Shown: positions 1 to 64,000, counted from the stretch's first letter. The stretch: 64,000 nucleotides of DNA from a virus (IMGVR_UViG_3300022752_000048:1-64000); one strand, 5' to 3'. Notes: generated from the letters alone by a model not told the origin. Program-made: numbers and translations.

Positions 1-2724
1 AGCGGGAATTTTCTTAAGTTCAGTGGGTAAAACTTCTGTACCTTTTAATTGGCCTAATAGACCAGTAAGTTGAAGCTGTTCATCGGCTGAAACCTTTTTT
101 TCTTTAAAATATTTACTTGGATCAACACTCTGAGTAAAGAGAGCTTTGTGCTTTTCCATCAACTTTGTTTCAGTTGCTGAAATATTTAGATCTTTATACT
201 GCTGTAATTGATCTATATTTAATACACCTTCGGAGATTTTATCAAAAAAAGTCGCCCGTGCATTTTTTGCTCCAGCTAACGCGGCAGCGGTATTGGCCGT
301 AGCCCGAGTCTGTTCAGCAGCATTTTTTCTATCCGCAGATTTTACTGCATCGTCATTAGAGGCACTTCCACCAAGATTAAGGTTTGATCTAGTACCTTTT
401 ATGATATCTTCGACCATTACGCCGCTAGAACCGGCTATTCTTCTGGCCTCTGATTTTACATTTTCTATTTCTTTAGCCGACATTCCCTTTGTCGTGCCAA
501 ACTTTTCTCTAAACTCTTTTAGAGTCATCATTACTAATGCAGAAACCATGGAATCTCGTAAGTCGTCCATGGCCTTGCCAGAGAATAGACCGGCTTTTTC
601 ACGTCCTACTGATTCGAGTAATTCTCGAACAGGCAGGGGCGCATTTGTATCTATTTTTCCAGTTTTGGAGAATTTTTTTGCGTAATCTCCAAGTACCTGA
701 AAGTCTTTTGTACCGAATTTTTCCCCTAAAATATTTAATGCAACGTCTTTATCTTTAATGTCTACTTTGTCCAAAAACGCTGCTATGTTTTCGCGTGTAT
801 ACGTTTTAACCCCGATGTTTTTATTTCTTACTTCATCAGCCTGTCCATAACTACGCTGCATGCGTTCAAAGTCTACTAATTGACCACCACCCGCTTGTTG
901 CATATTTGCTACAAGCTTAGAGACCATATCAATATCACCAGTTTTCATTTGCGCGGCAACATTTGCCACGTTTTGCACAAACGCTTGGCCTAATTCACTA
1001 TTATCCATTCCAACAGCAACTGCTCGACCGAGAACTTCTTCTAGCTTTTTAATGTTTCCTTCGACAGAAACACCGCCAGAAATTCTTCCTAAAAGAGCAG
1101 CCTGCCCTAATAATTGCTGTTCGTTTCCACGACCACTAACTGCCATGCGGCGAACACGTTCAAGAGAAGCAGCATCGGAAGCTTTAATTCCTCCAGCGCC
1201 AGCACCACCAACGGCGCTTAATAAAGTCATTATAGACTCGCTTGCCTCGGTACCTACAGTTACCCCCATCCTTCCTAAAACATTTGCAAACTGCTTCTTT
1301 TCGGGAGCGCGGAGCTGTTCGGCAGTGCGAATCATCGCGCCTTCTTGGTCATATGCTGGAGCTGTAACTTCTTTTGCAGATTCTTCAAGAACGTCAAAGA
1401 AACGCCCAGATTTTGTTGCACCCATACGCGGATTAACAGAACCAAGATATTTATTAAGATTATTAATATTTACGGTTTCGTTTTGAAGAACCGCGTTTTC
1501 CATCTTGCTAATTTGCTCAGTAAGAGTTTTAGTATCAAACGCAGTTCTATTTTTAAGGTATAGATCGCCTAGCATGCCACCAAATAAATCTTTAGTCATG
1601 CTTTGGCGCATTAAGATATTATTACCTGGCGCGTTAGCTGCAACATCAGCAGCAGCGGTTAAGCCACCGGCCAAAACAGATGCAACTGCGCCACCACCAC
1701 CACCAGAAGTAAAACCTTCTAATAAGTTTTTTGGATTAAAACCTTTATCAAATATTACCGTTTTGGCAATATCTTTTAATTCTCTTTGAGTTTCGGCAAT
1801 ATCAATTGCCTGTTTATTTTCCGTCGCTAATTTATCAATCCGACCGACTAAATTAGATGTTGCGGCGGTAGAAGACAAACCGGGAGAACGTAAAACTAAA
1901 GCTTCTGCGCTATAATCTTGAAAATTTCTTAAAAATCTTTTCTGTTGGAAACCGCTCAAGCGAGCCATATTTGCATAGGTATCAGTGGCTGCGGTAGCCA
2001 TTTCTGACTGATAATTTAAATATGCATCAATACCAGAATTAATTAAAGATCCAGCAGTTTGTAATCCAAGGCCAGTCAATCCCCCACGAAGACCTTTACG
2101 AGGTTTTGTGCCAAGGTTTTCAATAACATCTCCTAAACCACCTCCGCCACCACCATCTCCTCCGCCTCCGGCTCCACCGGCACCTGATCGTGATGGATTA
2201 GATAAATTTGTGTTAAGTTTTTCAACGGCTTGAGTTAATTTATCAGTAGAGCTGGCTAATCTGTCTTGTTTTTGTATAAACAAAGCTGATTGTGGTGCGT
2301 TTGCAATTTGGCTACGATCAAACACCCCGCTTCCAAACGTGCCTTGTGTTTGCATCAATGGTCGTTGAATAACCCCCATTCCTTGATGTGATGGTGAATA
2401 TTGACTTAAATTAGAAAGCCCTGTGTTGAATCTAGCTGCCTGATTCTGAGATTGAGCATACGAAGTATTATAAATAGATGGTTTGTTTTGTTCACCAATT
2501 ACAGAATAAATAGAATGAGGCTGCCCAAATGCTGGTGAATTTGATATTTTTGATGAAGCTGTTTGCGCAGAGGTTTTAATTTGATTGGGCGGAATTACAC
2601 TATTTTGAAGCTTATTAATATTTTCAGTTTGAACAATTTGTGTGCGATTTTTTGCAGAGGCGAGCTTTGCAGCATTCTCCATATCACGCCGGACTTGATT
2701 AAAACCGCCTTTGTTCTTGCCCAT
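1..2724 (-). CDS. Probable tail tape measure protein (partial, C-terminus outside window)
   Basis: The frame is open from an ATG at 2724 to the window edge, giving the first 908 residues. The start (MGKNKGGFNQ) lies 12 bp below the preceding gene. The first ~170 residues are Gln/Asn/Ser-rich and look disordered. A Gly-rich linker (nt ~2115-2190) follows, then a long Ala/Lys/Glu-rich, mostly helical region with short hydrophobic Gly/Ala stretches. Length, helical composition and position just downstream of tube-like genes and two small ORFs in the usual chaperone place all fit a tape measure, which sets tail length and is threaded through the tube. No peptidase or lysozyme domain is visible in the part shown. 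The call rests on context and composition, not on a sequence signature; another large virion protein is possible. Confidence 0.6.
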   Translation of the reverse strand, partial: MGKNKGGFNQVRRDMENAAKLASAKNRTQIVQTENINKLQNSVIPPNQIKTSAQTASSKISNSPAFGQPHSIYSVIGEQNKPSIYNTSYAQSQNQAARFNTGLSNLSQYSPSHQGMGVIQRPLMQTQGTFGSGVFDRSQIANAPQSALFIQKQDRLASSTDKLTQAVEKLNTNLSNPSRSGAGGAGGGGDGGGGGGLGDVIENLGTKPRKGLRGGLTGLGLQTAGSLINSGIDAYLNYQSEMATAATDTYANMARLSGFQQKRFLRNFQDYSAEALVLRSPGLSSTAATSNLVGRIDKLATENKQAIDIAETQRELKDIAKTVIFDKGFNPKNLLEGFTSGGGGGAVASVLAGGLTAAADVAANAPGNNILMRQSMTKDLFGGMLGDLYLKNRTAFDTKTLTEQISKMENAVLQNETVNINNLNKYLGSVNPRMGATKSGRFFDVLEESAKEVTAPAYDQEGAMIRTAEQLRAPEKKQFANVLGRMGVTVGTEASESIMTLLSAVGGAGAGGIKASDAASLERVRRMAVSGRGNEQQLLGQAALLGRISGGVSVEGNIKKLEEVLGRAVAVGMDNSELGQAFVQNVANVAAQMKTGDIDMVSKLVANMQQAGGGQLVDFERMQRSYGQADEVRNKNIGVKTYTRENIAAFLDKVDIKDKDVALNILGEKFGTKDFQVLGDYAKKFSKTGKIDTNAPLPVRELLESVGREKAGLFSGKAMDDLRDSMVSALVMMTLKEFREKFGTTKGMSAKEIENVKSEARRIAGSSGVMVEDIIKGTRSNLNLGGSASNDDAVKSADRKNAAEQTRATANTAAALAGAKNARATFFDKISEGVLNIDQLQQYKDLNISATETKLMEKHKALFTQSVDPSKYFKEKKVSADEQLQLTGLLGQLKGTEVLPTELKKIPA

Positions 2725-2736
2725 TCATAGTCTCTT

Positions 2737-3078
2737 TTATTTATCTAAAGCTTCCATATGCTCGTTTTGAGCGGCTTCTAAACCTTCCCTTATGGCAACA
2801 ATCGGATTTAAATCAACTAAATCCCAGATTTTCTCTTTAGAAAACCACTCAGGACATTTTTCGCACAACGTAGTTAGTTCACAGATTGCTTTTGTGATCT
2901 GTTGTGTTTCAAAATCAGAATCGTTTCCTAAATTGCGCCTACTAAATTCTACCGCAATTTGTTGGCGGTCTTTTAGAGTGGGAAAAAGCTTCAAAACAAA
3001 ACTTCCCCCGTAAACTTGCCCGCTGAATTCACCTTTTACGTTTACATCAAACACAGCTTTTCCGTTTACGACTGGCAT
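2737..3078 (-). CDS. Small protein in tail-assembly-chaperone position
   Basis: 113 aa, no family recognised. The N-terminal half reads as beta strands (VNGKAVFDVNV, YGGSFVLKLFP); the C-terminal half is helical and holds a Cys pair (CEKC). It starts 2 bp after the stop of the upstream 126-aa gene and lies in the -1 frame relative to it, with its own AAAGGA ribosome-binding site inside the end of that gene. Two small ORFs between tube and tape measure are, in many tailed phages, assembly chaperones for the tape measure, sometimes joined by a -1 frameshift. That role is inferred from position only. Confidence 0.5.
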   Translation of the reverse strand: MPVVNGKAVFDVNVKGEFSGQVYGGSFVLKLFPTLKDRQQIAVEFSRRNLGNDSDFETQQITKAICELTTLCEKCPEWFSKEKIWDLVDLNPIVAIREGLEAAQNEHMEALDK

Positions 3079-3080
3079 AA

Positions 3081-3461
3081 TTATTTTCCTTTCTTTTCCA
3101 ATTCATCTAACGACCAATTTACATCATTTTCAAACATTTTGTCCATAGCGACCTGTTCTTCGTCGGAAAACTCTTGTTCAAACAAACTAGCTAATTCTTT
3201 AGCTGATTCGCGCACTATGGATGCTGAATCAACTTTTTTCTCAGGCGTAGTCAGATAATAATATTCAAAAAATAGTTCTTCAACTGTATATTCATCAAAT
3301 ATTGAAGATTTTGAGGGCACTTTATAATAATCGGCCAGCCAAAAACGGACAAAATTTACAGAATCTTCAAACGAAGAAATTTCGGCGTATTTTAACGCCG
3401 AAGCTTTTTTTCTTATTTTTTCTATATTGCTATCTATTACTAGATCGCTATCGTGAATCAT
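3081..3461 (-). CDS. Small acidic protein in tail-assembly-chaperone position
   Basis: 126 aa, acidic and helical, no family recognised. The ATG overlaps the stop of the upstream 335-aa gene (ATGA type), so translation is probably coupled. The gene ends in an A-rich run (codons AAG AAA GGA AAA, then TAA) immediately before the next gene, which is in the -1 frame. A slip of the last Lys-tRNA from AAA back onto AAA would read through into it. By position between tail-tube-like genes and the probable tape measure this is a candidate first tail assembly chaperone. Confidence 0.5.
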   Translation of the reverse strand: MIHDSDLVIDSNIEKIRKKASALKYAEISSFEDSVNFVRFWLADYYKVPSKSSIFDEYTVEELFFEYYYLTTPEKKVDSASIVRESAKELASLFEQEFSDEEQVAMDKMFENDVNWSLDELEKKGK

Positions 3462-4465
3462 AAAAATGAACCAGTTGAGTTTCTTAAAAATGAGCCCGCA
3501 ACTGAAGGAAACCTATTTAGGTTATTAGCAATTTTTCCAACCTTTGACACTACTCCGGTAATAGAAGCTGTGTTTACTTCTTTAAGATCGGTATCAAATC
3601 GATTGATATCTTTTTGAGTACCAAATTCTGCGTTTGCATCTAAAAGATTCCAACATTTTAAAATAATTGTATAATTAATTAAATATGGGGTGTTGGCATT
3701 TTGTTGAAACTGTGCAGATCTTGGAACACACCGGTAAGTTGTATTTGATTTATAATCAGAAAAATATAATTCCAGAGCTGAGTCTTCAGATCTCTCTCTT
3801 TGATAAATTAAAAAAAATTGCCGCAAAGCCTGAGACCACGCCCATCCGTTTGTAAATGCAGTGTTTGGAATATCAATTTTTTTGAACGGATTCATTTTTT
3901 CAAGCCAATTTTCTGTGTCCCCTGATGTCGGATTAAACAATTGAGTTAACGCCCCTTTTGAAGGGGTATTAACAGAGCTTGGCGCATCTTGGTATGGCAA
4001 TGAAGTTTCTTGCTCGGTAAAAGAGAGAGAAATCAAATCTGATACATTATTTCGCAATTGAGATAAGATTTTACCCGCAAATGTATTTGTTCTTGTAATT
4101 TCATCTAACATTTTTCTTTGATTAATTGTTAAATCTTGTTCAACCCCATTTCCCAAAAATGGACTATTAATTGATAAACCAGTAGTACCTACTAAAGTTA
4201 TCATACTAAAAACAGGTTTGTTAATTTCTTCAACAACCCCACCAATTGTGGCATGAGCCTCTGCAGTTGACATATCTTGAATAGTATAGTTTTGTGGCGG
4301 AATGGGTAGGAAAAACCGACATTGTAATTCACGATTTTTTCTAACTTCAAATACAAATGGATATGTTTTATACCAATTAGAAGGATCTATACTATAGAAC
4401 AAATAACTATTAAATCCAGTAAACCCAAGGGCACCACCGCCCTCTCCTTCAAAAGCGTTTGCCAT
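3458..4465 (-). CDS. Tail or baseplate structural protein, unknown
   Basis: 335 aa. The N-terminal third contains a beta-rich segment with the pattern FFLPIPPQNY followed by GGVVEE, reminiscent of hub or DNA-circularisation-type tail proteins that load the tube, but the resemblance is weak. The middle is Ser/Thr-rich and polar, and residues ~210-280 are again beta-rich (LELYFSDYKSNTTYRCVPR). It lies between a tube-like gene (8 bp upstream) and the chaperone-position ORFs, inside one tightly spaced minus-strand tail operon. A tail-completion, tail-terminator or tube-initiator role is plausible; none can be chosen from sequence alone. Confidence 0.5.
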   Translation of the reverse strand: MANAFEGEGGGALGFTGFNSYLFYSIDPSNWYKTYPFVFEVRKNRELQCRFFLPIPPQNYTIQDMSTAEAHATIGGVVEEINKPVFSMITLVGTTGLSINSPFLGNGVEQDLTINQRKMLDEITRTNTFAGKILSQLRNNVSDLISLSFTEQETSLPYQDAPSSVNTPSKGALTQLFNPTSGDTENWLEKMNPFKKIDIPNTAFTNGWAWSQALRQFFLIYQRERSEDSALELYFSDYKSNTTYRCVPRSAQFQQNANTPYLINYTIILKCWNLLDANAEFGTQKDINRFDTDLKEVNTASITGVVSKVGKIANNLNRFPSVAGSFLRNSTGSFL

Positions 4466-4472
4466 ATAAATC

Positions 4473-5096
4473 TCACTTAAATATTGAAGAAACTTTTTTT
4501 ACTAAAGAATTCTGTGTAAATTTCTTTTTGATTAAACTATCAACGCTGTCAGCAGCGTCTTCCGGAGAATAATCTTGTTTAACGTTTTCTCGCCAATAAT
4601 ATCCAACAAAGGACGCACCTTCCACTGACATTTGCCCAGCTTGAATATTTGCTTGGATATCTGTAAACATGCCTTTTGCATAAAATTGCAAATTACCTAA
4701 TTTATCTCTAATCTCAATAGATACGTAAGGTTGATGCAAATAAGACTGAATTGTCGAGTATAAAGAATCTGATCCTAAAGATCTATTTGGGTCAACAATT
4801 CTTCTTAAGTTAGCTTTTATAGACATTTGTCCTGGAACAATCTCCCACGGTAAATATTGATCAATTGTTCTTATTTCTGTTACACTAGCTGTAACAGAAT
4901 AACTTACATCTAATGCAGCACCAATCGTTTTTCCATTAACCAAAAGTTTTGCTCTGGCACCAGAGCCGTAATTAGGAAAATTAGGAGATGGTTTACCATC
5001 AAGAAGAGCATTAGTCTCGGCTTTTCTGCGTTCATTTGCAACGTCAAGATCCCCAAGCAAAGCATTTTTAAATTGATTTTCTTGAAAGATGCCCAT
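4473..5096 (-). CDS. Tail-tube-like protein, paralogue 1
   Basis: 207 aa. Residues ~45-110 follow the layout of two other proteins nearby (6532-7065 and 5862-6515): a strand ending in a beta turn (VNGKTIGAALDVSYS), then EIRTIDQY, then a Pro-Gly turn (VPGQMSIKANLRR). A later segment, FTDIQANIQAGQMSVEGASF, corresponds to the DCR...PG.LL.E.V.F block of the relatives. This beta-sandwich layout with a late loop is what tube proteins of contractile tails look like. It is the most diverged of the three and adds a Lys-rich C-terminus, so it may be a tube cap, initiator or terminator rather than the main tube subunit. Confidence 0.5.
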   Translation of the reverse strand: MGIFQENQFKNALLGDLDVANERRKAETNALLDGKPSPNFPNYGSGARAKLLVNGKTIGAALDVSYSVTASVTEIRTIDQYLPWEIVPGQMSIKANLRRIVDPNRSLGSDSLYSTIQSYLHQPYVSIEIRDKLGNLQFYAKGMFTDIQANIQAGQMSVEGASFVGYYWRENVKQDYSPEDAADSVDSLIKKKFTQNSLVKKVSSIFK

Positions 5097-5151
5097 ATAT
5101 ATATTGTCTCCGTATTAATAAAATCGTACCATGTATCAAAGAGGAAAATAC

Positions 5152-5865
5152 ATGATTTACGCTGATTTTCATGACGTATATTTTAATCTTTTGGAAGAAC
5201 TTTATAGCCGACCACAATATGTTTCTGCGCCACGGGGCCAAAAGATACACGAACTTGTCGGTAAACAGTTTGTCATTAATCCTAATCTTGGGATAAAACT
5301 GGATTGGACAAAGACTGGCCTACCAGAACGCCAACCAATCTACGATAATTACTGTAAAAAAGAACTTGATTGGTATCTAAGCGGTAATCTTAGGGCAGAT
5401 TCTGCACCCGCCAAATTCTGGCAAACAATTGCCGACGAAAATGGAATTATTACTAGCAACTATGGATACCTTACCTTGTTTGCCAAGAAGTACCCCACCA
5501 GTGGGGGGGAGTGGCTTACTGGTTATGAATTTGTGGTAAAAACTCTTAAAAAGGACAGGGATAGTCGCCAAGCAATTATGCATTACGGCGAATCAAAAAA
5601 TTTTTGGGAAGGGAATAAGGATACGCCATGTTGCGCTAATAATCAGTTTATTATTCGTAATGACGAACTAGTTTGTATTATTAATTTTCGCAGTTGGGAT
5701 ATATTCTTGGGTGTGCCATACGACATTGAATTTATGCACTATCTACAAACTAAAATTGCAGATCAATTAAACGTAAAAACCGGCACTATTATTTGTAATG
5801 CCGGTAGTTTACATCTATACGAACGAGACTTCGAGAAAGCTAAAAAGGCGCTGCGGAAAGATTAA
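5152..5865 (+). CDS. Thymidylate-synthase-family deoxypyrimidine (hydroxy)methylase
   Basis: 237 aa from the ATG at 5152, which follows GAGGAAAATAC; an in-frame ATG at 5131 lies upstream of that site and is less likely. Family landmarks are all present: KKELDWYLSGNL near residue 70, DRDSRQA (136-141), catalytic Cys in KDTPC (C160), RSWD (180-183), GVPYD (187-191) and GSLHLY (219-224, H221 and Y223). In thymidylate synthase the residue after PF/PY is an Asn that reads the uracil ring. Here it is Asp191, the substitution known from T4 dCMP hydroxymethylase. The enzyme probably makes a 5-hydroxymethyl (or methyl) dCMP or dUMP for the virus's DNA. It is the only plus-strand gene in a minus-strand tail operon, and its stop overlaps the next convergent gene by 4 bp. 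Confidence 0.85.
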   Translation: MIYADFHDVYFNLLEELYSRPQYVSAPRGQKIHELVGKQFVINPNLGIKLDWTKTGLPERQPIYDNYCKKELDWYLSGNLRADSAPAKFWQTIADENGIITSNYGYLTLFAKKYPTSGGEWLTGYEFVVKTLKKDRDSRQAIMHYGESKNFWEGNKDTPCCANNQFIIRNDELVCIINFRSWDIFLGVPYDIEFMHYLQTKIADQLNVKTGTIICNAGSLHLYERDFEKAKKALRKD

Positions 5866-6515
5866 AGATCATTAACCTTAACACTAGAAGCTTCAACAGG
5901 TTTACCAGCTTTTTTACGAATAGCGATAAGTCCTTGGAATTCTACCGATTCTGTGAGCAGAGCCCCAGGCGAGATACTAGCGCTAGCGCCAGAAAGTCGG
6001 CAATCTTTAATTTCCATAAACACTGTTTCGTCCCCTTGAACCCAATCCTTATCTTTCTTAACAGATGGAACTTTCATTTTGATAGTAATGTCAAACGATT
6101 TAGACAAAAGAATGGTACGAGGATCAAGATGCTTAGCAAGCTCTGAACTGCCAGTTAATGCACCAGTGCCTTGTTCGGAAGTTGTAGAATTAGCAATAAC
6201 GGCATCTTTGGCAAGACCTTTTAGGTCACCGACCTCTTCTTTCGTTCTAACTAGAGAATTTGGCATTTTGGTGGCCGCACTCACATTTTCTTTACGGACT
6301 GCCTCGGTAAGAAGGCGAATAACTTGAAAAGAACCAGTAACAGGCATCATAGCCATTGGTTCAATTGATTCTAGTTCAAATTGACCAAGAACACGAATCT
6401 CTTGAAGACTAATACCAACATTTAGGCTTAGGCCAACTGCATACGCAATTTTGGCGCTGTCAACCTCAATTGTACAGAGAGGCGCAGAAGCAAATAATGG
6501 AAGTTTGTTGGACAT
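5862..6515 (-). CDS. Tail-tube-like protein, paralogue 2
   Basis: 217 aa. Shares with the next gene upstream (6532-7065) the order: strand plus LSLNVGISLQEIRVLGQ, the block LESIEPM...VTGSFQVIR, a long polar insert, RTILLSKSFDITI, and the closing block KDCRLSG...SPGALLTESVEF. The two are clearly paralogues of one beta-sandwich fold and lie 16 bp apart. Two or more tube-type genes in a myovirus can be the main tube subunit plus an initiator or decorated variant. The polar insert (~residues 75-125) is longer here than in the neighbour. Its stop overlaps the stop of the convergent TS-family gene. Confidence 0.6.
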   Translation of the reverse strand: MSNKLPLFASAPLCTIEVDSAKIAYAVGLSLNVGISLQEIRVLGQFELESIEPMAMMPVTGSFQVIRLLTEAVRKENVSAATKMPNSLVRTKEEVGDLKGLAKDAVIANSTTSEQGTGALTGSSELAKHLDPRTILLSKSFDITIKMKVPSVKKDKDWVQGDETVFMEIKDCRLSGASASISPGALLTESVEFQGLIAIRKKAGKPVEASSVKVNDL

Positions 6516-6531
6516 GTTATCCTCTCTTTAA

Positions 6532-7065
6532 TTAGTCAATGGCTTTTGCGATTCGGTCTTCAATCCTTCGACAAAGGAATGAAACGTTCTCTACCAAAAG
6601 CTCACCGGGAACAAAGTTAAAATTATAATTTTGAATGCGACAATCTTTTAAAACAAATAGAAGAGTTCCTTCTACTTGTCCTTCGTCTGCTTTTTTCTCG
6701 TAGACTTCAATGTCAAAAGTTGTTGACAATAAAAGTTTTTGAGGATTAAATGCGGTGTCGCTAACAATAGAGTTGCCTATAAGATCTGGCTTAGATGCTG
6801 TCTCTGCCATATTGTCAGGAAGCGTGTTTTTGTCATTTTTACGTTTTTCCAGCATATCATCGGTCCAACGCAAAATCTGCATAGAGCCACTAGCGGCAAA
6901 GCTGGTAGGCTCTAAAGCTAGTACATCGTATGCACCAACACCCATTACTGCTGTATGGGCTACGTTTCTTTGGAATGAAAGGCTTTGTGCAAATGCTACT
7001 CGAATATCACCAATTCGAATAACAAGGTTTGCGCCTGTTAAAAACGATGGAATTTGTCCAGCCAT
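6532..7065 (-). CDS. Tail-tube-like protein, paralogue 3 (possible main tube subunit)
   Basis: 177 aa, the shortest of the three paralogues, so the best candidate for the main tube protein. Landmarks: IRIGDIRVAFAQSLSF near residue 15, YDVLALEP, ASGSMQILRW, QKLLLSTTFDIEVYE, and KDCRIQN...VPGELLVENVSF at the end, each matching the same block in 5862-6515. It follows a 49-bp gap after the upstream fibre gene, one of the longer gaps in this block, with AGGAGCTGTC directly before the ATG, a strong ribosome-binding site that fits high expression. Confidence 0.6.
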   Translation of the reverse strand: MAGQIPSFLTGANLVIRIGDIRVAFAQSLSFQRNVAHTAVMGVGAYDVLALEPTSFAASGSMQILRWTDDMLEKRKNDKNTLPDNMAETASKPDLIGNSIVSDTAFNPQKLLLSTTFDIEVYEKKADEGQVEGTLLFVLKDCRIQNYNFNFVPGELLVENVSFLCRRIEDRIAKAID

Positions 7066-7114
7066 GACAGCTCCTAATAAGTTCTAATACATTATATTAC
7101 ATAAATCTACAGCA

Positions 7115-8224
7115 TCATTGAATTGTATAACAGCCTGACAATGCAGGAATGCCTTTTGTTCCACTACCAGTAAATGCGGTTCCGTTTGCATCTTTTGAAA
7201 ATGTCATTGTTCCGTCTGTTCCAATGATAACCCGTCCAACTGTCAAAACGCCATTGTCTTTTACAATATGCGGTAAAGTTACTGCTGCCGTTGGCCTTAA
7301 CCAAAGAGGAAGTCCGGTCAAAGTCATGGTCGTCGCGTTGCTGGTTCCTTCTAGTGCAACGTTGGAAGAAAAAACAACCATAGAGCCGACGCGTACATAT
7401 GAAAAAGAGGCAGACAGAGAAGAAGAGCAGCCTGTTAAGTTGCCTGTAAAAGTTCCTTGGCCAAAAAATGTAAGAGCTGTGTTTTGAGCATTATACGCAT
7501 AGCTCGAATCTGAAAAAGTTAAAGATTTACTTGTAATAGCGGTGGATGCTGTAATATTGGGAACAGCTAATGTGCTACTAATATTCAATGCTGAAAAATA
7601 ACCCGTTCCCCAGCTAGAAGCCAAGCTTCCGATATTATATGTATTATTTGCAGCCGGAAGAACGCTTGTGTTTATAGATCCGGTTATTGAAACGTTTGAA
7701 CTAAAAGTCGCAGTTCCACTAACTGATAAACTCGATAAACTTGTAGTTCCAGAAAGAGATATGCTTGAAGGAAAGGAAACAGATCCACTAACAATTAAAG
7801 AGTTGGCAGTTACAGCGCCCGATGATGAAATGCTACCCGCTGTAACTGTTGTTGCATTAAGAGTTGAAAAATACCCAGTTCCCCATCTAACTGAAGAACT
7901 GCCAAAATCTCTAGCGTTAGAGTCTGGAACAACAGATGAATTAATACTTCCGGTAATTGCCACAGTAGAACTAAATGTCGCCGCACTGGAAACATTCAAA
8001 ACACTCAAATTAGTAGTATTGGATATTGTATTAACAGCGCCAGAAAGTGTAATAGTGCCTGTTACGGTTAAAGATCCGCCAACTGTTAGATTACGACCAA
8101 CCGAAGCATCTTTGCCAGACGGAATTGTGAAGCCTTGGGGCAAGATGACGGCAGTGCCATCGGAGACAATTCCAATTGGCGCATTAACTGGATCTAATTT
8201 TGTTGCGCCGTATATTTTTGCCAT
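7115..8224 (-). CDS. Tail fibre protein with repeat shaft
   Basis: 369 aa, very rich in Ser, Thr, Val and Gly with almost no charge, as in trimeric beta-structured fibres. The shaft holds two copies of a ~100-residue unit: ATFSS.V.ITGSIN, V.P..N...GS....WGTGYF, each followed by a Ser/Val-rich stretch. The same P..N.Y.LGS..RW pattern builds the 1234-aa fibre at 25613-29317. The C-terminal ~130 residues are different (TGNLTGCSSSLSASFSYVRV onward) and probably form the tip. The start overlaps the stop of the 98-aa gene (ATG/TAA contact). Probably a side or short fibre; the binding partner is unknown. Confidence 0.7.
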   Translation of the reverse strand: MAKIYGATKLDPVNAPIGIVSDGTAVILPQGFTIPSGKDASVGRNLTVGGSLTVTGTITLSGAVNTISNTTNLSVLNVSSAATFSSTVAITGSINSSVVPDSNARDFGSSSVRWGTGYFSTLNATTVTAGSISSSGAVTANSLIVSGSVSFPSSISLSGTTSLSSLSVSGTATFSSNVSITGSINTSVLPAANNTYNIGSLASSWGTGYFSALNISSTLAVPNITASTAITSKSLTFSDSSYAYNAQNTALTFFGQGTFTGNLTGCSSSLSASFSYVRVGSMVVFSSNVALEGTSNATTMTLTGLPLWLRPTAAVTLPHIVKDNGVLTVGRVIIGTDGTMTFSKDANGTAFTGSGTKGIPALSGCYTIQ

Positions 8225-8520
8225 TACACAACATCTCCAGTGCCATAAATATCACCAGAACCATAAATATCTGAATCTTCAGTATAAATGGTGCCTATAA
8301 CATTATAGTCCGCGTTTACTTGGAGATTATTAGATAAATGGACTTGATTAGCATTTAAAACAAACGGGGATGCAGATGGGTTTAATACATCGATATAATA
8401 AAAAGCATCGTCGGTATAGTCGACAATAACTATACCGGAGGTAATATCAAATTCGACGGGATCTGTGATAATCGCCGAATATCGTAATGACTGCACGCTT
8501 ACTCGTTGATAATTAGCCAT
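8224..8520 (-). CDS. Small fibre-locus protein, unknown
   Basis: 98 aa, beta-rich, no family recognised. It ends in a short Gly/Asp/Tyr repeat (DIYGSGDIYGTGDVV). The first half (residues 10-60) alternates hydrophobic and polar residues like a beta-sandwich with an aromatic patch (DDAFYYIDVLNPS). It lies between the AAA+ ATPase gene (1 bp gap) and the 369-aa fibre (overlap), so the three are translated together. It may be a fibre adaptor or a small virion decoration protein; this is inferred from neighbours only. Confidence 0.5.
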   Translation of the reverse strand: MANYQRVSVQSLRYSAIITDPVEFDITSGIVIVDYTDDAFYYIDVLNPSASPFVLNANQVHLSNNLQVNADYNVIGTIYTEDSDIYGSGDIYGTGDVV

Positions 8521-8521
8521 A

Positions 8522-9511
8522 TTAGCTCCATTGGTTCATCCCCTCCCGCTCGTAAATAACTTCTTCAACAGAACGCTGCAAAGAAATTTCTTCAAGTTCA
8601 TGGCGAATAATCGCTTCAATAATATGATCTGGCGTAAGTCCTTTACCGCGAAAGGCTTCTTTTTGAGAATCAGTCATTTTAATTTTACCAATGCCTTCTA
8701 CTAGCTGAAAAACTTCTTCATCTGATGGTGGTAAAACTTTGATAAGTTTATTAAAACGCCCAGGTCTATTGGTTAGTTGCGGTCCAAGCTGTTTAGCAAA
8801 GTTTGTTGTGCAAAGAATCATTGTTGGAACGCGGAAAAGGCCAGCAGTACCATCGAGAAAATTTAAACACGATGGATTAAATACCGTTGAGTTCGCAACT
8901 GAATCACGCTTGCCAAAATCTTCAATAACAATAATAATTCGTTTAACATCATCGGCATATGGTTTTAAAAAAATATGAGTAAGCATATTGAAGTTGATGT
9001 CTCCATCAACCTGAACTACCGCCGTACCTTCTGTTTTAAGAGCGTGTTCGGTGAAATGACGAATTAAAGCAGATTTTCCCATACCTGGTTCAGAATATAA
9101 CAAATACGCGCGTTTATTTTTTTTAAACTTGTTCCATAATAAATCGCTTTTTTCAAAAAAATTAGAAAAAAGTTTTTTTAAATATTTACTTGTGTTTGTC
9201 TCAAAAAATTTTTCTTCCGATTTAGGGATAGCAATCATTCCATGTTCTTGATGAAGATAATGAATTCCGCAACGAATTTGATGTTTTTCTTTAAATTCTT
9301 GTAGCGCTTCTTCCTTTTTCTTTTTAGCTTCTTCTAATTTTTGTTTTTCTTCGGCATTTTCTAAATCAATAGTTTCTTCTGAAATATATTTTGACTCAAT
9401 ATCATATGAAATAATTTTGTTATCTAGAATAACAAAATTATTTTCTATTTCAACTTCTGCGCCGACGGCGAGATCTTTAACATCTTTAACAATTAATTTT
9501 TGCAATTTCAT
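8522..9511 (-). CDS. AAA+ ATPase in the tail locus
   Basis: 329 aa. A Lys/Glu-rich coiled-coil stretch (residues 50-80) precedes a classical AAA+ module: Walker A SEPGMGKSAL (140-149), Walker B RIIIVIEDFG (191-200, E197-D198), sensor-1 CTTNF (N237) and an arginine-finger-like NRPGRFNK (249-255). The C-terminal lid is helical. The closest feel is the FtsH/Bcs1-type AAA group, but no protease or transmembrane segment is present. It sits between a coiled-coil gene upstream and fibre/tube genes downstream. A remodelling or assembly chaperone for the tail or fibres is a reasonable inference; AAA+ ATPases are not part of standard T4 or P2 tail operons. Confidence 0.85.
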   Translation of the reverse strand: MKLQKLIVKDVKDLAVGAEVEIENNFVILDNKIISYDIESKYISEETIDLENAEEKQKLEEAKKKKEEALQEFKEKHQIRCGIHYLHQEHGMIAIPKSEEKFFETNTSKYLKKLFSNFFEKSDLLWNKFKKNKRAYLLYSEPGMGKSALIRHFTEHALKTEGTAVVQVDGDINFNMLTHIFLKPYADDVKRIIIVIEDFGKRDSVANSTVFNPSCLNFLDGTAGLFRVPTMILCTTNFAKQLGPQLTNRPGRFNKLIKVLPPSDEEVFQLVEGIGKIKMTDSQKEAFRGKGLTPDHIIEAIIRHELEEISLQRSVEEVIYEREGMNQWS

Positions 9512-9526
9512 TGAACGCCCCCTAAA

Positions 9527-10120
9527 TTATTTTTTTTCTAATTTATTAATTCGATTAACTAAATCTTGTATTAAAGCTTCTTTTGCATCTGCCTCAGCCT
9601 TTTCTTTAGCTTTTCGCGCAGCAATTTTAGGTTCGTCTTCCGCACGTTTTTTAGCAAGCTCTGCTTCTTCCGCTGCTACTTTTGCTCTTTGTTCTTCTTC
9701 ATATTTTCTGTGATATTCTTCCATTTCAGATTCTTGCATTTCGCGTATTAATCTTCTTTCCTGCTGGAATCTTTCATTTTCCTGCTCCATTTCTTTTTGT
9801 CTTTTTTTATGAGCAGCTTGTAGTTTGGCGTTTTTTTCTTCCAATTGATTTTTAATATTTTCGATTTTTTCTTGTTCAAAATTTAATAATTGTTGTTCTT
9901 TGTCTTTAATAAATTCTGCAGAACTATCTAACGCAATCAAATACAGTTCATCCCATCTTTCTCGTCTAAGAGATTTTTTAACTCTTTCGACAGCGTCTGG
10001 ATTTGTAATAACAATTTCTTTATGCAATTCTTCACTAACTTTTGCAAATCCTCGATCATCTAAAATATGATGACCATCTTCAGACCAAAGAGGCTCACCT
10101 TTTTTAATGATAATTTTCAT
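9527..10120 (-). CDS. Coiled-coil protein, unknown
   Basis: 197 aa. The first ~60 residues form a small globular part (MKIIIKKGEPLWSEDG). From about residue 65 to the end it is an almost unbroken Glu/Lys/Ala/Gln coiled coil. It directly precedes the AAA+ ATPase (15 bp gap), which has its own coiled-coil stretch, so the two may form a complex. It could equally be a fibre-chaperone or trimerisation factor. No signal peptide or membrane segment is visible. Confidence 0.55.
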   Translation of the reverse strand: MKIIIKKGEPLWSEDGHHILDDRGFAKVSEELHKEIVITNPDAVERVKKSLRRERWDELYLIALDSSAEFIKDKEQQLLNFEQEKIENIKNQLEEKNAKLQAAHKKRQKEMEQENERFQQERRLIREMQESEMEEYHRKYEEEQRAKVAAEEAELAKKRAEDEPKIAARKAKEKAEADAKEALIQDLVNRINKLEKK

Positions 10121-10144
10121 AAATACTCCGGTTAAATAAGAATT

Positions 10145-10879
10145 TTATATTTTTATAATATAATTCACATTTGCATTTAAAGGTCTAGTTTCAGATATAG
10201 ACCCACTATTATTAATAGTAACCGATGGCGTTGCTTCGTGAGTATGATTTACTGAACGGCCAGGTGAATCGTGATAATGGTTAGTGTTAATTCCACCAGT
10301 AGAATGCCCATGATTACCAATGCTAGCCCATCCGGAAGTTGTTCCGTGTGTTAATCTACCATTATCATAGTCATATGTCTGGTTTGTGCCAAACATACCA
10401 GCACTGGGGGCGGAACAAAAATGTGCATCAACGCGACCATGGGTGTGTGCTCCGCTTGGATTTACATAATGGCCATGGTCTGCACTAATATAACCAGTAT
10501 TTCCGTGCGTATGGTTTACATTTGGAATGTCCGATGTTGCTGATCGAGTATTGGCATGATCATGTCCGTGTGCGTTATCTTGTACACTTCCAACATTATC
10601 TCCAGTATTACCACCAGGATTTGAAGCCGTTCTGGCAGTTCTGTCTGGATCTCTAGCTATGCCGCCATCTTTACCTCTTAAAAACCTACCTCTCAAGTCT
10701 GGTAAATGGAAAGTGGAAGATCCATCTCCATTGCCCCAAGTTGTCCCAATGGCAGAGAATAAAGTGCTATATAAAGACCTGCTCACTGCAGAGCCATCAC
10801 ACAACAACCATCCAGCAGGAGCGGTCGGTCCTCCGAACGGTATAACAATTCCTGGTGGTAAAGAGTTAAAGTAAGTCAT
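10145..10879 (-). CDS. Tail-collar-domain fibre tip protein with seven HxH sites (copy 1)
   Basis: 244 aa. Residues 1-75 are a tail-collar domain: PPGIVIPFGG, APAGWLLCDGSAVSR, then STFHLPDLRGRFLRG. The middle and C-terminal part is Gly/Asn-rich with seven His-x-His sites (HGHDH, NHTHG, DHGHY, AHTHG, NHGHS, NHYHD, NHTHE), and the chain ends in NYIIKI. In T4 gp37, His-x-His motifs of the three chains bind a row of iron ions in the receptor-binding needle, so a metal-bound needle tip is the likely structure here. First transcribed pair overlaps: its ATG lies 4 bp inside the stop of the next upstream collar gene. The gene shares an exact 88-bp stretch with that neighbour. Confidence 0.8.
   Translation of the reverse strand: MTYFNSLPPGIVIPFGGPTAPAGWLLCDGSAVSRSLYSTLFSAIGTTWGNGDGSSTFHLPDLRGRFLRGKDGGIARDPDRTARTASNPGGNTGDNVGSVQDNAHGHDHANTRSATSDIPNVNHTHGNTGYISADHGHYVNPSGAHTHGRVDAHFCSAPSAGMFGTNQTYDYDNGRLTHGTTSGWASIGNHGHSTGGINTNHYHDSPGRSVNHTHEATPSVTINNSGSISETRPLNANVNYIIKI
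10578..10665. repeat. Exact 88-bp direct repeat, copy 1
   Basis: Every base of 10578-10665 is repeated at 11309-11396, 731 bp away, which is one gene length. It encodes the end of the collar domain (around ARDPDRTARTASNPGGNTGD). Exact identity at all codon positions points to recent duplication or gene conversion between the two collar genes. The equivalent stretch of the third collar gene (11607-12341) encodes nearly the same protein but differs at many bases. Confidence 0.9.
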
Positions 10880-11610
10880 ATTTTAATCACATAATTCATA
10901 TTTGCGTTAACTGGTCTTGTTTCGTTTCCGCCGTCTGTATTAATCGATAAGTTAAATGGTATTGTGTGGGTGTGCCACGCAGATACCGTATTTGTACCGT
11001 GATAATGGTTAGCAGAAACTCCGCCTGTTCCATGATCATGCCAGCCTTGAGATTCGGTAGCTTGCCATGTAGAATCTACACTATTGCTCCAATGTCCACC
11101 ATGATTACTGCCTTGGAATCCTCTATTCCATCCATTAAACTCAGAAAAATAAGCATCGTCTGAACCATGGTTATGATCGCCAGTAGGATTGACATAGTGT
11201 CCATGATCTGCGCTAATGTAGCCAGTATTATTATGCGAATGATCTACGCTTTCACCACCAGTAGAAACGCTGGCAGAGTTTGTGTGAGTATGAGAAGAAT
11301 ACGTATGGTCTTGTACACTTCCAACATTATCTCCAGTATTACCACCAGGATTTGAAGCCGTTCTGGCAGTTCTGTCTGGATCTCTAGCTATGCCGCTGTC
11401 TTTGCCACGCTCAAACCTTCCGCGCATATCTGGTAAATGGAAAGTGGAAGATCCATCACCGTTTCCAAAACTTGTTGATATTTTATTGAATAAATTTGCA
11501 TATACCGTTCTGCTAATAATTGAACCGTCACACAACAACCATCCAGCAGGAGCAGTTGTTCCTGCAAATGGCAAAATTGTTCCTGATGGTATTGAATTAA
11601 AAAAAGTCAT
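10876..11610 (-). CDS. Tail-collar-domain fibre tip protein with seven HxH sites (copy 2)
   Basis: 244 aa, the same length as both flanking copies. Collar domain at residues 1-75 (PSGTILPFAG, APAGWLLCDGS, STFHLPDMRGRFERG), then a near-identical NPGGNTGDNVGSVQD stretch, then a variable His-rich part with seven His-x-His sites (SHTHT, DHSHN, DHGHY, DHNHG, WHDHG, NHYHG, WHTHT). It overlaps both neighbours by 4 bp (ATGA). The conserved N-terminal half and variable C-terminal half are what is expected of receptor-binding tips under host selection. Confidence 0.8.
   Translation of the reverse strand: MTFFNSIPSGTILPFAGTTAPAGWLLCDGSIISRTVYANLFNKISTSFGNGDGSSTFHLPDMRGRFERGKDSGIARDPDRTARTASNPGGNTGDNVGSVQDHTYSSHTHTNSASVSTGGESVDHSHNNTGYISADHGHYVNPTGDHNHGSDDAYFSEFNGWNRGFQGSNHGGHWSNSVDSTWQATESQGWHDHGTGGVSANHYHGTNTVSAWHTHTIPFNLSINTDGGNETRPVNANMNYVIKI
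11309..11396. repeat. Exact 88-bp direct repeat, copy 2
   Basis: Partner of 10578-10665, identical over all 88 bases and in the same reading frame of the neighbouring collar gene. The two copies could recombine to delete or exchange one complete tip gene. Confidence 0.9.
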
Positions 11611-12341
11611 ATTTTAATAATATAGTTTAGGGTTACGTTTTTAGGTCTTGTTTCGTTTCCGCCATTAGCCGTTACCGATACCGAGGTCGTCACTGCATGC
11701 GAATGGCCAGCGCTTCTGCCACCAGTTCCATGTACATGGTTTGAATTAACTCCACCCGTTCCATGATCATGCCAGCCGGCATTACTATAGGTAATCCATC
11801 TATACCACGGTTGATTATCATAATCATTTCCATATCCCTCTCCTCGTAGACTCTGGTTTCCACCATTAGATTCTGCCCAATATGCATCGTTTTGCCAGTG
11901 ATAATGATCACCGTTGCCATTAGCCCAATGGCTATGGTCGTTAGAAACGTATCCAGTGCTGTGATAGTGATCTGCACTTTCGTTGCCAGTAGTGCCGCCA
12001 GACGTAGTTACGCCATGGTTATGGGTTTTATATCCATGGCCTTGCACACTTCCGACGTTATCTCCAGTATTGCCACCAGGATTTGAGGCTGTTCTTGTTG
12101 CGCGGTCGGGATCGCGACCTACTCCCCCATCTCTTCCCCTCAGAAACCGGCCTCTTAAATCTGGTAAGTGAAATGTAGTAGATCCATCTCCATTTCCCCA
12201 AGTCGTACCGATTGCAGCAAATAAATTGGGATAAATTGTTCGACTAATTGCAGAGCCATCACACAACAACCATCCTGATGGTGCTGCAGATTCGGAAGAT
12301 GGCAAAATTGAGCCTGTCGGCACAAAGTTGAATAACGTCAT
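11607..12341 (-). CDS. Tail-collar-domain fibre tip protein with seven HxH sites (copy 3)
   Basis: 244 aa. Collar domain at residues 1-75 (PTGSILPSSE, APSGWLLCDGSAISR, TTFHLPDLRGRFLRG) followed by a His/Trp/Asn-rich part with seven His-x-His sites (THNHG, DHYHS, DHSHW, DHYHW, WHDHG, NHVHG, GHSHA) and a NYIIKI end. Trp and Tyr are frequent beside the His pairs, typical of sugar-binding surfaces. Its start overlaps the stop of the 111-aa tip-like gene by 4 bp. More diverged in DNA sequence from copies 1 and 2 than these are from each other. Confidence 0.8.
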   Translation of the reverse strand: MTLFNFVPTGSILPSSESAAPSGWLLCDGSAISRTIYPNLFAAIGTTWGNGDGSTTFHLPDLRGRFLRGRDGGVGRDPDRATRTASNPGGNTGDNVGSVQGHGYKTHNHGVTTSGGTTGNESADHYHSTGYVSNDHSHWANGNGDHYHWQNDAYWAESNGGNQSLRGEGYGNDYDNQPWYRWITYSNAGWHDHGTGGVNSNHVHGTGGRSAGHSHAVTTSVSVTANGGNETRPKNVTLNYIIKI

Positions 12342-12673
12342 TTAATAAACCAGTTTCCATTAAGTGCCACTAATTCAAATGAAGAATATTGTGGCAAAAT
12401 TTGTGTTAACTGTCCATCAATTGTTTGTGAACCATTACCATCAATAGTTACATTACCAGTATTTATATTTTTAAAGAACAAAACGCAACCGTCTTTTCCG
12501 ACTGCAGAAGGCAAGACGACAGTTATGGCTGTTGCAGAGTTACATGCATAAAGATAATTTACTGGCAAATCAGTTAGAGTTGTACCAGATGTAAGAGTAA
12601 CAACATAGTATTGAAGGTAAAAGTCCTTCATAAATACTGGAGTTGGTTTGAATTTAGATGTATATGTTGCCAT
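12338..12673 (-). CDS. Small fibre tip-domain protein
   Basis: 111 aa. Residues ~40-111 (TAITVVLPSAVG, VLFFKNINTGNVTIDGNGSQ, TIDGQ, ELVALNGNWFIK) are the same beta domain that closes the 1049-aa fibre (TINLPAAS, VLTIDANGSETIDG, HLVSNGTSWEMF) and the 614-aa fibre. Here it is a stand-alone gene with only a ~35-residue leader. It may cap a fibre in trans or be what remains of a longer fibre. It overlaps the collar gene downstream and lies 9 bp from the collar gene upstream. Confidence 0.6.
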   Translation of the reverse strand: MATYTSKFKPTPVFMKDFYLQYYVVTLTSGTTLTDLPVNYLYACNSATAITVVLPSAVGKDGCVLFFKNINTGNVTIDGNGSQTIDGQLTQILPQYSSFELVALNGNWFIK

Positions 12674-12682
12674 AATAAATCC

Positions 12683-13450
12683 TTAAATTTTAATCAAATA
12701 TCTAACACCAACTGCATCTGGTCTTGTTTCGGCATCGCCAGCCCCTATTGTAATAGCAGGTGCCGCTACTGTGCTAGATGAAACTGTTTGAGCTGCGGCT
12801 GAACCAGTTGATAATGTTTGAGCGGCTGCTGTTGCGGACAATCCGTGAGTATGGTTATATGCAGAAGCACCACTTGAAGCTTCTGCAGTACCATAGCTAG
12901 ATGGAGTTGCAGCACCGCCGTTTCGAATTAAGCCGGTGGTACCATTGGAAAAATCTGCAGTAACTCTGTAAATACCTGCAGTGTGGGTATGATCTATACC
13001 TCCTGAAGTTGCTGAGCCGGAGACACTACTGCTGTTCATTGTTAATGAAATACTGCTGCTGTTCATTGTTAATGCACTAAGATTGCTCGTACCAGAAGTT
13101 GCTGTTAATCCATTTTTAGCAGTTTTGTGTGTTTGAAATTCCGCCAATCCAGTCGCAACACCTTGTGCGTTATTAGCTCCGCCGGAAGATCCTCGTAAAA
13201 ACGAACCCCTTAAATCTGGCAAACGGAATTTTCCCGCTGCTGGGCTTGCATATGTTGCACCAGTTAAAGGATTTTTAGCATTATTCCAAGTAGTTCCAAG
13301 TGCCGCTGATAATGACGGATATGCAGAAATATCAACTTCTGCCCCATTACATTCCAACCAACCTGCCGGCGTTGATGATCCGGCGTATGGCATAATCATT
13401 CCCGCTGGAAAATCGATAATTGTAAGTCCAGAAATTGCACTACTTGACAT
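12683..13450 (-). CDS. Tail-collar-domain fibre protein (copy 4)
   Basis: 255 aa. Starts with ~15 extra residues, then a collar domain (PAGMIMPYAG, TPAGWLECNGAEVD, GKFRLPDLRGSFLRG). The second half is Ser/Ala/Thr-rich with repeated LTMNSSS and AAQT motifs and only two His-x-His sites (DHTHT, NHTHG), ending VRYLIKI. This Ala/Ser-rich tip style is shared with the copy at 14267-14995, so the locus holds at least two tip classes: His-rich needles and Ser/Ala-rich ones. Confidence 0.75.
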   Translation of the reverse strand: MSSSAISGLTIIDFPAGMIMPYAGSSTPAGWLECNGAEVDISAYPSLSAALGTTWNNAKNPLTGATYASPAAGKFRLPDLRGSFLRGSSGGANNAQGVATGLAEFQTHKTAKNGLTATSGTSNLSALTMNSSSISLTMNSSSVSGSATSGGIDHTHTAGIYRVTADFSNGTTGLIRNGGAATPSSYGTAEASSGASAYNHTHGLSATAAAQTLSTGSAAAQTVSSSTVAAPAITIGAGDAETRPDAVGVRYLIKI

Positions 13451-13453
13451 TTT

Positions 13454-14257
13454 CTATACCTTGATAATATAGTTAACGTTTATATTTAATGGCCTTGTTT
13501 CATTATCTCCATTACCAACTGTAACAGCTTGTGCTGGTGTTGTCCCTGATGCAGAAAAAGTTGCAGAACCCCCAAAATCCCAAGAGTGGGAATGGTCAAC
13601 ACTTTGACCTCCCGTTCCACCACCATGAGAGTGAGCTCCAGCACCACCCGTTTGAACCTGCGGATATGTGGCAAGGTTATTAGCATCGGAATTATAATCA
13701 AGACGGGTATTATACGGACCTAAACCAGGATTTGCTGTTACGTATTGCTGATGAGTATGATCACCTTCTCCGCTAATTCCATGATAATGGCCGGCTGATA
13801 CGCCACCAGAAGTTCCATTTAATTGATTTTTAAGCCCGTTTACTGTTGTAGTTACTGTTCCCGCTGTTGCAGACAATCCATTTTTAGCGGTAGCGTTTGT
13901 TTGGATACTCCCAACATTATTGCCCGTATTACCTCCAGTCGCAGCTGCGGTTCTAGTCGCTTTATCTGGATCTCGTCCTGCTGTTCCATCTACACCACGC
14001 ATAAATCGACCACGAAAATCTGGTAAATTAAATGTGGTGGAGTTATCGCCATAACCGTGCGATGTGCCAATCGCAGCAAATAAATTTGCGTATGTTGTTC
14101 TACTAATTGCTGAACCGTCGCATAATAGCCAACCTGGTGGCGCAGATGAGCCACCAAATGGCAAAATAACGCCTGATGGCATTAATGCAGAGATTGCGCC
14201 CGCAGCTTGGGACGAAGTTTGGTCTCCTAATGTTGCTAATAATGCTGCGTTTGCCAT
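13454..14257 (-). CDS. Tail-collar-domain fibre protein (copy 5)
   Basis: 267 aa. A ~28-residue Ala/Ser-rich leader precedes the collar domain (PSGVILPFGG, APPGWLLCDGSAISR, TTFNLPDFRGRFMRG). The shared PDKATRTAA and NVGSIQT stretch follows. The C-terminal half has four His-x-His sites (GHYHG, DHTHQ, AHSHG, DHSHS), intermediate between the His-rich and Ser/Ala-rich classes, and closes with NYIIKV. Three bp separate it from copy 4. Confidence 0.75.
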   Translation of the reverse strand: MANAALLATLGDQTSSQAAGAISALMPSGVILPFGGSSAPPGWLLCDGSAISRTTYANLFAAIGTSHGYGDNSTTFNLPDFRGRFMRGVDGTAGRDPDKATRTAAATGGNTGNNVGSIQTNATAKNGLSATAGTVTTTVNGLKNQLNGTSGGVSAGHYHGISGEGDHTHQQYVTANPGLGPYNTRLDYNSDANNLATYPQVQTGGAGAHSHGGGTGGQSVDHSHSWDFGGSATFSASGTTPAQAVTVGNGDNETRPLNINVNYIIKV

Positions 14258-14266
14258 TTGTTCCTC

Positions 14267-14995
14267 TTATAACTTAATAATATAATTAAGAGCTAAAAAT
14301 GCTGGTGTTGTTTCCGTATCACCTGCACCTACAGTAATAGTTTGTGCTGATGCTGTTCCTGAAGACAAAGTTTGAGCAGCTGCTGTGCCTGTGGACAAAG
14401 TTTGCGCTGCGGCTGTCAATGATGGGGTTGCCGAGTGATTGTGAGAAGAACTTGGTAGAGTTGTGGCACCCCAGTTATAAAAATTTCCATCTGACCATCT
14501 ATCGTCAATCACTGTTTTTGCGCCTGAATTAGTGCTGCCTGTTGGACGCATGATTCCGTCCGTTGGAACTGTACTATTTCCTACAGATACGCTACCAGAA
14601 ACAGAACTGCTGTTCATTGTTAATGTTATAGAACTACTATTAAGTGTTAAGGCGCTGATGTTGCTGCTGTTAGCACTTGCCGTTAATCCATTCTTGGCAG
14701 TTTTTTGTCCGCCTTTTGCAGCTAAAGCTCCACCGGCTGGCGTATGTCCTGTCACTCCACCATAATTTGCTGTTCCGTTTGTTCCAGCTCCACGTGGATA
14801 AACACCGCGCATGTCGGGAACATTAAATGTTGTTGAATTATCACCAACTCCATATGTTGTGGAAATAACACCAAATAGTTTTGAATAGGTTGTGCGGCTT
14901 ATAGCACTGCCATCGCATAATGCCCAACCTTCTGGTGCTGCCGAGCCTGCAAACGGTAATACTGTTCCGGTTGGCGCAATGCCTAAAAATGCCAT
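14267..14995 (-). CDS. Tail-collar-domain fibre protein (copy 6)
   Basis: 242 aa from the ATG at 14995, which overlaps the stop of the upstream long fibre (TAATG). The alternative ATG at 15010 would place the GGGAG ribosome-binding site inside the gene and adds residues that other copies lack. Collar domain: PTGTVLPFAG, APEGWALCDGSAISR, TTFNVPDMRGVYPRG. The tip is Ser/Ala/Thr-rich (LTMNSSSVSG, AAQTLSTGTAAAQTLSS) with one His-x-His (SHNHS). Its collar resembles that of the gene at 22517-23248 (YPRGAGTNGTANYGG in both). Each of these two genes lies directly downstream of one of the two paralogous long fibres. Confidence 0.75.
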   Translation of the reverse strand: MAFLGIAPTGTVLPFAGSAAPEGWALCDGSAISRTTYSKLFGVISTTYGVGDNSTTFNVPDMRGVYPRGAGTNGTANYGGVTGHTPAGGALAAKGGQKTAKNGLTASANSSNISALTLNSSSITLTMNSSSVSGSVSVGNSTVPTDGIMRPTGSTNSGAKTVIDDRWSDGNFYNWGATTLPSSSHNHSATPSLTAAAQTLSTGTAAAQTLSSGTASAQTITVGAGDTETTPAFLALNYIIKL

Positions 14996-17900
14996 TAGAA
15001 CATCTCCCAAGATGTGCCATTGCTAACTAAATGGCAAGATTCGTTTTGGAATAAGCCAACGGTTAAAGTTCCATCGATAGTTTCCGAACCATTTGCGTCA
15101 ATTGTCAAAACTTGGCCAGCATTTAGCCTACTTTTTACAACAAATATTTTACCGGACACTGTAGATGCTGCCGGCAAATTGATAGTGTATCCCACTGCAC
15201 CTGATGCTGAAACATAATAGTCCGAAGCATTAATTGTGTACGTTCCTGTTACTGCTTTATAATTTGCAACTATATTATTTCCGCCAATTGTTAACGGAAA
15301 GGTTGCGCCAACAGCTGGAGCGTTTAATGCAAAGTTAACGCTGGCATTAACAAATCCTGCAATATTTGGCAGAGTAATTTGTATTAAACCGGCAGCAGTG
15401 ATAGTAACGCTAAATCCAAGCGGCGGAACATCACCCATAGTTTGGTATGAAATGTTATAGTCAGTCCCGGCGCCGTTTTTAGCAAACTGGGCTTGAACAT
15501 AAAAACGATAATCGGTAGTTGCGTCAATAGTTACCCAGCCAGTTAATTCGCCGGCATCGTAAGCAGAGGCCACTTGGATTGTTGTTATTGCATTATTAGA
15601 TAAAGAAATCTGCGTTCTGGCATTAGCGCCACCAACAACTGAACCGCGCATGTTGAAAAATTCAAACGCAGTTGTAGAGCGTGCAACACCAAGAGGTTTA
15701 GATACTTGGCCAACCACTGTAGGATCTGATGTAGTAATTTTACCGGCAGTTGTTGGTGAAAGGAAATATGTTTCTCCAGCAGTTAAAGCGGGCGGTGCAG
15801 AAACAAAAACTTCTGCTGTTAAAGTAGACCCCGACAAAAATGGAGTCCATGAGGTTCCGTTACTACTAGATAATCCCCGGGAATTAGCTGGAATCCCTGC
15901 GGTTTGATTGTCCCAAAACAATCTAAATTGTCCTGCGCCTGATACAACATTATAGACAATAATTCCATAATATCTACCTGCAACAAGGCTGGCGGTTGTT
16001 GTAAAATTTAAAGAAACAATACTGACTACACTCTGAACTAACGTTGAAACATTAAGCGATTGTGTAACTGCAATAGGCGAACCTGTTGGAACACCCGTTC
16101 CGGTTTGATTTGTTAGCTCGTAAATTTGAACAACAGCAGTTCCGGTTATAGCTCCTGCAATTGCTTGGCACCTTAAATTAATTGAACTTGCATTGCCACC
16201 TACTGATGTTACAAAGGTAGAACCTGAATAAGTAGATGCTTGTCCAACCGTCCATGGATTTGTAAATGCATAGCCAGAAACAGCACTTCCGGCGCCTTCA
16301 ATTAAATTCGCTCCAACTGAGGCAACTTCGCCGCTTAAACAAATTAAGAATGTATTTGTGTCTACGATTTTGTATATTAATCCAGCCACTTCGGCTGTAT
16401 TTGTGGCATTGGCAATTGCATATGTATATGTAGATCCGTTTAAATATAACGGTCTACCAATATCTGCAGTGGTGAATCCATGTGAATTTTGAGTAACTTC
16501 TACAATTGTGTTGGTGGCCTCTGCCCATCGCAGTGTACCTGAACCATTTGTAATTAATGCTTGGCCATTTGTTCCATCTGCTGACGGCAATGTCCATGTA
16601 ACATTTGCGGCGATAGAATCTGCAGCTTTAAACGCAACTGAGTTTGTACCATTTGCTGCCAGCTCTCTAAATCTAAGCTCGCCACCATTTCCTGTTAATG
16701 TTCCGGTAGGACCAAGAATCAAAGAGGTTTCCGCAATACCGGGAAATCTATAAAGATGGCCAGAATCGCCTAGTACAAATTGATTATTAGCTGTAGCGTA
16801 AGAACCACCACCGGCTGCTGTTTTTCCGATGGTAACTGTACCGCTTAAAACAGAACCTGGAGTTAATGCTCCACCTGTATTGATGCAGACGTTGTTATTA
16901 CTATAACCGCCTAATAAAAGACCGGCACCAGAACCAATTGCAACGTTGCCAAATCCATCTGTAACGTTTCTTAAAGAAAAATAACCAACCGCAGTATTAT
17001 CTGTTCCGGTTGTCATTAATTCGGAAGATTGGTTACCAACCGCTGTATTGCTGTAGCCACTAGTAACAAGCCGCATCGAGCGCCAGCCGATTGCGGTATT
17101 GTCGGCTCCATCAGTAAGAGTGATAAGTGAGTTATAACCAACTGCTGTATTGTTTGATCCGGTTGTTAATGCAGTTAATGCATTAGTACCAAATGCTGTG
17201 TTTTGTACACCCAAAGTTACTGAATCTAACGATGCAACACCGATAGCTGTATTGTTTGTGCCAGTCATTGATGCATTAAACGCACCGGTCTCAAATGTTG
17301 ATCCAGTAGTAGGGTGTGCAATATCACCAATTTTCTTTTCAACTGCGGCAGAGCTTAGATAGTAAAGCGAGCCATCGGATTTAAAATAAATTCGTGTGTA
17401 GCCGGAAAGCGGAGACGAGGGTGTTACCGATTCATTTAAAAAATCAAAATATGCGGTGCCCGCAACGCCTGTGCCTTTTAATGTAAGAAAAGTGAATGCA
17501 CCAGAGCTTGCAGTGGTTGCACCAATCGAAGATGAGTTGATAGTTTTATTTGTTAAGTTTTCTGCACCGGCTAGAGTAGCTAATGTGCCAGAGGTGGGCA
17601 GAGTTAGACTTGTTGAAGCGGTTGTCGTTAATGTTATGTTATTAGAGCCATAACTGAATAAACCCGTATTGCTAGCGCCTGTACCACCTCTTGTCGGCGA
17701 TAGTTGGGCTTCACTTGTTAACGTATTAGTATTACTCCAATATGCAACATAATTAGACGTTCCTGTCCCTAACGTAACAGAGCCGTCTGCATTTGGAATA
17801 GTTAATGTTCTGGAAGTATTTCCGCTAATACCAGATAGTTGAAAATATAATTTTTTAGTCGGATCAGTTTCATCTGCAAAATAAACAGTGCTGTCTTGTA

Positions 17901-18144
17901 GAGCTGTAGATGTTAATGTTCCGCCTGTACCGGTTGTTAATGTTGGCGCCCATGCAGATGCGCCCGCGCCGTATTTAACGTAAAGCGTGCCGTTTGATCT
18001 TAAATATAAGGAGCCAAGCGGAGAGCTTAGTGACAACGTTGTAGGATCTGCAGATCCAGTTTCAATATACGCGGCTTCGCCAAGTTTTAACTTAGATTTT
18101 AACGCCTTGACATAATCGCCATTAAATATAACAGCGCCGCTCAT
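14995..18144 (-). CDS. Long tail fibre with YadA-head-like repeats
   Basis: 1049 aa. N-terminal module MSGAVIFNGDYVKAL... is shared with the 614-aa fibre (23250-25094) and is probably the attachment end. Residues ~290-430 carry repeats of the form N-T-A-[VI/F]-G (NTAIG, NTAFG, NTAVG), the pattern of YadA-type beta-roll heads. A domain around RFRELAANGTNSV to NSHGFTTADIGRP recurs in the 807-aa fibre. The C-terminus is the LTIDANGSETIDG/NGTSWEMF beta domain also seen as the 111-aa protein. Low charge and Ser/Thr/Gly richness fit a trimeric extended fibre. A conserved extended -10-like element with a small hairpin lies upstream (18171-18210). Confidence 0.75.
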   Translation of the reverse strand: MSGAVIFNGDYVKALKSKLKLGEAAYIETGSADPTTLSLSSPLGSLYLRSNGTLYVKYGAGASAWAPTLTTGTGGTLTSTALQDSTVYFADETDPTKKLYFQLSGISGNTSRTLTIPNADGSVTLGTGTSNYVAYWSNTNTLTSEAQLSPTRGGTGASNTGLFSYGSNNITLTTTASTSLTLPTSGTLATLAGAENLTNKTINSSSIGATTASSGAFTFLTLKGTGVAGTAYFDFLNESVTPSSPLSGYTRIYFKSDGSLYYLSSAAVEKKIGDIAHPTTGSTFETGAFNASMTGTNNTAIGVASLDSVTLGVQNTAFGTNALTALTTGSNNTAVGYNSLITLTDGADNTAIGWRSMRLVTSGYSNTAVGNQSSELMTTGTDNTAVGYFSLRNVTDGFGNVAIGSGAGLLLGGYSNNNVCINTGGALTPGSVLSGTVTIGKTAAGGGSYATANNQFVLGDSGHLYRFPGIAETSLILGPTGTLTGNGGELRFRELAANGTNSVAFKAADSIAANVTWTLPSADGTNGQALITNGSGTLRWAEATNTIVEVTQNSHGFTTADIGRPLYLNGSTYTYAIANATNTAEVAGLIYKIVDTNTFLICLSGEVASVGANLIEGAGSAVSGYAFTNPWTVGQASTYSGSTFVTSVGGNASSINLRCQAIAGAITGTAVVQIYELTNQTGTGVPTGSPIAVTQSLNVSTLVQSVVSIVSLNFTTTASLVAGRYYGIIVYNVVSGAGQFRLFWDNQTAGIPANSRGLSSSNGTSWTPFLSGSTLTAEVFVSAPPALTAGETYFLSPTTAGKITTSDPTVVGQVSKPLGVARSTTAFEFFNMRGSVVGGANARTQISLSNNAITTIQVASAYDAGELTGWVTIDATTDYRFYVQAQFAKNGAGTDYNISYQTMGDVPPLGFSVTITAAGLIQITLPNIAGFVNASVNFALNAPAVGATFPLTIGGNNIVANYKAVTGTYTINASDYYVSASGAVGYTINLPAASTVSGKIFVVKSRLNAGQVLTIDANGSETIDGTLTVGLFQNESCHLVSNGTSWEMF

Positions 18145-18170
18145 AATGATTGCCCTTAGTTATTTTTAAA

Positions 18171-18210
18171 GTGGCTTTCGCCAGTAATTGCTATTAAATT
18201 GTAGCACACG
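18171..18210 (-). promoter_or_regulatory. Promoter/leader element A before the 1049-aa fibre
   Basis: On the minus strand the 40 bp contain TGC-TACAAT, an extended -10 hexamer (TACAAT at 18198-18203), then AATTTAAT, then a short hairpin TGGC-GAAA-GCCA. Nearly the same element occurs at 25164-25201, also before a fibre with the same N-terminus. No good -35 box is seen, as is usual for extended -10 promoters. Conservation of a noncoding stretch in both places supports function; whether it is a promoter, an mRNA leader element or both is not settled. Confidence 0.5.
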
Positions 18211-18447
18211 TTATGTGGCTATGTGCACCCATCCATTTTGGATCGCAAGATCGACCATAGCTTCTTTTGATTGTGGAATTTGCATTGATTGTTCTAGACA
18301 TTTAGAAACACAGATTTGAACAATTTCGTCAATTGCAATACGCGCCCTATTTTTAATTGCATTATCTGCCCATTCCTGTGGAGATGCGCAAACCGTTTGT
18401 AACGCCTTTTGTTCAGTTTCTGTGATCTCAATTGTAATATTTGGCAT
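18211..18447 (-). CDS. Small helical protein, unknown
   Basis: 78 aa, helical, no family recognised. The opening MPNITIEITETEQKAL and a helix with ARIAIDEIVQICVSKCLEQS look like a small virion or adaptor protein rather than a regulator. Similar small proteins ending near a Trp-Val motif occur near fibre genes of other large phages, but I cannot name a family. It is 6 bp downstream of the 182-aa fibre-tip gene and is followed by leader element A. Confidence 0.5.
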   Translation of the reverse strand: MPNITIEITETEQKALQTVCASPQEWADNAIKNRARIAIDEIVQICVSKCLEQSMQIPQSKEAMVDLAIQNGWVHIAT

Positions 18448-18453
18448 ATTATT

Positions 18454-19002
18454 TTATCCTAAAAAAGTTATTGATACTAGTAAGTTTGCAGAACTATCTG
18501 GGTAAGAAGATACTGGTCTATATACGTCTGGTTCTAAATAATCATTTTGCGCTAAATACAAAATTTGCGAAATAGTATATGCTTCTTCACTGAAATCGGG
18601 TCGTCTTAAATCTAAAATTTCACTTCCGGGGACAATTGGATTATTTGTTGAAAATGATCCATACATACTTATTAATAAAGTTTGAGCAGACGATACAGAA
18701 ATTGCTGAAATATTTACTAAATACATTCCTGAATATGGAGCTGTAAATCTTACGACATTTCCAGTAACACCGGCAGCTGGTGAAGTATAAGTAGATGCGT
18801 TGTTTCCGATATTGCGAAAAATTGTTACGGTCCTAGATAATGAACAGGTAGTTTTCCATGTTGCTGTTGGACGATTTGGGGTTAATATCTGTCCATTAAA
18901 TGTTTTATCGCCCCCAAAAGTTTGTGCTCCAGTTCCAACCAATCCTGATTGTGTATCCGTTGCAAGTCCCGTCAATTGTTGGCTAATTATTGATGATGGC
19001 AT
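18454..19002 (-). CDS. Fibre protein with C1q/TNF-like C-terminal domain
   Basis: 182 aa. The first ~55 residues are Thr/Ser/Gly-rich (TGAQTFGGDKTFNGQILTP), a shaft-like motif common next to fibre heads. Residues ~55-182 form a beta-jelly-roll-like block with the hallmark FTAPYSGMYLVNISAI, as in C1q/TNF-like trimeric heads, and end in LLVSITFLG. A short trimeric receptor-binding tip is likely. AGGAATTAATTT precedes the ATG. Confidence 0.55.
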   Translation of the reverse strand: MPSSIISQQLTGLATDTQSGLVGTGAQTFGGDKTFNGQILTPNRPTATWKTTCSLSRTVTIFRNIGNNASTYTSPAAGVTGNVVRFTAPYSGMYLVNISAISVSSAQTLLISMYGSFSTNNPIVPGSEILDLRRPDFSEEAYTISQILYLAQNDYLEPDVYRPVSSYPDSSANLLVSITFLG

Positions 19003-19012
19003 AAATTAATTC

Positions 19013-19351
19013 CTATACTGCAGACCAACTGCCCCAAGTTGTTCCTGATGTACTTACTCGTTTTTGAAACTGACCATCGGCCAAAAATGCTAATTGCCAC
19101 ACCGGTCCGCCAGAAAAATCAGTAGTTGTACCGTATGATCTAAAAGTCATCAACCCTACGTAACCAGTTCCGGGCGCCCCTGTGATACCAACAACTGTTC
19201 CTGTTTTAAAATCAAAAGTAACGCCTGGAATATAATCTTGTGGATTTGTATTTACGTTACGTGTATCTGGAGACGCCACACGTCTTACCGTGCCATCTGC
19301 AGCAAGATTTTCAATCGTGCCTTGGTTTACTATTAAAGGTACATTTGCCAT
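19013..19351 (-). CDS. Small knob-like fibre tip protein
   Basis: 112 aa. The layout (IPGVTFDFKTGTVVG, TGYVGLMTFRSYG, GPVWQLAFLADGQFQKR, SGTTWGSWSAV) matches small 'knob' domains of pyocin and phage fibres, in which a sugar-binding beta fold ends with W..W. It probably decorates or ends a fibre. It is 14 bp downstream of the 807-aa fibre and 10 bp upstream of the C1q-like gene, so three tip types follow each other. Confidence 0.55.
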   Translation of the reverse strand: MANVPLIVNQGTIENLAADGTVRRVASPDTRNVNTNPQDYIPGVTFDFKTGTVVGITGAPGTGYVGLMTFRSYGTTTDFSGGPVWQLAFLADGQFQKRVSTSGTTWGSWSAV

Positions 19352-19365
19352 GATTTATCCTCTTA

Positions 19366-21789
19366 TCAGTCCGTATAATAAGCGCCGGAAATATGAACAT
19401 TCAGAGCGGCGTTCGTAACCGGCACTGTTCCTGCCGTCCCACCGCCCGTTGGCATTGTATGACCGTATAAATAATTTGATGGATTAATTAGCCAGCCGGA
19501 ACAGTAATGCCCCGCAGTCCATGTTAAATTATTACCATAGGCCATTGTAAATGCTGAATATGTTGCATTCCATGCATTGCCGGCATTTCCCGTTGCCCTT
19601 GGATATGGGAGATTACCAATTCGCAATTCTCCGGCTGCTCCTGACATTGTGCCGTTAAGATTAATAAATAAATAGACAAGTTTTCCAATTTTAATATAAT
19701 ATCCACCGGTTTGCGTTGCGTTTGGGGTCCAAGTTCCGGCTGTTGATGAACCATAAAAAGTTGGAGAAAAGCTACCTTCTTTATAATCGTCTAAATTGTT
19801 TGGATCAGAACTAGCAATCATTGTTGCTGGGAATTGAATTCCAGCATTTAGTGTTAATAAACTAGATTGAATTTGTAAGGGTAGTGATGCGCCAACAGCT
19901 GGTCCATTTAATGCAAATTGTGCAATTGCACTACTAAATCCAGTCACAGATGGTAATGTTACTTGAACCAATCCGCCAGTTGTTACTGAAATATTAAATC
20001 CAGTTGGTGGCGTATCACCAGATGTTTGATAGCTAATCAGATAATCTGTGGCATCGCCTTTCTTAGTTACCTGCGCTTTAAAAGTAAAGCGATATGGCGT
20101 TGTTGCATTTATATAAATGAATCCAGTTAATTCAACAGCGTTATACGCGGACGCGTTTTGAATTGTAGTTGTTGCAGCGTTTGTTAACGAAATCTGCGTA
20201 TAAACATTAGATCCACCAACCGAGCTACCGCGCATATTATAGAAATCTAATACAGTAGTTGTTCTGGCAATACCAATTGGTTTAGAAATTTGTCCAACAA
20301 TAGATGGTGCGGTTGCAGTTATTTTTCCGGCAGTTGTTGTAGAAAGAAAATAGACTGTTCCTGCAACTAAAGATCCACCGCCTTCAAGTGTATTTGCACC
20401 AATTGAAGTAGTTTCGCCGCCTAAACAAATTTGAAAGGTATTTGTATCAATAATATTGTATATAAGCCCAGCTACTTCGGCTGTGGCTTCCACGTCTGCT
20501 CTGGCATATGTATATGTTGATCCATTTAGATATAAAGGTCTGCCAATATCTGCGGCAACAAATCCGTGTGAGTTTTGAGTTACTAAAACAATAGTGTTTC
20601 CAGCAGCGGCCCAACTTAATGTGCCAGAACCATTGGTAATCAGTGCTTGGCCATTCGTTCCATCTGCAGCAGGCAAAGTCCATGTAACATCAGCCGTAAT
20701 ATTGTCTGCAGCTCTTAATCCAACTGAGTTAGTACCGTTTGCAGCAAGCTCTCTAAACCTAACAACTCCAGTATTGCCTGTGGCGGTTCCTGTTGGGCCA
20801 AGAACTAAAGATGTTTGTACAACACCTGGAAACCTATAAAGATGATTGGATGTTCCAAGAACAAATTGATTATCTGCGGTTGCAGTAGCTGACACAACAG
20901 TACTGTCCATGCCAATTGCAACAACGCCTGTTAATGTAGCACCAAAAGCAGTACCGGTGGCGTTAATAAATGTATTATTATTTCCTGAATTATATTGCCC
21001 CGCGGCAGAGCCAACAGCAACATTTCGGCTGCCAGCAGAGTTGAGTTGTAATGCATTAGAACCAATTGCTGTATTATCTTGTAAAAAAATGCTTGAGGCT
21101 GATGCATTTGCACCAATTGCTACGTTATTGCTTCCGATCGTATGTTGATACGATGCATTATAACCGATGAAAGTATTATTTACACCACTAGTAATTGCTG
21201 CACCGGCAGCAATACCAATACCCGTATTATACTGGCCTGTCATTGATAGATTATAGCTATCAACCTCAAAAGTTGATCCGGTTGTTGGATGGTCTAATCC
21301 ACCACCAACTTTCTTTTCGGAACCTGCAGAATCTTTTGTATAAAGTTTTCCATCTGATTTTGCATAAAGCCTCAGTGTACTTGACGCCGGAGATGATGGA
21401 GAAGTTATATACGGATAATCAGTATAACTATTAGTTATAAGTGCTAGTATTCCAGGTGCATTAACAATCCAAGATCCCGCTGATGCATTCCATGTAAATT
21501 CAATCCATATTTCATTTGCATCTAGAATGAGCGGTTCGTTTGTTGCTAAATTATTAATTTTTTGTCCAGATGCCGGATTAACAGTTACATTGTTCGTTAA
21601 AAACGTGCCCTTAGCATCTGAAATACGGATTGTTGTTCCGTCAATACCGATTGGAAGGTTTACAGTGATTGTGTTTAATGTTGTATCAAGAATATAGTGA
21701 TAACGGCTTTGTGCAGAAATAGGTCCAGAAGATGCGTAAACAGACGCTAATCCTGGGACTTGTACTGTTTTATTAGACCATAAAGCCAT
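19366..21789 (-). CDS. Long tail fibre with YadA-head-like repeats
   Basis: 807 aa. N-terminal ~110 residues form a beta module (NTITVNLPIG, ASGQKINNLATNEPL) also present inside the 614-aa fibre. Residues ~180-290 hold N-x-[AVF]-I/V-G repeats (NTFIG, NVAIG, NTAIG, NVAVG). The segment RFRELAANGTNSVGL to NSHGFVAADIGRP is nearly the same as in the 1049-aa fibre. The C-terminal ~150 residues (GSFSPTFYGSSTAGTW onward) are unique and probably the receptor-binding tip. The mosaic sharing shows domain shuffling among fibres of this locus. Confidence 0.75.
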   Translation of the reverse strand: MALWSNKTVQVPGLASVYASSGPISAQSRYHYILDTTLNTITVNLPIGIDGTTIRISDAKGTFLTNNVTVNPASGQKINNLATNEPLILDANEIWIEFTWNASAGSWIVNAPGILALITNSYTDYPYITSPSSPASSTLRLYAKSDGKLYTKDSAGSEKKVGGGLDHPTTGSTFEVDSYNLSMTGQYNTGIGIAAGAAITSGVNNTFIGYNASYQHTIGSNNVAIGANASASSIFLQDNTAIGSNALQLNSAGSRNVAVGSAAGQYNSGNNNTFINATGTAFGATLTGVVAIGMDSTVVSATATADNQFVLGTSNHLYRFPGVVQTSLVLGPTGTATGNTGVVRFRELAANGTNSVGLRAADNITADVTWTLPAADGTNGQALITNGSGTLSWAAAGNTIVLVTQNSHGFVAADIGRPLYLNGSTYTYARADVEATAEVAGLIYNIIDTNTFQICLGGETTSIGANTLEGGGSLVAGTVYFLSTTTAGKITATAPSIVGQISKPIGIARTTTVLDFYNMRGSSVGGSNVYTQISLTNAATTTIQNASAYNAVELTGFIYINATTPYRFTFKAQVTKKGDATDYLISYQTSGDTPPTGFNISVTTGGLVQVTLPSVTGFSSAIAQFALNGPAVGASLPLQIQSSLLTLNAGIQFPATMIASSDPNNLDDYKEGSFSPTFYGSSTAGTWTPNATQTGGYYIKIGKLVYLFINLNGTMSGAAGELRIGNLPYPRATGNAGNAWNATYSAFTMAYGNNLTWTAGHYCSGWLINPSNYLYGHTMPTGGGTAGTVPVTNAALNVHISGAYYTD

Positions 21790-21800
21790 TACTAAACCCT

Positions 21801-22520
21801 TTACTCATCGATAGATGGTATACCACATTTATTATATTTTGCATTAAATCCAGAATAAAACCAAGTCACACCCATAGTTCTAGGCGTTTCTTTTGTGCAT
21901 GCAAAATCAACAGCGGTATGCCAATAATTAGATGGAAACATAATTGCAGTGTTATATGAATAATAAAAATCTTTATAGATTTTCCACTGTTTTGGATCTT
22001 TTTGTTTTTCTAAATTTGCGGGGGTATCTGCTCTGATATATCGCTCTCCGCTTTCATGTTCGCAAAAACAAAATCTTGCAGATTTTTCTTGCGGTGTAAA
22101 ATCAAAAATAAATGCCCAATAAGTGTAACGGGCGTATATATTTCTTCCTTGTTTATCAAAGTCATATTCTGGCAAACGATCAACGTGCGCTATTAATTCA
22201 GAAGAGCGAGGTTCTTCCAGTCTTCTAAATGACATAACTGGTTTATGTGTCCATACATAATCATTTAAAATATTTGAACCCGTATCTAAAATATATTCTA
22301 AAGTTTTATCTTTAAAAAATTTGGGAACAATAACATTATCACCCACCCAATATCCTGATGATTTATCATATTCTGCCTGCAAAACCATTTGACGATAAAC
22401 TTCTGGATTTGGCAAAAAATCTTTAATAATAAAAAATGGAAAATTAACAGATGTATCTCTAGTAACAATCATAAAGATCTTTCTTATTAAATTGTTAATT
22501 AAAGATACTAGTGTTTTCAT
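21801..22520 (-). CDS. Putative 2-oxoglutarate/Fe(II)-dependent oxygenase
   Basis: 239 aa from an ATG that overlaps the stop of the upstream collar gene (ATGA). A second possible start is at 22472 (MIVTRDTSVNFPF). The pattern is that of a double-stranded-beta-helix oxygenase: HVD (H112, D114), distal His in SNYWHTAVDF (H201), and Arg214 in PRTMGVTWFY to bind the oxoglutarate carboxylate. The strand before the distal His (NTAIMFPSNYWH) is typical. The protein lies within the fibre locus, not with metabolic genes. Hydroxylation of a fibre residue, of a host surface component, or a non-catalytic structural role are all open. No exact family can be named from sequence alone. Confidence 0.6.
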   Translation of the reverse strand: MKTLVSLINNLIRKIFMIVTRDTSVNFPFFIIKDFLPNPEVYRQMVLQAEYDKSSGYWVGDNVIVPKFFKDKTLEYILDTGSNILNDYVWTHKPVMSFRRLEEPRSSELIAHVDRLPEYDFDKQGRNIYARYTYWAFIFDFTPQEKSARFCFCEHESGERYIRADTPANLEKQKDPKQWKIYKDFYYSYNTAIMFPSNYWHTAVDFACTKETPRTMGVTWFYSGFNAKYNKCGIPSIDE

Positions 22521-23248
22521 AGTTTGATAATATAATTTACCGCTAAAAATGCGGGTGTTGTTTCGGTATCCCCTGAAATTGTAGGCGCTGCAGCGGTTGC
22601 GGTTAATGCACTTGAATTAAGTGAAACTGAAGATACAGAACCAGTGGCGTTAAATGTACTGTCATAACTTATGCTATGGCTGTGATCAGTATTAACACTT
22701 GCTGCAGATGTCAGAGCGCCCGAGCCGGCATCTTCCCAACACGGACCATATGCGCCAGCAGCATAATTAAGTCCTGAACGTCTTACGTTTCCAATAGAAT
22801 GGCCATGGCTCGCATTTGCTGACATACCGGTAGAAGTGCGATCAAATTGAGATCGATTTCCAGAAACAGATAATGCTATGTTTGAGGCAAGTGTTTGCCC
22901 TGCGGCTGTACCAGAAACTGTATTTGAACCACTATTTGCCAAACCATTCTTTGCAGTCTTTTGCCCGCCTTTAGTAGCTAAAGCACCCGCTGCTGGCGTG
23001 TGGCCAGTAACTCCACCATAGTTTGCCGTGCCATTTGTTCCAGCACCACGAGGATAAACACCACGTAAATCTGGTATGTTAAATGTTAAAGCGCCATCAC
23101 CGTTACCGTATGTAGTAGAAATTGCAGCAAACAGGCGAGCATAAGTCGTTCTGCTTACTGCAGAACCGTCACATAATAACCAGCCGTCTGGTGCTGTTGA
23201 TCCGGCAAACGTTAATAACGTTCCTGACGGAAATGGTAAGTACGCCAT
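22517..23248 (-). CDS. Tail-collar-domain fibre protein (copy 7)
   Basis: 243 aa. Collar domain PSGTLLTFAG, APDGWLLCDGSAVSR, LTFNIPDLRGVYPRG, followed by the GTNGTANYGGVTG stretch shared with copy 6. The tip is Ser/Ala/Asn-rich with a few His pairs (SHGHS, DHSHS). It directly follows the 614-aa fibre (1 bp gap), just as copy 6 directly follows the 1049-aa fibre, so fibre plus collar gene was duplicated as a unit. Confidence 0.75.
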   Translation of the reverse strand: MAYLPFPSGTLLTFAGSTAPDGWLLCDGSAVSRTTYARLFAAISTTYGNGDGALTFNIPDLRGVYPRGAGTNGTANYGGVTGHTPAAGALATKGGQKTAKNGLANSGSNTVSGTAAGQTLASNIALSVSGNRSQFDRTSTGMSANASHGHSIGNVRRSGLNYAAGAYGPCWEDAGSGALTSAASVNTDHSHSISYDSTFNATGSVSSVSLNSSALTATAAAPTISGDTETTPAFLAVNYIIKL

Positions 23249-23249
23249 A

Positions 23250-25094
23250 TCAGAAAATACTCCAATCAGAAGAACCGCGCCAAACTAATTTAACTGATTC
23301 ATAATTTGATGTTAATGGCCATGAGTTTGCGCCATCAATTGTTATGCCGGCACCAGGATCAATTGTGACAATTCCGGCAGCAGAGACGCGTTTAATATAA
23401 ACAGTAAACCCTACATCGCTCGCTGTTAATGTTGGCAGATTTAAAGTGATTGCTGCGGTTGCAATAACAAAATGATTAGCTTTTGTCAAATTTGTATTTG
23501 ACGAGTAGGCGTTGTAGGCTGCTTTAAATCCACCGTTAATATCTAACAACGCTTGTGGAGAAGTCGTACCAATTCCAACATTTCCGGTTGTATCAATTTT
23601 TAATCTAGTGGAATTATTAGTTTCAAACAATAGGGAGAAATTGTCATTTGTACCAATAACTAAATCAGTGCTAAGAGTATTTCCTGTATGAGTTACAAAA
23701 CCAAATGGTGTAGTTCCGTATGAGAGCGACCCTGTTACAACCCATGAAGAAGATGTAGAATCCCAAGAAAGTTCAATCCACGAACCATTAATGTCCATGA
23801 TTAACGATTCATTTATTGCCAAATTATCAATTTTTTGTCCAGAGGCGGGATTAATGATTAAATTATTAAGACCCCATTTTTCTTTTACATCTGCAAATCT
23901 AATTCTTGCGTTTATAAATCCAGATGGCAAAGTTGCTGTTACTGCACCAAAAGTTGTATCAACAAAATAATTCACATTGTTAGCGGCTGTAAAAGAGGCG
24001 CTTTGATATATTGAATTTGCATATTGAGCAATGGTATTCCAATTTGTGCCATCAGAAAAATATAAAAAACCGCTTGAATATTTAATTGCGCCGCTGCCGG
24101 CAGTTGCAGCCGATGAAGTTACGTTGCCAACTTGCAAACCACCAGTAATTGCCAAGCTTACTACGTTTGCCGTACTTAGAGAGAGTATGCCTGTGAACGT
24201 TTGATTTCCGTCTAATGTTGCAATTGTAGACGATCTATCTGGCACTGTTAATGTTTTAGATGTTGTTAGTCCAGAATAATCTAGCGCAAATATATAGTTT
24301 GATGCATTTTTTAAATTTAAAACATTAGGAGTTGAATAAAGTCTTGTATATCCAACGGTTGGAGATGTTGGTGCGGATGACTCATTTAATAAATCAATGT
24401 AGGTAGTTCCGGCAGAACCAGTCCCCTTTACCGTTAAATAAGTGAAGGCGCCTGAGCTGGCTGTCGTCGAACCAATCGATGAAGAGTTAATGGTTTTATT
24501 GCTTAAATTTTCTGCACCAGATAATGTCGCCAATGTTCCGACGGTTGGGAGTGTGAGGCTTGTCGTACCTAATGTGGTAAACGTAATATTATTAGAGCCA
24601 TACGTAAGAGTACCCGCATTATTAACCCCCGTACCGCCTCTTGTAGAAGATAATTGAGCCTCGCCAGTTAGTGTATTAGTGGCGCTCCAATATGTTACGT
24701 ATCCCGTTGTGCTAGCGCCTAGCGGAATAGTGCCGCTTGTGTTTGGAATTGTTAAGGTTATTGAAGTATTATTAGTAATACCAGAAAGCTGGAAATATAG
24801 TTTTTTAGTCGGATCTATTTCATCGACAAAATAAACAGTGCTATCTTGCAAAGCAGTGCTTGTTAATGAACCGCCTGTACCGGTGATTAATGCTGGAGCC
24901 CACGAGGAGGGACTTGCGGCATATTTAACATAAAGTGTACCGTTTGATCTTAAATAAAGAGATCCGGTTGGGGAAGTTAACGATAGAGTCGTTGGATCTG
25001 CAGATCCAGTCTCAATATAAGCAGCTTCGCTTAGTTTTAACTTAGGCTTTAAGGCTTTTAAATAATCGCCATTAAATATAACAGCGCCGCTCAT
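23250..25094 (-). CDS. Tail fibre, paralogue of the 1049-aa fibre
   Basis: 614 aa. The first ~240 residues match the 1049-aa fibre almost residue for residue (MSGAVIFNGDYLKALKPKL, SADPTTLSLTSPTGSLYLRS), and the DNA around the start is nearly identical. The middle contains the NPASGQKIDNLAINESL module also found at the N-terminus of the 807-aa fibre. The phrase GNVGIGTTSPQALLDINGG occurs around residue 510, as in phage and bacterial fibres that carry an intramolecular chaperone, but no S74 chaperone domain follows. The end (VTIDPGAGITIDGA, WRGSSDWSIF) is the common beta tip domain. Confidence 0.75.
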   Translation of the reverse strand: MSGAVIFNGDYLKALKPKLKLSEAAYIETGSADPTTLSLTSPTGSLYLRSNGTLYVKYAASPSSWAPALITGTGGSLTSTALQDSTVYFVDEIDPTKKLYFQLSGITNNTSITLTIPNTSGTIPLGASTTGYVTYWSATNTLTGEAQLSSTRGGTGVNNAGTLTYGSNNITFTTLGTTSLTLPTVGTLATLSGAENLSNKTINSSSIGSTTASSGAFTYLTVKGTGSAGTTYIDLLNESSAPTSPTVGYTRLYSTPNVLNLKNASNYIFALDYSGLTTSKTLTVPDRSSTIATLDGNQTFTGILSLSTANVVSLAITGGLQVGNVTSSAATAGSGAIKYSSGFLYFSDGTNWNTIAQYANSIYQSASFTAANNVNYFVDTTFGAVTATLPSGFINARIRFADVKEKWGLNNLIINPASGQKIDNLAINESLIMDINGSWIELSWDSTSSSWVVTGSLSYGTTPFGFVTHTGNTLSTDLVIGTNDNFSLLFETNNSTRLKIDTTGNVGIGTTSPQALLDINGGFKAAYNAYSSNTNLTKANHFVIATAAITLNLPTLTASDVGFTVYIKRVSAAGIVTIDPGAGITIDGANSWPLTSNYESVKLVWRGSSDWSIF

Positions 25095-25110
25095 ACGTAA
25101 TACCTTTGTT

Positions 25111-25128
25111 AATTTCTGGCTAGAAATT
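25111..25128. repeat. Inverted repeat in the leader of the 614-aa fibre
   Basis: AATTTCT-GGCT-AGAAATT: 7-bp perfect arms around a 4-base loop, 17 bp upstream of the fibre ATG at 25094. In mRNA it would form a small hairpin close to the ribosome-binding site and might tune translation; it is absent from the otherwise similar leader of the 1049-aa fibre. AT-rich arms make chance occurrence possible. Confidence 0.4.
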
Positions 25129-25163
25129 ACGCCTGAGCACTAATTGCTGGCCAGAATCTATGT

Positions 25164-25201
25164 GTGGCTTATGCCAGTGACCGCAATTAAATTGTAACAC
25201 G
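25164..25201 (-). promoter_or_regulatory. Promoter/leader element B before the 614-aa fibre
   Basis: On the minus strand: CGTGT-TACAAT (extended -10 type, TACAAT at 25191-25196), AATTTAAT, TGC, then hairpin TGGC-ATAA-GCCA. It matches element A at 18171-18210 except for a 2-bp insertion, some changes in the middle and the hairpin loop. The 125-bp gap that holds it is one of the longest in the fibre locus, and both copies precede fibres with the same N-terminal module. Confidence 0.5.
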
Positions 25202-25219
25202 ACAGTTTTTAAATATTTT

Positions 25220-25597
25220 TTAATTGAAAAAGTTGATGATTAACTCGCTGTTAGCGCCCGGAACAACAGATTCTGGCCTATAACAAATGCGTGTTGATGC
25301 ATCAATTTGAATCAATCCGTAGCCACCGCCACCGGGAATAATTCTAAAAAGAACCGTTTCAGATCCTGATGCTCCGGTTGCTAATACTTCTACTTCACCA
25401 CTAGAGCTGAATACTTCAATCATCGTGACTTTAGCTGCAGAAGAACTGAAAAGCTCAAGCCACGCCGATGTGCTTACCGTTACAGATGTTGGTGTGCCTA
25501 GATCTTTATATAATTGCGCAGAGCCGCCGCCTTGATGAACAAGACGAATCGAAGATAATGCTTTTTTCTTTCCGCGTTCTGTTCCTGAATATGCCAT
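25220..25597 (-). CDS. Small beta-rich fibre-locus protein
   Basis: 125 aa, no family recognised. A basic N-terminus (MAYSGTERGKKKAL) is followed by a beta-sandwich-like body (TSVTVSTSAWLELFSS, EVEVLATGASGSETVLFRI, GGGGYGLIQIDAST) that ends in SELIINFFN. It resembles small tip or decoration proteins. It lies 15 bp downstream of the 1234-aa fibre and is the last gene before promoter/leader element B. Confidence 0.5.
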   Translation of the reverse strand: MAYSGTERGKKKALSSIRLVHQGGGSAQLYKDLGTPTSVTVSTSAWLELFSSSAAKVTMIEVFSSSGEVEVLATGASGSETVLFRIIPGGGGYGLIQIDASTRICYRPESVVPGANSELIINFFN

Positions 25598-25612
25598 TTT
25601 ATCTATCTCCGA

Positions 25613-28600
25613 TTAAATAATATACCAACGGCTTGTACCGTCGCTTTGTAATGTAACGGATTCTCCGTCTCTTTCAATAACAAATGGAACGTTTATGGTG
25701 TTAAATTCTACGTATTCATTAGAAGCAGGGGCAAGCTGAATAGATCTTCCGGTTGTTGATGCGTTATTTCCAATGTCTTTTATAACCAAAATACGTTTTG
25801 TGGCGGCTAAGGGTAGCGTAATTGTACATCCAGACACTGTAGTATTCACATTAAGAATTACATCAGTTGGTTGTACTGTGTATGTTGCAGAAGAGATGCT
25901 TGTTGAATTTACAGAAACCGCGCCAAGCAATTTAACCGCAGTTGAAGACAATTCAAGAACGGCGGTTGATGTGCCATTGCCAACATTTGAATATGTGTTT
26001 GCGCCAAATTGTAAAATATCAGTAAATTCAAATTTATTAACAACAGGGGTATTAAGATCAACGTAATCATAGATTTTAAAACATAGATCCGCCGCCGGGC
26101 TTATTAGCTGCCAACCAGATAATGCGTCGTAAAAATACGCTCTACCACCACCGTATGATGTATCGGCTTTTGAAACAATTTTTACGCAATTATCTAGATA
26201 TGATGGAGATGAAGGGGGTAATAATCCAGCAATTGGAACAACTTCTGCAGCAAGAAGGTAGGTTCCTGCGGCGAGTGTTTGCAATTCATAAAAATTAAAA
26301 TCAGTGAAAGAAGTTTGGAATCCGATAGGAAATCCTAACAAATTCAATGGCGCTGATGTTGCAATTGGTGTTGATTGAACAACACCGCCAATGACTTGAT
26401 ACAGGGCCACTGTCATAGTTCCAGATAAATTAGGAACGAGTGTTGGCGCAACGGTTGATAGCTGTAAACTAATTTTCTGAAAATTGGTTGTAGAAGACAA
26501 AATAAAAGTTTGACCAATACGCCTATTAGTTGAATTGAATGAAACAGAAGTTACTTCTGCCGGTTCTGGACCGTTTTGTATAGAAGTGGTTACATTAAAT
26601 AATGTCTCTTTAGTTCTTAACGCAATTGCAGAATTATTTTGACTATTTCTTATTCTAAATGAATCAGATTGATATTTTTTAATATCTAAAACATACGGCC
26701 CATCGTTTTGGCCTAAATTAAGTCGTTTATAGTTATTTTCCCAGAAAAAATTGCTATTATTTTGTGCCGCTTTAAATGTACTATCAATAAATAATACTGA
26801 TCCGGCTTGAAATGTAGGAAACGAGATAGAGGTGATATATGCGGTGTTCCAGGGATACGTTTCTGAACCGAGATTATAATTATTTGATGATGGAACTAGA
26901 CTTGTGCTAAATTTACCATTTGCGTTAATTGTAGTTGTTGAATCAACACCTAAATTAATAGTTCCATTTGCCTCCAAAGAAGATGAAAAAATGGCATTTT
27001 GAGCATACAAATAGGCCCAAGGATTTGCTAATGAACCTAAATTTTTACCGGAATTAGGAATGATGTTTGAATTTACATTTCCGACAAACGAGCTTGTTGC
27101 ATTAATTGTAAGAATATCAGATGATGCATCTCCAATAACTGCATCGCCGTAAGTTGTTAGATTATTTAAAAAAGCATTCCATAATTTTGATGATGAACCC
27201 AATGCTGTATTTGAAGTCTCTGGTAAAAGACCTGTAGCTACTACTGATATACCAGATGATGTTGCTTTTAACTCAACATTTGCGCCGGTGTTACTAATTT
27301 TAAAATAATTTAAGGAATTAGAAGGAGAATAAATCTCCCATCCTAATCTATCGGATGAAATTAAAATTTTACCGGAAATAGTTGGGTTAGTTGTTGTACC
27401 AAAATTCGTTTCATTAAATGCCGCGCTATTTACAGCTGTATTTTGTATCTCAAAATACGAATTAGTTAAAATACCAGTTACTGTGAATTGGCCATTGTTT
27501 TGACTAAAAGAAAATCCAGATATTAAAATGACAGAACCGATTTCGATATTTCCGGTATTAACCGCTGAATATCTAACAGTATTACCATTTTGCCAGGTTG
27601 GATTAGAAATTGTAAGAAAAGAACTGCTAGCTTCTTCAACAAGAATACCGCTATTTTGTGCGGTACCATTAAGTCCGCCGACATTTAATGAAAGAGTTTT
27701 GTCTGTAACAAAAGATTGTATAGTTTGGGTTGTTGTTACTGTACCATTAATATTGATAATATCAGAAGATCCGCCAATATTAATGGTGGTTTTTCCGGTG
27801 CCCGTACCAATATTAATTGTTTTTGTTAAAGAACCTGTACCAATATTAACAAATTGTGTTGCGGAATCAATTCCAATATTAAGTTCATTTGCAGTATTGC
27901 CGGATTCAACCGAACCCTTTATTGATGCAACGGATTCAACTTGCAATCCAGTACCAGAAGATTTGCTGAAATATGCAACGTCAGAAAAAACAGAAGTTCC
28001 GTTTACGTTAAAATTTTCAGATAAAGAAGCAGATGTGTTAATTCCAATTCTTCCGGATGTATCTATTTTTATACCATTGTTTGAACCAGTTGTTACCTGC
28101 AACGGAATGGCGGAAGAAGTATTAAGGACTGCAACTCCAGAATTAAAAAATAAAGAAACTTTATTTGTATCTGTAGTATCGTTTCTAACAACAACGCCAG
28201 ACGGTCCAGTGTGCAATTGCTTCCATCTATAACTCAATGTTCCTAAGTCGTAAAAATTATCTACAGATGGGTTAATAGGCGAAGCAAAACCTGCATTAAT
28301 GGTCACAGTATCGGATGGAGAATCGCCAAGAATTGTATTACCATCTACTTGAAGATTAGTGCCAAGCCATAAAGAAGCCCATCTTTGGGATAAACTTCCT
28401 AAATTATTTAAATTGTCTGACGAAGGAACAACCGAAGTTGATATTCTAGCATTTACTGCTAAAATATCGGCACTTGTATCACCAAGCACTGTGTTGCCAT
28501 CTACTTGAAGATTAGTGCCCAACCATAAAGAGGCCCATTTAAATAATGAAGAGCCTAAATCAAATGAATTATTTGTTGATGGAATAACTGGTGTTGAAAC

Positions 28601-29317
28601 TCTTGCATTTACTGCTAAAATATCGGCACTTGTATCACCAAGCACTGTGTTGCCATCTACTTGAAGATTAGTGCCCAACCATAAAGATTTCCATCTTAAT
28701 CCAGATGATCCAAAATCATAAAAATTATCTGTCGATGGAATAACAGAAGAAGCAACTCTTGCATTTAAAGTTAATGAATCGCTAGTTGCATCGCCAAGAA
28801 TGATGTTTCCATTTACTTGTAAATCACCAGAAAAAAGTCCGTCAACTGAAGTTAGCTTAACACTGAGCCATAAATTTTGCCACCTTAAACTATCCTGACC
28901 TAAGCTATATAAATTTGTAATAGATGGATCAAAATTACTGGCAATTCTAGCAGTGAATGTGGCTGTGTCTGATGTTTGGTTACCAACAACTAAAGAATTA
29001 TCAATTACTAAAGATCCATTTGTTTTTAATGTGCTAATATCAGATCTATATAAATTAACGTCTGGTACATTACCACCTCCCAATCCCCATTCAATTAATC
29101 CATCGCGTTTAATTGCAAAAAGAGCATTGGTATCGCCCGAAATCCTGCTTTCATAAATTGATGTATTAGCAGGTAATTGAGAAGATATTAAAGAATTGAC
29201 AGTTGTTTGACCAATAACGTAAAGCGTTGAATCAAAATTAACGGCGCCACCAACATCTAAATAGAGCGGTGATGACGGTGGAATTTTACCTATGCCAACT
29301 CTAGATACAATATGCAT
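25613..29317 (-). CDS. Long tail fibre with 52-residue repeats
   Basis: 1234 aa, the longest fibre in the window. N-terminus MHIVSRVGIGK...LYLDVGGAVNFDS is shared with the 495-aa protein (29587-31074) and is a second type of attachment end. Residues ~140-400 are built from ~52-residue repeats: LWLGTNLQVDGNTVLGD, ADILAVNAR, then P..N..DLGS...W. Two units carry an exact 83-bp repeat. The middle holds TKTINIGTGTGKTTINIGG-like stretches, and further LGS units occur near residues 720-850. A jelly-roll-like part (residues ~940-1080, with TMTVALYQVIGG) and the common beta tip domain (SVTLQSDGTSRWYII) close the chain. Probably the main long fibre. Confidence 0.75.
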   Translation of the reverse strand: MHIVSRVGIGKIPPSSPLYLDVGGAVNFDSTLYVIGQTTVNSLISSQLPANTSIYESRISGDTNALFAIKRDGLIEWGLGGGNVPDVNLYRSDISTLKTNGSLVIDNSLVVGNQTSDTATFTARIASNFDPSITNLYSLGQDSLRWQNLWLSVKLTSVDGLFSGDLQVNGNIILGDATSDSLTLNARVASSVIPSTDNFYDFGSSGLRWKSLWLGTNLQVDGNTVLGDTSADILAVNARVSTPVIPSTNNSFDLGSSLFKWASLWLGTNLQVDGNTVLGDTSADILAVNARISTSVVPSSDNLNNLGSLSQRWASLWLGTNLQVDGNTILGDSPSDTVTINAGFASPINPSVDNFYDLGTLSYRWKQLHTGPSGVVVRNDTTDTNKVSLFFNSGVAVLNTSSAIPLQVTTGSNNGIKIDTSGRIGINTSASLSENFNVNGTSVFSDVAYFSKSSGTGLQVESVASIKGSVESGNTANELNIGIDSATQFVNIGTGSLTKTINIGTGTGKTTINIGGSSDIININGTVTTTQTIQSFVTDKTLSLNVGGLNGTAQNSGILVEEASSSFLTISNPTWQNGNTVRYSAVNTGNIEIGSVILISGFSFSQNNGQFTVTGILTNSYFEIQNTAVNSAAFNETNFGTTTNPTISGKILISSDRLGWEIYSPSNSLNYFKISNTGANVELKATSSGISVVATGLLPETSNTALGSSSKLWNAFLNNLTTYGDAVIGDASSDILTINATSSFVGNVNSNIIPNSGKNLGSLANPWAYLYAQNAIFSSSLEANGTINLGVDSTTTINANGKFSTSLVPSSNNYNLGSETYPWNTAYITSISFPTFQAGSVLFIDSTFKAAQNNSNFFWENNYKRLNLGQNDGPYVLDIKKYQSDSFRIRNSQNNSAIALRTKETLFNVTTSIQNGPEPAEVTSVSFNSTNRRIGQTFILSSTTNFQKISLQLSTVAPTLVPNLSGTMTVALYQVIGGVVQSTPIATSAPLNLLGFPIGFQTSFTDFNFYELQTLAAGTYLLAAEVVPIAGLLPPSSPSYLDNCVKIVSKADTSYGGGRAYFYDALSGWQLISPAADLCFKIYDYVDLNTPVVNKFEFTDILQFGANTYSNVGNGTSTAVLELSSTAVKLLGAVSVNSTSISSATYTVQPTDVILNVNTTVSGCTITLPLAATKRILVIKDIGNNASTTGRSIQLAPASNEYVEFNTINVPFVIERDGESVTLQSDGTSRWYII
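28449..28531. repeat. Exact 83-bp direct repeat in fibre gene, copy 1
   Basis: Identical to 28605-28687, with a period of 156 bp (52 codons). It encodes the LWLGTNLQVDGN...ADILAVNA part of a fibre repeat unit. A third, diverged copy lies just below (around 28320-28370). Confidence 0.9.
28605..28687. repeat. Exact 83-bp direct repeat in fibre gene, copy 2
   Basis: Partner of 28449-28531, in frame. Unequal recombination between the copies would lengthen or shorten the fibre by exactly 52 residues. Confidence 0.9.
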
Positions 29318-29332
29318 TGTAATTATCCATAA

Positions 29333-29587
29333 TTAAACGTTTAATGGAATTTTTTGTCCAACTTTATTTTCCATATTTTTTTGCATTGCTAAAACCCAAT
29401 CAATACCTAGGAAAATTTCGCATTCATCCCATTTTACAATTTCTTTTAAAGAGCCGTCTTCAAAGTATAAAACCATTTTACCAGAATCTTTATCAATAGC
29501 GTGGCCAATCACCTTATATTTTTTGCAAAAAGAAAAAATATTTAAAAATAAATGCCGGCGATATTTAAAAATATATGGATGATTCAT
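29333..29587 (-). CDS. Small protein, unknown
   Basis: 84 aa, basic and aromatic N-terminus (MNHPYIFKYRRHLFLNIF), then a beta hairpin (KMVLYFEDGSLKEIVKWDE) and a helix (WVLAMQKNMENKVG). No membrane segment is certain. Unlike its neighbours it is not Ser/Thr-rich, so it is probably an adaptor or an accessory factor rather than a fibre. Its ATG touches the stop of the upstream 495-aa gene. Confidence 0.5.
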   Translation of the reverse strand: MNHPYIFKYRRHLFLNIFSFCKKYKVIGHAIDKDSGKMVLYFEDGSLKEIVKWDECEIFLGIDWVLAMQKNMENKVGQKIPLNV

Positions 29588-31074
29588 TATTTAATCCTCA
29601 TTACATATACAGTAGAAATGTATTTAGGGCGAGAATCATATGAAGACGTCGAACCTGTATTTCCGCTGTTGCCACTCATATCTGTTGTATAAGTGGTATG
29701 TGCATGGTTTAGATCACCACCATCAGAATATTGTTGCCAATATGTAGTAAGATCGTGATCGTGATCCGTATTTACATACCCATGGTCATAAAGTCCGCCT
29801 TCTCCTTCTACCGCCGACATTGTATTAAGATCAGAACCTAAACCGGAATTAGAAGCAAATCCGGCACCCCAAAATCCACCTCCGCCTCTTGCCTCCTGAA
29901 ATTGCTGTCTCCATCTATGCCTATGAAATGAATTAGCTTTTCTTTGTGGTAAAGAATCGTCAGTAGCGTGAGAATGGCGAGCATTAAATGCGGATGAACC
30001 CGACTGTGAGTGCCCATGAGTAATTGTGTGATTATGAGAGGGTATGTTTGCTGTTGAAAGCGTTGTAATATTTGTACCACCAGTACTGCCCGCAGTAACA
30101 TTACCCATCAAAAATACATCATTATTTATTCTTGGAATTGATTGTCCATTTAATGGACTGGTTGCATCGTTTATAATCTGATTACCAGATTGTCCGTTGA
30201 ATCCGCATAATACAAATCCATAGCTGTCTGCAACTGTTGTAGCAGAACAAACATATGCACCAGAAAGATTTGATGCTAGGGCAATAATTCCACCTACAGG
30301 AATAAAACCTACGCCAACTGCGGTGCCCGAAATAGTAAAAGTTCCGGTAACAATTGTGTTATTTAGCGTTTTGTTATTTATAGTCTGAGAATTATTTGTG
30401 CCAACAAATATATCTGTATTATCTGGAAGAGTCCATACACGATCTGCAGAAGCTTGAGAAAGGATTTTATGAGTAAATGCAGAACTGCCAGGTTCTAAAG
30501 AAATTATTCCAGATTTATTAGGAGTTTTAAGCAGCCATTCATTTCTGTTTGAAGATGTTTTTACGTATGAAACTATTACATTATTTTCTTCAATTTCAAA
30601 TCCTGCACCAGACGCAGAAGAAGCTGTTCCGTTTTTATTAACCGTAAACAATTTATCAAATACTTGAAGATCGGTTGATTGTATTTTATTAAAAATGCCA
30701 AAAATATTAACAGTAGAATTATTATTTCCAATATTAATCGTGGTCGCAGAAACTGTACCAATATTTATAATTGCGCCATCAGATTCAACAGAACCTGCAT
30801 TTTTTATAACTAAATTCTGTGTGTAGGTATTGCTCCAAAATAAAGAAGAAGAGCCGAAATTTCTTGAAAGAGTCGTAGAAGGCTCAACGTTTGTATCAAT
30901 TCGTCCATTTACAGAAATTAAATCAGCTGTTGTATCGCCTAACTCTACACCGGCATTAAAAAATGCAGTATTTTGAAAAAATACTTGAGAATCAAAATTA
31001 GAAGATCCAGAAACATCTAAATGATAAACTGATCCAGGATCTTTACCTATGCCGACTCTACTAATAATTCTCAT
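29587..31074 (-). CDS. Tail fibre with C-terminal collar-like, His-rich tip
   Basis: 495 aa. N-terminus MRIISRVGIGK...YHLDVSGSSNFDS is shared with the 1234-aa fibre. The shaft includes GTVSATTINIGNNNSTVNIFG-type repeats. From residue ~255 there is a diverged collar domain (FIPVGGIIALASN, SYGFVLCGFNGQS, QSIPRINNDVFLMG) and a His-rich end (SHNHT, THGHS, RHSHA, FHRHR, DHDHD, NHAHT) closing with YVMRIK. So this protein joins an attachment N-terminus and a collar/His-rich tip in one chain, which suggests how the separate collar proteins may work. Confidence 0.75.
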   Translation of the reverse strand: MRIISRVGIGKDPGSVYHLDVSGSSNFDSQVFFQNTAFFNAGVELGDTTADLISVNGRIDTNVEPSTTLSRNFGSSSLFWSNTYTQNLVIKNAGSVESDGAIINIGTVSATTINIGNNNSTVNIFGIFNKIQSTDLQVFDKLFTVNKNGTASSASGAGFEIEENNVIVSYVKTSSNRNEWLLKTPNKSGIISLEPGSSAFTHKILSQASADRVWTLPDNTDIFVGTNNSQTINNKTLNNTIVTGTFTISGTAVGVGFIPVGGIIALASNLSGAYVCSATTVADSYGFVLCGFNGQSGNQIINDATSPLNGQSIPRINNDVFLMGNVTAGSTGGTNITTLSTANIPSHNHTITHGHSQSGSSAFNARHSHATDDSLPQRKANSFHRHRWRQQFQEARGGGGFWGAGFASNSGLGSDLNTMSAVEGEGGLYDHGYVNTDHDHDLTTYWQQYSDGGDLNHAHTTYTTDMSGNSGNTGSTSSYDSRPKYISTVYVMRIK

Positions 31075-31078
31075 TTTA

Positions 31079-33361
31079 TCACCTTAGATGCCTTGTAAAC
31101 ATTACTGTCAAAGACTGAGCGCCATCTGGCGTTGGTGCTAGAGTCACTCCAGTACTAGATTGTGTTCCACCAATCCACACGTTTTGCCCAGTAGATGTAA
31201 TTCGTGCGTTCCACATAAAATCAGAAGTCAACCTTAAAAATCCATGATTGACAACGGTTGTCGCAGAAGTGCTTGTCGTCACTCCTGTAATAATTTTAGT
31301 TAAATCACGTTGTAATGCAAGTCCTTCGATTTGGACTACTGAACCATCAAAGAACTGGAGGCTTACAACACCATTAACGGTCGTTCTTCTAGCAATTAGC
31401 AGAACGTTTTTATTGCGAAGATCTCGACGCGGGTTTTGCGATGCTGGTAAAACTTGGTAAGTATTATCAGCGGCTCCGGGCTTATAATAATCTACTATGC
31501 CGGATGAAAGCGTCACTGGAGTGGATGTGGTCGTATCATCTAATCGTACCCATAATCCATCGCCATCATTAGAGAACAATAAAGAAACAGATGAAATATT
31601 AAATGTCTGCCAAGCGTCGGCGTTATTTAAACCAACTTCTACTAAGTTGGAAGTACGGCGTTTTTGAATAGTTAAAACATCAGTATTCAACGAGGATAGC
31701 GCTCCAGCCCCATCCATTTGAATACCATAATTTAATTTAAGAAATAAGTTTGGAATGCTACGAATCGGCGAAGAATCCGCATCTTCCATAAGGGGGACTT
31801 CTTCACCCGGTTGCATAACACCATAGTTACGCAATTGAAACAAGTCGCCTTTTCGTCGACCGAGGAAATATAAGTTAATATCATCAACAGGGAGAATCAA
31901 TGGGGAGACGTCTACACTCTGTACTTTTAGCCCTTGGGCATCAGATGTTACGAACAAGTCGGATAATTGATATCTAGACCTAAACCACCTGAATGGTTCC
32001 GTTGTGGGTGTATCGATGGGAAACTCAACAATCAATGCAGTTGTAATTGCAGTAGACACACGACCAGTGGTGCTATAAACAATTCCGCCTTCTACCAGGC
32101 CAACTACTCGATTATATTGATAATAATCTTCACCAAGCTTGCGAATATAATCGCCAATTGCCACACCAGTGAAATCACCTTCTTGGCCGGAAACAGTATA
32201 TTCTTGGAGCGGTGGCGTAGGAATGAGAAGTGTTTCGACACCCCATTTAACGCTATTTCCGCTAGAATCTACTGGAATTTTTTCACGATCTAGTTTTACA
32301 AAAAACGCAGCATTGTCCGGAATTGACGCAGTAAAATCTGTGCTTGTAAACACTCTATTAGTAAATGCGTTTACAAAAGAGCCGCCAATTTCCCATTTTA
32401 CAGGGCCGTAGTTCATGGCAAGACCAAGAGGGCTTGACGAGCCACTTAAAGAACCGCTTTTAAGTTGAGTTCCAGTCCACGATAAAGTACGACCATCAAT
32501 TGATGGCATAAAAGATGTTGCGTTAGGATTCAAAAACAAAAGGTTTGGAATGGTTTTTCCAGCGATTGGTGTGTACCAACTTGCAGAACCTTTCATTTCT
32601 GCAATAATAGTCATTGTAGCATCCATCCAATCTTTAAGATTGGTCAGAGCCTTATCATTAATAATACCGTTTGCGTCTTGAGTATAATATGGATTTTGTG
32701 GCGTAAATTGATTCAAATAAATTGCTTGAGCCGGGAGAGCGTTTTCTACACGAGTAGAAGACCATGCATATTTTTTGTATGGACTTGGAAGTGCTCCGCC
32801 AGATCCTAATCGGAAAAATAGGTCGCGAGCATCCGAAATATCAATAACGCCGGCACTGCCAGTCCTCAAAATTGCAAGAGGAATCGCATCTACTGAAAAT
32901 CCTTCGGTGTTATATCTAAGTTGCAATTTTACAATCGATTGAAAATCAACGGACGCATTAAACTCTTGCCCTGCTGGGTTTTGATCATTTGTATTACTAG
33001 GGTCGAAAAATGCGGCAGTAACGGGAGTTTCTGTAACTCTCTCTAGAAATGCTTCCAAAAATACTTTTTCTGTGCTAGGCGGAACGTTAATAATTTCGTC
33101 TGATGCGTCAGCCAATCCATAATAAAAACATGCTTCATTATCTAGAGGAAAAAGAATAATAGAATTAGCAACTTTTACAGTTACGGTAAAACCGTTTAGT
33201 GCTGTGATTTCTAAACCACGAACCACATAGTTTTTTTCAAGACCGTTTAAAATATATGAAAAAGCGCGTAAATCAAAGGCGTTAAATGAATCTGTGGCAA
33301 TGACATGTTGCAAATCTAATCTTTGTTGAGAAAGATAATTCACTCTGCTTAAAATTGCCAT
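31079..33361 (-). CDS. Baseplate or fibre-attachment protein
   Basis: 760 aa. Begins MAILSRVNYLSQQRLDLQHV, sharing the short ...SRV start with the two fibres downstream. The N-terminal ~220 residues are not fibre-like: mixed alpha/beta with a conserved-looking DFQSIVKLQLRYN and ISDARDLFFRLGSGG. The middle is beta-rich. The C-terminus (WNARITSTGQNVWIGG, QSLTVMFTRHLR) looks like a beta tip. Located between the tail-protein-I-like gene (10 bp upstream) and the first fibre, it is well placed to link baseplate to fibres. No family can be named with certainty. Confidence 0.6.
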   Translation of the reverse strand: MAILSRVNYLSQQRLDLQHVIATDSFNAFDLRAFSYILNGLEKNYVVRGLEITALNGFTVTVKVANSIILFPLDNEACFYYGLADASDEIINVPPSTEKVFLEAFLERVTETPVTAAFFDPSNTNDQNPAGQEFNASVDFQSIVKLQLRYNTEGFSVDAIPLAILRTGSAGVIDISDARDLFFRLGSGGALPSPYKKYAWSSTRVENALPAQAIYLNQFTPQNPYYTQDANGIINDKALTNLKDWMDATMTIIAEMKGSASWYTPIAGKTIPNLLFLNPNATSFMPSIDGRTLSWTGTQLKSGSLSGSSSPLGLAMNYGPVKWEIGGSFVNAFTNRVFTSTDFTASIPDNAAFFVKLDREKIPVDSSGNSVKWGVETLLIPTPPLQEYTVSGQEGDFTGVAIGDYIRKLGEDYYQYNRVVGLVEGGIVYSTTGRVSTAITTALIVEFPIDTPTTEPFRWFRSRYQLSDLFVTSDAQGLKVQSVDVSPLILPVDDINLYFLGRRKGDLFQLRNYGVMQPGEEVPLMEDADSSPIRSIPNLFLKLNYGIQMDGAGALSSLNTDVLTIQKRRTSNLVEVGLNNADAWQTFNISSVSLLFSNDGDGLWVRLDDTTTSTPVTLSSGIVDYYKPGAADNTYQVLPASQNPRRDLRNKNVLLIARRTTVNGVVSLQFFDGSVVQIEGLALQRDLTKIITGVTTSTSATTVVNHGFLRLTSDFMWNARITSTGQNVWIGGTQSSTGVTLAPTPDGAQSLTVMFTRHLR

Positions 33362-33371
33362 TATTTATCAC

Positions 33372-36300
33372 CTATGCTTGAAACGGCGCAATTCCTGAAT
33401 CATCATATTTTAGATCTGGTAATTGGACCTGTATATTTAATTTTACCCCAACACTTACAAGCTGCTCTAGAGTCTTTTGAAGAGTAACGCGCACTTGGGT
33501 TGCACCGGTAATATACACGGGATATTCCTTTCCTGCAATTCCGATAGTGGGTGCTGATGTTTGACTAATAACTCTGACAACTGAATTATTTTCATGCGAT
33601 TGCTTAAAGATATAAGCTGGATCGATTTTTAATTGAGTAGGAGAGCCGTCAATAACTAAATCATATTTAATAGGCCCTTCTTGCCGTGAATTTCCGTAAT
33701 TGATCATAACGAACCCAGAAGAAGGGAGGTTGCCTATTCCGTCTATAAGAATAATTCCTGGAGATTCAAACGCCACAATAGGCTGTTCAAGCCTACAAAA
33801 TTTATCTGAAATAACATACGGAGAATACGTACCTACTGGATCATATAAATAAGAACCTACAATGTACTCATTTTCAGGGACGTTTGCAGAAACTAAATAC
33901 AATTTTGAATTTTTAAAGAATGTTTCCTTGTTCCATTCAGAAAGTGGTTTCTGCATGTAGTATTTAAACTCTGTACCGCCAAATTCTCCAGATCGTTTAC
34001 ATTTACCGTCACGAATAATCACCCATGTATTTGGAATAAAGGGGTTGTAATCTAATGGAATACCAATATTGGATTTAAAATAAACATATTTACCTTCTTG
34101 GCTGTGAACCTGCAGATAAATTGTTTTTAAATAGGTTGCAATACCATATCTAGATTCTGGAATAAAACCAAAGTCTAATAGTTTAACAGTTGAGCCTTCT
34201 TGAAAATTTGCATATCCACGAGAAATACGATCCGGGAACTCAAACGCAATATCAGTTTTCCGTATTGGATCTGGTCTAAATATTACGTTAAATCCATAAA
34301 TCCACGCGCCATCGTATTTAATAGGAGCGCCAAGAGGCGCATCATTTGCTGAAGGCGAGGCGACTTTATAAACTGCTGGAGTCGAAATACTCGGATAAAA
34401 ACCGCTTTTAAGACGAAGTTTTGTATTAGAAACAATAGATGCTACTTCGCGATTTTGTCCCGTTGCTAATACCAACAAATCACCCGGTTGGACTTGTGTT
34501 AAAAACTGAGTGCCAACACCAGCTACGTTTTTGCCAATAGTTGTAATAGTTCCAGAGCCATAGGGCGCAGGGCCAGTTCCTAAAATTTCAAAAATAAATT
34601 TTTGTTGACTGTCAACTCGTTTAATTTTATGGGCTTTATCAATATCTGCTCTTAGTAGTTTTCCGTTAACAGATTCAACGGGATTAAAATAACTTGCCAT
34701 CAAAAAAACATCTACACGCAAATCTTCAGTAGTGTTCATGTATTTTAATTGGAATTGAGTATCGCTTTGGATTCCATTAATATCTGTAAAAAATATGCGG
34801 GGGCCTTCAAATATAGAATTTGGCAAAAGACCCATATTATTAGCCGGATCTTGCCTGATTCGTATTTCGGTAATCAGATTAGTAGAAAACAAATTATGTA
34901 TAACCGTGATGCTATTTTCGCTCAGAGGGGAGGCTGGCAAAAGAATGTTTATAGCCACGGCTCGTGTGAAATTTTGAAACACATGTTGATAATCTAAAAC
35001 GTATGTATTAACATTTGTTAAAGATTGGTGTGGGGCAGAAATAAATTTTACATTATTTGGGTCATCTACTATTCTAATCCCGTGCAAATTTGAGTTAATA
35101 TCCGCATCTGACATCATAAAGGATGTGAATTGTGTATTGAAATTATGCGTATAAGTGGTTTGTGTATCTACATTAGGATATGAATTAGGGCCAATTGATA
35201 GTGTGACTTCACCAGGCGTAACCGCTGGATTCATTGAGCACATGATAGCTCTTACGAATCGTTCATCTGGCATTGGAATGCATTTTAAAATAGTGCTATT
35301 ATCTGCATCTTCAGGATCTGGTTCATAATTAAAATAATATTTTTCATTAGTAGATTCATCCGCAAATTGGATATAAAGAAGTTGAGTATCCATTCCGTTT
35401 TCAAACGAAACTTCATCTGTATTTGGCGGAATCCTGATATTTTTTACTGTTTTATGTTTAAAAATAGGTTGGTCAAGATTTGTGTCTTGAAAGACAACTT
35501 CTTCAATATTTTCTAAATTATGCCGCAATCCCGGCGTATGGACAAATAATTCAGAATTATCTACTAATCCTCCAACGGGATTAGTCATTTCTATAGCCTC
35601 AAAAGCAATTTGGCACTCAACGGGGGATAAAAATGGAGTACTATTCTGTATAGAACCATCTATAGATAATGCCTGTGTGCCACCTGATGGTTGTTCTTTA
35701 TTTGTATAATAAAAATATTTTTCTATGAATCCATTTAAAAATTTTGCCGATTCAAACGCAACTACTCCAGATTCTGGAAATGAGTTTGGATACGGAATAA
35801 TAAGTTTGTTAGATTCAATATCGAGCAATTGAACTGATTGACTTCTAAACCTAGAAACACCTTCTTGGTTTTTTCTAATAATTGGCGGAATTACCGGAAT
35901 ACTAATATCTACGGTGCCTGCACTTGCTTCGGTAATATATGCATACTGATCATTAGTGAAAATTGTTTTAAACTCTTGGCTAGTAACTGCAAAATTATTA
36001 CTGGATTCTTGTGTCCACAAAACATTTGTATAGGGAAATTCGAAAGAATTTATTTCAAAATAATCATAACCACAATCTATAACTTCAAATGTTCCGTTTA
36101 GTTTTGAAAATAGAATTGTAGATGTGTCTTGTAGATTATATATAGATATAAAGTCGCCAGTATTAATAGACGCTAAGTTAGGATTTGAACCCCCAACCCA
36201 AGTAAACCTAATTGTTTTTGAATATGTTGCATCGGAAAAATGGGAGATATTCCATTCAGTTCCAGCTAAATTACACGCGTCTTTATAGCCCTGAAATTTA

Positions 36301-36920
36301 AGTTTATTTTGTACTGCGCCACCAATAACTCTGATTTTTGCGGCGATGCCAAATTCCCTACTAACGACACGAACACTACTGCGTCGAGTGTTTTTATCAG
36401 TAACTATATCTGCGTATAATTCTGGAACCTGAGCGTTGATTGTACTGGCAATTTGTGATGCAGAAAGATTTGTTATATCGGGAAAGCGCTCTGCTAAAAA
36501 CAAAACACTAAAAACGCCAGACTCGGTTTCAATTATTAAAGTGTCACCATTTTGAAGGCCGTACGGTTCGGATACTGTGCTTGATACAACCGGATGAAGA
36601 ACAGCCGTGCCGTAAAATACTTCAATAATTTTATTGAATGTAGGAATTGATTGTTTAGGAGCGAATATAGCTGGTAATGCTAATTGGCGAAAAGAGTTTT
36701 GATCTAAGCCTGAATTTGGAGGAACAGAAAAATTATACCTGTTAGCCAAACTAGTTAAAAATCCGCCTTCGGCAGTAGTTAAGAATAACTGCCTTCTGGC
36801 TTGAGATAATAATTCAATAACAAATGTGTCACCAGTAGCAATAGCTTCTAGCAAGCCTTTTAAAACTATTTGCTCTTCTTTAAGAAAAGAATCTGGCAAA
36901 AAATCAAAAAGAGAACTCAC
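33372..36920 (-). CDS. Baseplate wedge protein, tail-protein-I-like N-terminus
   Basis: 1182 aa, starting at a GTG that overlaps the stop of the gp6/J-like gene (GTGA). The N-terminal ~100 residues (MSSLFDFLPDSFLKEEQIV, LTTAEGGFLTSLANRYNF, FRQLALPAIFAPKQSI) have the helical pattern of the P2 gpI / T4 gp7-type wedge proteins, in which the first helices bind gp6/J. The rest is a long series of beta domains with no recognised enzyme motif. Its place after gp25-like and J-like genes reproduces the P2 order W-J-I. It is far longer than P2 gpI (under 200 aa) and close to T4 gp7 (~1030 aa). Confidence 0.65.
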   Translation of the reverse strand: MSSLFDFLPDSFLKEEQIVLKGLLEAIATGDTFVIELLSQARRQLFLTTAEGGFLTSLANRYNFSVPPNSGLDQNSFRQLALPAIFAPKQSIPTFNKIIEVFYGTAVLHPVVSSTVSEPYGLQNGDTLIIETESGVFSVLFLAERFPDITNLSASQIASTINAQVPELYADIVTDKNTRRSSVRVVSREFGIAAKIRVIGGAVQNKLKFQGYKDACNLAGTEWNISHFSDATYSKTIRFTWVGGSNPNLASINTGDFISIYNLQDTSTILFSKLNGTFEVIDCGYDYFEINSFEFPYTNVLWTQESSNNFAVTSQEFKTIFTNDQYAYITEASAGTVDISIPVIPPIIRKNQEGVSRFRSQSVQLLDIESNKLIIPYPNSFPESGVVAFESAKFLNGFIEKYFYYTNKEQPSGGTQALSIDGSIQNSTPFLSPVECQIAFEAIEMTNPVGGLVDNSELFVHTPGLRHNLENIEEVVFQDTNLDQPIFKHKTVKNIRIPPNTDEVSFENGMDTQLLYIQFADESTNEKYYFNYEPDPEDADNSTILKCIPMPDERFVRAIMCSMNPAVTPGEVTLSIGPNSYPNVDTQTTYTHNFNTQFTSFMMSDADINSNLHGIRIVDDPNNVKFISAPHQSLTNVNTYVLDYQHVFQNFTRAVAINILLPASPLSENSITVIHNLFSTNLITEIRIRQDPANNMGLLPNSIFEGPRIFFTDINGIQSDTQFQLKYMNTTEDLRVDVFLMASYFNPVESVNGKLLRADIDKAHKIKRVDSQQKFIFEILGTGPAPYGSGTITTIGKNVAGVGTQFLTQVQPGDLLVLATGQNREVASIVSNTKLRLKSGFYPSISTPAVYKVASPSANDAPLGAPIKYDGAWIYGFNVIFRPDPIRKTDIAFEFPDRISRGYANFQEGSTVKLLDFGFIPESRYGIATYLKTIYLQVHSQEGKYVYFKSNIGIPLDYNPFIPNTWVIIRDGKCKRSGEFGGTEFKYYMQKPLSEWNKETFFKNSKLYLVSANVPENEYIVGSYLYDPVGTYSPYVISDKFCRLEQPIVAFESPGIILIDGIGNLPSSGFVMINYGNSRQEGPIKYDLVIDGSPTQLKIDPAYIFKQSHENNSVVRVISQTSAPTIGIAGKEYPVYITGATQVRVTLQKTLEQLVSVGVKLNIQVQLPDLKYDDSGIAPFQA

Positions 36921-39900
36921 AGTAAGATATCCTCTGGTTTAGAAATACGTGGTACTTCAAAACTTCCGACTTTAATAACACCCTCATTTGCTATTGGCAG
37001 GGTGTATGTAATTTGGACGCTTTTAACACCAGGTACTTCTTGAATATGCTTTATAACTTGGCTAATTACAACTTCTTTACCAACGCCCAATGAGTTGATA
37101 TATGTTGTGATTGAAGATTTAATTGGATTTTTAATTGTATTTAGAGAAATACCATCACTCGACTCTACGGAAACGCCAATCTGAATGCTCTTAATCAGAG
37201 GTGCAAGAACTTCGATTGAGGTACCCGCAGCTCTAACACCGGGATAAGCAATAGTGTTGGAGGGCAAGCCATCAAGCACCTTGTGAGCTTCTGCAATTAA
37301 TTCAGAATAGTAATTATATGCATCAACCCCAACGGTTGTTGAAGAATCAAAATTAAGTTTATGCAAACATTTAATTTGAGTGTTAAAGGCCGGACTTAAT
37401 TTATACGCCGAAACTTGGGGCATTAAATATAATTCTGCATCGGTTTGAATTGTATTATGATGCGCATAACCAGATACCCATCTATAGCCTTTATAGGGAA
37501 CTGCTTCTTCAAAAGTAATTGCATTTTTTGAGTTTGCCAAAACAACTTGTTTTGAAACGCTTGTTGCATTAACAATATCGGCTTCAACAAAAATATCAAA
37601 TTCGCTGTTAACACCAATTTTAGTGATTGGCCATTTTCCGATTAAAGACGTATCAAACCAGGTTGTTGTACCGACATTTGGAGTTTTAACAATCAAATAA
37701 TCATTTTCAAATACAGAATCAATATCCCATATTCTCACATGGCGCTTGTCTTGTGTGTTAATTGTGTGTGTGTCCCCAATTGGCCCTACTTGCCAGTTTG
37801 AGCTTCCTATTGTGTTATCTGAATTAATAACATCTTCTTTGAAAGAAAGAACTTCTTCAACGGCTTCATCATTTTTAATAATGAATGCATTCTTACCATT
37901 ATGGGCAATAATTTTGAATCGACCGCGATTCGCAACCGCAAAGGCATCGGAAAATGAAATTAAATCATCAGAACTTACTGATAAGTCATGTAACTGCATA
38001 TCGTCATGTGAATCAAATGCAAAATCGACATAAACAAACCCGTTTCCTAACGGTTTAATTCGGTAATAAACTGACTCATCTGAAGATATCTTCCACGAAG
38101 AAAGATCTTTAGGCGCACCAGATTTATAGTTTGTTTTAACATTTTTCTCATTTTTAAGCATCGAAACAAACATAAATTCTGTTGTTTCGCGAATAATACC
38201 AATGCCATCTCTATTTGATTCGTTTTCCGTATCATTTAATCTGGCTGTTGTTACATAAATATTCGAAGCATCTTTGCCTATAATCCTAGATCTTGTGTTG
38301 TTTAAATCATTTGTGAACCCAGAAATAGTTACCGTATCGCCTACATAAAAATTGGCAATGTTAACCAACGGACCAATTTTTACAGAACCGGTATATATAC
38401 CAACACTTTGATAAATTGCAGACATTTCATTAGAATCTGTAGTTTTTCTAGCATAGACTGTTTCTGGAACAATGTTTGGAGCAATCACGTAAATAACTTT
38501 TTCGTCTTCAATATGAACAACTGGATAGCCAATATATTGATCTGTTAAGTCTTCTGTTGGCGTAACACATTGGTTGTTAACATTAAATAATGATGTGTAA
38601 TTAACGGGATATGGGGAAGATATATTTTTTGATCCTCTAAGGATCAACATATCTCCAACTTTTGTATTAAAGGTACCAGTTCCCGAAATGATTGCTATTT
38701 TTGCAATTGAACTTGTTGGTTTTGTGATTTCAACAGTTTCATCGCCAACTAATCCGCTAAGAGATTTTCTAAATACAAAACGGCCTTTATTTGGTGAAGG
38801 TCTTGTGTATGAAACAACAGTTGAGATTTTAAACCAGGTTTCAATATCAGATGAATTTGTTGCAGTAATTTTTGAATCTGTAGGCAATGCACTTGGTTGT
38901 GTACGATATGCTCTGTAAATGGGGGCGGTGATTGAGTTATATACTTCTACAAAAGATCCACGGGCAAATGACTGAGCTAGAGGAAAGTCTGTTCTGATTT
39001 TAACCGATGTACCTTGTTTAGAAGCAGCATTTTTTGCTTTTGCCGTTACTGTGTTTGCAGTTACACCGGTAATCTTAACAGCTCCAGCAGCTCCTAAGTG
39101 TAATGAATTTATTTGAATGTTTTTCTCATCGGTGATACGAGAAACCTCGGCTTGAATATTAAGCGGGCTGATGGCTGTGAATTTTAACCATTTTTCTAAA
39201 GCTTTTGCTGAAGCAGGAATCAAAACACATTCTTGGTCAGAATAAACAGAGCTAAATCCAGTATTTAAAATTTTTGATGATTCTGGCAACACGGAATCAT
39301 CGGACTGAACGAGAGCGATGATTTTATTATCAATTGGAGAATATGTATGAATATGCGCAACACAGCCAAAAGGTGCCCGCGCAGAATGATAATAATTACT
39401 TTCTGTAAGAGTTGTGAAATCGGTTCTCGGAACTATATTTCCGTGAGTGTGATACGTTGGAAATTTAATTGGAGAACCAGTATTAGTTGTTGGTGTAGCT
39501 TCAATTGTAAACACTGGATTATTTGTATAATATTCGCCAGCTTTAGCAATTACGTCTTGGATAGACTTTTGTAGTGTAGTGAACGACTGGATAGGAGCGT
39601 AATCGGAAATGTAACTAACTGGTGTATACGTAGTTTGGCGAACACCGGGAGCAGAAACAACAATTGTGTTAGGATCTGGAGTTTCGATAATTAAAAATGA
39701 GCCTGAATATGTTTGAGAACCGCCGATATTTAAAATATCGCCAATTAAGAACGCTCCAGATAGGTTAATAGAAAGAGCACTAATTGTCAGTTTAACAATT
39801 TCTGCGCCAGTAGGACTGGTGTAATCAGATGGCGTAATTGTATAAGAACCGGTATATTGGGTACCTAAAACAGTCGCACCTGAACAAAGAGTACAGTTTA

Positions 39901-42900
39901 CGACTAAAACAGAGCGATCTTCTTCTTGAAAAGATTCATGCGTGAATTGAATTTGCGACGAATTTGGATGTAATGGATAAGAAAAATTAAATCTAAAATC
40001 ATGCACTGGGCCATATTGAGTAGACCTAATAACTAATGCGTCTGATGGATTTCCACCGAACGGCAAAGTTGGATATATTGTATGAATAATTGTTGGTTTA
40101 AACAAAATATTAAAATCGGTAAAATCAAACGAACGATATGGGCTGTTAGGTTCAAAAAATGGACGTGGTTCATCCGTAATTAATTTATCTTCTGGATCTT
40201 TTAGCGTAAAAATAAGTTGATTTCCTGGCCCCGCTCCAAACGGCTGAACAACTTCGGTTAATGCCTTTTTATACATTGGTATATTAGTTGTTTTGTTAGT
40301 TGAGTCTAAATCCATTTGCACAACTAGACGATCAACTGGAGTTAATGGAATATCGTTTAGTCTTAAAGATAGATTTGACCTTGTTGCATTTGAGCCATAA
40401 ACGGTTTGAGGCAGAGGAGGAATTGTGTCTACTCCGCGTGCAAAACCACCAAATGGAGCAGTTGAATCGTTATTATAAATACGAGAAATAATATTCTCAT
40501 TGCGACCAGTGATAAAAGCTTCTTGTAAACCTTTTGGATAATGAATGATATTTGCAGATGCGACAATTGCTGGATCTGCAACATCGTTTAAAACTTCAGT
40601 TTCCGTTGTTAGAAAACCTAAATAACCACGAGTGTTGTAAAAATCTTTTGGTAAAGTAGGATCACCGGTATTAGTAATATACGGAGCGCCGCTTCCAACA
40701 AAACCACTTTTCTTTGCAGCGATATGCGGCTGAATACTATCAGCAATCATTTGACTGAATAAATTTGTAGCCGATGAAATAGAAGCTAAAATGGCTATTG
40801 TAGATTTGTTTTGATCAAAATTATTTGATCTAATAGCAATTTGTCGAGGAGATAGTTTATATGCAGTTGCACCGATTAATTGTTTGTTAATTTCTGTTAC
40901 AAGAACATCAGCTGTTTGATAATCCGAAACTGGAATGTTTATGATTTGAGGAACAGCATTGTCTATTTTAAATGCAGAAAGCATCCCAGAAGTTAAGTCA
41001 AAAGATGATGGAGTCAAAGGAGCATATCCATCAATTGTGGTGTCACCAGAACCAGAAGAAGCGACAGCAGATACTGGAAGATCTACATAGAATGTGTCCG
41101 TGGTTGGCGCGGGGGACGATTTAACAACGGCTGTAACTGGGAATGATAATCCTGGGAAAATAGATTGTGTTAACGCACTTGCGCCTGTAATTTGAAATGA
41201 ATCTAGTTGTAAAAATCCATGATTTGGAAGAATCACTTTGATTGTCGGAGAACCAAGGGTCGATTCAATTAAAGTCTCGGAGAAAATACCAAAGAAAGCT
41301 TCTCGTTCAACTTTTGAAGTTTCAATATCAATAAATGTATCTTTAGAAACAGAAAAGTTAATAGTATTAGGAGCAAAAACTGCGGTAACACCAGCAATTT
41401 GTTTTTTGAATTTAAAAACAGTACTGCTATCTACAGCAGAAACTACATGGGTTCCAATAATTGCTGAATCTAAAAAGCTTGTACCAACAGCTAGGCTGGC
41501 TGCTGTAATTTCGAACGACTGCCCTACAACAAATTTATGATCTTCTGTTGTAGTGACCGTAAATGTTACATTGCCATTTACGTCAGTGGTTGAATATTGA
41601 GTTGGCACTAAGTTAAAATTTTGATCTGCGCTTCTTGTGCAAAGTCCTTTTTTCAGAACTTTCATTACACTATTAGTACGACCGGGTAGTCTATTTGCTA
41701 CGGCGGAGTCACTATTTAAATAAATATAATCACCTAATTCGATACTAGAATATAACGCTATATCAGAACTGTGTAGTCTAACTACTGTAGAATTAGGCGA
41801 TACGATTTCTGGAGTAAGAGAGCTAGCACCTGTAAGTCCAAGTGTTCTTAATTCAAATTGTCCGTCGACACCAACAATAATTCTTGGAGTGCCAAGATTT
41901 GTGTTACCTGCCGAAAATAAACCGCTCGGTGCTGACTTTGATTGAATTTCTGCACGAGTAAATTTTGATGAAACGGTAATATTATCATTTAGTTGTGGCT
42001 CGTTAAGAAGTTTAATTTCGCCGCTGATTCTGTTAATTTCAAAATCCGGTGTTGCACCAACGCTTTCTAATACGTGTGAAGATTTAAATATTTTATTTAC
42101 GCCAATCCACGTTGCTGGTGCGCCTGTGGAAGTTGTCGATTCGATTTTAATTGAACCAAAAGGGCTCAACGATTGCCATGAAGCAAAGGCGAGTTTAGAA
42201 CCAACTTGATAAACATTAACACCCGCAACTTTTTTCTTAAATACTGTGATCCAATCGGTTAACTGCGCAGATGCAACGGTGCGACCAAGAGCAAGCATAT
42301 CATTATTATCGATAGTGAATGTTTGGGTTACACCATCAACTGTCATTCTGACATTCTGTAAATCTAAATCAGTTAGCGACAGCCAAGGAAAATCTGCTGA
42401 GTAAACTACTGCAGATAAACCTTTGAATGACAAAAGCTTATTATTTTTGTAAACGTAAATTGGTCTAATCTGATGAGTGGGAAGTCCTAAAATAGCTTGA
42501 AGTTTACTCGGTAAAATCTGTAAAGTTTCTGCACGACCAGAAATATCAAATACAGAAAACGTAGTTCCGTCGTTAGCAGTTCTGAATCCTAATGCTGAAG
42601 AGCCACTAAGAATAACGCCGTTAAAAGCTCGCACGATTTCGGATGGTGAAACTGAAGAGAGGTTTGTATATTCGGATTGATTAATTTCAAATCGAGTAGG
42701 CACACCATCAAGAATGATGTCCAAATACATGCCATCTTGCAATACATATGGAGCAGGCTCAACTCCAACAGCAACACAGGGTGTGATTGGTTTATTAGAA
42801 GTTTTTAAGAAGATTTCTTGCCCACTAGAATTCACCAACAACTGTTCAAAATCTTGCCCTTTATACGAGGGCTCTAATCCTGAACCATCATCAATATAAA

Positions 42901-43888
42901 TTTTCGTCGAATCAATTCTATTTGTAGGTTCGACAATATTTAGCGATGTGATAGTTTTGCCGCTAATGGGATCTCGTAGTCCTTGTAAAGAACTCGAAAT
43001 GGATTGTTTTGTACCTCGGCTGAGTGACGCAATATAGTTTGCAATACGAAGCCTTAAAGCTTCGTCACCTTCTGCGCTAGCACCATTTGTGATTGAAGAT
43101 GGGTTAGTAACAATTGCGCCAGTAAATGGTGGCGTTAAAAATTGTTTAATTGCCCCAACTGACGCATTTCCAGTTTCGCCAAATGAGCTACAAGAGACAG
43201 ACACTGTGATAGTGTCTTCACCATCGGGGAGAGTGAAAGTTCCATCTACAGTATATTGAACGGGCACATTACCGCTAGATCCTGGCGCAACGACTACCGT
43301 CCCTGCAGAAATTTGCCTTGTACCACCCTGCGACAAAATAGCTGTTTCGCCATATGCGTGGTTATTGACCAAAGGGGTTGACGTATTTAAATTTAAAGTC
43401 CAATAAGTATTGTTATTTTCAATACTTGTATATTGAATCGGCCCTTCTTCATTTGCGGTTCCGCGACCTAAATAAAATGCACCTGCAGATGGCCATCCAA
43501 TACAGTCTTGCAGATAAACTTTAATACTGCCAGCATATGGTGTTGGTTTACCGATATATACCAAAGTGGATTTTTTAGTGAATGGAGAAGAAATACGTAC
43601 TTGACCATTAGCTCTTTTTGCAGGAAATCGACCGAATCCGCCAACTCCATTAGGGATTTGCGCCTCGATAGCTTTTTCATCTAGCTCACTACCGACCAAA
43701 GTCTGTAAATTTGAGCTTTCCAATACCTTAAGAACACCAATTTGATTTTGATAATCTTGTAACGCAGCAGCTTCAAGGATTGTGGAGGTGATACTACCTT
43801 CGCTGACATCTGTAATGTCAGTATTGGCAGTTAGCTTTCTGATCATGTCAGCTAAAATCGATTGAACGCTTTTAACTGTAATTGCCAT
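36917..43888 (-). CDS. Giant baseplate wedge protein, gp6/J-like
   Basis: 2323 aa from the ATG at 43888, preceded by GGAGATTGATA; a TTG six bases upstream is less likely. N-terminal helices (MAITVKSVQSILADMIRKLT, SEGSITSTILEAAALQDYQ) and the following SELDEKAI segment match the start of J/gp6-type wedge proteins. Around residues 270-350, GDEALRLRIANYIASLSRGT and a RGTKQSISSSLQGL block match the Baseplate_J core. The last ~110 residues (IQIGVSVES, IKSSITTYINSLGVGKEVV, IKHIQEVPGVKSVQIT) are the C-terminal J domain. Roughly 1750 residues of beta-rich sequence are inserted between the two J parts. P2 J is ~300 aa and T4 gp6 ~660 aa, so this is one of the largest of its kind. Confidence 0.75.
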   Translation of the reverse strand: MAITVKSVQSILADMIRKLTANTDITDVSEGSITSTILEAAALQDYQNQIGVLKVLESSNLQTLVGSELDEKAIEAQIPNGVGGFGRFPAKRANGQVRISSPFTKKSTLVYIGKPTPYAGSIKVYLQDCIGWPSAGAFYLGRGTANEEGPIQYTSIENNNTYWTLNLNTSTPLVNNHAYGETAILSQGGTRQISAGTVVVAPGSSGNVPVQYTVDGTFTLPDGEDTITVSVSCSSFGETGNASVGAIKQFLTPPFTGAIVTNPSSITNGASAEGDEALRLRIANYIASLSRGTKQSISSSLQGLRDPISGKTITSLNIVEPTNRIDSTKIYIDDGSGLEPSYKGQDFEQLLVNSSGQEIFLKTSNKPITPCVAVGVEPAPYVLQDGMYLDIILDGVPTRFEINQSEYTNLSSVSPSEIVRAFNGVILSGSSALGFRTANDGTTFSVFDISGRAETLQILPSKLQAILGLPTHQIRPIYVYKNNKLLSFKGLSAVVYSADFPWLSLTDLDLQNVRMTVDGVTQTFTIDNNDMLALGRTVASAQLTDWITVFKKKVAGVNVYQVGSKLAFASWQSLSPFGSIKIESTTSTGAPATWIGVNKIFKSSHVLESVGATPDFEINRISGEIKLLNEPQLNDNITVSSKFTRAEIQSKSAPSGLFSAGNTNLGTPRIIVGVDGQFELRTLGLTGASSLTPEIVSPNSTVVRLHSSDIALYSSIELGDYIYLNSDSAVANRLPGRTNSVMKVLKKGLCTRSADQNFNLVPTQYSTTDVNGNVTFTVTTTEDHKFVVGQSFEITAASLAVGTSFLDSAIIGTHVVSAVDSSTVFKFKKQIAGVTAVFAPNTINFSVSKDTFIDIETSKVEREAFFGIFSETLIESTLGSPTIKVILPNHGFLQLDSFQITGASALTQSIFPGLSFPVTAVVKSSPAPTTDTFYVDLPVSAVASSGSGDTTIDGYAPLTPSSFDLTSGMLSAFKIDNAVPQIINIPVSDYQTADVLVTEINKQLIGATAYKLSPRQIAIRSNNFDQNKSTIAILASISSATNLFSQMIADSIQPHIAAKKSGFVGSGAPYITNTGDPTLPKDFYNTRGYLGFLTTETEVLNDVADPAIVASANIIHYPKGLQEAFITGRNENIISRIYNNDSTAPFGGFARGVDTIPPLPQTVYGSNATRSNLSLRLNDIPLTPVDRLVVQMDLDSTNKTTNIPMYKKALTEVVQPFGAGPGNQLIFTLKDPEDKLITDEPRPFFEPNSPYRSFDFTDFNILFKPTIIHTIYPTLPFGGNPSDALVIRSTQYGPVHDFRFNFSYPLHPNSSQIQFTHESFQEEDRSVLVVNCTLCSGATVLGTQYTGSYTITPSDYTSPTGAEIVKLTISALSINLSGAFLIGDILNIGGSQTYSGSFLIIETPDPNTIVVSAPGVRQTTYTPVSYISDYAPIQSFTTLQKSIQDVIAKAGEYYTNNPVFTIEATPTTNTGSPIKFPTYHTHGNIVPRTDFTTLTESNYYHSARAPFGCVAHIHTYSPIDNKIIALVQSDDSVLPESSKILNTGFSSVYSDQECVLIPASAKALEKWLKFTAISPLNIQAEVSRITDEKNIQINSLHLGAAGAVKITGVTANTVTAKAKNAASKQGTSVKIRTDFPLAQSFARGSFVEVYNSITAPIYRAYRTQPSALPTDSKITATNSSDIETWFKISTVVSYTRPSPNKGRFVFRKSLSGLVGDETVEITKPTSSIAKIAIISGTGTFNTKVGDMLILRGSKNISSPYPVNYTSLFNVNNQCVTPTEDLTDQYIGYPVVHIEDEKVIYVIAPNIVPETVYARKTTDSNEMSAIYQSVGIYTGSVKIGPLVNIANFYVGDTVTISGFTNDLNNTRSRIIGKDASNIYVTTARLNDTENESNRDGIGIIRETTEFMFVSMLKNEKNVKTNYKSGAPKDLSSWKISSDESVYYRIKPLGNGFVYVDFAFDSHDDMQLHDLSVSSDDLISFSDAFAVANRGRFKIIAHNGKNAFIIKNDEAVEEVLSFKEDVINSDNTIGSSNWQVGPIGDTHTINTQDKRHVRIWDIDSVFENDYLIVKTPNVGTTTWFDTSLIGKWPITKIGVNSEFDIFVEADIVNATSVSKQVVLANSKNAITFEEAVPYKGYRWVSGYAHHNTIQTDAELYLMPQVSAYKLSPAFNTQIKCLHKLNFDSSTTVGVDAYNYYSELIAEAHKVLDGLPSNTIAYPGVRAAGTSIEVLAPLIKSIQIGVSVESSDGISLNTIKNPIKSSITTYINSLGVGKEVVISQVIKHIQEVPGVKSVQITYTLPIANEGVIKVGSFEVPRISKPEDILL

Positions 43889-43900
43889 TATCAATCTCCA

Positions 43901-45451
43901 TCAAATCACAAAGGCTAATGGTATCAACTGACTAGATCCAGCTATTGTAACAAGAACAGTCATGCCGATTTTGTTATCCGCCGATATTTGTATATCCTTT
44001 AGTGTAACAGATGTAAAACGTAAATCTCGTTTTAAAGTTTGCTCTATTACAGATGCTATTTTCGTAGAAGTTGTCGATCCTTGCAAGGCAAAACCAATGT
44101 TATTTGCCAGACCATATTGCTGATGTAGAGGTAATTGTCCATGCTCTGTTTTTAGGGCAGAAATAATTGTTTGCCTTAAATTATTTATTCCAAATTGATA
44201 CTTTAAATCACCGTCTGTACCAAGCAGCAGATCGCCAGATATATCATCTACAGCAATGTCTACTCCGAAAGAAAGCAAGGCTTTATCGAGCCTTTTGAGT
44301 TCACCTTCAGAGGGCTCCGGAATGTTTGTGTTCGCTGCCGTAAGCGATAGAGGAATTTTTACTAGAGAAAAGTCGGAAAGAGTTTCTGGCGCATAAACTC
44401 TTATATATGCGACGTGACTAGTTAAAAGTTTTGAAAGATCTTGTTTTCCACTAAGATGTACTGTGGCAGAGCCATCGCGGTTGTCATTTACTCGCTCTAC
44501 TTTTCTAACTTCTTCGGGTACTAAACGACTACCAATTTTGATAGAAGAGTTGATTCGGAATTTGTCTTGTTGAGAAATTGGAACCCTTACAGTCGAAGCG
44601 CTGCCGCTTTCTAACAAAAGAATTTTTTCACCATAAAGATCAACATAAGGTGCTTTCAAATTATTGACAGTGACTAGTTCGTACCATCTATCTGAACTGC
44701 CAAGATAATCTTGGGCCATTTGCTGCAAACTTTTTTCAAACGGAACTACTCGATAACTGCGATAAATATCTAAAACCCTAACTTCTGAGCCACCTTCGAT
44801 CAATTTTGAATTAGCAAACGATAAAAGGTTCGGGGCGATATTTTTTTTGTATTTGAACTGTAAAATTATTCCTTCGATATATTTTTCTAACTCTATAGTA
44901 TTATTCAAAAAAACTAAGTCAGAAATAAAATAATCTCGTTGTTTTGGAGAGCTTTTTCGCCCTCTAAGACTATCATAATATGGATCGCCGAGTCCAATAA
45001 AGTCAAAAGCAATTTCTCTTTGGCTCTTCAAAAACCGAAGCATAGCTTTGAAATTTTCAACGTCAAACTGGGCAACTCGTTGTTTTTCTTCTTTTATATA
45101 TTGAGTTTCGGGATCAGTCAGGTCCAGTGAATTAGCTTCAATTAGCTCAAGAAGCTCTGACATTTCTGCAAAAATATTCAAATCTGTAAACGGGTTTACG
45201 TCGGCTCCATTTTGGTAACTTTCAACGTAGTCATGAAACTCGAGAATCTTTCTAGTTAAAAATTCGTCCCCGTTTGCGTACTTTTCAAAACTCTGAGCAA
45301 TAGCACTCGCGTTCTTAACAAACCAGGGCCATCTATCTGCTGTGAGTTTGGGGAGAAGATTTAATGTTATCTTTCCCCCATCCCTCTCCCGTAGATAAAG
45401 TGACAAGTCTATTTGTATAGAGAATCTGTCTGTGTATTGTTTTTGCGCCAT
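43901..45451 (-). CDS. Baseplate wedge protein: LysM/gp53-like plus gp25-like domain
   Basis: 516 aa. Residues 1-210 are helical and of unknown type. Residues ~229-280 (YRSYRVVPFEKSLQQMAQDYL, RWYELVTVNN, LYGEKILL) form a LysM-type module like that of T4 gp53. Residues ~398-490 (LLLGTDGDLKYQFGINNLRQ, LKTEHGQLPLHQQYGL, IEQTLKRDLRFTSVTL) are a gp25/P2-W domain, including the E-H-G-Q-LPL region that holds the conserved EPR-like sheath contact in the family. gp25 nucleates the sheath and gp53 locks wedges in T4; here both seem fused. It is the first gene of the baseplate/fibre block, with a TATAAATA motif 30 bp upstream. The spacing to the J-like gene is 12 bp. Confidence 0.75.
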   Translation of the reverse strand: MAQKQYTDRFSIQIDLSLYLRERDGGKITLNLLPKLTADRWPWFVKNASAIAQSFEKYANGDEFLTRKILEFHDYVESYQNGADVNPFTDLNIFAEMSELLELIEANSLDLTDPETQYIKEEKQRVAQFDVENFKAMLRFLKSQREIAFDFIGLGDPYYDSLRGRKSSPKQRDYFISDLVFLNNTIELEKYIEGIILQFKYKKNIAPNLLSFANSKLIEGGSEVRVLDIYRSYRVVPFEKSLQQMAQDYLGSSDRWYELVTVNNLKAPYVDLYGEKILLLESGSASTVRVPISQQDKFRINSSIKIGSRLVPEEVRKVERVNDNRDGSATVHLSGKQDLSKLLTSHVAYIRVYAPETLSDFSLVKIPLSLTAANTNIPEPSEGELKRLDKALLSFGVDIAVDDISGDLLLGTDGDLKYQFGINNLRQTIISALKTEHGQLPLHQQYGLANNIGFALQGSTTSTKIASVIEQTLKRDLRFTSVTLKDIQISADNKIGMTVLVTIAGSSQLIPLAFVI

Positions 45452-45480
45452 GAGTTTCCCCTTCCTATAATATTACCCCA

Positions 45481-45488
45481 TATTTATA
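45481..45488 (-). promoter_or_regulatory. T4-like late promoter motif TATAAATA
   Basis: The exact T4 late promoter octamer reads toward the baseplate genes, 30 bp above the ATG at 45451, in the only noncoding gap (45452-45576, 125 bp) between the late minus block and the plus-strand polymerase operon. AGGAAGGGG near the ATG supplies a ribosome-binding site. The same octamer also occurs by chance inside the 495-aa fibre gene (near 30762), so the motif alone is weak evidence; position gives it weight. Confidence 0.4.
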
Positions 45489-45576
45489 TAAAGCCAACTG
45501 TCGGACAATACCAATAAAATAAAATAATAAGTCAGCAATTAACTCAAGTGTTAGTATCCAACCACTGGAGGCTCTA

Positions 45577-45840
45577 ATGAAAAATTTAAACGGAGAGCTA
45601 ATATCTTTTCTACAAAAAATCACTGAAGAGGAAGACTTAATGGAGATAAGCCACCAGCTTCTAGCAAGAAACTACCGGTCAATGCGGCTAATCGAGAACA
45701 CCCAATCAAAGACAAACTTTTATAATACCGATTTTTTATTCAATAATCAGCAGTACAAATTAGTGGTAACCAGAAAACTGCCGTTATTTCATAATTCCGA
45801 AGACGAAACTGAAGAAGAGCAAGAAGAGTACGAAGAATGA
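45577..45840 (+). CDS. Small acidic protein, unknown
   Basis: 87 aa. Helical first half (LISFLQKITEEEDLMEISHQ), a middle strand region (FYNTDFLFNNQQYKLVVTRK), and an acidic tail (SEDETEEEQEEYEE). No family recognised. GGAGGCTCTA precedes the ATG, and this is the first gene of the plus-strand operon that contains the DNA polymerase. Acidic tails of this type occur in proteins that bind single-stranded-DNA-binding proteins or mimic DNA, but nothing more specific can be said. Confidence 0.55.
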   Translation: MKNLNGELISFLQKITEEEDLMEISHQLLARNYRSMRLIENTQSKTNFYNTDFLFNNQQYKLVVTRKLPLFHNSEDETEEEQEEYEE

Positions 45841-46097
45841 TATACCTCTATGAATTAGTAAATCCTTTATATCGCGACATTTCTATCGAAGATCACGGTC
45901 ACCCGTTTTTTATTATAGATCGTGATCTTCATAAAACAGAAGACTTAAAACATCCAACAGCACCACAAATCAAATTTCAGCGACTAATATCGAAATTTAA
46001 TACTATAGATGAATTAGCCGATTATGTTATTTCTTGGGATCAAAATATCGAACCGTATAAAACTGCATTGTTAAACCAATTAACAAAAGAAGTATAA
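45837..46097 (+). CDS. Small protein, unknown
   Basis: 86 aa, no family recognised. Begins MIYLYELVNPLYRDISIEDH and ends in a helix (YKTALLNQLTKEV). The ATG overlaps the stop of the previous gene (ATGA) and the stop lies 1 bp before the polymerase ATG, so the three genes are translated as a unit. It may be a polymerase accessory factor; that is inference from coupling only. Confidence 0.55.
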   Translation: MIYLYELVNPLYRDISIEDHGHPFFIIDRDLHKTEDLKHPTAPQIKFQRLISKFNTIDELADYVISWDQNIEPYKTALLNQLTKEV

Positions 46098-46098
46098 A

Positions 46099-49047
46099 AT
46101 GTCGCACTTTAAATTGTTTGATTTTGTTGACCAACATCCCGAAGAAAAACGTCCATGGAATAACCATTGGAAGAACAAAAAAATCTGTACAAATATGCAC
46201 TGCCATTCACACTTCTCATTAGATGGTGGTTCAACCGTTCAGACTATGGTTGAACGAGCTGTGGAATTGGAATACACACACTTTACTCTTTCCGAGCACG
46301 GCAACGTAAACAGCGCCGTTGCTTTGTATCGAGAGGCTGAAAAGATTAATAAGAAAGAAAAGAAAATTAAGTTGTTTCATTCTGTCGAAGCTTATATTCG
46401 TCACCCTAAAGATGAAAAATCTACCCATATTACTATCGGATTTAAAACACAGGCCGCGTTTCAAAAATATTGTGAGCTCACCCACACACTTTACGATGAA
46501 AAACACATGGAAGTCAAATGGGGTGATGTTAAACCGGTAATGACTACCGAACACTTAGAAGAACTGGCAGCTCATGGAATTGTCATAGGGACTGGCTGTA
46601 TTGGTTCATTCTTTAACTATCCTATCTATAAGCACGGTAACGTTAAAGAATCACGCGACCGCCTTGAATGGGTTATGGGTCTAGTTGGCAAAGACAACAT
46701 TTACGATGAATGGATTGTCGATGACCTTAGTAAATACTATGCGCCTGCAAAAGTTGAAGAAGGTAAAATTATTAAAGAGGCGGCGTTGGAACTTAACGAA
46801 TGCTCACCACATTTATTGCAATACGGACAAAACACTCCAAACATTGGTAAAGCTGTAAATAATGTTCGCCGCCAGTACGTTACTGGCCCACTAAACGTTA
46901 AACCTATTGTTTCGCTCGACTCCCATTATGCCCGTAAGAAAGATAAAGTAATTCAAGATTCTAAGAATTATGGTTCAGACTGGATTATGTCGAATTTTCA
47001 ACATATGCGCGGTGCAGAAGAATATGCATATGAGGCTAAAAAATACGGTGATCTAGACGATAAATTTATTGAAGAGCTAATCGATAACACCGAAGACTAT
47101 GCCGAACAGTTTAATAGTTATGAGTTTGGTCCATCAAAAGAATGGATCATGCCTAATTATGAAGACTCCAACCTAAAATGGATTGTCGACAAGATTAAAT
47201 CTGAAAAACGAATTAACTTGGAAAGTAAAGATTACGCTGAGCGCCTCAATTATGAAATTAAAGTGCTTGGCAATAATGGCGTATTTGACGGTCTAGCATA
47301 TCTAAGAACGGTTAGCGAAATTTGCGACGAGGCGGAAAAACGCAATATTTTGGTTAATACACGTGGTTCAGCTGGTGGTAGCCTTTCGTATTTTGCTGTG
47401 GGTGCATCCGTTACTGATCCAATTAAATATGATCTTCAGTTTGAACGTCATATTACTCTTGGCCGTATTAAGTCTGGATCTTTGCCAGACTGTGATTTGG
47501 ACTTTGACGTAAAAGACGAAGCCCTAAAAATGATCTACGAAATGTATCCTGACCGAGTTTTGCCCATTTCAGTAAACCAAAACCTTAAACCTCGCTCGGC
47601 AATTAAAGATGCAGAACGTTTTATTCTCGGATCTGTACGGCAGGAAACGGAAATCCTAACTAAGTCAATGCCAATTGTTCCACAAGGTAAAGACGAGACT
47701 GAATGGTTGTTTGGTTACGAAGATCATGAAACTGGTGAGCACGTCCAAGGCTATTTTGAGACTTCCCCAGAGCTTCGCACCTATGCAGAAAAGAATCCAG
47801 AAATTTGGATGATGGTAGAACAAATGTGTGGTGTTATGCGGCAAAAATCTTCACACCCGTGCGGGCTTATTATTACACCGTCCGATAGCAAGAAATGGCT
47901 GCCAGTTTGTCGCGTAGGTGGAAAGAATGGCGCACTTGTTACAGCGTGGTGCCCAAAAGATTTGGAATGGTATCGTGCAGTAAAGTTTGACGTGCTTGGT
48001 GTTAAAAAGATGCAAACAATCAAGAAAACATTCGAGCTGATTAAACAACGCCATGGAATTGATTTAAAATGGGGTGAGTTTGATCATAATGATCAAGTGT
48101 TTGAGAATATTTATCACGCAGGTAAAACCGATGCCACGTTCCAAACAAATACTTCCGGTATTCGTTCGTTGTGTGTAAGAACTAAACCAAAAAACATTGT
48201 TGATATTTCCAACCTAATTGCTTTGTATCGTCCATCTACAATTGACTGGCAGATGCATTTGCAGGCATCTGAAGAGCGACCAAGCGGATTTCACGGCAAC
48301 GCTATGGAATTTTATGTGCAATGCTCTGCCGGCAATCAGAAACCGTATTATATTCATCCCTCGCTCGAACCTATTTTTGGTTCGACGTTCGGAGTACCAT
48401 TGTTTCAAGAACAGATCCTAAAGCTTGCTCGAGAAGTCGGCGGCTATTCATTTGAAGAAGCAGAAAACCTTCGTCGCGGTATTGGTAAAAAAGATAAAAA
48501 GCTTATTAACGAAATTCTAGATGATATGGAAAAACGAATTATTGCCAAAGACTCTTCCTGGACCAAAAGCCAATTGCACGAATTGCGGGAAATGGTTATT
48601 GCATCTGCACGTTATGGATTCAATTGTGCCCATAGTACATCTTATGGAATTGTTTCTTACGCTACGGCATGGCTTAAAAATAATTATCCGTTGGAATTCT
48701 GGACGGCAGAGTTGAGCGTTGAATATGGCGATGAAGACAAACTCCGGGAATATTCACAATTAATTTCTGATAAACTACTTCAGCCATCCGTCCTGCATTC
48801 CGACACTACAGACTTTGTCATTGAAGGAGGCAAGATTCGCGTCCCCTTATGTGTTTTAAAGGGAGTTGGAGAAGAAGCTGCAAAAGCGGTCAAAAAACTC
48901 ATGCATAATAGTTTAGAGGAGATCGGTTTAACCAAAAAGCCACAAGTGGTCAAAAACCCGAAAGAATCCACTAAACGTGCAAAAGTACTTAGTGACCAAA
49001 AACCGGATGATAATTTGCTGTCGCTCAGGCAAGGGCAGGAAACCTAA
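46099..49047 (+). CDS. DnaE-type DNA polymerase III alpha, catalytic part (C-terminal OB region absent)
   Basis: 982 aa. PHP domain first (TNMHCHSHFSLDGGST at ~31-46; LSEHGNV at ~73). The C-family polymerase core follows: RGSAGGSLSYFAVGASVTDP, LPDCDLDFD with D464 and D466 in the places of E. coli DnaE D401 and D403, and IKDAERFILG supplying the third Asp. Then SSHPCGLIITP, KFDVLGVKKMQT, GVPLFQEQILKLA, LRRGIGKK, and the thumb/finger motif FNCAHSTSYGIVSYATAWLK. The chain reaches LKGVGEEAAKAVKKLM, the first helix-hairpin-helix element, then ends in a Lys-rich tail without the second HhH, OB-fold or clamp-binding tail. Those missing parts resemble the product at 61636-62439. It should replicate the viral genome. 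The two small genes ahead are coupled to it. Confidence 0.9.
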   Translation: MSHFKLFDFVDQHPEEKRPWNNHWKNKKICTNMHCHSHFSLDGGSTVQTMVERAVELEYTHFTLSEHGNVNSAVALYREAEKINKKEKKIKLFHSVEAYIRHPKDEKSTHITIGFKTQAAFQKYCELTHTLYDEKHMEVKWGDVKPVMTTEHLEELAAHGIVIGTGCIGSFFNYPIYKHGNVKESRDRLEWVMGLVGKDNIYDEWIVDDLSKYYAPAKVEEGKIIKEAALELNECSPHLLQYGQNTPNIGKAVNNVRRQYVTGPLNVKPIVSLDSHYARKKDKVIQDSKNYGSDWIMSNFQHMRGAEEYAYEAKKYGDLDDKFIEELIDNTEDYAEQFNSYEFGPSKEWIMPNYEDSNLKWIVDKIKSEKRINLESKDYAERLNYEIKVLGNNGVFDGLAYLRTVSEICDEAEKRNILVNTRGSAGGSLSYFAVGASVTDPIKYDLQFERHITLGRIKSGSLPDCDLDFDVKDEALKMIYEMYPDRVLPISVNQNLKPRSAIKDAERFILGSVRQETEILTKSMPIVPQGKDETEWLFGYEDHETGEHVQGYFETSPELRTYAEKNPEIWMMVEQMCGVMRQKSSHPCGLIITPSDSKKWLPVCRVGGKNGALVTAWCPKDLEWYRAVKFDVLGVKKMQTIKKTFELIKQRHGIDLKWGEFDHNDQVFENIYHAGKTDATFQTNTSGIRSLCVRTKPKNIVDISNLIALYRPSTIDWQMHLQASEERPSGFHGNAMEFYVQCSAGNQKPYYIHPSLEPIFGSTFGVPLFQEQILKLAREVGGYSFEEAENLRRGIGKKDKKLINEILDDMEKRIIAKDSSWTKSQLHELREMVIASARYGFNCAHSTSYGIVSYATAWLKNNYPLEFWTAELSVEYGDEDKLREYSQLISDKLLQPSVLHSDTTDFVIEGGKIRVPLCVLKGVGEEAAKAVKKLMHNSLEEIGLTKKPQVVKNPKESTKRAKVLSDQKPDDNLLSLRQGQET

Positions 49048-49108
49048 AACCTACTTTTTATGGTGGCGTGCGAATTTCCCAAGCTGGAAAACAATCATTA
49101 AATATAAA

Positions 49109-49330
49109 ATGCCAACAAGAATAAATAAAAAAACAATATATCATGGCGGTTTAGGACTGCCGCGATTTTTTTGGGTTATGTTAACTGACACTAAAGGGCA
49201 AACAATAACTTATGACGAGGTAAAAAAAGAATCTATTTTTGAAACAAGTTCAAAGATAGATCTTCTAGAATTTTTAGCAGATAATAAATTCCCATCACAA
49301 ATATTAGATGTTTTTATGTCAAAACTCTAA
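49109..49330 (+). CDS. Small protein after the polymerase, unknown
   Basis: 73 aa from the ATG at 49109; the frame is open further up (to a GTG at 48977 inside the polymerase gene), so the start is uncertain, and no clear ribosome-binding site is seen. Sequence: basic first 20 residues, then mixed alpha/beta (PRFFWVMLTDTKGQTITYDE, IDLLEFLADNKFPSQIL). It is not a frame-shifted continuation of the polymerase: it does not contain HhH or OB motifs. The last 12 bp overlap the convergent spanin-like gene. Confidence 0.4.
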   Translation: MPTRINKKTIYHGGLGLPRFFWVMLTDTKGQTITYDEVKKESIFETSSKIDLLEFLADNKFPSQILDVFMSKL

Positions 49331-49873
49331 TTTAAAGCCGAATCCTAAGCTTTTATCTTTAAATTCATATCCAGTTTCTAGCCAAAGCGGGCCGTATAAT
49401 CGAAACCCAAGATTTAATTCAATGTTTAATTCTTCGGTTGGTTTTGTCGTTAACAATTTATCAATAGATTTTTCAGCCATTAATCCGGCAGAATATTTAG
49501 ATAAATTTTGTTTTTGAACTATTTCTGTTTCTTTCTTTACGCTTTCTTTTTCTTTTGTTTCTTTAGAATTCTTGGAATCTTTGTCTACAACTTCCGAATT
49601 GCTTTCCTCGGTTTTGCTTTCTTCTTTAGTAGTTTCAATAACTTCGCCATTTGGTTTAGTTATTTTTTTAGTAATTTTTTTCTCTGTTTTTTTAGATTGA
49701 TATTCTTTTTCAAGGCGTTCGCGCTCTTCTGCAATTACTTTTTCTGTTTTTTCTTTATCTACAACAAGAACTTCTTTGATTTGAATATCTGGTGCTGGGC
49801 GATTACCATAGCCAATGGCATAACCGCCTACTAAACATAATGCTGCCGCAATTATATATTTTTTATCAAGCAT
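49319..49873 (-). CDS. Spanin-like membrane-anchored coiled-coil protein
   Basis: 184 aa. A membrane segment at residues ~5-22 (KYIIAAALCLVGGYAIGYG) directly at the N-terminus, then ~100 residues of Glu/Lys-rich coiled coil, then a C-terminal amphipathic beta region (ELNIELNLGFRLYGPLWLE, SLGFGFKLEF) that ends in Phe like an outer-membrane beta signal. Anchor, rod and outer-membrane-directed end in one chain recall unimolecular spanins, which join inner and outer membranes in the last step of lysis, though known ones use a lipoprotein plus C-terminal membrane helix. It follows holin and endolysin in the same minus-strand cassette and overlaps the endolysin gene by 8 bp. Confidence 0.5.
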   Translation of the reverse strand: MLDKKYIIAAALCLVGGYAIGYGNRPAPDIQIKEVLVVDKEKTEKVIAEERERLEKEYQSKKTEKKITKKITKPNGEVIETTKEESKTEESNSEVVDKDSKNSKETKEKESVKKETEIVQKQNLSKYSAGLMAEKSIDKLLTTKPTEELNIELNLGFRLYGPLWLETGYEFKDKSLGFGFKLEF

Positions 49874-50312
49874 AAGGATTTTTCTTTTGCAGATCTTTCC
49901 AAGTTAAATCTTGGGGATTGTATTCAAAATGAGCCGTCTCTTTAAATTTTTTCCAATTACCAGCCCATCGTAAACCCTTTGGCTCTAGTATTGGTTTGAT
50001 TAAAGTCCAAATTTTTTTGTAAAGTTTTTCATCCCAAACAATATCGCCCTTTTTATCTACAAAATGGAAATCGCCGGCTAGTCTATAATTGTGAGTTGAT
50101 TGTCCGCCTTTGGCGTTTGTAACAATCTTTCCGGCTTCGGAACGGCCAAGCGCGTAGAGTTTATCTTGATCTTCGGGAGATCTATAGCCAGAATGGCATT
50201 GCATATTTAGCCCATTGGCATATGCAATTTCTAACATTCGATTCATTACTTCTTGCGCGGGTGGGATTAACTCAGCTACTAGCTTTTTTGTTCTTTGATC
50301 CATTTCCAGCAT
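49866..50312 (-). CDS. Endolysin: M15 (VanY/CwlK-type) D,D- or L,D-peptidase
   Basis: 148 aa. Zinc-peptidase M15 landmarks: HSGYRSPEDQDKLYALGR (40-57), STHNYRLAGDFHF (72-84; H74 and D81 as ligands), and ETAHFEY (H128 as third ligand, with a nearby Glu as base). It would cut the peptide part of peptidoglycan during lysis. It has no signal peptide, so it needs a holin. The start at 50312 is supported by AGAGGAATCTGAAA. Its first 41 bp overlap the holin gene in another frame. Confidence 0.85.
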   Translation of the reverse strand: MLEMDQRTKKLVAELIPPAQEVMNRMLEIAYANGLNMQCHSGYRSPEDQDKLYALGRSEAGKIVTNAKGGQSTHNYRLAGDFHFVDKKGDIVWDEKLYKKIWTLIKPILEPKGLRWAGNWKKFKETAHFEYNPQDLTWKDLQKKNPYA

Positions 50313-50514
50313 TTTCAGATTCCTCTTTCTTTTGCATGCGAGGTTCTTTATATGCCTTTTCTACACCATTCACAGCAGCTAGCGCAATGGCTACTGATGC
50401 AATAGAATTTGCAACGTCTACATTATGGGTATAGCCCAAAATGGCTAGTAATGTGATTGTATAAAAAGCAATTGCCGTACGTCTGCAGCCATTGAATGGT
50501 TTTAGCAACATCAT
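50272..50514 (-). CDS. Putative holin
   Basis: 80 aa. Two hydrophobic helices (about 13-28, TAIAFYTITLLAILGY, and 33-48, VANSIASVAIALAAV), a short turn between them, and a Lys/Glu-rich cytoplasmic tail, the usual class II holin layout. It lies directly ahead of the endolysin gene with overlapping frames. The start overlaps the stop of the 568-aa gene by 4 bp. Holin families share little sequence, so the call rests on layout and neighbours. Confidence 0.65.
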   Translation of the reverse strand: MMLLKPFNGCRRTAIAFYTITLLAILGYTHNVDVANSIASVAIALAAVNGVEKAYKEPRMQKKEESENAGNGSKNKKASS

Positions 50515-52217
50515 TTATACTTCTTTTTTAATAAAGAATGCGCCTTTTTAAGGATCTCTACGCTTCCAAACCCTTGTTTTTTTACTGGTTTGTCATTTAC
50601 AGATTGTTGTTCGCCCATTCTTTTAGAATAATCACCAACAATATCAGATTCTGGGATTTCTCCCGCCACAGCACCCTCTTTCGGCTTGCTTGGAAATGCT
50701 GGATTTTTAGCCTGCTCGGCAGATTTGTACATAGACTTGGCAGCTTCTCCGTTGCCAGACCCTTGTTTTTGTTTCATCTTTCTTTCAATTTCTGCTTTTG
50801 GCATAGCTATAAACCCTTCATTTGCCGAAGGGATTTCTTCCGGTTTTTGAGTTTCTGTCTTTTGCTTTTGAGCAGCTTCCTGTCTGGCCTTTAGTTCTGC
50901 GATTCTAGCAGCATATTCTGCAGCGCCGCCACCAGCGACCATTGAGCTGCCGCCTTTTTTGGGCTTTGTTTTTGCTCTGAATTCACCAGAACCCGGCGAA
51001 TAATTTTCTTGTGAAACAATTCCTTGCGCCTCTTTGGTAGCGCCTTCTGTTGCGTCACCAATATCGCGTTCTGTCGCTCCTTGTGGTCTTAAACCTGAAC
51101 CGCCTTTGGCTCCTTGTCGAGCTAAAAACCAATCCATGTGCTCGGCCTGAGCCTGTGCACTTGGGCCGTATTTAGAACTACGACCCGGCACGCCTCTTGA
51201 TCCAGGGCCAGTAAGTTGTGTTAAAGAACCGCGTGAATCTGGGGAATAGTTTCTTGAATATAAATTTTGATCTGCGCTTCCCTGGTATTGGCGTTTTGTT
51301 TCAAAACCAGGAACTCGCCTAGTTTCTTCTTGTTCCATAAATTCTTTTGGCATTTCTTCAGAAGCAGGTTTTTGTTCAGCACGAAATTGCTCTGCAGCCA
51401 TAGAAACTTTTGGATCATAAAGAGCGCTCTTTGTATCAGGATCTTCGAAATCGGGATCATAATTGGGAGACTGAGGATCACCAAGACCAAGAGCAGCCGC
51501 GCCAAATTTTTGTTTTGCGCTCAAGATTTGCTCATTAAGCTCTTTCATTCTTTTTAATCTTTGAGGTGCAAGTTTTGGATCTTGAGCGTTTTTAATTTCT
51601 TCTTCGGTTTTTGGCTTTGCAAGTGACCTGAGTTCTTCTTGCAAGGGAGCAATATCTTGCTCAAATTGTCGACGTACTTCGGTGTCACGGCCAACTTTCC
51701 TTGGTACTGAGACTGTTTCAGTTTTTGGAACTTGAACATCAACAGGTTTGCCTGTGTATTCTTGTTCGGCATGTTTATTGTGATATTTCAAAGCAGTTTT
51801 GTAGTGCGCTTGAGCTGCTTTTGCATCTCCACTTCGCTCTGCATCTTCGCCCATATCTTGAGCTAATTTAGCTACTTCTCTGTACCTTTTTTGACGTTTT
51901 AGGTCTTTCATTGCATCTGTAAGTGCAGCATCGTCGTTTTCTTCGTCAGCCTTCATCATTGCCGTTTGAGAAGAAGTTTGTACCATTCCGGGGCTCATCT
52001 CCCCTGCTGGACGCGACCCACCCATTGGCATTGCCTGTTTTTGCAGTTCCGTAGCTTTTTCCATTCTGAGTTTGTTAAATACATCAGAGCGATCTTCTGG
52101 AGCAACCTTTGGCATTACTTCATTGACTTTAGCGGGGCCTTTAATTTCTTTCACTGCTTGGTCAACGGACATAGCTTTGCACATTTTATGCATTTTTTTA
52201 AGATGCTGGATGCTCAT
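50511..52217 (-). CDS. Large hydrophilic protein, unknown
   Basis: 568 aa, rich in Lys, Glu, Gln, Ala and Pro, without hydrophobic core stretches after residue ~170. Residues ~90-150 look like one or two TPR-type helix pairs (DAMKDLKRQKRYREVAKLA, GDAKAAQAHYKTALKYHNKH). The rest has many charged low-complexity segments typical of disordered scaffolds or injected virion proteins. First gene of the minus-strand operon that continues into holin, endolysin and spanin-like genes; its promoter should lie in 52218-52311. Candidate scaffold, internal head protein or lysis regulator; undecided. Confidence 0.5.
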   Translation of the reverse strand: MSIQHLKKMHKMCKAMSVDQAVKEIKGPAKVNEVMPKVAPEDRSDVFNKLRMEKATELQKQAMPMGGSRPAGEMSPGMVQTSSQTAMMKADEENDDAALTDAMKDLKRQKRYREVAKLAQDMGEDAERSGDAKAAQAHYKTALKYHNKHAEQEYTGKPVDVQVPKTETVSVPRKVGRDTEVRRQFEQDIAPLQEELRSLAKPKTEEEIKNAQDPKLAPQRLKRMKELNEQILSAKQKFGAAALGLGDPQSPNYDPDFEDPDTKSALYDPKVSMAAEQFRAEQKPASEEMPKEFMEQEETRRVPGFETKRQYQGSADQNLYSRNYSPDSRGSLTQLTGPGSRGVPGRSSKYGPSAQAQAEHMDWFLARQGAKGGSGLRPQGATERDIGDATEGATKEAQGIVSQENYSPGSGEFRAKTKPKKGGSSMVAGGGAAEYAARIAELKARQEAAQKQKTETQKPEEIPSANEGFIAMPKAEIERKMKQKQGSGNGEAAKSMYKSAEQAKNPAFPSKPKEGAVAGEIPESDIVGDYSKRMGEQQSVNDKPVKKQGFGSVEILKKAHSLLKKKYK

Positions 52218-52265
52218 TTTTTTACTCCAAAAACCTTGACTTTTATTGAAATTAATGCCATTGTC

Positions 52266-52290
52266 TTATATTAGCAAATCGCTAATATAA
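52266..52290. promoter_or_regulatory. Perfect 10-bp inverted repeat between divergent genes (operator or hairpin)
   Basis: TTATATTAGC-AAATC-GCTAATATAA: 10 of 10 bases pair, 5-base spacer. It sits in the 94-bp gap between the divergent 568-aa gene and the amidoligase gene, 21 bp before the amidoligase ATG. Symmetric sites of this size between divergent operons are usually repressor operators; as RNA it would be a weak AU-rich hairpin without a U-tract, so a terminator is unlikely. Confidence 0.5.
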
Positions 52291-52311
52291 ATTATACACT
52301 TGGAGTCGTCT

Positions 52312-53235
52312 ATGGCAATTGATTTAAGTAAGATGACATTTGGCGCTGAGTTAGAACTGGGTGATGTTGATACAAAAATTGTTTTACCGCCCGGAAATAG
52401 ATGGTGCGATAAAGACGGATCTATCTGTAATTCCAACGGAACTGCAAACGATCCCAAAAAAATCTTCAATCGATATGGCGGCGAAATCCAAATGAAACCG
52501 GAAAACACACCGGAAGAATTGCTTCGTGCTACGAAGGAGATTTACGACCTTCTCCCTAAAAAACATTTTAACTTTACAACTAATTTACACGTTCATATTC
52601 GTATCCCCGGCCTTAAAGACGATTTAGAGGCCCTAAAGAAAATTGTCACGTATCTTCGAAAATATGATGAAGAAATCTATGAACTTATAGATCCAAACCC
52701 ATTTCCAGAGCGTCAGCTAAAGTTTTCAAATCCAGATTTTTATAATGGTGCAGTCTCAAGATGGCGTCGAAGGAATAAATCCCATAGATACCGGGTTACA
52801 GAAAAAGTTTATAAACTTATGATGAATGCCAAATCTCCACGCGAATTTTACGAGGCACACGCCCCCAAGAATCGTTTTGGACAACCTATGTGGCATGTTG
52901 TTGTTAGGGCTGGTGTTAACCTAAAACAAATATTCGAAGATACGGAAACTATTGAGTTTCGGCATTTCACGATGTCGCCAGATTTAAACAAAATGCTTTC
53001 CGCCTATAAATGGCCAAAGCTTTTGATGGAAGCTATTTTTGTTACTGGTCATACACCAAAACAAATTTTAGAAAACAATCCAGATCTGGTATTTCAAAAC
53101 TTTCATCCGTATGACCACGGGCTAGACAAAATTTTTAGGCAGACTAATGTTTATCATAACAAACGTTCAGAAGTACGAGAGAATTACAAGCGTTTAATCG
53201 AACAAGGTTTGATAAACGAACAGTCCTTATATTGA
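52312..53235 (+). CDS. Putative amidoligase enzyme
   Basis: 307 aa from the ATG at 52312, preceded by TGGAGTCGTCT. The family pattern (glutamine-synthetase-like fold, COOH-NH2 ligase) is visible: FGAELEL (10-16), YGGEIQMKP with E58, TTNLHVHIR (89-97, H93 and H95), and ETIEFRHFTMSPD with E215 and R217. Such enzymes join amino and carboxyl groups with ATP. Family members modify peptides, proteins or small molecules, and substrates are mostly unknown. The next gene (LMW phosphatase) starts 7 bp after the stop. Because the virus may make an amine-bearing DNA base (see 54388-57482), the amine could be a substrate; a host protein or cell-wall peptide is equally possible. Confidence 0.75.
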   Translation: MAIDLSKMTFGAELELGDVDTKIVLPPGNRWCDKDGSICNSNGTANDPKKIFNRYGGEIQMKPENTPEELLRATKEIYDLLPKKHFNFTTNLHVHIRIPGLKDDLEALKKIVTYLRKYDEEIYELIDPNPFPERQLKFSNPDFYNGAVSRWRRRNKSHRYRVTEKVYKLMMNAKSPREFYEAHAPKNRFGQPMWHVVVRAGVNLKQIFEDTETIEFRHFTMSPDLNKMLSAYKWPKLLMEAIFVTGHTPKQILENNPDLVFQNFHPYDHGLDKIFRQTNVYHNKRSEVRENYKRLIEQGLINEQSLY

Positions 53236-53242
53236 GGAATAT

Positions 53243-53695
53243 ATGAAAATTTTATTTATCTGTACTGGCAATAAATTCCGCAGTCCAACTGCGGAGCATA
53301 TTATGAAATGCCTAGCGCCGCATTTAGAAGTTAAATCCGCTGGAACCGCAGAAGGAGCTGATAAAAACTATTTAATGGCTAAAAAAATGCGTCGTTGTTT
53401 AGTGGAATTAGGTTATCCCGAGCCTAAAATTCGGTCGCAGCATGTTACGGATGATCTTATGAATTGGGCTGATGTAGTTTTTTATATGGCACCAATTCAT
53501 GGTAAATATTTGTTTGAAAACCATTACCCGTTTATTAATAAAACCCAAGGTTTATACAGTTGGCTTCCAGAAGAAAGTTTAAAAAGGATTGAAGACCCCG
53601 CCTTTATTAAAAATCACGAAGATGTAATGGAAATTACTAAATTAATTGAAAAAGCTGTAAAATCAATTCTGGCACAACAAGCTAAGCGTATTTAA
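53243..53695 (+). CDS. Low-molecular-weight protein tyrosine phosphatase family protein
   Basis: 150 aa, normal length for the family. P-loop CTGNKFRSPTAE (C7-x5-R13-S14) starts right after the first strand MKILFI, and the general-acid Asp is in EDPAF (D118-P119). The fold should be that of LMW-PTP; arsenate reductases share it, but the resolving Cys pair of ArsC is not obvious. It may dephosphorylate host or viral protein Tyr, or a small phosphate ester. GAGGA overlapping the amidoligase stop gives the ribosome-binding site. The pair ends at a hairpin plus T-run at 53751-53780. Confidence 0.85.
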   Translation: MKILFICTGNKFRSPTAEHIMKCLAPHLEVKSAGTAEGADKNYLMAKKMRRCLVELGYPEPKIRSQHVTDDLMNWADVVFYMAPIHGKYLFENHYPFINKTQGLYSWLPEESLKRIEDPAFIKNHEDVMEITKLIEKAVKSILAQQAKRI

Positions 53696-53886
53696 ATTTC
53701 AGAATTGCTGATTTTGTTTTTTTGACGAGAGCCTGTTGGGATAGAGGTACCCGGAAGTTTAGGAGCTTCCGGCATTTTTATTTCTGGAGCTTTAAATGTA
53801 GTTTTCTTGGAAATAGAAGATACAGTGCCGTCCAGAATTTTATACATTCTGTCTTGGACAGTTTCGGCAGGGGTGGATTTAGCCAT
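53692..53886 (-). CDS. Small Pro/Lys-rich protein, unknown
   Basis: 64 aa from the ATG at 53886 (MAKSTPAETVQDRMYKILDG), which overlaps the end of the deaminase gene by 8 bp. A TTG at 53925 in the same frame is unlikely because it would overlap the deaminase by 47 bp. One helix, then a Pro-rich basic tail (APEIKMPEAPKLPGTSIPTG). No family recognised. Last gene of the minus-strand modification/recombination operon, converging on the phosphatase gene with a 4-bp stop overlap. Confidence 0.45.
   Translation of the reverse strand: MAKSTPAETVQDRMYKILDGTVSSISKKTTFKAPEIKMPEAPKLPGTSIPTGSRQKNKISNSEI
53751..53780 (+). terminator. Probable intrinsic terminator after the phosphatase gene
   Basis: CCGGAAG-(8-base loop)-CTTCCGG (53751-53757 with 53766-53772) followed by CATTTTTATTT. 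It reads on the plus strand 55 bp beyond the phosphatase stop, and lies inside the coding part of the convergent 64-aa gene, so its sequence must satisfy both. The T-run starts two bases after the stem and is interrupted once. Confidence 0.5.
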
Positions 53887-54415
53887 TTTCTTGCATAGTT
53901 CGACTATTTCTAATAGCTTGTTCAAGTTCGGCCTCTGTTACAATCCAAGGTGGTACGCAAACCATTTTATGCTCTATTTTACCATATTGGATATTGGATA
54001 AAAAAGGCTTCATGAGTTCTTGTTCATCTTGGTGGCGATTTTCTTTAATATAACCGATACTATTGATATTTTTATCAAGTAGTTTAGACATACAAGCCAT
54101 GCAGGGCTGGATACTCACAATAAATTGATATTTATGAATATTCATTGTTTCTGTCATCTTTTCAATAAGATCTGCCTCGGCATGACGAACTAAGAATTTT
54201 TTGGCAGGATTTTTGTCGATTGCAAGTTCAGCAAGAGCCTTTGAACTTTTTTCAAAAGCAGAAATTATCTTATTAACGCCGTAGGCAACAACCGAATTTG
54301 TTGAAGGGTCTATGGCAATTGAAACTACCTGAACTAGTGGATCGCTACTTCGTTTTTTAAGAACGTCAAATAGGATCTCGGTGCTAACTACAGGATAGGT
54401 GCCGTAGACAAACAT
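53879..54415 (-). CDS. Deoxycytidylate/cytidine deaminase family protein
   Basis: 178 aa. Zinc site: VRHAEADLI (H78, E80) and QPCMACMSKLL (C105, C108), the deaminase HAE...PCxxC signature. The length and the deep loop before HAE fit the dCMP-deaminase branch. It would turn dCMP into dUMP, the substrate for a dUMP-using TS-family enzyme. A deaminase acting on another base is possible. AAGGAATTAAAGA precedes the ATG. It overlaps the kinase gene upstream by 28 bp, which suggests a shared function. Confidence 0.8.
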   Translation of the reverse strand: MFVYGTYPVVSTEILFDVLKKRSSDPLVQVVSIAIDPSTNSVVAYGVNKIISAFEKSSKALAELAIDKNPAKKFLVRHAEADLIEKMTETMNIHKYQFIVSIQPCMACMSKLLDKNINSIGYIKENRHQDEQELMKPFLSNIQYGKIEHKMVCVPPWIVTEAELEQAIRNSRTMQENG

Positions 54416-55026
54416 TCTTTAATTCCTTGCTGTAGCTTTTGCACTACTTGTTCGGGTGAATCTTCAAAATCTACTTTTACTAGAGTAACAGGGGCGCGGC
54501 ATAAATCCAAGAAATATCCTACGCACATCTTTGCTCTATCTGTAAATACCTGAACATTATTAAATGTTAAATCAGGAAGTCGTTCTTCGACAATTCCGGC
54601 ATTTTTTCTGCGGAGCGAAAGGCGTTCTCTGATTTTTTCTACTGCAAAGTCGTAATGAACTACTACAACACGAATATCTTGTTTATGGCGATATTCGTTC
54701 ACCATTTCAACCCAACGTGAGGTCGACATAACGCCATCGATAATAACTGTATCTGATAGCTCTAGAGCATCGAAAAAACCAGTTCTAACTAAGGATGGTG
54801 TGGTTATAGAATCCGTGCCAGAATTTTTATTACCAACCAAAACACAATTATCATATTGAACAATACTATATTTTTGCTCAATCGTAGCACCTCTATTTGG
54901 CATCCGCTTTTTAATGAATTTACCCATCTTAGAAATTTCTTTGCCGGCCCCCTGGCAAAAAGTGTTTCTAGTGGTAGTTTTACCTGTTGCGCCTGCGCCC
55001 ATAAGGAAAATTGCTAGCTTAGTCAT
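54388..55026 (-). CDS. P-loop nucleotide/DNA-base kinase (5-hmdU DNA kinase candidate)
   Basis: 212 aa. Walker A GAGATGKT (10-17), Walker B strand DTVIIDGVM (D98), and an Arg-rich lid (RERLSLRRKNAG, ~145-156). It is in the adenylate-kinase-like class of P-loop kinases. Thymidine hypermodification pathways use such a kinase to phosphorylate 5-hydroxymethyl-uracil in DNA before an amino acid is added. The neighbours here (transferase-like, FAD oxidase-like, deaminase) support that role, but an ordinary dNMP kinase (T4 gp1-like) cannot be excluded from sequence alone. It overlaps the zinc-ribbon gene by 8 bp. Confidence 0.7.
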   Translation of the reverse strand: MTKLAIFLMGAGATGKTTTRNTFCQGAGKEISKMGKFIKKRMPNRGATIEQKYSIVQYDNCVLVGNKNSGTDSITTPSLVRTGFFDALELSDTVIIDGVMSTSRWVEMVNEYRHKQDIRVVVVHYDFAVEKIRERLSLRRKNAGIVEERLPDLTFNNVQVFTDRAKMCVGYFLDLCRAPVTLVKVDFEDSPEQVVQKLQQGIKECLSTAPIL

Positions 55027-55393
55027 GGAAACCCTCTATGTACTCCTGATTAGTTTTATGGCATTTAACGCAAATTCTATTTCCGTGTGGCGAAAAGAAA
55101 ACAGTATTACACTTCAAACAATTTCTGTTTTTTGGCTCTGCAGATCCATGTTCCAAAAAGAACTTTTCGTCTGCCTTCCGCAGTTCTTCCATAAGCTGTT
55201 TATGCCTCTGTTTACGTCTATTTGACGTTTTTTCTCTATTCTTTTTAACTTTTTCTGTCAAATCATTCCAGCTCAAATTATGATGTTCGACATAATTTTT
55301 CATGAAAGATTCATGATTATCTGTAACAGGAACTGGAATGTTAAGAGTTTTGCAAAACACCTTTAGTGTAATTTTGATTTCATTAACAATCAT
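55019..55393 (-). CDS. Protein with C-terminal zinc ribbon
   Basis: 124 aa. The N-terminal part (residues 10-60) is helical. A long basic helix rich in Arg/Lys (KKNREKTSNRRKQRHKQ) follows, then a zinc ribbon: CLKCNTVFFSPHGNRICVKC (two CxxC pairs 14 residues apart). Such ribbons are found in DNA-binding and transcription-linked phage proteins. It lies in the middle of the modification genes, so it may be a DNA-binding helper for kinase or transferase, or a regulator. No family name. Confidence 0.55.
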   Translation of the reverse strand: MIVNEIKITLKVFCKTLNIPVPVTDNHESFMKNYVEHHNLSWNDLTEKVKKNREKTSNRRKQRHKQLMEELRKADEKFFLEHGSAEPKNRNCLKCNTVFFSPHGNRICVKCHKTNQEYIEGFHD

Positions 55394-55403
55394 TGTTTTG
55401 CCT

Positions 55404-55733
55404 TTACTCTAATTCTGCACCCATATCGACGATCCCCTCCTTTTGAAGGAGCGAAAGGGCAAATACTCTTTTAGAATCTGCAAAGTTTTTAGTTTCGTTA
55501 AACGCACTTCTAAAAGTTTGTAAAATTTCTTGTGCAGCCTTGAATTCTGGATTAGCTTCCATTTCCTTCTTAGCTTTAAGTACGTGCGCATTTTGTTCTG
55601 CAATAATCTGTTTTAGTTTATCTACATTATAAGTTTTAAGCATTTGCAATTCATCATAAGAATAGTTTTTTACAAACGCTTTTTCAATGTCACTCAAATG
55701 GCTATATTTATTTGACTTACTCTTCTTTCTCAT
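55404..55733 (-). CDS. Small helical protein, unknown
   Basis: 109 aa, almost wholly helical, basic N-terminus (MRKKSKSNKYSHLSDIEKAF) and Leu-rich end (FALSLLQKEGIVDMGAELE). No family recognised. Its ATG overlaps the stop of the pyrophosphorylase-like gene by 4 bp and the zinc-ribbon gene follows after 10 bp. Confidence 0.5.
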   Translation of the reverse strand: MRKKSKSNKYSHLSDIEKAFVKNYSYDELQMLKTYNVDKLKQIIAEQNAHVLKAKKEMEANPEFKAAQEILQTFRSAFNETKNFADSKRVFALSLLQKEGIVDMGAELE

Positions 55734-56593
55734 ACGACATCCTCCACAAAAAGTAATTGCTGGTTTTTAATATATGCAGTTTTTTCTTTTACTGAAAAAT
55801 GGTGTTGAAGAAATTTATGATCAAATCCGCATTCATCAATTAAATTCCAAAATACGTCATCTGTATAAATTTCTGGCTTTTTAAGAACTAAAAACTCATT
55901 GATATCATGTCCAACTACATAACTCCCCTTATGCAATATTTTAGGTACTTTACACAAACAACTTTCGACTTGACCAATTGGCGCATTCCACACTCTAGAT
56001 AAGTTCCAACCTAGAGCTTCCCATTCTGGAATTATGTCTTTTGTAAATTTTTGGTTAATTCCATATAGGTAGCGAAGCCCAAACACCGGCCCAGTGTTTT
56101 TATTAGGGTCAGCATTCTCGATTCCTAATCCATTAATGCGAAGGCTGTTATATCTCAGTGTTTGATCCATAAGCTCACAGGTTTTATAGCAAGCCCAGTC
56201 CCCAAAATATGGGATCGTTTTAAACAGTTCTCGTCCGCTATTAAAATCTAGAGGTTTTGTTTTGAGTGTAGTTTCGACTTTTGTCCATTTATCAAAAGCT
56301 TTTTCAAAATTTTCAATACGACGAACTTGCGGAGTTCTACCCCGTTCCATACCAAAGCGGCTGATTTTTTCAAACATTTGTGTAGGACTTTTTCCATCAG
56401 AAAGTCCACGCATAAACAAGATCATGCTTTCGATAGAATAATAATAAACGTACATAAAAATTGCGGTTTCCGGATCAAATTTTTCATGTTTAATAATTGA
56501 TTTTAGGAGAGGATAAACAGGATCAACGTCTTTGGTATGGATTAAGGCTAGGCTTGCCTTCTCGAAATCGGAAAAATTAAATAGATGTTGCAT
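55730..56593 (-). CDS. Putative alpha-glutamyl/putrescinyl thymine pyrophosphorylase-like (amino acid:DNA transferase)
   Basis: 287 aa, all-helical. A helix-hairpin-helix-like motif of the DNA-glycosylase type lies at ~121-142 (RELFKTIPYFGDWACYKTCE). Before it is a helix with MERGRTPQVRR; after it come FGLRYLYG (171-178), WN.SRVWNAP, and VESCLCKVPK...GSYVVGHDIN (209-232), resembling the E-x-LC...G...D end of the aGPT-PPlase families. These enzymes displace pyrophosphate from 5-(PPO-methyl)-dU in DNA with an amino acid such as glycine or serine. The product of the next gene upstream is a glycine-oxidase-like FAD enzyme and a P-loop kinase follows, the same set as in Pseudomonas phage M6. Assignment rests on fold pattern plus neighbours. 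Confidence 0.55.
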   Translation of the reverse strand: MQHLFNFSDFEKASLALIHTKDVDPVYPLLKSIIKHEKFDPETAIFMYVYYYSIESMILFMRGLSDGKSPTQMFEKISRFGMERGRTPQVRRIENFEKAFDKWTKVETTLKTKPLDFNSGRELFKTIPYFGDWACYKTCELMDQTLRYNSLRINGLGIENADPNKNTGPVFGLRYLYGINQKFTKDIIPEWEALGWNLSRVWNAPIGQVESCLCKVPKILHKGSYVVGHDINEFLVLKKPEIYTDDVFWNLIDECGFDHKFLQHHFSVKEKTAYIKNQQLLFVEDVV

Positions 56594-57482
56594 ACAAATA
56601 CTCTTGAACTGCGTCGGCTAGTTCTTTAATATATGTTGGTGCATGGCGTAAACCATTTGCGGACTTTGGTGTCACATACATCGAAGCACCTTCTTGAATA
56701 AACGCATGTGAATAGTCTTCCATATAAGCCGGCCTCCACCCTGTTTTAGGATCACCGGTAACTTGGATGCCTACCTTCCCATCGGTTACTTTAGAAATAT
56801 GTTCAATAATTTTTTCAATTTTATCTTTAATTTCTAGATCTTTTTGTTCTTTTTGATAAATAAAATGAGTACCTAGATAATAGGTGTCTGTAGTTGGCCT
56901 TGGATATAAATAGGCGTTAATAAAACGGCCTTCTTTAGCATTTAAACAAAACCTTGGATAACGATCAAATACTTCTCCACTTGGTTTGCATTCTACTGAC
57001 CAACCCCAACGATAATCCGTTGGTTTGTATTTGTGAAAACCATTTGCATGGATAACAAGTCGATTGGTTGGTGTTTTGTCTACGCGGCTAGAAAAGAAAA
57101 ATTCTTGAGTAAATTGTACAAATGCCTGTACATTAACATGCATTGATTGTTTATTTAAAATTTTAATATTTCCGACAGTTTCAACAAATTTTAGTTCTTT
57201 GGAATTATTATGATGCGGAATGCTTTTCTGTGTATACCCATAAGGAACAGCTTCGGAAAACAAAATAATCGGGCGACGATCTGCTTGGCCAAATGATTGC
57301 AGCCATAAGTTATAGTTAACTTCGTCTAGCTCCTCACCGGACGGATAAATACACCCAGTGCTGGCTTTCCATGCACCGGGTGAATCATTGTCTTCCCACG
57401 AAAACATAATTTTTCTATTTGTTAATTCCCAAGCAAGGAGCGAGCCAATTAATCCAAAGCCCTTAATATGTACTGTAGACAT
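56577..57482 (-). CDS. FAD-dependent oxidoreductase, DAO/glycine-oxidase-like
   Basis: 301 aa. Dinucleotide-binding start MSTVHIKGFGLIGSLLAWEL (G8-x-G10-x-x-G13) with an acidic residue ending the second strand (SWED), then ASTGCIYPSGE. A substrate domain follows, and the C-terminal FAD contact block KTGWRP...TPKSANGLRHAPTYIKELADAV matches the D-amino-acid/glycine oxidase layout, at somewhat short length. In the M6 pathway an FAD enzyme acts on a glycyl-thymine in DNA to leave an aminomethyl group; that role is proposed here. It overlaps the transferase-like gene by 17 bp, so the two are made together. Confidence 0.75.
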   Translation of the reverse strand: MSTVHIKGFGLIGSLLAWELTNRKIMFSWEDNDSPGAWKASTGCIYPSGEELDEVNYNLWLQSFGQADRRPIILFSEAVPYGYTQKSIPHHNNSKELKFVETVGNIKILNKQSMHVNVQAFVQFTQEFFFSSRVDKTPTNRLVIHANGFHKYKPTDYRWGWSVECKPSGEVFDRYPRFCLNAKEGRFINAYLYPRPTTDTYYLGTHFIYQKEQKDLEIKDKIEKIIEHISKVTDGKVGIQVTGDPKTGWRPAYMEDYSHAFIQEGASMYVTPKSANGLRHAPTYIKELADAVQEYLYATSI

Positions 57483-57498
57483 TTTTTAATTCCCGATT

Positions 57499-57972
57499 TT
57501 AATATGGACCAAAGGCTCCACTTCCGCGCCGGCGTGACGGAATTGCATTCTGGCGCTGTTGTTCTTCCCATTCCTTCTGTAGCTCCTCCTGTGTTGCTGT
57601 GATTACTGGCGACGGTGTGCGTGGGCTTGCTGTCGTCGCCAATGTCCCGTTTCCCACAGGAGTTTGCTGTTTTGGTGCGGGAGAAGAAAGATTTTGGTTA
57701 ATACGTTGCAAGACTTCTACCACAGGATTGCTGGAAATTTCTTTAAACAAAGCTGCTAGTTTAGTTGCTTTTTCTTCTACCTCGGAAACAGCCTTAACAG
57801 TTTCTGGATTATTATTTTCCAGCAGCTGTTCTAGCACAGTGTTTAAACTTTTTTGAATATGTCCCCAAAGAAATTCTCCGCTTGGCAAAGACAAAATACC
57901 TTCTTTTAGAACTTCGTTCTCTAGGGCAGATTGAACGTCACTAAGTAATTTAATTTTCTCTTTCTTGTCCAT
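57499..57972 (-). CDS. Protein directly after the recombinase, unknown (recombination accessory?)
   Basis: 157 aa from the ATG at 57972, which follows GAGGGATAAT and lies 1 bp after the recombinase stop; an upstream in-frame ATG (57996) lies inside the recombinase gene and is less likely. Residues 1-95 are helical (KIKLLSDVQSALENEVLKEG, TVKAVSEVEEKATKLAALFK); residues ~96-157 are Pro/Ser/Thr/Gln-rich and disordered with an Arg-rich end (RRRGSGAFGPY). Position suggests a partner of the UvsX-like recombinase; no family match is apparent. Confidence 0.5.
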   Translation of the reverse strand: MDKKEKIKLLSDVQSALENEVLKEGILSLPSGEFLWGHIQKSLNTVLEQLLENNNPETVKAVSEVEEKATKLAALFKEISSNPVVEVLQRINQNLSSPAPKQQTPVGNGTLATTASPRTPSPVITATQEELQKEWEEQQRQNAIPSRRRGSGAFGPY

Positions 57973-57973
57973 A

Positions 57974-59062
57974 TTATCCCTCGTAAATATCGGCATTCAT
58001 GGCAATGCCCATGTTCTTAGAAGTAAACACTTCTTGTTTGATTTTGGCGTACAGGTTTTCATCCATTTTGACCAAATCAACAAACTTGGACATATTGCCT
58101 GCCTTAATTCCAAGCTCTTCTGGGCCAAAGTAAATGGTGTTGCCAGTTTCTTTCTTATGGAGTACGCCAAGATTTAGCGCTAGCTCTACAAGCTCTTCAT
58201 ACTGGTTAGCCAGTTCACCGCTTTCCATGTTTAGCCAGAATTCAGCAGCCTTGCCCTCGACAGTAAGACGAGTCTTATTAACTTTGCAGCGAACCTTGGA
58301 ACCGACCGCAATATTCTTGCCTTGGCCGTCTTTGGATTCGGAAACCAGCTTGTCCTTCATGCCAGTTGCCTTTTCCAAGAAAATAATAGTGGAGCACAAG
58401 TGTTTTAGCCGTTGACCACCAGTAAGCACCCATGGATAGTATTTAGCCATGCGAGTATCAAGGTTGGCCATAGCGTGGTTAGTAAGGACTACTAGCACTT
58501 CGCACTCGTTAGCAATACGATTTAGTACGTTTAGCGCTGGATTGATGCTCTTAGAAATGCCACCGTAACCATTTGCAGCACCACTAACATCGCCTTCTTC
58601 CATCGCACCTTGTTCACCAAGCGCAGTAAGGGCCTTAACGGAATCGAGTACAATTGCGCAGCAGTCCTTGTTCTTCTTGATTTCCTCTTCAGCCTTAGCT
58701 AGGGGCTTAATAGCGCCTTCAAATGTATTTGACTGGATAACTACCAGACGGTCGAGATCAACACCCAAGCTGGCTGCCCGTTCAGGGTTAAACGCATATT
58801 CTGTGTCAATAAAGATGCCGTACTTGGTTGGGTTCATTCGTTGCTCTTGTGCCAGCAACTTTAAAGCCATAAGGCTTTTACCAGAACCAGGCGATCCCCA
58901 TAGCATAACCAATTCACCTACTGGAATACCGCCACCAACAGCCCAGTCAAAAGAAACTGAACCGGTGCTCCTGACTTGTTTTTGTTTATTAGAAAATTCT
59001 TTGGCTACGGCAACTCGTTCCATTTTTAGCATTGACGACAAATAGCTTGGTAGTTTTGACAT
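57974..59062 (-). CDS. uvsX: RecA/UvsX-type recombinase
   Basis: 362 aa. Core motifs: the conserved TGSVSFDWAVGGGIPVGEL entry, Walker A GSPGSGKS (56-63), Glu after IFIDTE (E88), Walker B CAIVLDSV (D140), the L1/L2-region segments GDVSGAANGYGGISKSIN and TNHAMANLDTRM, and TGGQRLKH. It is closer to T4-type UvsX than bacterial RecA in having a short N-terminus and a long C-terminus with a PEELGIK-type helix region. It should pair strands in recombination-dependent replication and repair, working with the gp32-like protein and probably with one of the two unknown flanking proteins. Codon use differs from neighbours in having somewhat more G/C at third positions, as for highly expressed genes. Confidence 0.9.
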   Translation of the reverse strand: MSKLPSYLSSMLKMERVAVAKEFSNKQKQVRSTGSVSFDWAVGGGIPVGELVMLWGSPGSGKSLMALKLLAQEQRMNPTKYGIFIDTEYAFNPERAASLGVDLDRLVVIQSNTFEGAIKPLAKAEEEIKKNKDCCAIVLDSVKALTALGEQGAMEEGDVSGAANGYGGISKSINPALNVLNRIANECEVLVVLTNHAMANLDTRMAKYYPWVLTGGQRLKHLCSTIIFLEKATGMKDKLVSESKDGQGKNIAVGSKVRCKVNKTRLTVEGKAAEFWLNMESGELANQYEELVELALNLGVLHKKETGNTIYFGPEELGIKAGNMSKFVDLVKMDENLYAKIKQEVFTSKNMGIAMNADIYEG

Positions 59063-59070
59063 TTATTACC

Positions 59071-59541
59071 TCATGCACGGATGTGAATATTGTTGAAATT
59101 AGTACGGCCATAGATATTTTTCTTAACATCATCTATTGAAATTGATAGCACCGAACGAACAGATGATAAATAGGAATAAACGCTATCCCAATAGGCTTCG
59201 TCTTCTTGGGCTATTTGATATTCTGGTTGAATACAAATAAACGCCTGTTTGTCTTTTTCGGTAGGTTTTTGGATATTTTTCTCCGCCGCCCACTCTGGAA
59301 ATTTTTCTATTCGAAGAACTGATTCTACTCGCTCCTTTTCAATCTTTGCTTTTGATAACGAATATTGCGCTTTTGTCATTAATTCGGAAATAGCTAGCAA
59401 TCCTTCGCGCATGGATTGTAGAAACACCGGTGCATCGTGTTCAGTTACACTTACTGACTGCTTGCTCTTGGCAATAAAGGGGGCGAGCTGGTTGGCAATC
59501 ATGTTCATTTGATCACGTTTTGAAATAATTTCTGTACCCAT
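59071..59541 (-). CDS. Helical protein before the recombinase, UvsY-like by context
   Basis: 156 aa, wholly helical. The segment KAQYSLSKAKIEKERVESVLRIEK resembles in spacing the N-terminal helices of T4 UvsY, and the end (QPEYQIAQEDEAYWDSVYSYLSSVRSV) recalls the YW...ALDAIKSR end of UvsY. UvsY loads UvsX onto gp32-covered DNA. The gene lies between the gp32-like gene and the UvsX-like gene, 8 bp from the latter. Similarity is weak, so this is a suggestion, not an identification. Confidence 0.4.
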   Translation of the reverse strand: MGTEIISKRDQMNMIANQLAPFIAKSKQSVSVTEHDAPVFLQSMREGLLAISELMTKAQYSLSKAKIEKERVESVLRIEKFPEWAAEKNIQKPTEKDKQAFICIQPEYQIAQEDEAYWDSVYSYLSSVRSVLSISIDDVKKNIYGRTNFNNIHIRA

Positions 59542-59558
59542 GTTTCCGCCTTAAATAT

Positions 59559-59586
59559 AAAAAAAACCGACCAAATACATGGTCGG
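59559..59586 (-). terminator. Intrinsic terminator after the gp32-like gene
   Basis: On the minus strand CCGACCA-(6-base loop)-TGGTCGG is followed at once by eight T. The stem is 59567-59573 with 59580-59586, and the T-run is the complement of 59559-59566. It lies 25 bp after the stop of the ssDNA-binding protein gene and before the 156-aa gene. A strong stop here would let the SSB be made in excess over downstream recombination genes. Confidence 0.85.
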
Positions 59587-59610
59587 CCAAAAACAATTTA
59601 ATGAGTACTA

Positions 59611-60525
59611 TTAAAACGGATTCCAATTTTCTTCATCTGCACCGCCAAAGTCAACAGAAGCAGAACTGGCAGCCGACTTTTTATCTTCCGCAGAACCTTC
59701 GCCTTGGTTTCTAATTAAGCGAGAAGGAAGTTCGGTACCGCCAGATGCTACGAATGCTGCCATTTCATCTTCACTCCAAAGACGAGATGCAAACATCTGC
59801 ACCAAGTCGATCATCTTTTCAGGATCTTTAAGACGATCTTTAACTGAATTAGGGAGTTGTTGTTCAAACAGCATTTCTGTTTTTTGACGTCCAACCATTT
59901 TTGATTCAACGCAAAGATCCGCAGAGTAGCGAGTATCCAATTTTTCGCCAGTTTTATTTAGTATCATCCAACCAGTGGGCTCAGATGGGTTGTAAACCTG
60001 GGCATTGTAATCTTTGAACTTATGCACTACACCACTGATTTTTTTGCTGGCATCACCAAACATTGCTTTAATCAAAGATGTTTTTGCGTCAAGAACAGAG
60101 ATCTTATCGTCACCGCGAAGAACGACTAGGACGGAAAACCTACGCTTCTGTTCAAAAGCCTTAGAAAGAGTTGAATGCTCAAGATATTTTTCATGCATTT
60201 TATGTGCGGGCGCTTTTGCTCCAAGTTCTTCTAGCTTAGCAGCTTCATCACGATGCTTCCAATGAGCATCACAAATAGAACAGGTCTTTCCAACAGAACG
60301 AGGACAAGGAATACGCATGTATTCGCCATTTAGCGTATATTCATGAAAATGGTTTTCTGTGTATGGACGAGGCTTACCAACGTGTTGATTAACGACTACG
60401 CGTAATGTAAGTGGCCATGTAGTGTTTTTTGCACCACCAACGTAATTGATCTTTTCACGTTGCTCTTTTTGTTTACCAACAGAGAAATCTTCGTTTTCGA
60501 GTAGAGAATAATCAAAATTTTCCAT
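59611..60525 (-). CDS. Single-stranded-DNA-binding protein, T4 gp32-like
   Basis: 304 aa (T4 gp32 is 301). The zinc module follows the gp32 plan: H61-x12-C74-x7-C82-x2-C85 within NHFHEYTLNG and CPRSVGKTCSIC. The OB-fold core includes KRRFSVLVVLRGDDK and the segment GWMILNKTG. The C-terminal third ends in an acidic tail (FGGADEENWNPF), as used to recruit partner proteins. It covers ssDNA in replication and recombination. It has its own terminator downstream (59559-59586). Upstream spacing to the 208-aa gene is 13 bp with AGGAGCCGTAAA before the ATG. Confidence 0.85.
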   Translation of the reverse strand: MENFDYSLLENEDFSVGKQKEQREKINYVGGAKNTTWPLTLRVVVNQHVGKPRPYTENHFHEYTLNGEYMRIPCPRSVGKTCSICDAHWKHRDEAAKLEELGAKAPAHKMHEKYLEHSTLSKAFEQKRRFSVLVVLRGDDKISVLDAKTSLIKAMFGDASKKISGVVHKFKDYNAQVYNPSEPTGWMILNKTGEKLDTRYSADLCVESKMVGRQKTEMLFEQQLPNSVKDRLKDPEKMIDLVQMFASRLWSEDEMAAFVASGGTELPSRLIRNQGEGSAEDKKSAASSASVDFGGADEENWNPF

Positions 60526-60538
60526 TTTACGGCTCCTT

Positions 60539-61165
60539 TTAACGGTATTGGAATTTAGCTAGCGACGGATTCATAGAATTATTAGCAGCGGCGGTTACTC
60601 TTGATAACTCGATACCTTCTTCAATGGCCTTGAGTACAGTTACAACTTTTTCTTCTTGGGATTTCTTTCCACCTCCTTTGGGCACGGCAACTACGGTTCT
60701 TGACAAACGACTATTAAGCGGCGAACGACGATAGGTGTAAAAAACATTTGATTGTAATTCACCGGTTTTAAAAATTTGCGAAACGCTGATATTATCTTGC
60801 TGCAATGTTAGGTCGTCGACAATTCGTACAAAATCACGAATACTTTCAATCTTTTTTAACACTCGACTAGTATCAGGAGTCCTACGAATAGCGGTTGTGC
60901 CTGAAAACAATTTAAGGCAGTTAGCAAACAAAACATTTGCCTCTGTTGCAGAAATTTCAAAGGGCATTTCTCTGCTAAGAGATGCGGCATAACCTTTAGC
61001 CTTCATTTCTTCGGCTACTTGAATTGCATAGTCAGACACATATCCAAGCTGGACTGGCGCATATTTTTCAATACCTTGGAGGATCACTTGTGCTTCGTCT
61101 TCTTTAAGGTCTGATAAATCGATAATTACTGGAATTGAATATGAACGGTCGTACATAACGGTCAT
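60539..61165 (-). CDS. Protein ahead of the gp32-like gene, unknown
   Basis: 208 aa, mixed alpha/beta, no family recognised. First third: RSYSIPVIIDLSDLKEDEAQ, VILQGIEKYAPVQLGYVSDYAIQ. Middle helical (KKIESIRDFVRIVDDLTLQQ). The C-terminal third has a Lys/Gly-rich loop (VAVPKGGGKKSQEEKVV). AGGAGAAAAAA precedes the ATG, which overlaps the stop of the HNH gene by 4 bp. In T4 the gene before gp32 is gp59 (helicase loader); the size (208 vs 217 aa) is similar but I see no convincing sequence link. Confidence 0.5.
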   Translation of the reverse strand: MTVMYDRSYSIPVIIDLSDLKEDEAQVILQGIEKYAPVQLGYVSDYAIQVAEEMKAKGYAASLSREMPFEISATEANVLFANCLKLFSGTTAIRRTPDTSRVLKKIESIRDFVRIVDDLTLQQDNISVSQIFKTGELQSNVFYTYRRSPLNSRLSRTVVAVPKGGGKKSQEEKVVTVLKAIEEGIELSRVTAAANNSMNPSLAKFQYR

Positions 61166-61617
61166 TTTTTTCTCCTAGACGGTTTTTTGATTTTTCTTCT
61201 AGCTTTATTTTCAACAATACTTTTTTGTTTGTGACAAGGAATGCACTTAACGGTTAGTTTTGATAATATATTTTGTTTCATTTCATCGGTTATGTTTTCC
61301 TCATCAAAAAAATCTACGCCAACAAACATCCTGTCAACATATGTGTTCCAGTCTTTCCAACCAGATATGTCAATAACAGGATCTTCATGGTCGACCTGAA
61401 TTTCTTTATAATCAAAAATTTTGTTGCAGGCACAACATTTGTATTTAACACGTCTAGCTTTACTTTCTGTACCATCTTTTTTTGAAGCTTTGTATGGAAT
61501 TTTGGCATTTTCTAAAACAAGTTTTTTGATTGGACTAATAGAAAATAACCGGCGAATCGCTGAAATAAGCGATGCTCTTAACACCCATTTGCGTTTCTTT
61601 TTAGATTTCTTTGCCAT
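61162..61617 (-). CDS. HNH endonuclease
   Basis: 151 aa, very basic at both ends. HNH module with a structural zinc site: CCACNKIFDY (C61, C64), QVDHEDPVI (H77), DWNTYVDR (N91), and KCIPCHKQKS (C125, C128, H129). The DH...N...CxxCH order is the standard His-Asn-His metal finger. It may be a free-standing homing endonuclease or a replication/repair nuclease. It lies directly after the gene for the apparent C-terminal piece of the split polymerase (18 bp), a situation known for homing nucleases beside fragmented phage genes. Confidence 0.85.
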   Translation of the reverse strand: MAKKSKKKRKWVLRASLISAIRRLFSISPIKKLVLENAKIPYKASKKDGTESKARRVKYKCCACNKIFDYKEIQVDHEDPVIDISGWKDWNTYVDRMFVGVDFFDEENITDEMKQNILSKLTVKCIPCHKQKSIVENKARRKIKKPSRRKK

Positions 61618-61635
61618 CTATCGATGGTAATAAAT

Positions 61636-62439
61636 TTAAATTGAAAAGTCGATGATATCTTGCAAATTAAAATAAGGCTTTTTAGTAAAGCTACTCACAC
61701 CGACTTTTCCGACAAAAAGGCATAGCTTGTGGCGGTATGATCCAAGCTTTTTATTTATCTTAGGATCGTATTCAAATACTTTTTTCTTTATTCCACTCAC
61801 GGGATCATCAACTAATCTTTCTTTAGGCCACATGCGCACGCGAACATCATCACTTCCATCAAAGATGGAAACTTCTATAAACTCTTTTCCGTCATATTTT
61901 TTAGTAGCATATCCATTAAAATAACCAAAAAAAGCCTTACGCCACATTCCTGTTTTTACGGAAAAATCTGATATTGTACCCTTATAATTTTTAGCAATCG
62001 CCACGCGATCTTCTATTTTGTTTCCGTTTTGATCAATTGTGAATTGGCGGGCAAAAGGAAATACTTCTGTAAACTCTTCTTTGGTAGTCTTAAACCCGAG
62101 CTGCTGTAATGCGGATTGGTAAACATTGCAGAAGCTAATAGAAAAAATAGGATTAAAATCAGCTAGCCATAATTGCCGATCAAAATCGGACGTAATTTTC
62201 TCCATTGGAATACGCTGTTCTTTGATTTTTGGAAACCCGGCAGTAGATTTGCAAGCTTTTTTAAGCTGCTCGATGGCCACAAACCGTTGTTCTACTGTTA
62301 ACGGATCTGGAAAACAGTCATCAAATGCACCGCTCATGATCATAGTTATGATTGGCGAAACCATAATTTTAATTTCGCCAGTTTCGTAATTTTGTTTTAC
62401 GTCTTTGACTTTGACCAAAAAATCTTCCCACTTACTCAA
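61636..62439 (-). CDS. Apparent C-terminal piece of DnaE-type polymerase (HhH plus OB-fold)
   Basis: 267 aa from a TTG at 62439, supported by GATGAGG nine bases upstream; ATGs at 62454 and 62484 are in frame but lack a good site. Residues ~22-62 (EIKIMVSPIITMIMSGAFDD...QRFVAIEQLKKA) match the second HhH region of DnaE (NRRVLEKLIMSGAFDRLG). The end (VRVRMWPKERL, KLCLFVGKVGVSSFTKKPYF, NLQDI) has the layout of the DnaE OB-fold. The catalytic gene at 46099-49047 stops just before these parts. No intein or splice signals are seen, so assembly would be non-covalent. It overlaps the gp46-like stop by 8 bp. Confidence 0.6.
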   Translation of the reverse strand: MSKWEDFLVKVKDVKQNYETGEIKIMVSPIITMIMSGAFDDCFPDPLTVEQRFVAIEQLKKACKSTAGFPKIKEQRIPMEKITSDFDRQLWLADFNPIFSISFCNVYQSALQQLGFKTTKEEFTEVFPFARQFTIDQNGNKIEDRVAIAKNYKGTISDFSVKTGMWRKAFFGYFNGYATKKYDGKEFIEVSIFDGSDDVRVRMWPKERLVDDPVSGIKKKVFEYDPKINKKLGSYRHKLCLFVGKVGVSSFTKKPYFNLQDIIDFSI

Positions 62440-64000
62440 TGTAAATAACCTCATCAAAGAAGTAATCTTGTGTATGATGCTCAATCATCAAAACAAGTTT
62501 ACGGTCTGAAATTTCCTTAATTGCACTAATACAGATTTCCTGGGTCGCAATATCACACCCCTGTAGGCTCTCGTCAAGCATCAAAATGGGGCTATTGTAC
62601 ATATCGGACAACGCTAGTTGGAACGCTAGAACTAAACGGCTAAACTGACCACCTGACAAATCATCTTCATTCAGAGTGTCTAGCACTTGGCCATCACAGG
62701 TTAATTCCAAGTTTATTGCAGAGATCTCTTTGTCTTTAGACTTTAGCTTGCGAGTTGTTTTAAGTTCAGCCTTAACACGACCGTCCAATAGGAGATCAAG
62801 CCAATATGTTGCGCGAAAGTTAATTTCATCAATGATGCTTTCTAGCGACTCCAACATTGACTTTTGCCAAATATCATTAATTTCTGAACAGCCGGAATAT
62901 AAATCTTTGGCGTCTTGTTTTTGTGTGGCGATTTCTTCCAAAGATTCTGTTAGAGCATTAAGCTTTTGCTCATATTGGTCGATTTTAGTCTTGATTTCGG
63001 CGTTTTTATTTAATTGGTGTAGTTTGGACTGATATTCTGATTTTTTATTAGCCTCTTCATTCAATTCATTTGAGTGGAGCTCAATTGCTGAATAAATAGT
63101 TTGAATTTTATTTTCCAGCTCTGTGATAGGAATCAAATTATTATTTGTGCTAATAATTTGGTCCGCCTTGAGCTTTTTCTTTTCAAGAGTAGCTGTGTTT
63201 GTTTCCACATCGTCTAAAAGAACTTTTTGTTTTCGCATATCTCTTAGATAAACACTCAATTCATTAGCCGCGTGTTCAAACTTTTCAATCTTTTGCTTAC
63301 CAGCTTTAATTTTTGTATTAATTTCCGACTCAAAATTAGTTACAGAAATTGATTCTACGGCGTCGTGGTAACCTAGAAACTCTTCACACATCATCTTTAA
63401 ATCTAGAACTTTATCTACAATTTCAGGCTCGCCGTATAATTCAATATTTTGCGTAAGATTTAATATCTTGCTTAAAGATAGTTGTTTTTGCTCTTGATGT
63501 CTTTCTAAGTTTTGCATCTGCGAAAGCAGCCATTCCATTTTATTAAGATCTTGTTTGAGCGTTTTAACTTCGGAATTATATTCATTTATTTGCCGCTCAA
63601 CAGCCTGTTCTTTAAAATCTTTTAATTTTTGTTGATACTCTTTTTGACGTGACTGCAGTTCACCCAAACTTTCTTCGTATTTTGATAAGAAATCTGAGGC
63701 CGTTTGGAAAACGGCGCGAGCTGGATGGTTTTTATTTTCGGTAAGACTAGTTCGATCTGTTTTGAGTTCATTAATTTTTGCTGTTAATGCAACAATATTC
63801 TTTTCGGTTGCTGCGATTTTGCGCTGCAAATCGACTGGAGAGCCTTTAACGTCAAACATTGTTTCGCTTAAAGACTTAATTGTGTTTTTAATTTCTTTGA
63901 TTTTATCTTGAGTATTTTGCTCTTTATGTTCTAATTGATTAAGCAGATTGCCAACTTCTTTGATCTTTTCTGCAATTTCTTCTTTTTGTTTAAATGGGTC
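62432..64000 (-). CDS. gp46/SbcC/Rad50-like ATPase subunit (partial, N-terminus outside window)
   Basis: The frame stays open to the window edge, giving the last 522 residues. About 380 residues of Glu/Lys/Gln coiled coil lead to the second ATPase half: DTLNEDDLSGGQFSRLVLAF (ABC signature LSGGQ), SPILMLDESLQGCD (Walker B) and LVLMIEHHTQDYFFDEV (switch His). This is the SMC/Rad50 type that works with a gp47/SbcD nuclease in end processing for recombination and replication. No CxxC zinc hook occurs in the visible coil, so it should lie upstream. In T4, gp46 also travels with recombination and replication genes. Confidence 0.85.
   Translation of the reverse strand, partial: DPFKQKEEIAEKIKEVGNLLNQLEHKEQNTQDKIKEIKNTIKSLSETMFDVKGSPVDLQRKIAATEKNIVALTAKINELKTDRTSLTENKNHPARAVFQTASDFLSKYEESLGELQSRQKEYQQKLKDFKEQAVERQINEYNSEVKTLKQDLNKMEWLLSQMQNLERHQEQKQLSLSKILNLTQNIELYGEPEIVDKVLDLKMMCEEFLGYHDAVESISVTNFESEINTKIKAGKQKIEKFEHAANELSVYLRDMRKQKVLLDDVETNTATLEKKKLKADQIISTNNNLIPITELENKIQTIYSAIELHSNELNEEANKKSEYQSKLHQLNKNAEIKTKIDQYEQKLNALTESLEEIATQKQDAKDLYSGCSEINDIWQKSMLESLESIIDEINFRATYWLDLLLDGRVKAELKTTRKLKSKDKEISAINLELTCDGQVLDTLNEDDLSGGQFSRLVLAFQLALSDMYNSPILMLDESLQGCDIATQEICISAIKEISDRKLVLMIEHHTQDYFFDEVIYIE

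Follow-up and report, generated by a model that had tools for sequence, protein, structure and literature searches.

The window, a 64,000-nucleotide stretch (IMGVR_UViG_3300022752_000048:1-64000) of a viral genome fragment of 79 kb (G000), carried a minus-strand operon of open reading frames whose ends overlapped or abutted, as the first-pass annotation had described, with 28 nt shared between the deaminase and kinase genes. The island and the genes considered with it were as follows:

56577-57482, minus strand: FAD-like ORF, island member
55730-56593, minus strand: transferase ORF of 287 aa, island member
55404-55733, minus strand: helical protein of 109 aa, lineage-specific but highly conserved (dN/dS about 0.02)
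55019-55393, minus strand: protein of 124 aa with a CxxC...CxxC zinc-ribbon-like end, lineage-specific (dN/dS about 0.06)
54388-55026, minus strand: P-loop kinase, predicted catalytic subunit of a 5-hydroxymethyl-pyrimidine DNA kinase
53879-54415, minus strand: cytidine/dCMP-type deaminase of 178 aa with motifs HAE and PCMAC
53692-53925, minus strand: ORF of 77 aa that closes the operon at its 3' end and overlaps the end of the deaminase gene, 90% conserved in relative G001
53243-53695, plus strand: low-molecular-weight (LMW) phosphatase paired with the amidoligase, its CX5R and Asp-Pro motifs intact
52300-53235, plus strand: Amidoligase_2 protein, folded like glutamine synthetase/glutamate-cysteine ligase (GS/GCS) and the predicted amide ligase in this pathway
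5131-5865, plus strand: thymidylate synthase (TS)-family protein of 244 aa, predicted dCMP 5-hydroxymethylase

Since gene order was kept in two independent relatives (IMG/VR 3300010354_000053 and 3300020204_000007) and the island ORFs were under purifying selection (dN/dS about 0.02-0.16), we regard them as real genes. All of the ORFs previously placed in the interval 53879-57482 were present; its bounds proved too narrow, as the amidoligase and LMW phosphatase genes (52300-53695) and the TS homologue (5131-5865) belong with them. The earlier assignments of kinase, transferase, FAD enzyme and deaminase were backed by profile, structure and neighbourhood tests, and the core reading of a hypermodification island held. 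The same association recurred among 79 transferase loci, in which a kinase was found in 72, an FAD enzyme in 68 and either a TET or a TS gene in 70. Judged from its genes, the minus-strand island is a predicted DNA hypermodification pathway.

The window kinase possesses a P-loop together with the GxD and (D/E)G signature common to DNA kinases. It was the top match in the G000 proteome to the TET-type kinase HMM (E 9e-6, and 6e-6 with an HMM built without it, against which M6 gp54 scored 4.5e-5), and its G001 orthologue headed the matches to an M6-type kinase HMM (3.6e-6; next protein 0.035). Seven residues (G10, G15, K16, G65, G70, D72 and G98) were invariant across a 29-sequence alignment that included the window kinase. 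Pfam returned neither a dNMP kinase family match for this protein nor a match to HMUDK (PF18748) or Ploopntkinase3; the PaMx11 kinase also fell below the PF18748 threshold, with an E value of 0.002. Searching named phages by tblastn gave no matches to the kinase, and pairwise hhalign against small seed sets aligned the P-loop alone, so that broader profiles were needed. In a check set beforehand against plain dNMP kinases, the kinase grouped by profiles and motifs with phage 5-hydroxymethyl-pyrimidine DNA kinases. The helical partner of such kinases, HMUDK_hel, was encoded in relatives G001 (85182-86105; Pfam PF18723, 1.8e-21, 77 bits versus a cut-off of 25) and G002 (79779-80705; M6 gp55 HMM, 1.8e-23). 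In these relatives the gene lies far from the operon, in a region absent from the G000 fragment. M6 gp55 was considered as a second transferase and rejected, as Pfam identifies it as the 5-hmdU kinase helical domain (PF18723).

The 287-aa protein, earlier called aGPT-PPlase-like, was homologous over its full length to amino acid:DNA transferase (ADDT)/aGPT-PPlase2 proteins and did not fall in an unrelated family. By blastp it matched Kozie gp2 (9e-14), Tonitrus gp6 (3e-12) and proteins of CaiB and Phelemich (about 1e-11), with matches ranging to 8e-11; hhalign to ADDT relatives gave a probability of 98 (1e-14), and PHROG 6364 was matched at 3e-8. Four of the blastp relatives matched PF18724 (best 5e-27), and the window protein scored 14.2 bits (E 0.036; cut-off 26.2), as a divergent member. 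The motifs WA..K..E, TGP..GL, QVE..LC and Y..G.DI were invariant in the transferase alignment. The protein is predicted to attach an amino acid at a hydroxymethyl base that has been phosphorylated.

Adjoining the ADDT gene, the FAD gene encodes a protein with blastp matches to CaiB gp5 (5e-28) and Tonitrus gp8 (2e-26). A PDB profile search with the FAD family gave a weak best match (E 0.13), and the fold came from structure prediction: Foldseek aligned the AF2 model to D-amino acid oxidase (DAO) at 2.7e-13 (VIA Z 22 to DAO) and to 8z2o/8z79 at about 4e-10, the latter being the solved PaMx11 Nα-glycinyl-thymidine lyase, which has the DAO fold as well. The glycine-oxidase-like call was thus borne out, with a D-amino-acid oxidase/glycine oxidase fold like that of the PaMx11 lyase. 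M6, which had been cited as the example for this step, has radical-SAM and PLP genes there. None of its compared proteins was an FAD homologue, and the known FAD lyase is gp47 of PaMx11. For the FAD step M6 is the wrong model and PaMx11 the right one, and the enzyme modelled here is predicted to be a lyase that leaves a 5-aminomethyl base.

The only source of hydroxymethylation found was the TS homologue, which matched PF00303 (2e-23) and had T4 dCMP hydroxymethylase as its top PDB match (2e-18). It retains the catalytic Cys and has Asp at the position of T4 D179, as does the TS of G002 (D-type), whereas Asn (N-type) occupied this position in all 20 informative TS sequences of transferase operons, including those of M6 and PaMx11. 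In a tree without bacterial TS, the protein fell in the T4-type clade; the D clade and the window plus T4-like group each had a bootstrap value of 100, and N-type dUMP enzymes fell apart from the D clade. TET/JBP was set aside as the hydroxymethyl source for lack of any match in G000; neither G001 nor G002 gave a significant match in its proteome, where G000 and G001 are fragments and the G002 genome is at least 169 kb. As a possible mark of cytosine chemistry at TET-type loci, C5-methyltransferases were also considered and rejected, being above the cut-off in only 4 of 31 records. The first-pass annotation had leaned on M6, in which 5-hmdU is the base, but the hydroxymethylase here is of the dCMP type and M6/PaMx11-type operons use the N-type; the Asn-type dUMP enzyme that is the hallmark of M6/ViI/PaMx11-type thymidine hypermodification is replaced by an Asp enzyme in both the window and G002. 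The TS-family enzyme is therefore predicted from its sequence to make 5-hydroxymethyl-dCMP and, since it is D-type and the sole source found, with no TET/JBP, the base is more likely 5-hydroxymethylcytosine than 5-hmdU. Counted against cytosine are the distance of the TS gene from the island (50 kb), its opposite strand and the fragmentary state of G000, in which a second hydroxymethylase is possible.

Immediately outside the original interval, the amidoligase and LMW phosphatase genes form a pair. PF12224 (Amidoligase_2) was matched by 14 of 17 amidoligase family members (best 3.5e-10), the window member scoring 19.3 against a cut-off of 22. Its annotated start is TTG, with an ATG four codons in. 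A PDB profile search gave no match, and the GS/GCS fold came from a structure prediction with pLDDT 93. The phosphatase matched PF01451 (4.6e-15), its residues C7, R13 and D118 were invariant, and the CX5R(S/T) and Asp-Pro motifs were kept in 11 relatives. The two genes adjoined each other in 32 of the 35 loci that had both, and in many unrelated viruses they sit within the hypermodification operon. Of 38 amidoligase clusters, 31 neighboured a transferase or HMUDK_hel gene, 29 had the phosphatase, 12 a TET gene and 17 a TS gene, never TET and TS together. In phage Simon the pair occupies the slot of the PaMx11 acetyltransferase. In the window the pair lies on the strand opposite to the island, which counts against a role in the pathway. 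The Pfam scores of the window ADDT and amidoligase, both under their cut-offs, likewise weigh against the overall reading. Taken across these viruses, the two proteins look like pathway components that have gone unrecognised in many phages, and we infer that their role is acylation of the aminomethyl group; no description of an amidoligase link to hypermodification was found in the limited body of literature checked.

The deaminase call was sustained at the level of the dCMP/cytidine deaminase superfamily, by PF00383 (26.4 bits; cut-off 25) and by PDB profile matches to a nucleoside deaminase (4.9e-6) and a dCMP deaminase (3.7e-4). Deaminases of this type were found only in the window lineage. 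The zinc-ribbon and 109-aa proteins, previously suggested as possible new parts of the pathway, were likewise confined to that lineage, and the widespread extras are the amidoligase and LMW phosphatase. All three were rejected as general pathway parts.

Together these genes suggest that the virus hypermodifies a pyrimidine of its DNA, with cytosine as the likeliest base, a reading we favour by a modest balance of probability. The TS-family enzyme would generate 5-hydroxymethyl-dCMP, incorporated into DNA as hm-dCTP. The P-loop kinase, with the helical partner HMUDK_hel seen in relatives, would phosphorylate the 5-hydroxymethyl group in DNA, and the ADDT would then exchange the phosphate for an amino acid, probably glycine attached via its amine. 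Cleavage of the amino acid by the DAO-fold FAD enzyme would yield a 5-aminomethyl base, whose amine the GS/GCS-fold amidoligase might acylate with a carboxylate, the LMW phosphatase perhaps acting alongside. The deaminase may adjust the dCMP/dUMP pool as in T4, and the finished base may protect against restriction. The more specific route, from 5hmC made by a T4-type enzyme through 5-aminomethylcytosine to a base amide-capped by the amidoligase with the LMW phosphatase, the pair being a new capping module common to thymine- and TET-type pathways, we put forward tentatively, as somewhat short of an even chance.

The pathway could be thymidine-based after all, with the D-type TS making 5-hm-dCMP that the deaminase converts to 5-hm-dUMP, and 5-hmdU in DNA then modified as in PaMx11. 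Some phage dCMP deaminases do take hm-dCMP. The overlap of the kinase gene with a gene of the dCMP/cytidine deaminase superfamily is consistent with such a route, as is the thymidine-based chemistry of the characterised relatives with such a kinase and transferase, M6 (PMC6449724) and PaMx11, both having Asn in their TS. Every other TS-type transferase operon, however, uses a direct dUMP hydroxymethylase. T4, moreover, carries a hydroxymethylase and a deaminase, both for dCMP, yet is not known to make hmU, and we consider this route unlikely. Somewhat less probable still is the coexistence of two systems: the D-type TS would put 5hmC in place of C in the manner of T4, and the substrate of the island would be another one, with its hydroxymethylase encoded in the part of the genome not sequenced. 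The distance of the TS gene and the size of G000, just 79 kb beside the larger G002, would leave room for it, but the 169-kb relative had a single TS family match, of D-type, and no TET-profile match better than E 0.007.

Equally improbable, in our view, is that the amidoligase and LMW phosphatase act outside DNA modification, as a co-carried pair directed at the host cell envelope or proteins. Two loci (L135 and L138) carry the pair without a transferase within 9 kb, other loci have the amidoligase alone, and the strand of the window pair would fit such a role. Against this stand the 31 of 38 clusters with transferase or kinase helical genes, mostly within the operon, the acetyltransferase slot filled in Simon, and a homologue in Vibrio phage 2.275.O that adjoins 7-deazaguanine DNA-modification genes. 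We see very little chance of an island confined to nucleotide metabolism, with an ordinary dNMP kinase acting on hm-dCMP. T4-like viruses need an hm-dCMP kinase, and the window kinase fell short of Pfam HMUDK and Ploopntkinase3, but its DNA-kinase signature, profile E values of about 1e-5 to 1e-6 without any dNMP kinase family match, its operon with ADDT and FAD genes and HMUDK_hel in relatives all argue for a DNA kinase.

The characterised amino-acid hypermodifications of M6, ViI, phiW-14 and PaMx11 start from 5-hmdU. If the cytosine-based pathway is correct, 5-hydroxymethyl-dCMP feeding the kinase, transferase and FAD enzymes would extend amino-acid chemistry to cytosine, and a new amino- or amide-bearing cytosine is predicted in the DNA. 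The recurrent pair of amidoligase and LMW phosphatase is a candidate for a step not yet recognised, in which the aminomethyl base would receive an amide cap where PaMx11 has its acetyltransferase; if so, it would add ligases for putting amide-linked groups on DNA bases.

Among known systems, the PaMx11 operon (ADDT gp46, FAD lyase gp47, GNAT gp48, 5-HMUDK gp49/gp50 and dUMP-type TS gp51) shares with this virus an ADDT, a DAO-fold FAD enzyme whose model matches the gp47 structure, a P-loop DNA kinase and a dCMP-type deaminase. It differs in having an N-type rather than a D-type TS and an acetyltransferase where an amidoligase and LMW phosphatase are found here, and in this virus's relatives the gene for the helical kinase subunit lies at a distance from the operon. 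M6 (5-NedU) has homologues of the ADDT (gp51) and kinase (5-HMUDK gp54/gp55), but also radical SAM gp53, PLP gp52 and an N-type TS, with no FAD homologue among its proteins compared. The closest named ADDT and FAD homologues were in the ParB-TET-aGPT2-kinase-FAD operons of actinophages (Rhodococcus phage Tonitrus and Gordonia phage CaiB), which hydroxylate in DNA by TET/JBP, whereas here TET was not found and a TS-family enzyme would act on the nucleotide. Phage Simon (PQ683277) and its metagenomic kin have the ADDT, FAD enzyme, amidoligase, LMW phosphatase and kinase in a single operon; the Simon TS is N-type, hence its pathway is predicted to be thymidine-based. With T4-type dCMP hydroxymethylase systems the virus shares a D-type hydroxymethylase and a dCMP-type deaminase, but where T4 glucosylates 5hmC, a kinase, ADDT, FAD enzyme and amidoligase would act downstream here.

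The minus-strand block at 53879-57482 is a real hypermodification island, as the first-pass annotation had proposed: homologues of the amino acid:DNA transferase (ADDT), kinase profiles and an FAD-lyase-like fold all bear this out, and each chemical step in this virus we infer from relatives. Within a parent virus record of 79,376 bases (G000), the island encodes a deaminase, a kinase, a zinc-ribbon-like protein, a 109-aa protein, a 287-aa protein and an FAD-like protein, with gene junctions that overlap by 4-28 nt or leave a gap of ~10 nt. Upstream, the gene chain runs on with a gene for 165 aa and one that is UvsX/RecA-like, and two further genes flank the island:

52300-53235, plus strand, amidoligase, convergent to the island
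53243-53695, plus strand, LMW phosphatase, convergent to the island

The block was kept in identical order in two metagenomic relatives, G002 (169 kb; 75-80% nucleotide identity) and G001 (105 kb; ~83%), and dN/dS of about 0.01-0.17 indicated purifying selection in every gene tested.

The 287-aa protein matched aGPT-PPlase2 or hypothetical proteins of Rhodococcus phage Tonitrus, mycobacteriophage Phelemich and Microbacterium phage Kozie (phage relatives by blastp down to 9e-14; hhalign 1e-14), and possessed the invariant residues of the ADDT group, represented in named phages by M6 gp51 and PaMx11 gp46. Four of its phage relatives matched Pfam ADDT (down to 5e-27); its own score fell under the cut-off, and it is therefore a divergent ADDT member. 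By tblastn, the island kinase had no match in any named phage. With kinase HMMs built without it, it ranked first against the G000 proteome (E = 9e-6) and scored 6e-6 among a mixed set of kinases, compared with 4.5e-5 for M6 gp54, and its G001 orthologue matched an M6-type kinase HMM at 3.6e-6 (next protein 0.035). All invariant columns of a 29-sequence alignment (P-loop, G65, GxD motif and the (D/E)G glycine) were common to the window kinase. Pfam identifies M6 gp54 as the P-loop part of 5-hmdU DNA kinase and gp55 as its helical part; the helical part adjoins terminase genes in G001 and G002 (PF18723, 1.8e-21 for the G001 protein), and the genome region matching this locus falls outside G000.

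The island deaminase, a genuine zinc deaminase likely serving nucleotide supply, is of another type than the dCMP deaminase of M6- and PaMx11-type loci. This type, the zinc-ribbon protein and the 109-aa protein were found in the window lineage only, a confinement that speaks against their being general parts of the pathway, although the two small proteins had earlier been suggested as possible new parts; the amidoligase and phosphatase are the probable extra enzymes. At four loci (L031, L057, L058 and L091) this pair lies between transferase and FAD enzyme on a single strand. An amidoligase-only search found 46 loci; once phage Simon and one Vibrio phage were added, the set fell into 38 clusters at 80% identity. 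A transferase or kinase helical gene lay within ~9 kb in 31 of the 38, and a phosphatase in 29. The first fraction is biased upward because the query alignment included five sequences from transferase loci, but such loci are rare (101 confirmed with the patterns used, among 2.9 million contigs). Phage Simon and its kin have the order ADDT, FAD, amidoligase, phosphatase, kinase, helical subunit and thymidylate-synthase-family protein (TS), which therefore places the pair where PaMx11 has its acetyltransferase, a protein with homologues at just 1/48 amidoligase loci. The amidoligase model (pLDDT 93) has a glutamine synthetase/glutamate-cysteine ligase fold, members of its family matched Amidoligase_2, and the phosphatase retains its catalytic Cys, Arg and Asp. 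The amidoligase would acylate the amine of the 5-aminomethyl base, and our guesses for the phosphatase are that it clears unreacted base phosphate, or phosphate on a substrate. At L135 and L138 the pair had no transferase detected within 9 kb and may be a mobile unit by itself. Vibrio phage 2.275.O offers another DNA-modification setting for this enzyme: there, a homologue (L119, 11866-12978) adjoins genes of 7-deazaguanine DNA modification, which encode a QueF-like reductase, a queuosine biosynthesis protein, a GTP cyclohydrolase and QueD.

Among 79 viral transferase loci, 72 had the kinase, 68 the FAD enzyme, 68 TET/JBP and two a TS; in the amidoligase clusters TET occurred in 12/38, TS in 17/38 and both together in none, the pattern expected if they are alternative hydroxymethyl sources. 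TET/JBP had no match in the window genome, and its one TS-family gene (5131-5865) is also present in G002. In the PDB this TS matched T4 dCMP hydroxymethylase best, with CMP hydroxymethylase and thymidylate synthases ranking lower, and its best phage matches include an Acinetobacter phage enzyme adjoining glucosyltransferases. At the base-recognition position, Asp selects dCMP and Asn selects dUMP. The window TS has Asp, as T4 D179 (PDB chain 6l18, the T4 enzyme with Asn at the D179 position, aligns at this column), whereas Asn was found in 20/20 transferase-operon TS with the column covered, M6 and PaMx11 included. The window and G002 TS grouped with T4-type enzymes (support 100). With no TET/JBP, the Asp residue, T4-type grouping and PDB match make 5hmC, judged from sequence, a more likely hydroxymethyl base than 5-hmdU, the base of the M6 pathway on which the first-pass annotation was modelled. 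The main caveats to 5hmC are that the deaminase could turn hm-dCMP into hm-dUMP, and that the record is a genome fragment.

Other genes were observed in the window record and its relatives. G002 encodes a Mom-family protein (115262-115906; L114:15262-15906; PF25680, 3e-32) and may carry a second modification, on adenine. An alliinase/aminotransferase-like PLP enzyme (PF04864, 9e-33; G001 101534-102589, G002 96164-97231) could be a further step. Another 287-aa protein (G002 133997-134860), by eye 2-oxoglutarate/iron oxygenase-like and with no Pfam match, adjoins dUTPase and thymidylate-kinase-like genes and is a possible alternative oxidation source. Both relatives have an IMP dehydrogenase/GMP reductase family gene (PF00478, 2.5e-71; G001 73747-74805, G002 67763-68788). 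The window encodes a bacterial-type DNA polymerase III alpha with a PHP domain (46099-49047), apparently the phage replicative polymerase, and G000 a 536-aa GroEL-like chaperonin (68080-69690; by eye from translation), well conserved in relatives.

Relatives of the FAD enzyme lie within equivalent operons in Gordonia phages and Tonitrus (blastp down to 5e-28). Its AlphaFold2 model (pLDDT 86) matched D-amino acid oxidase (2.7e-13; VIA Z 22) and the solved PaMx11 gp47, an Nα-glycinyl-thymidine FAD-dependent lyase, at about 4e-10. In M6, the model first put forward for this step, there are radical-SAM and PLP genes, but an FAD homologue was not detected; PaMx11, whose gp46-gp51 are ADDT, FAD lyase, acetyltransferase, kinase P-loop part, kinase helical part and TS, is therefore the model for the FAD step.
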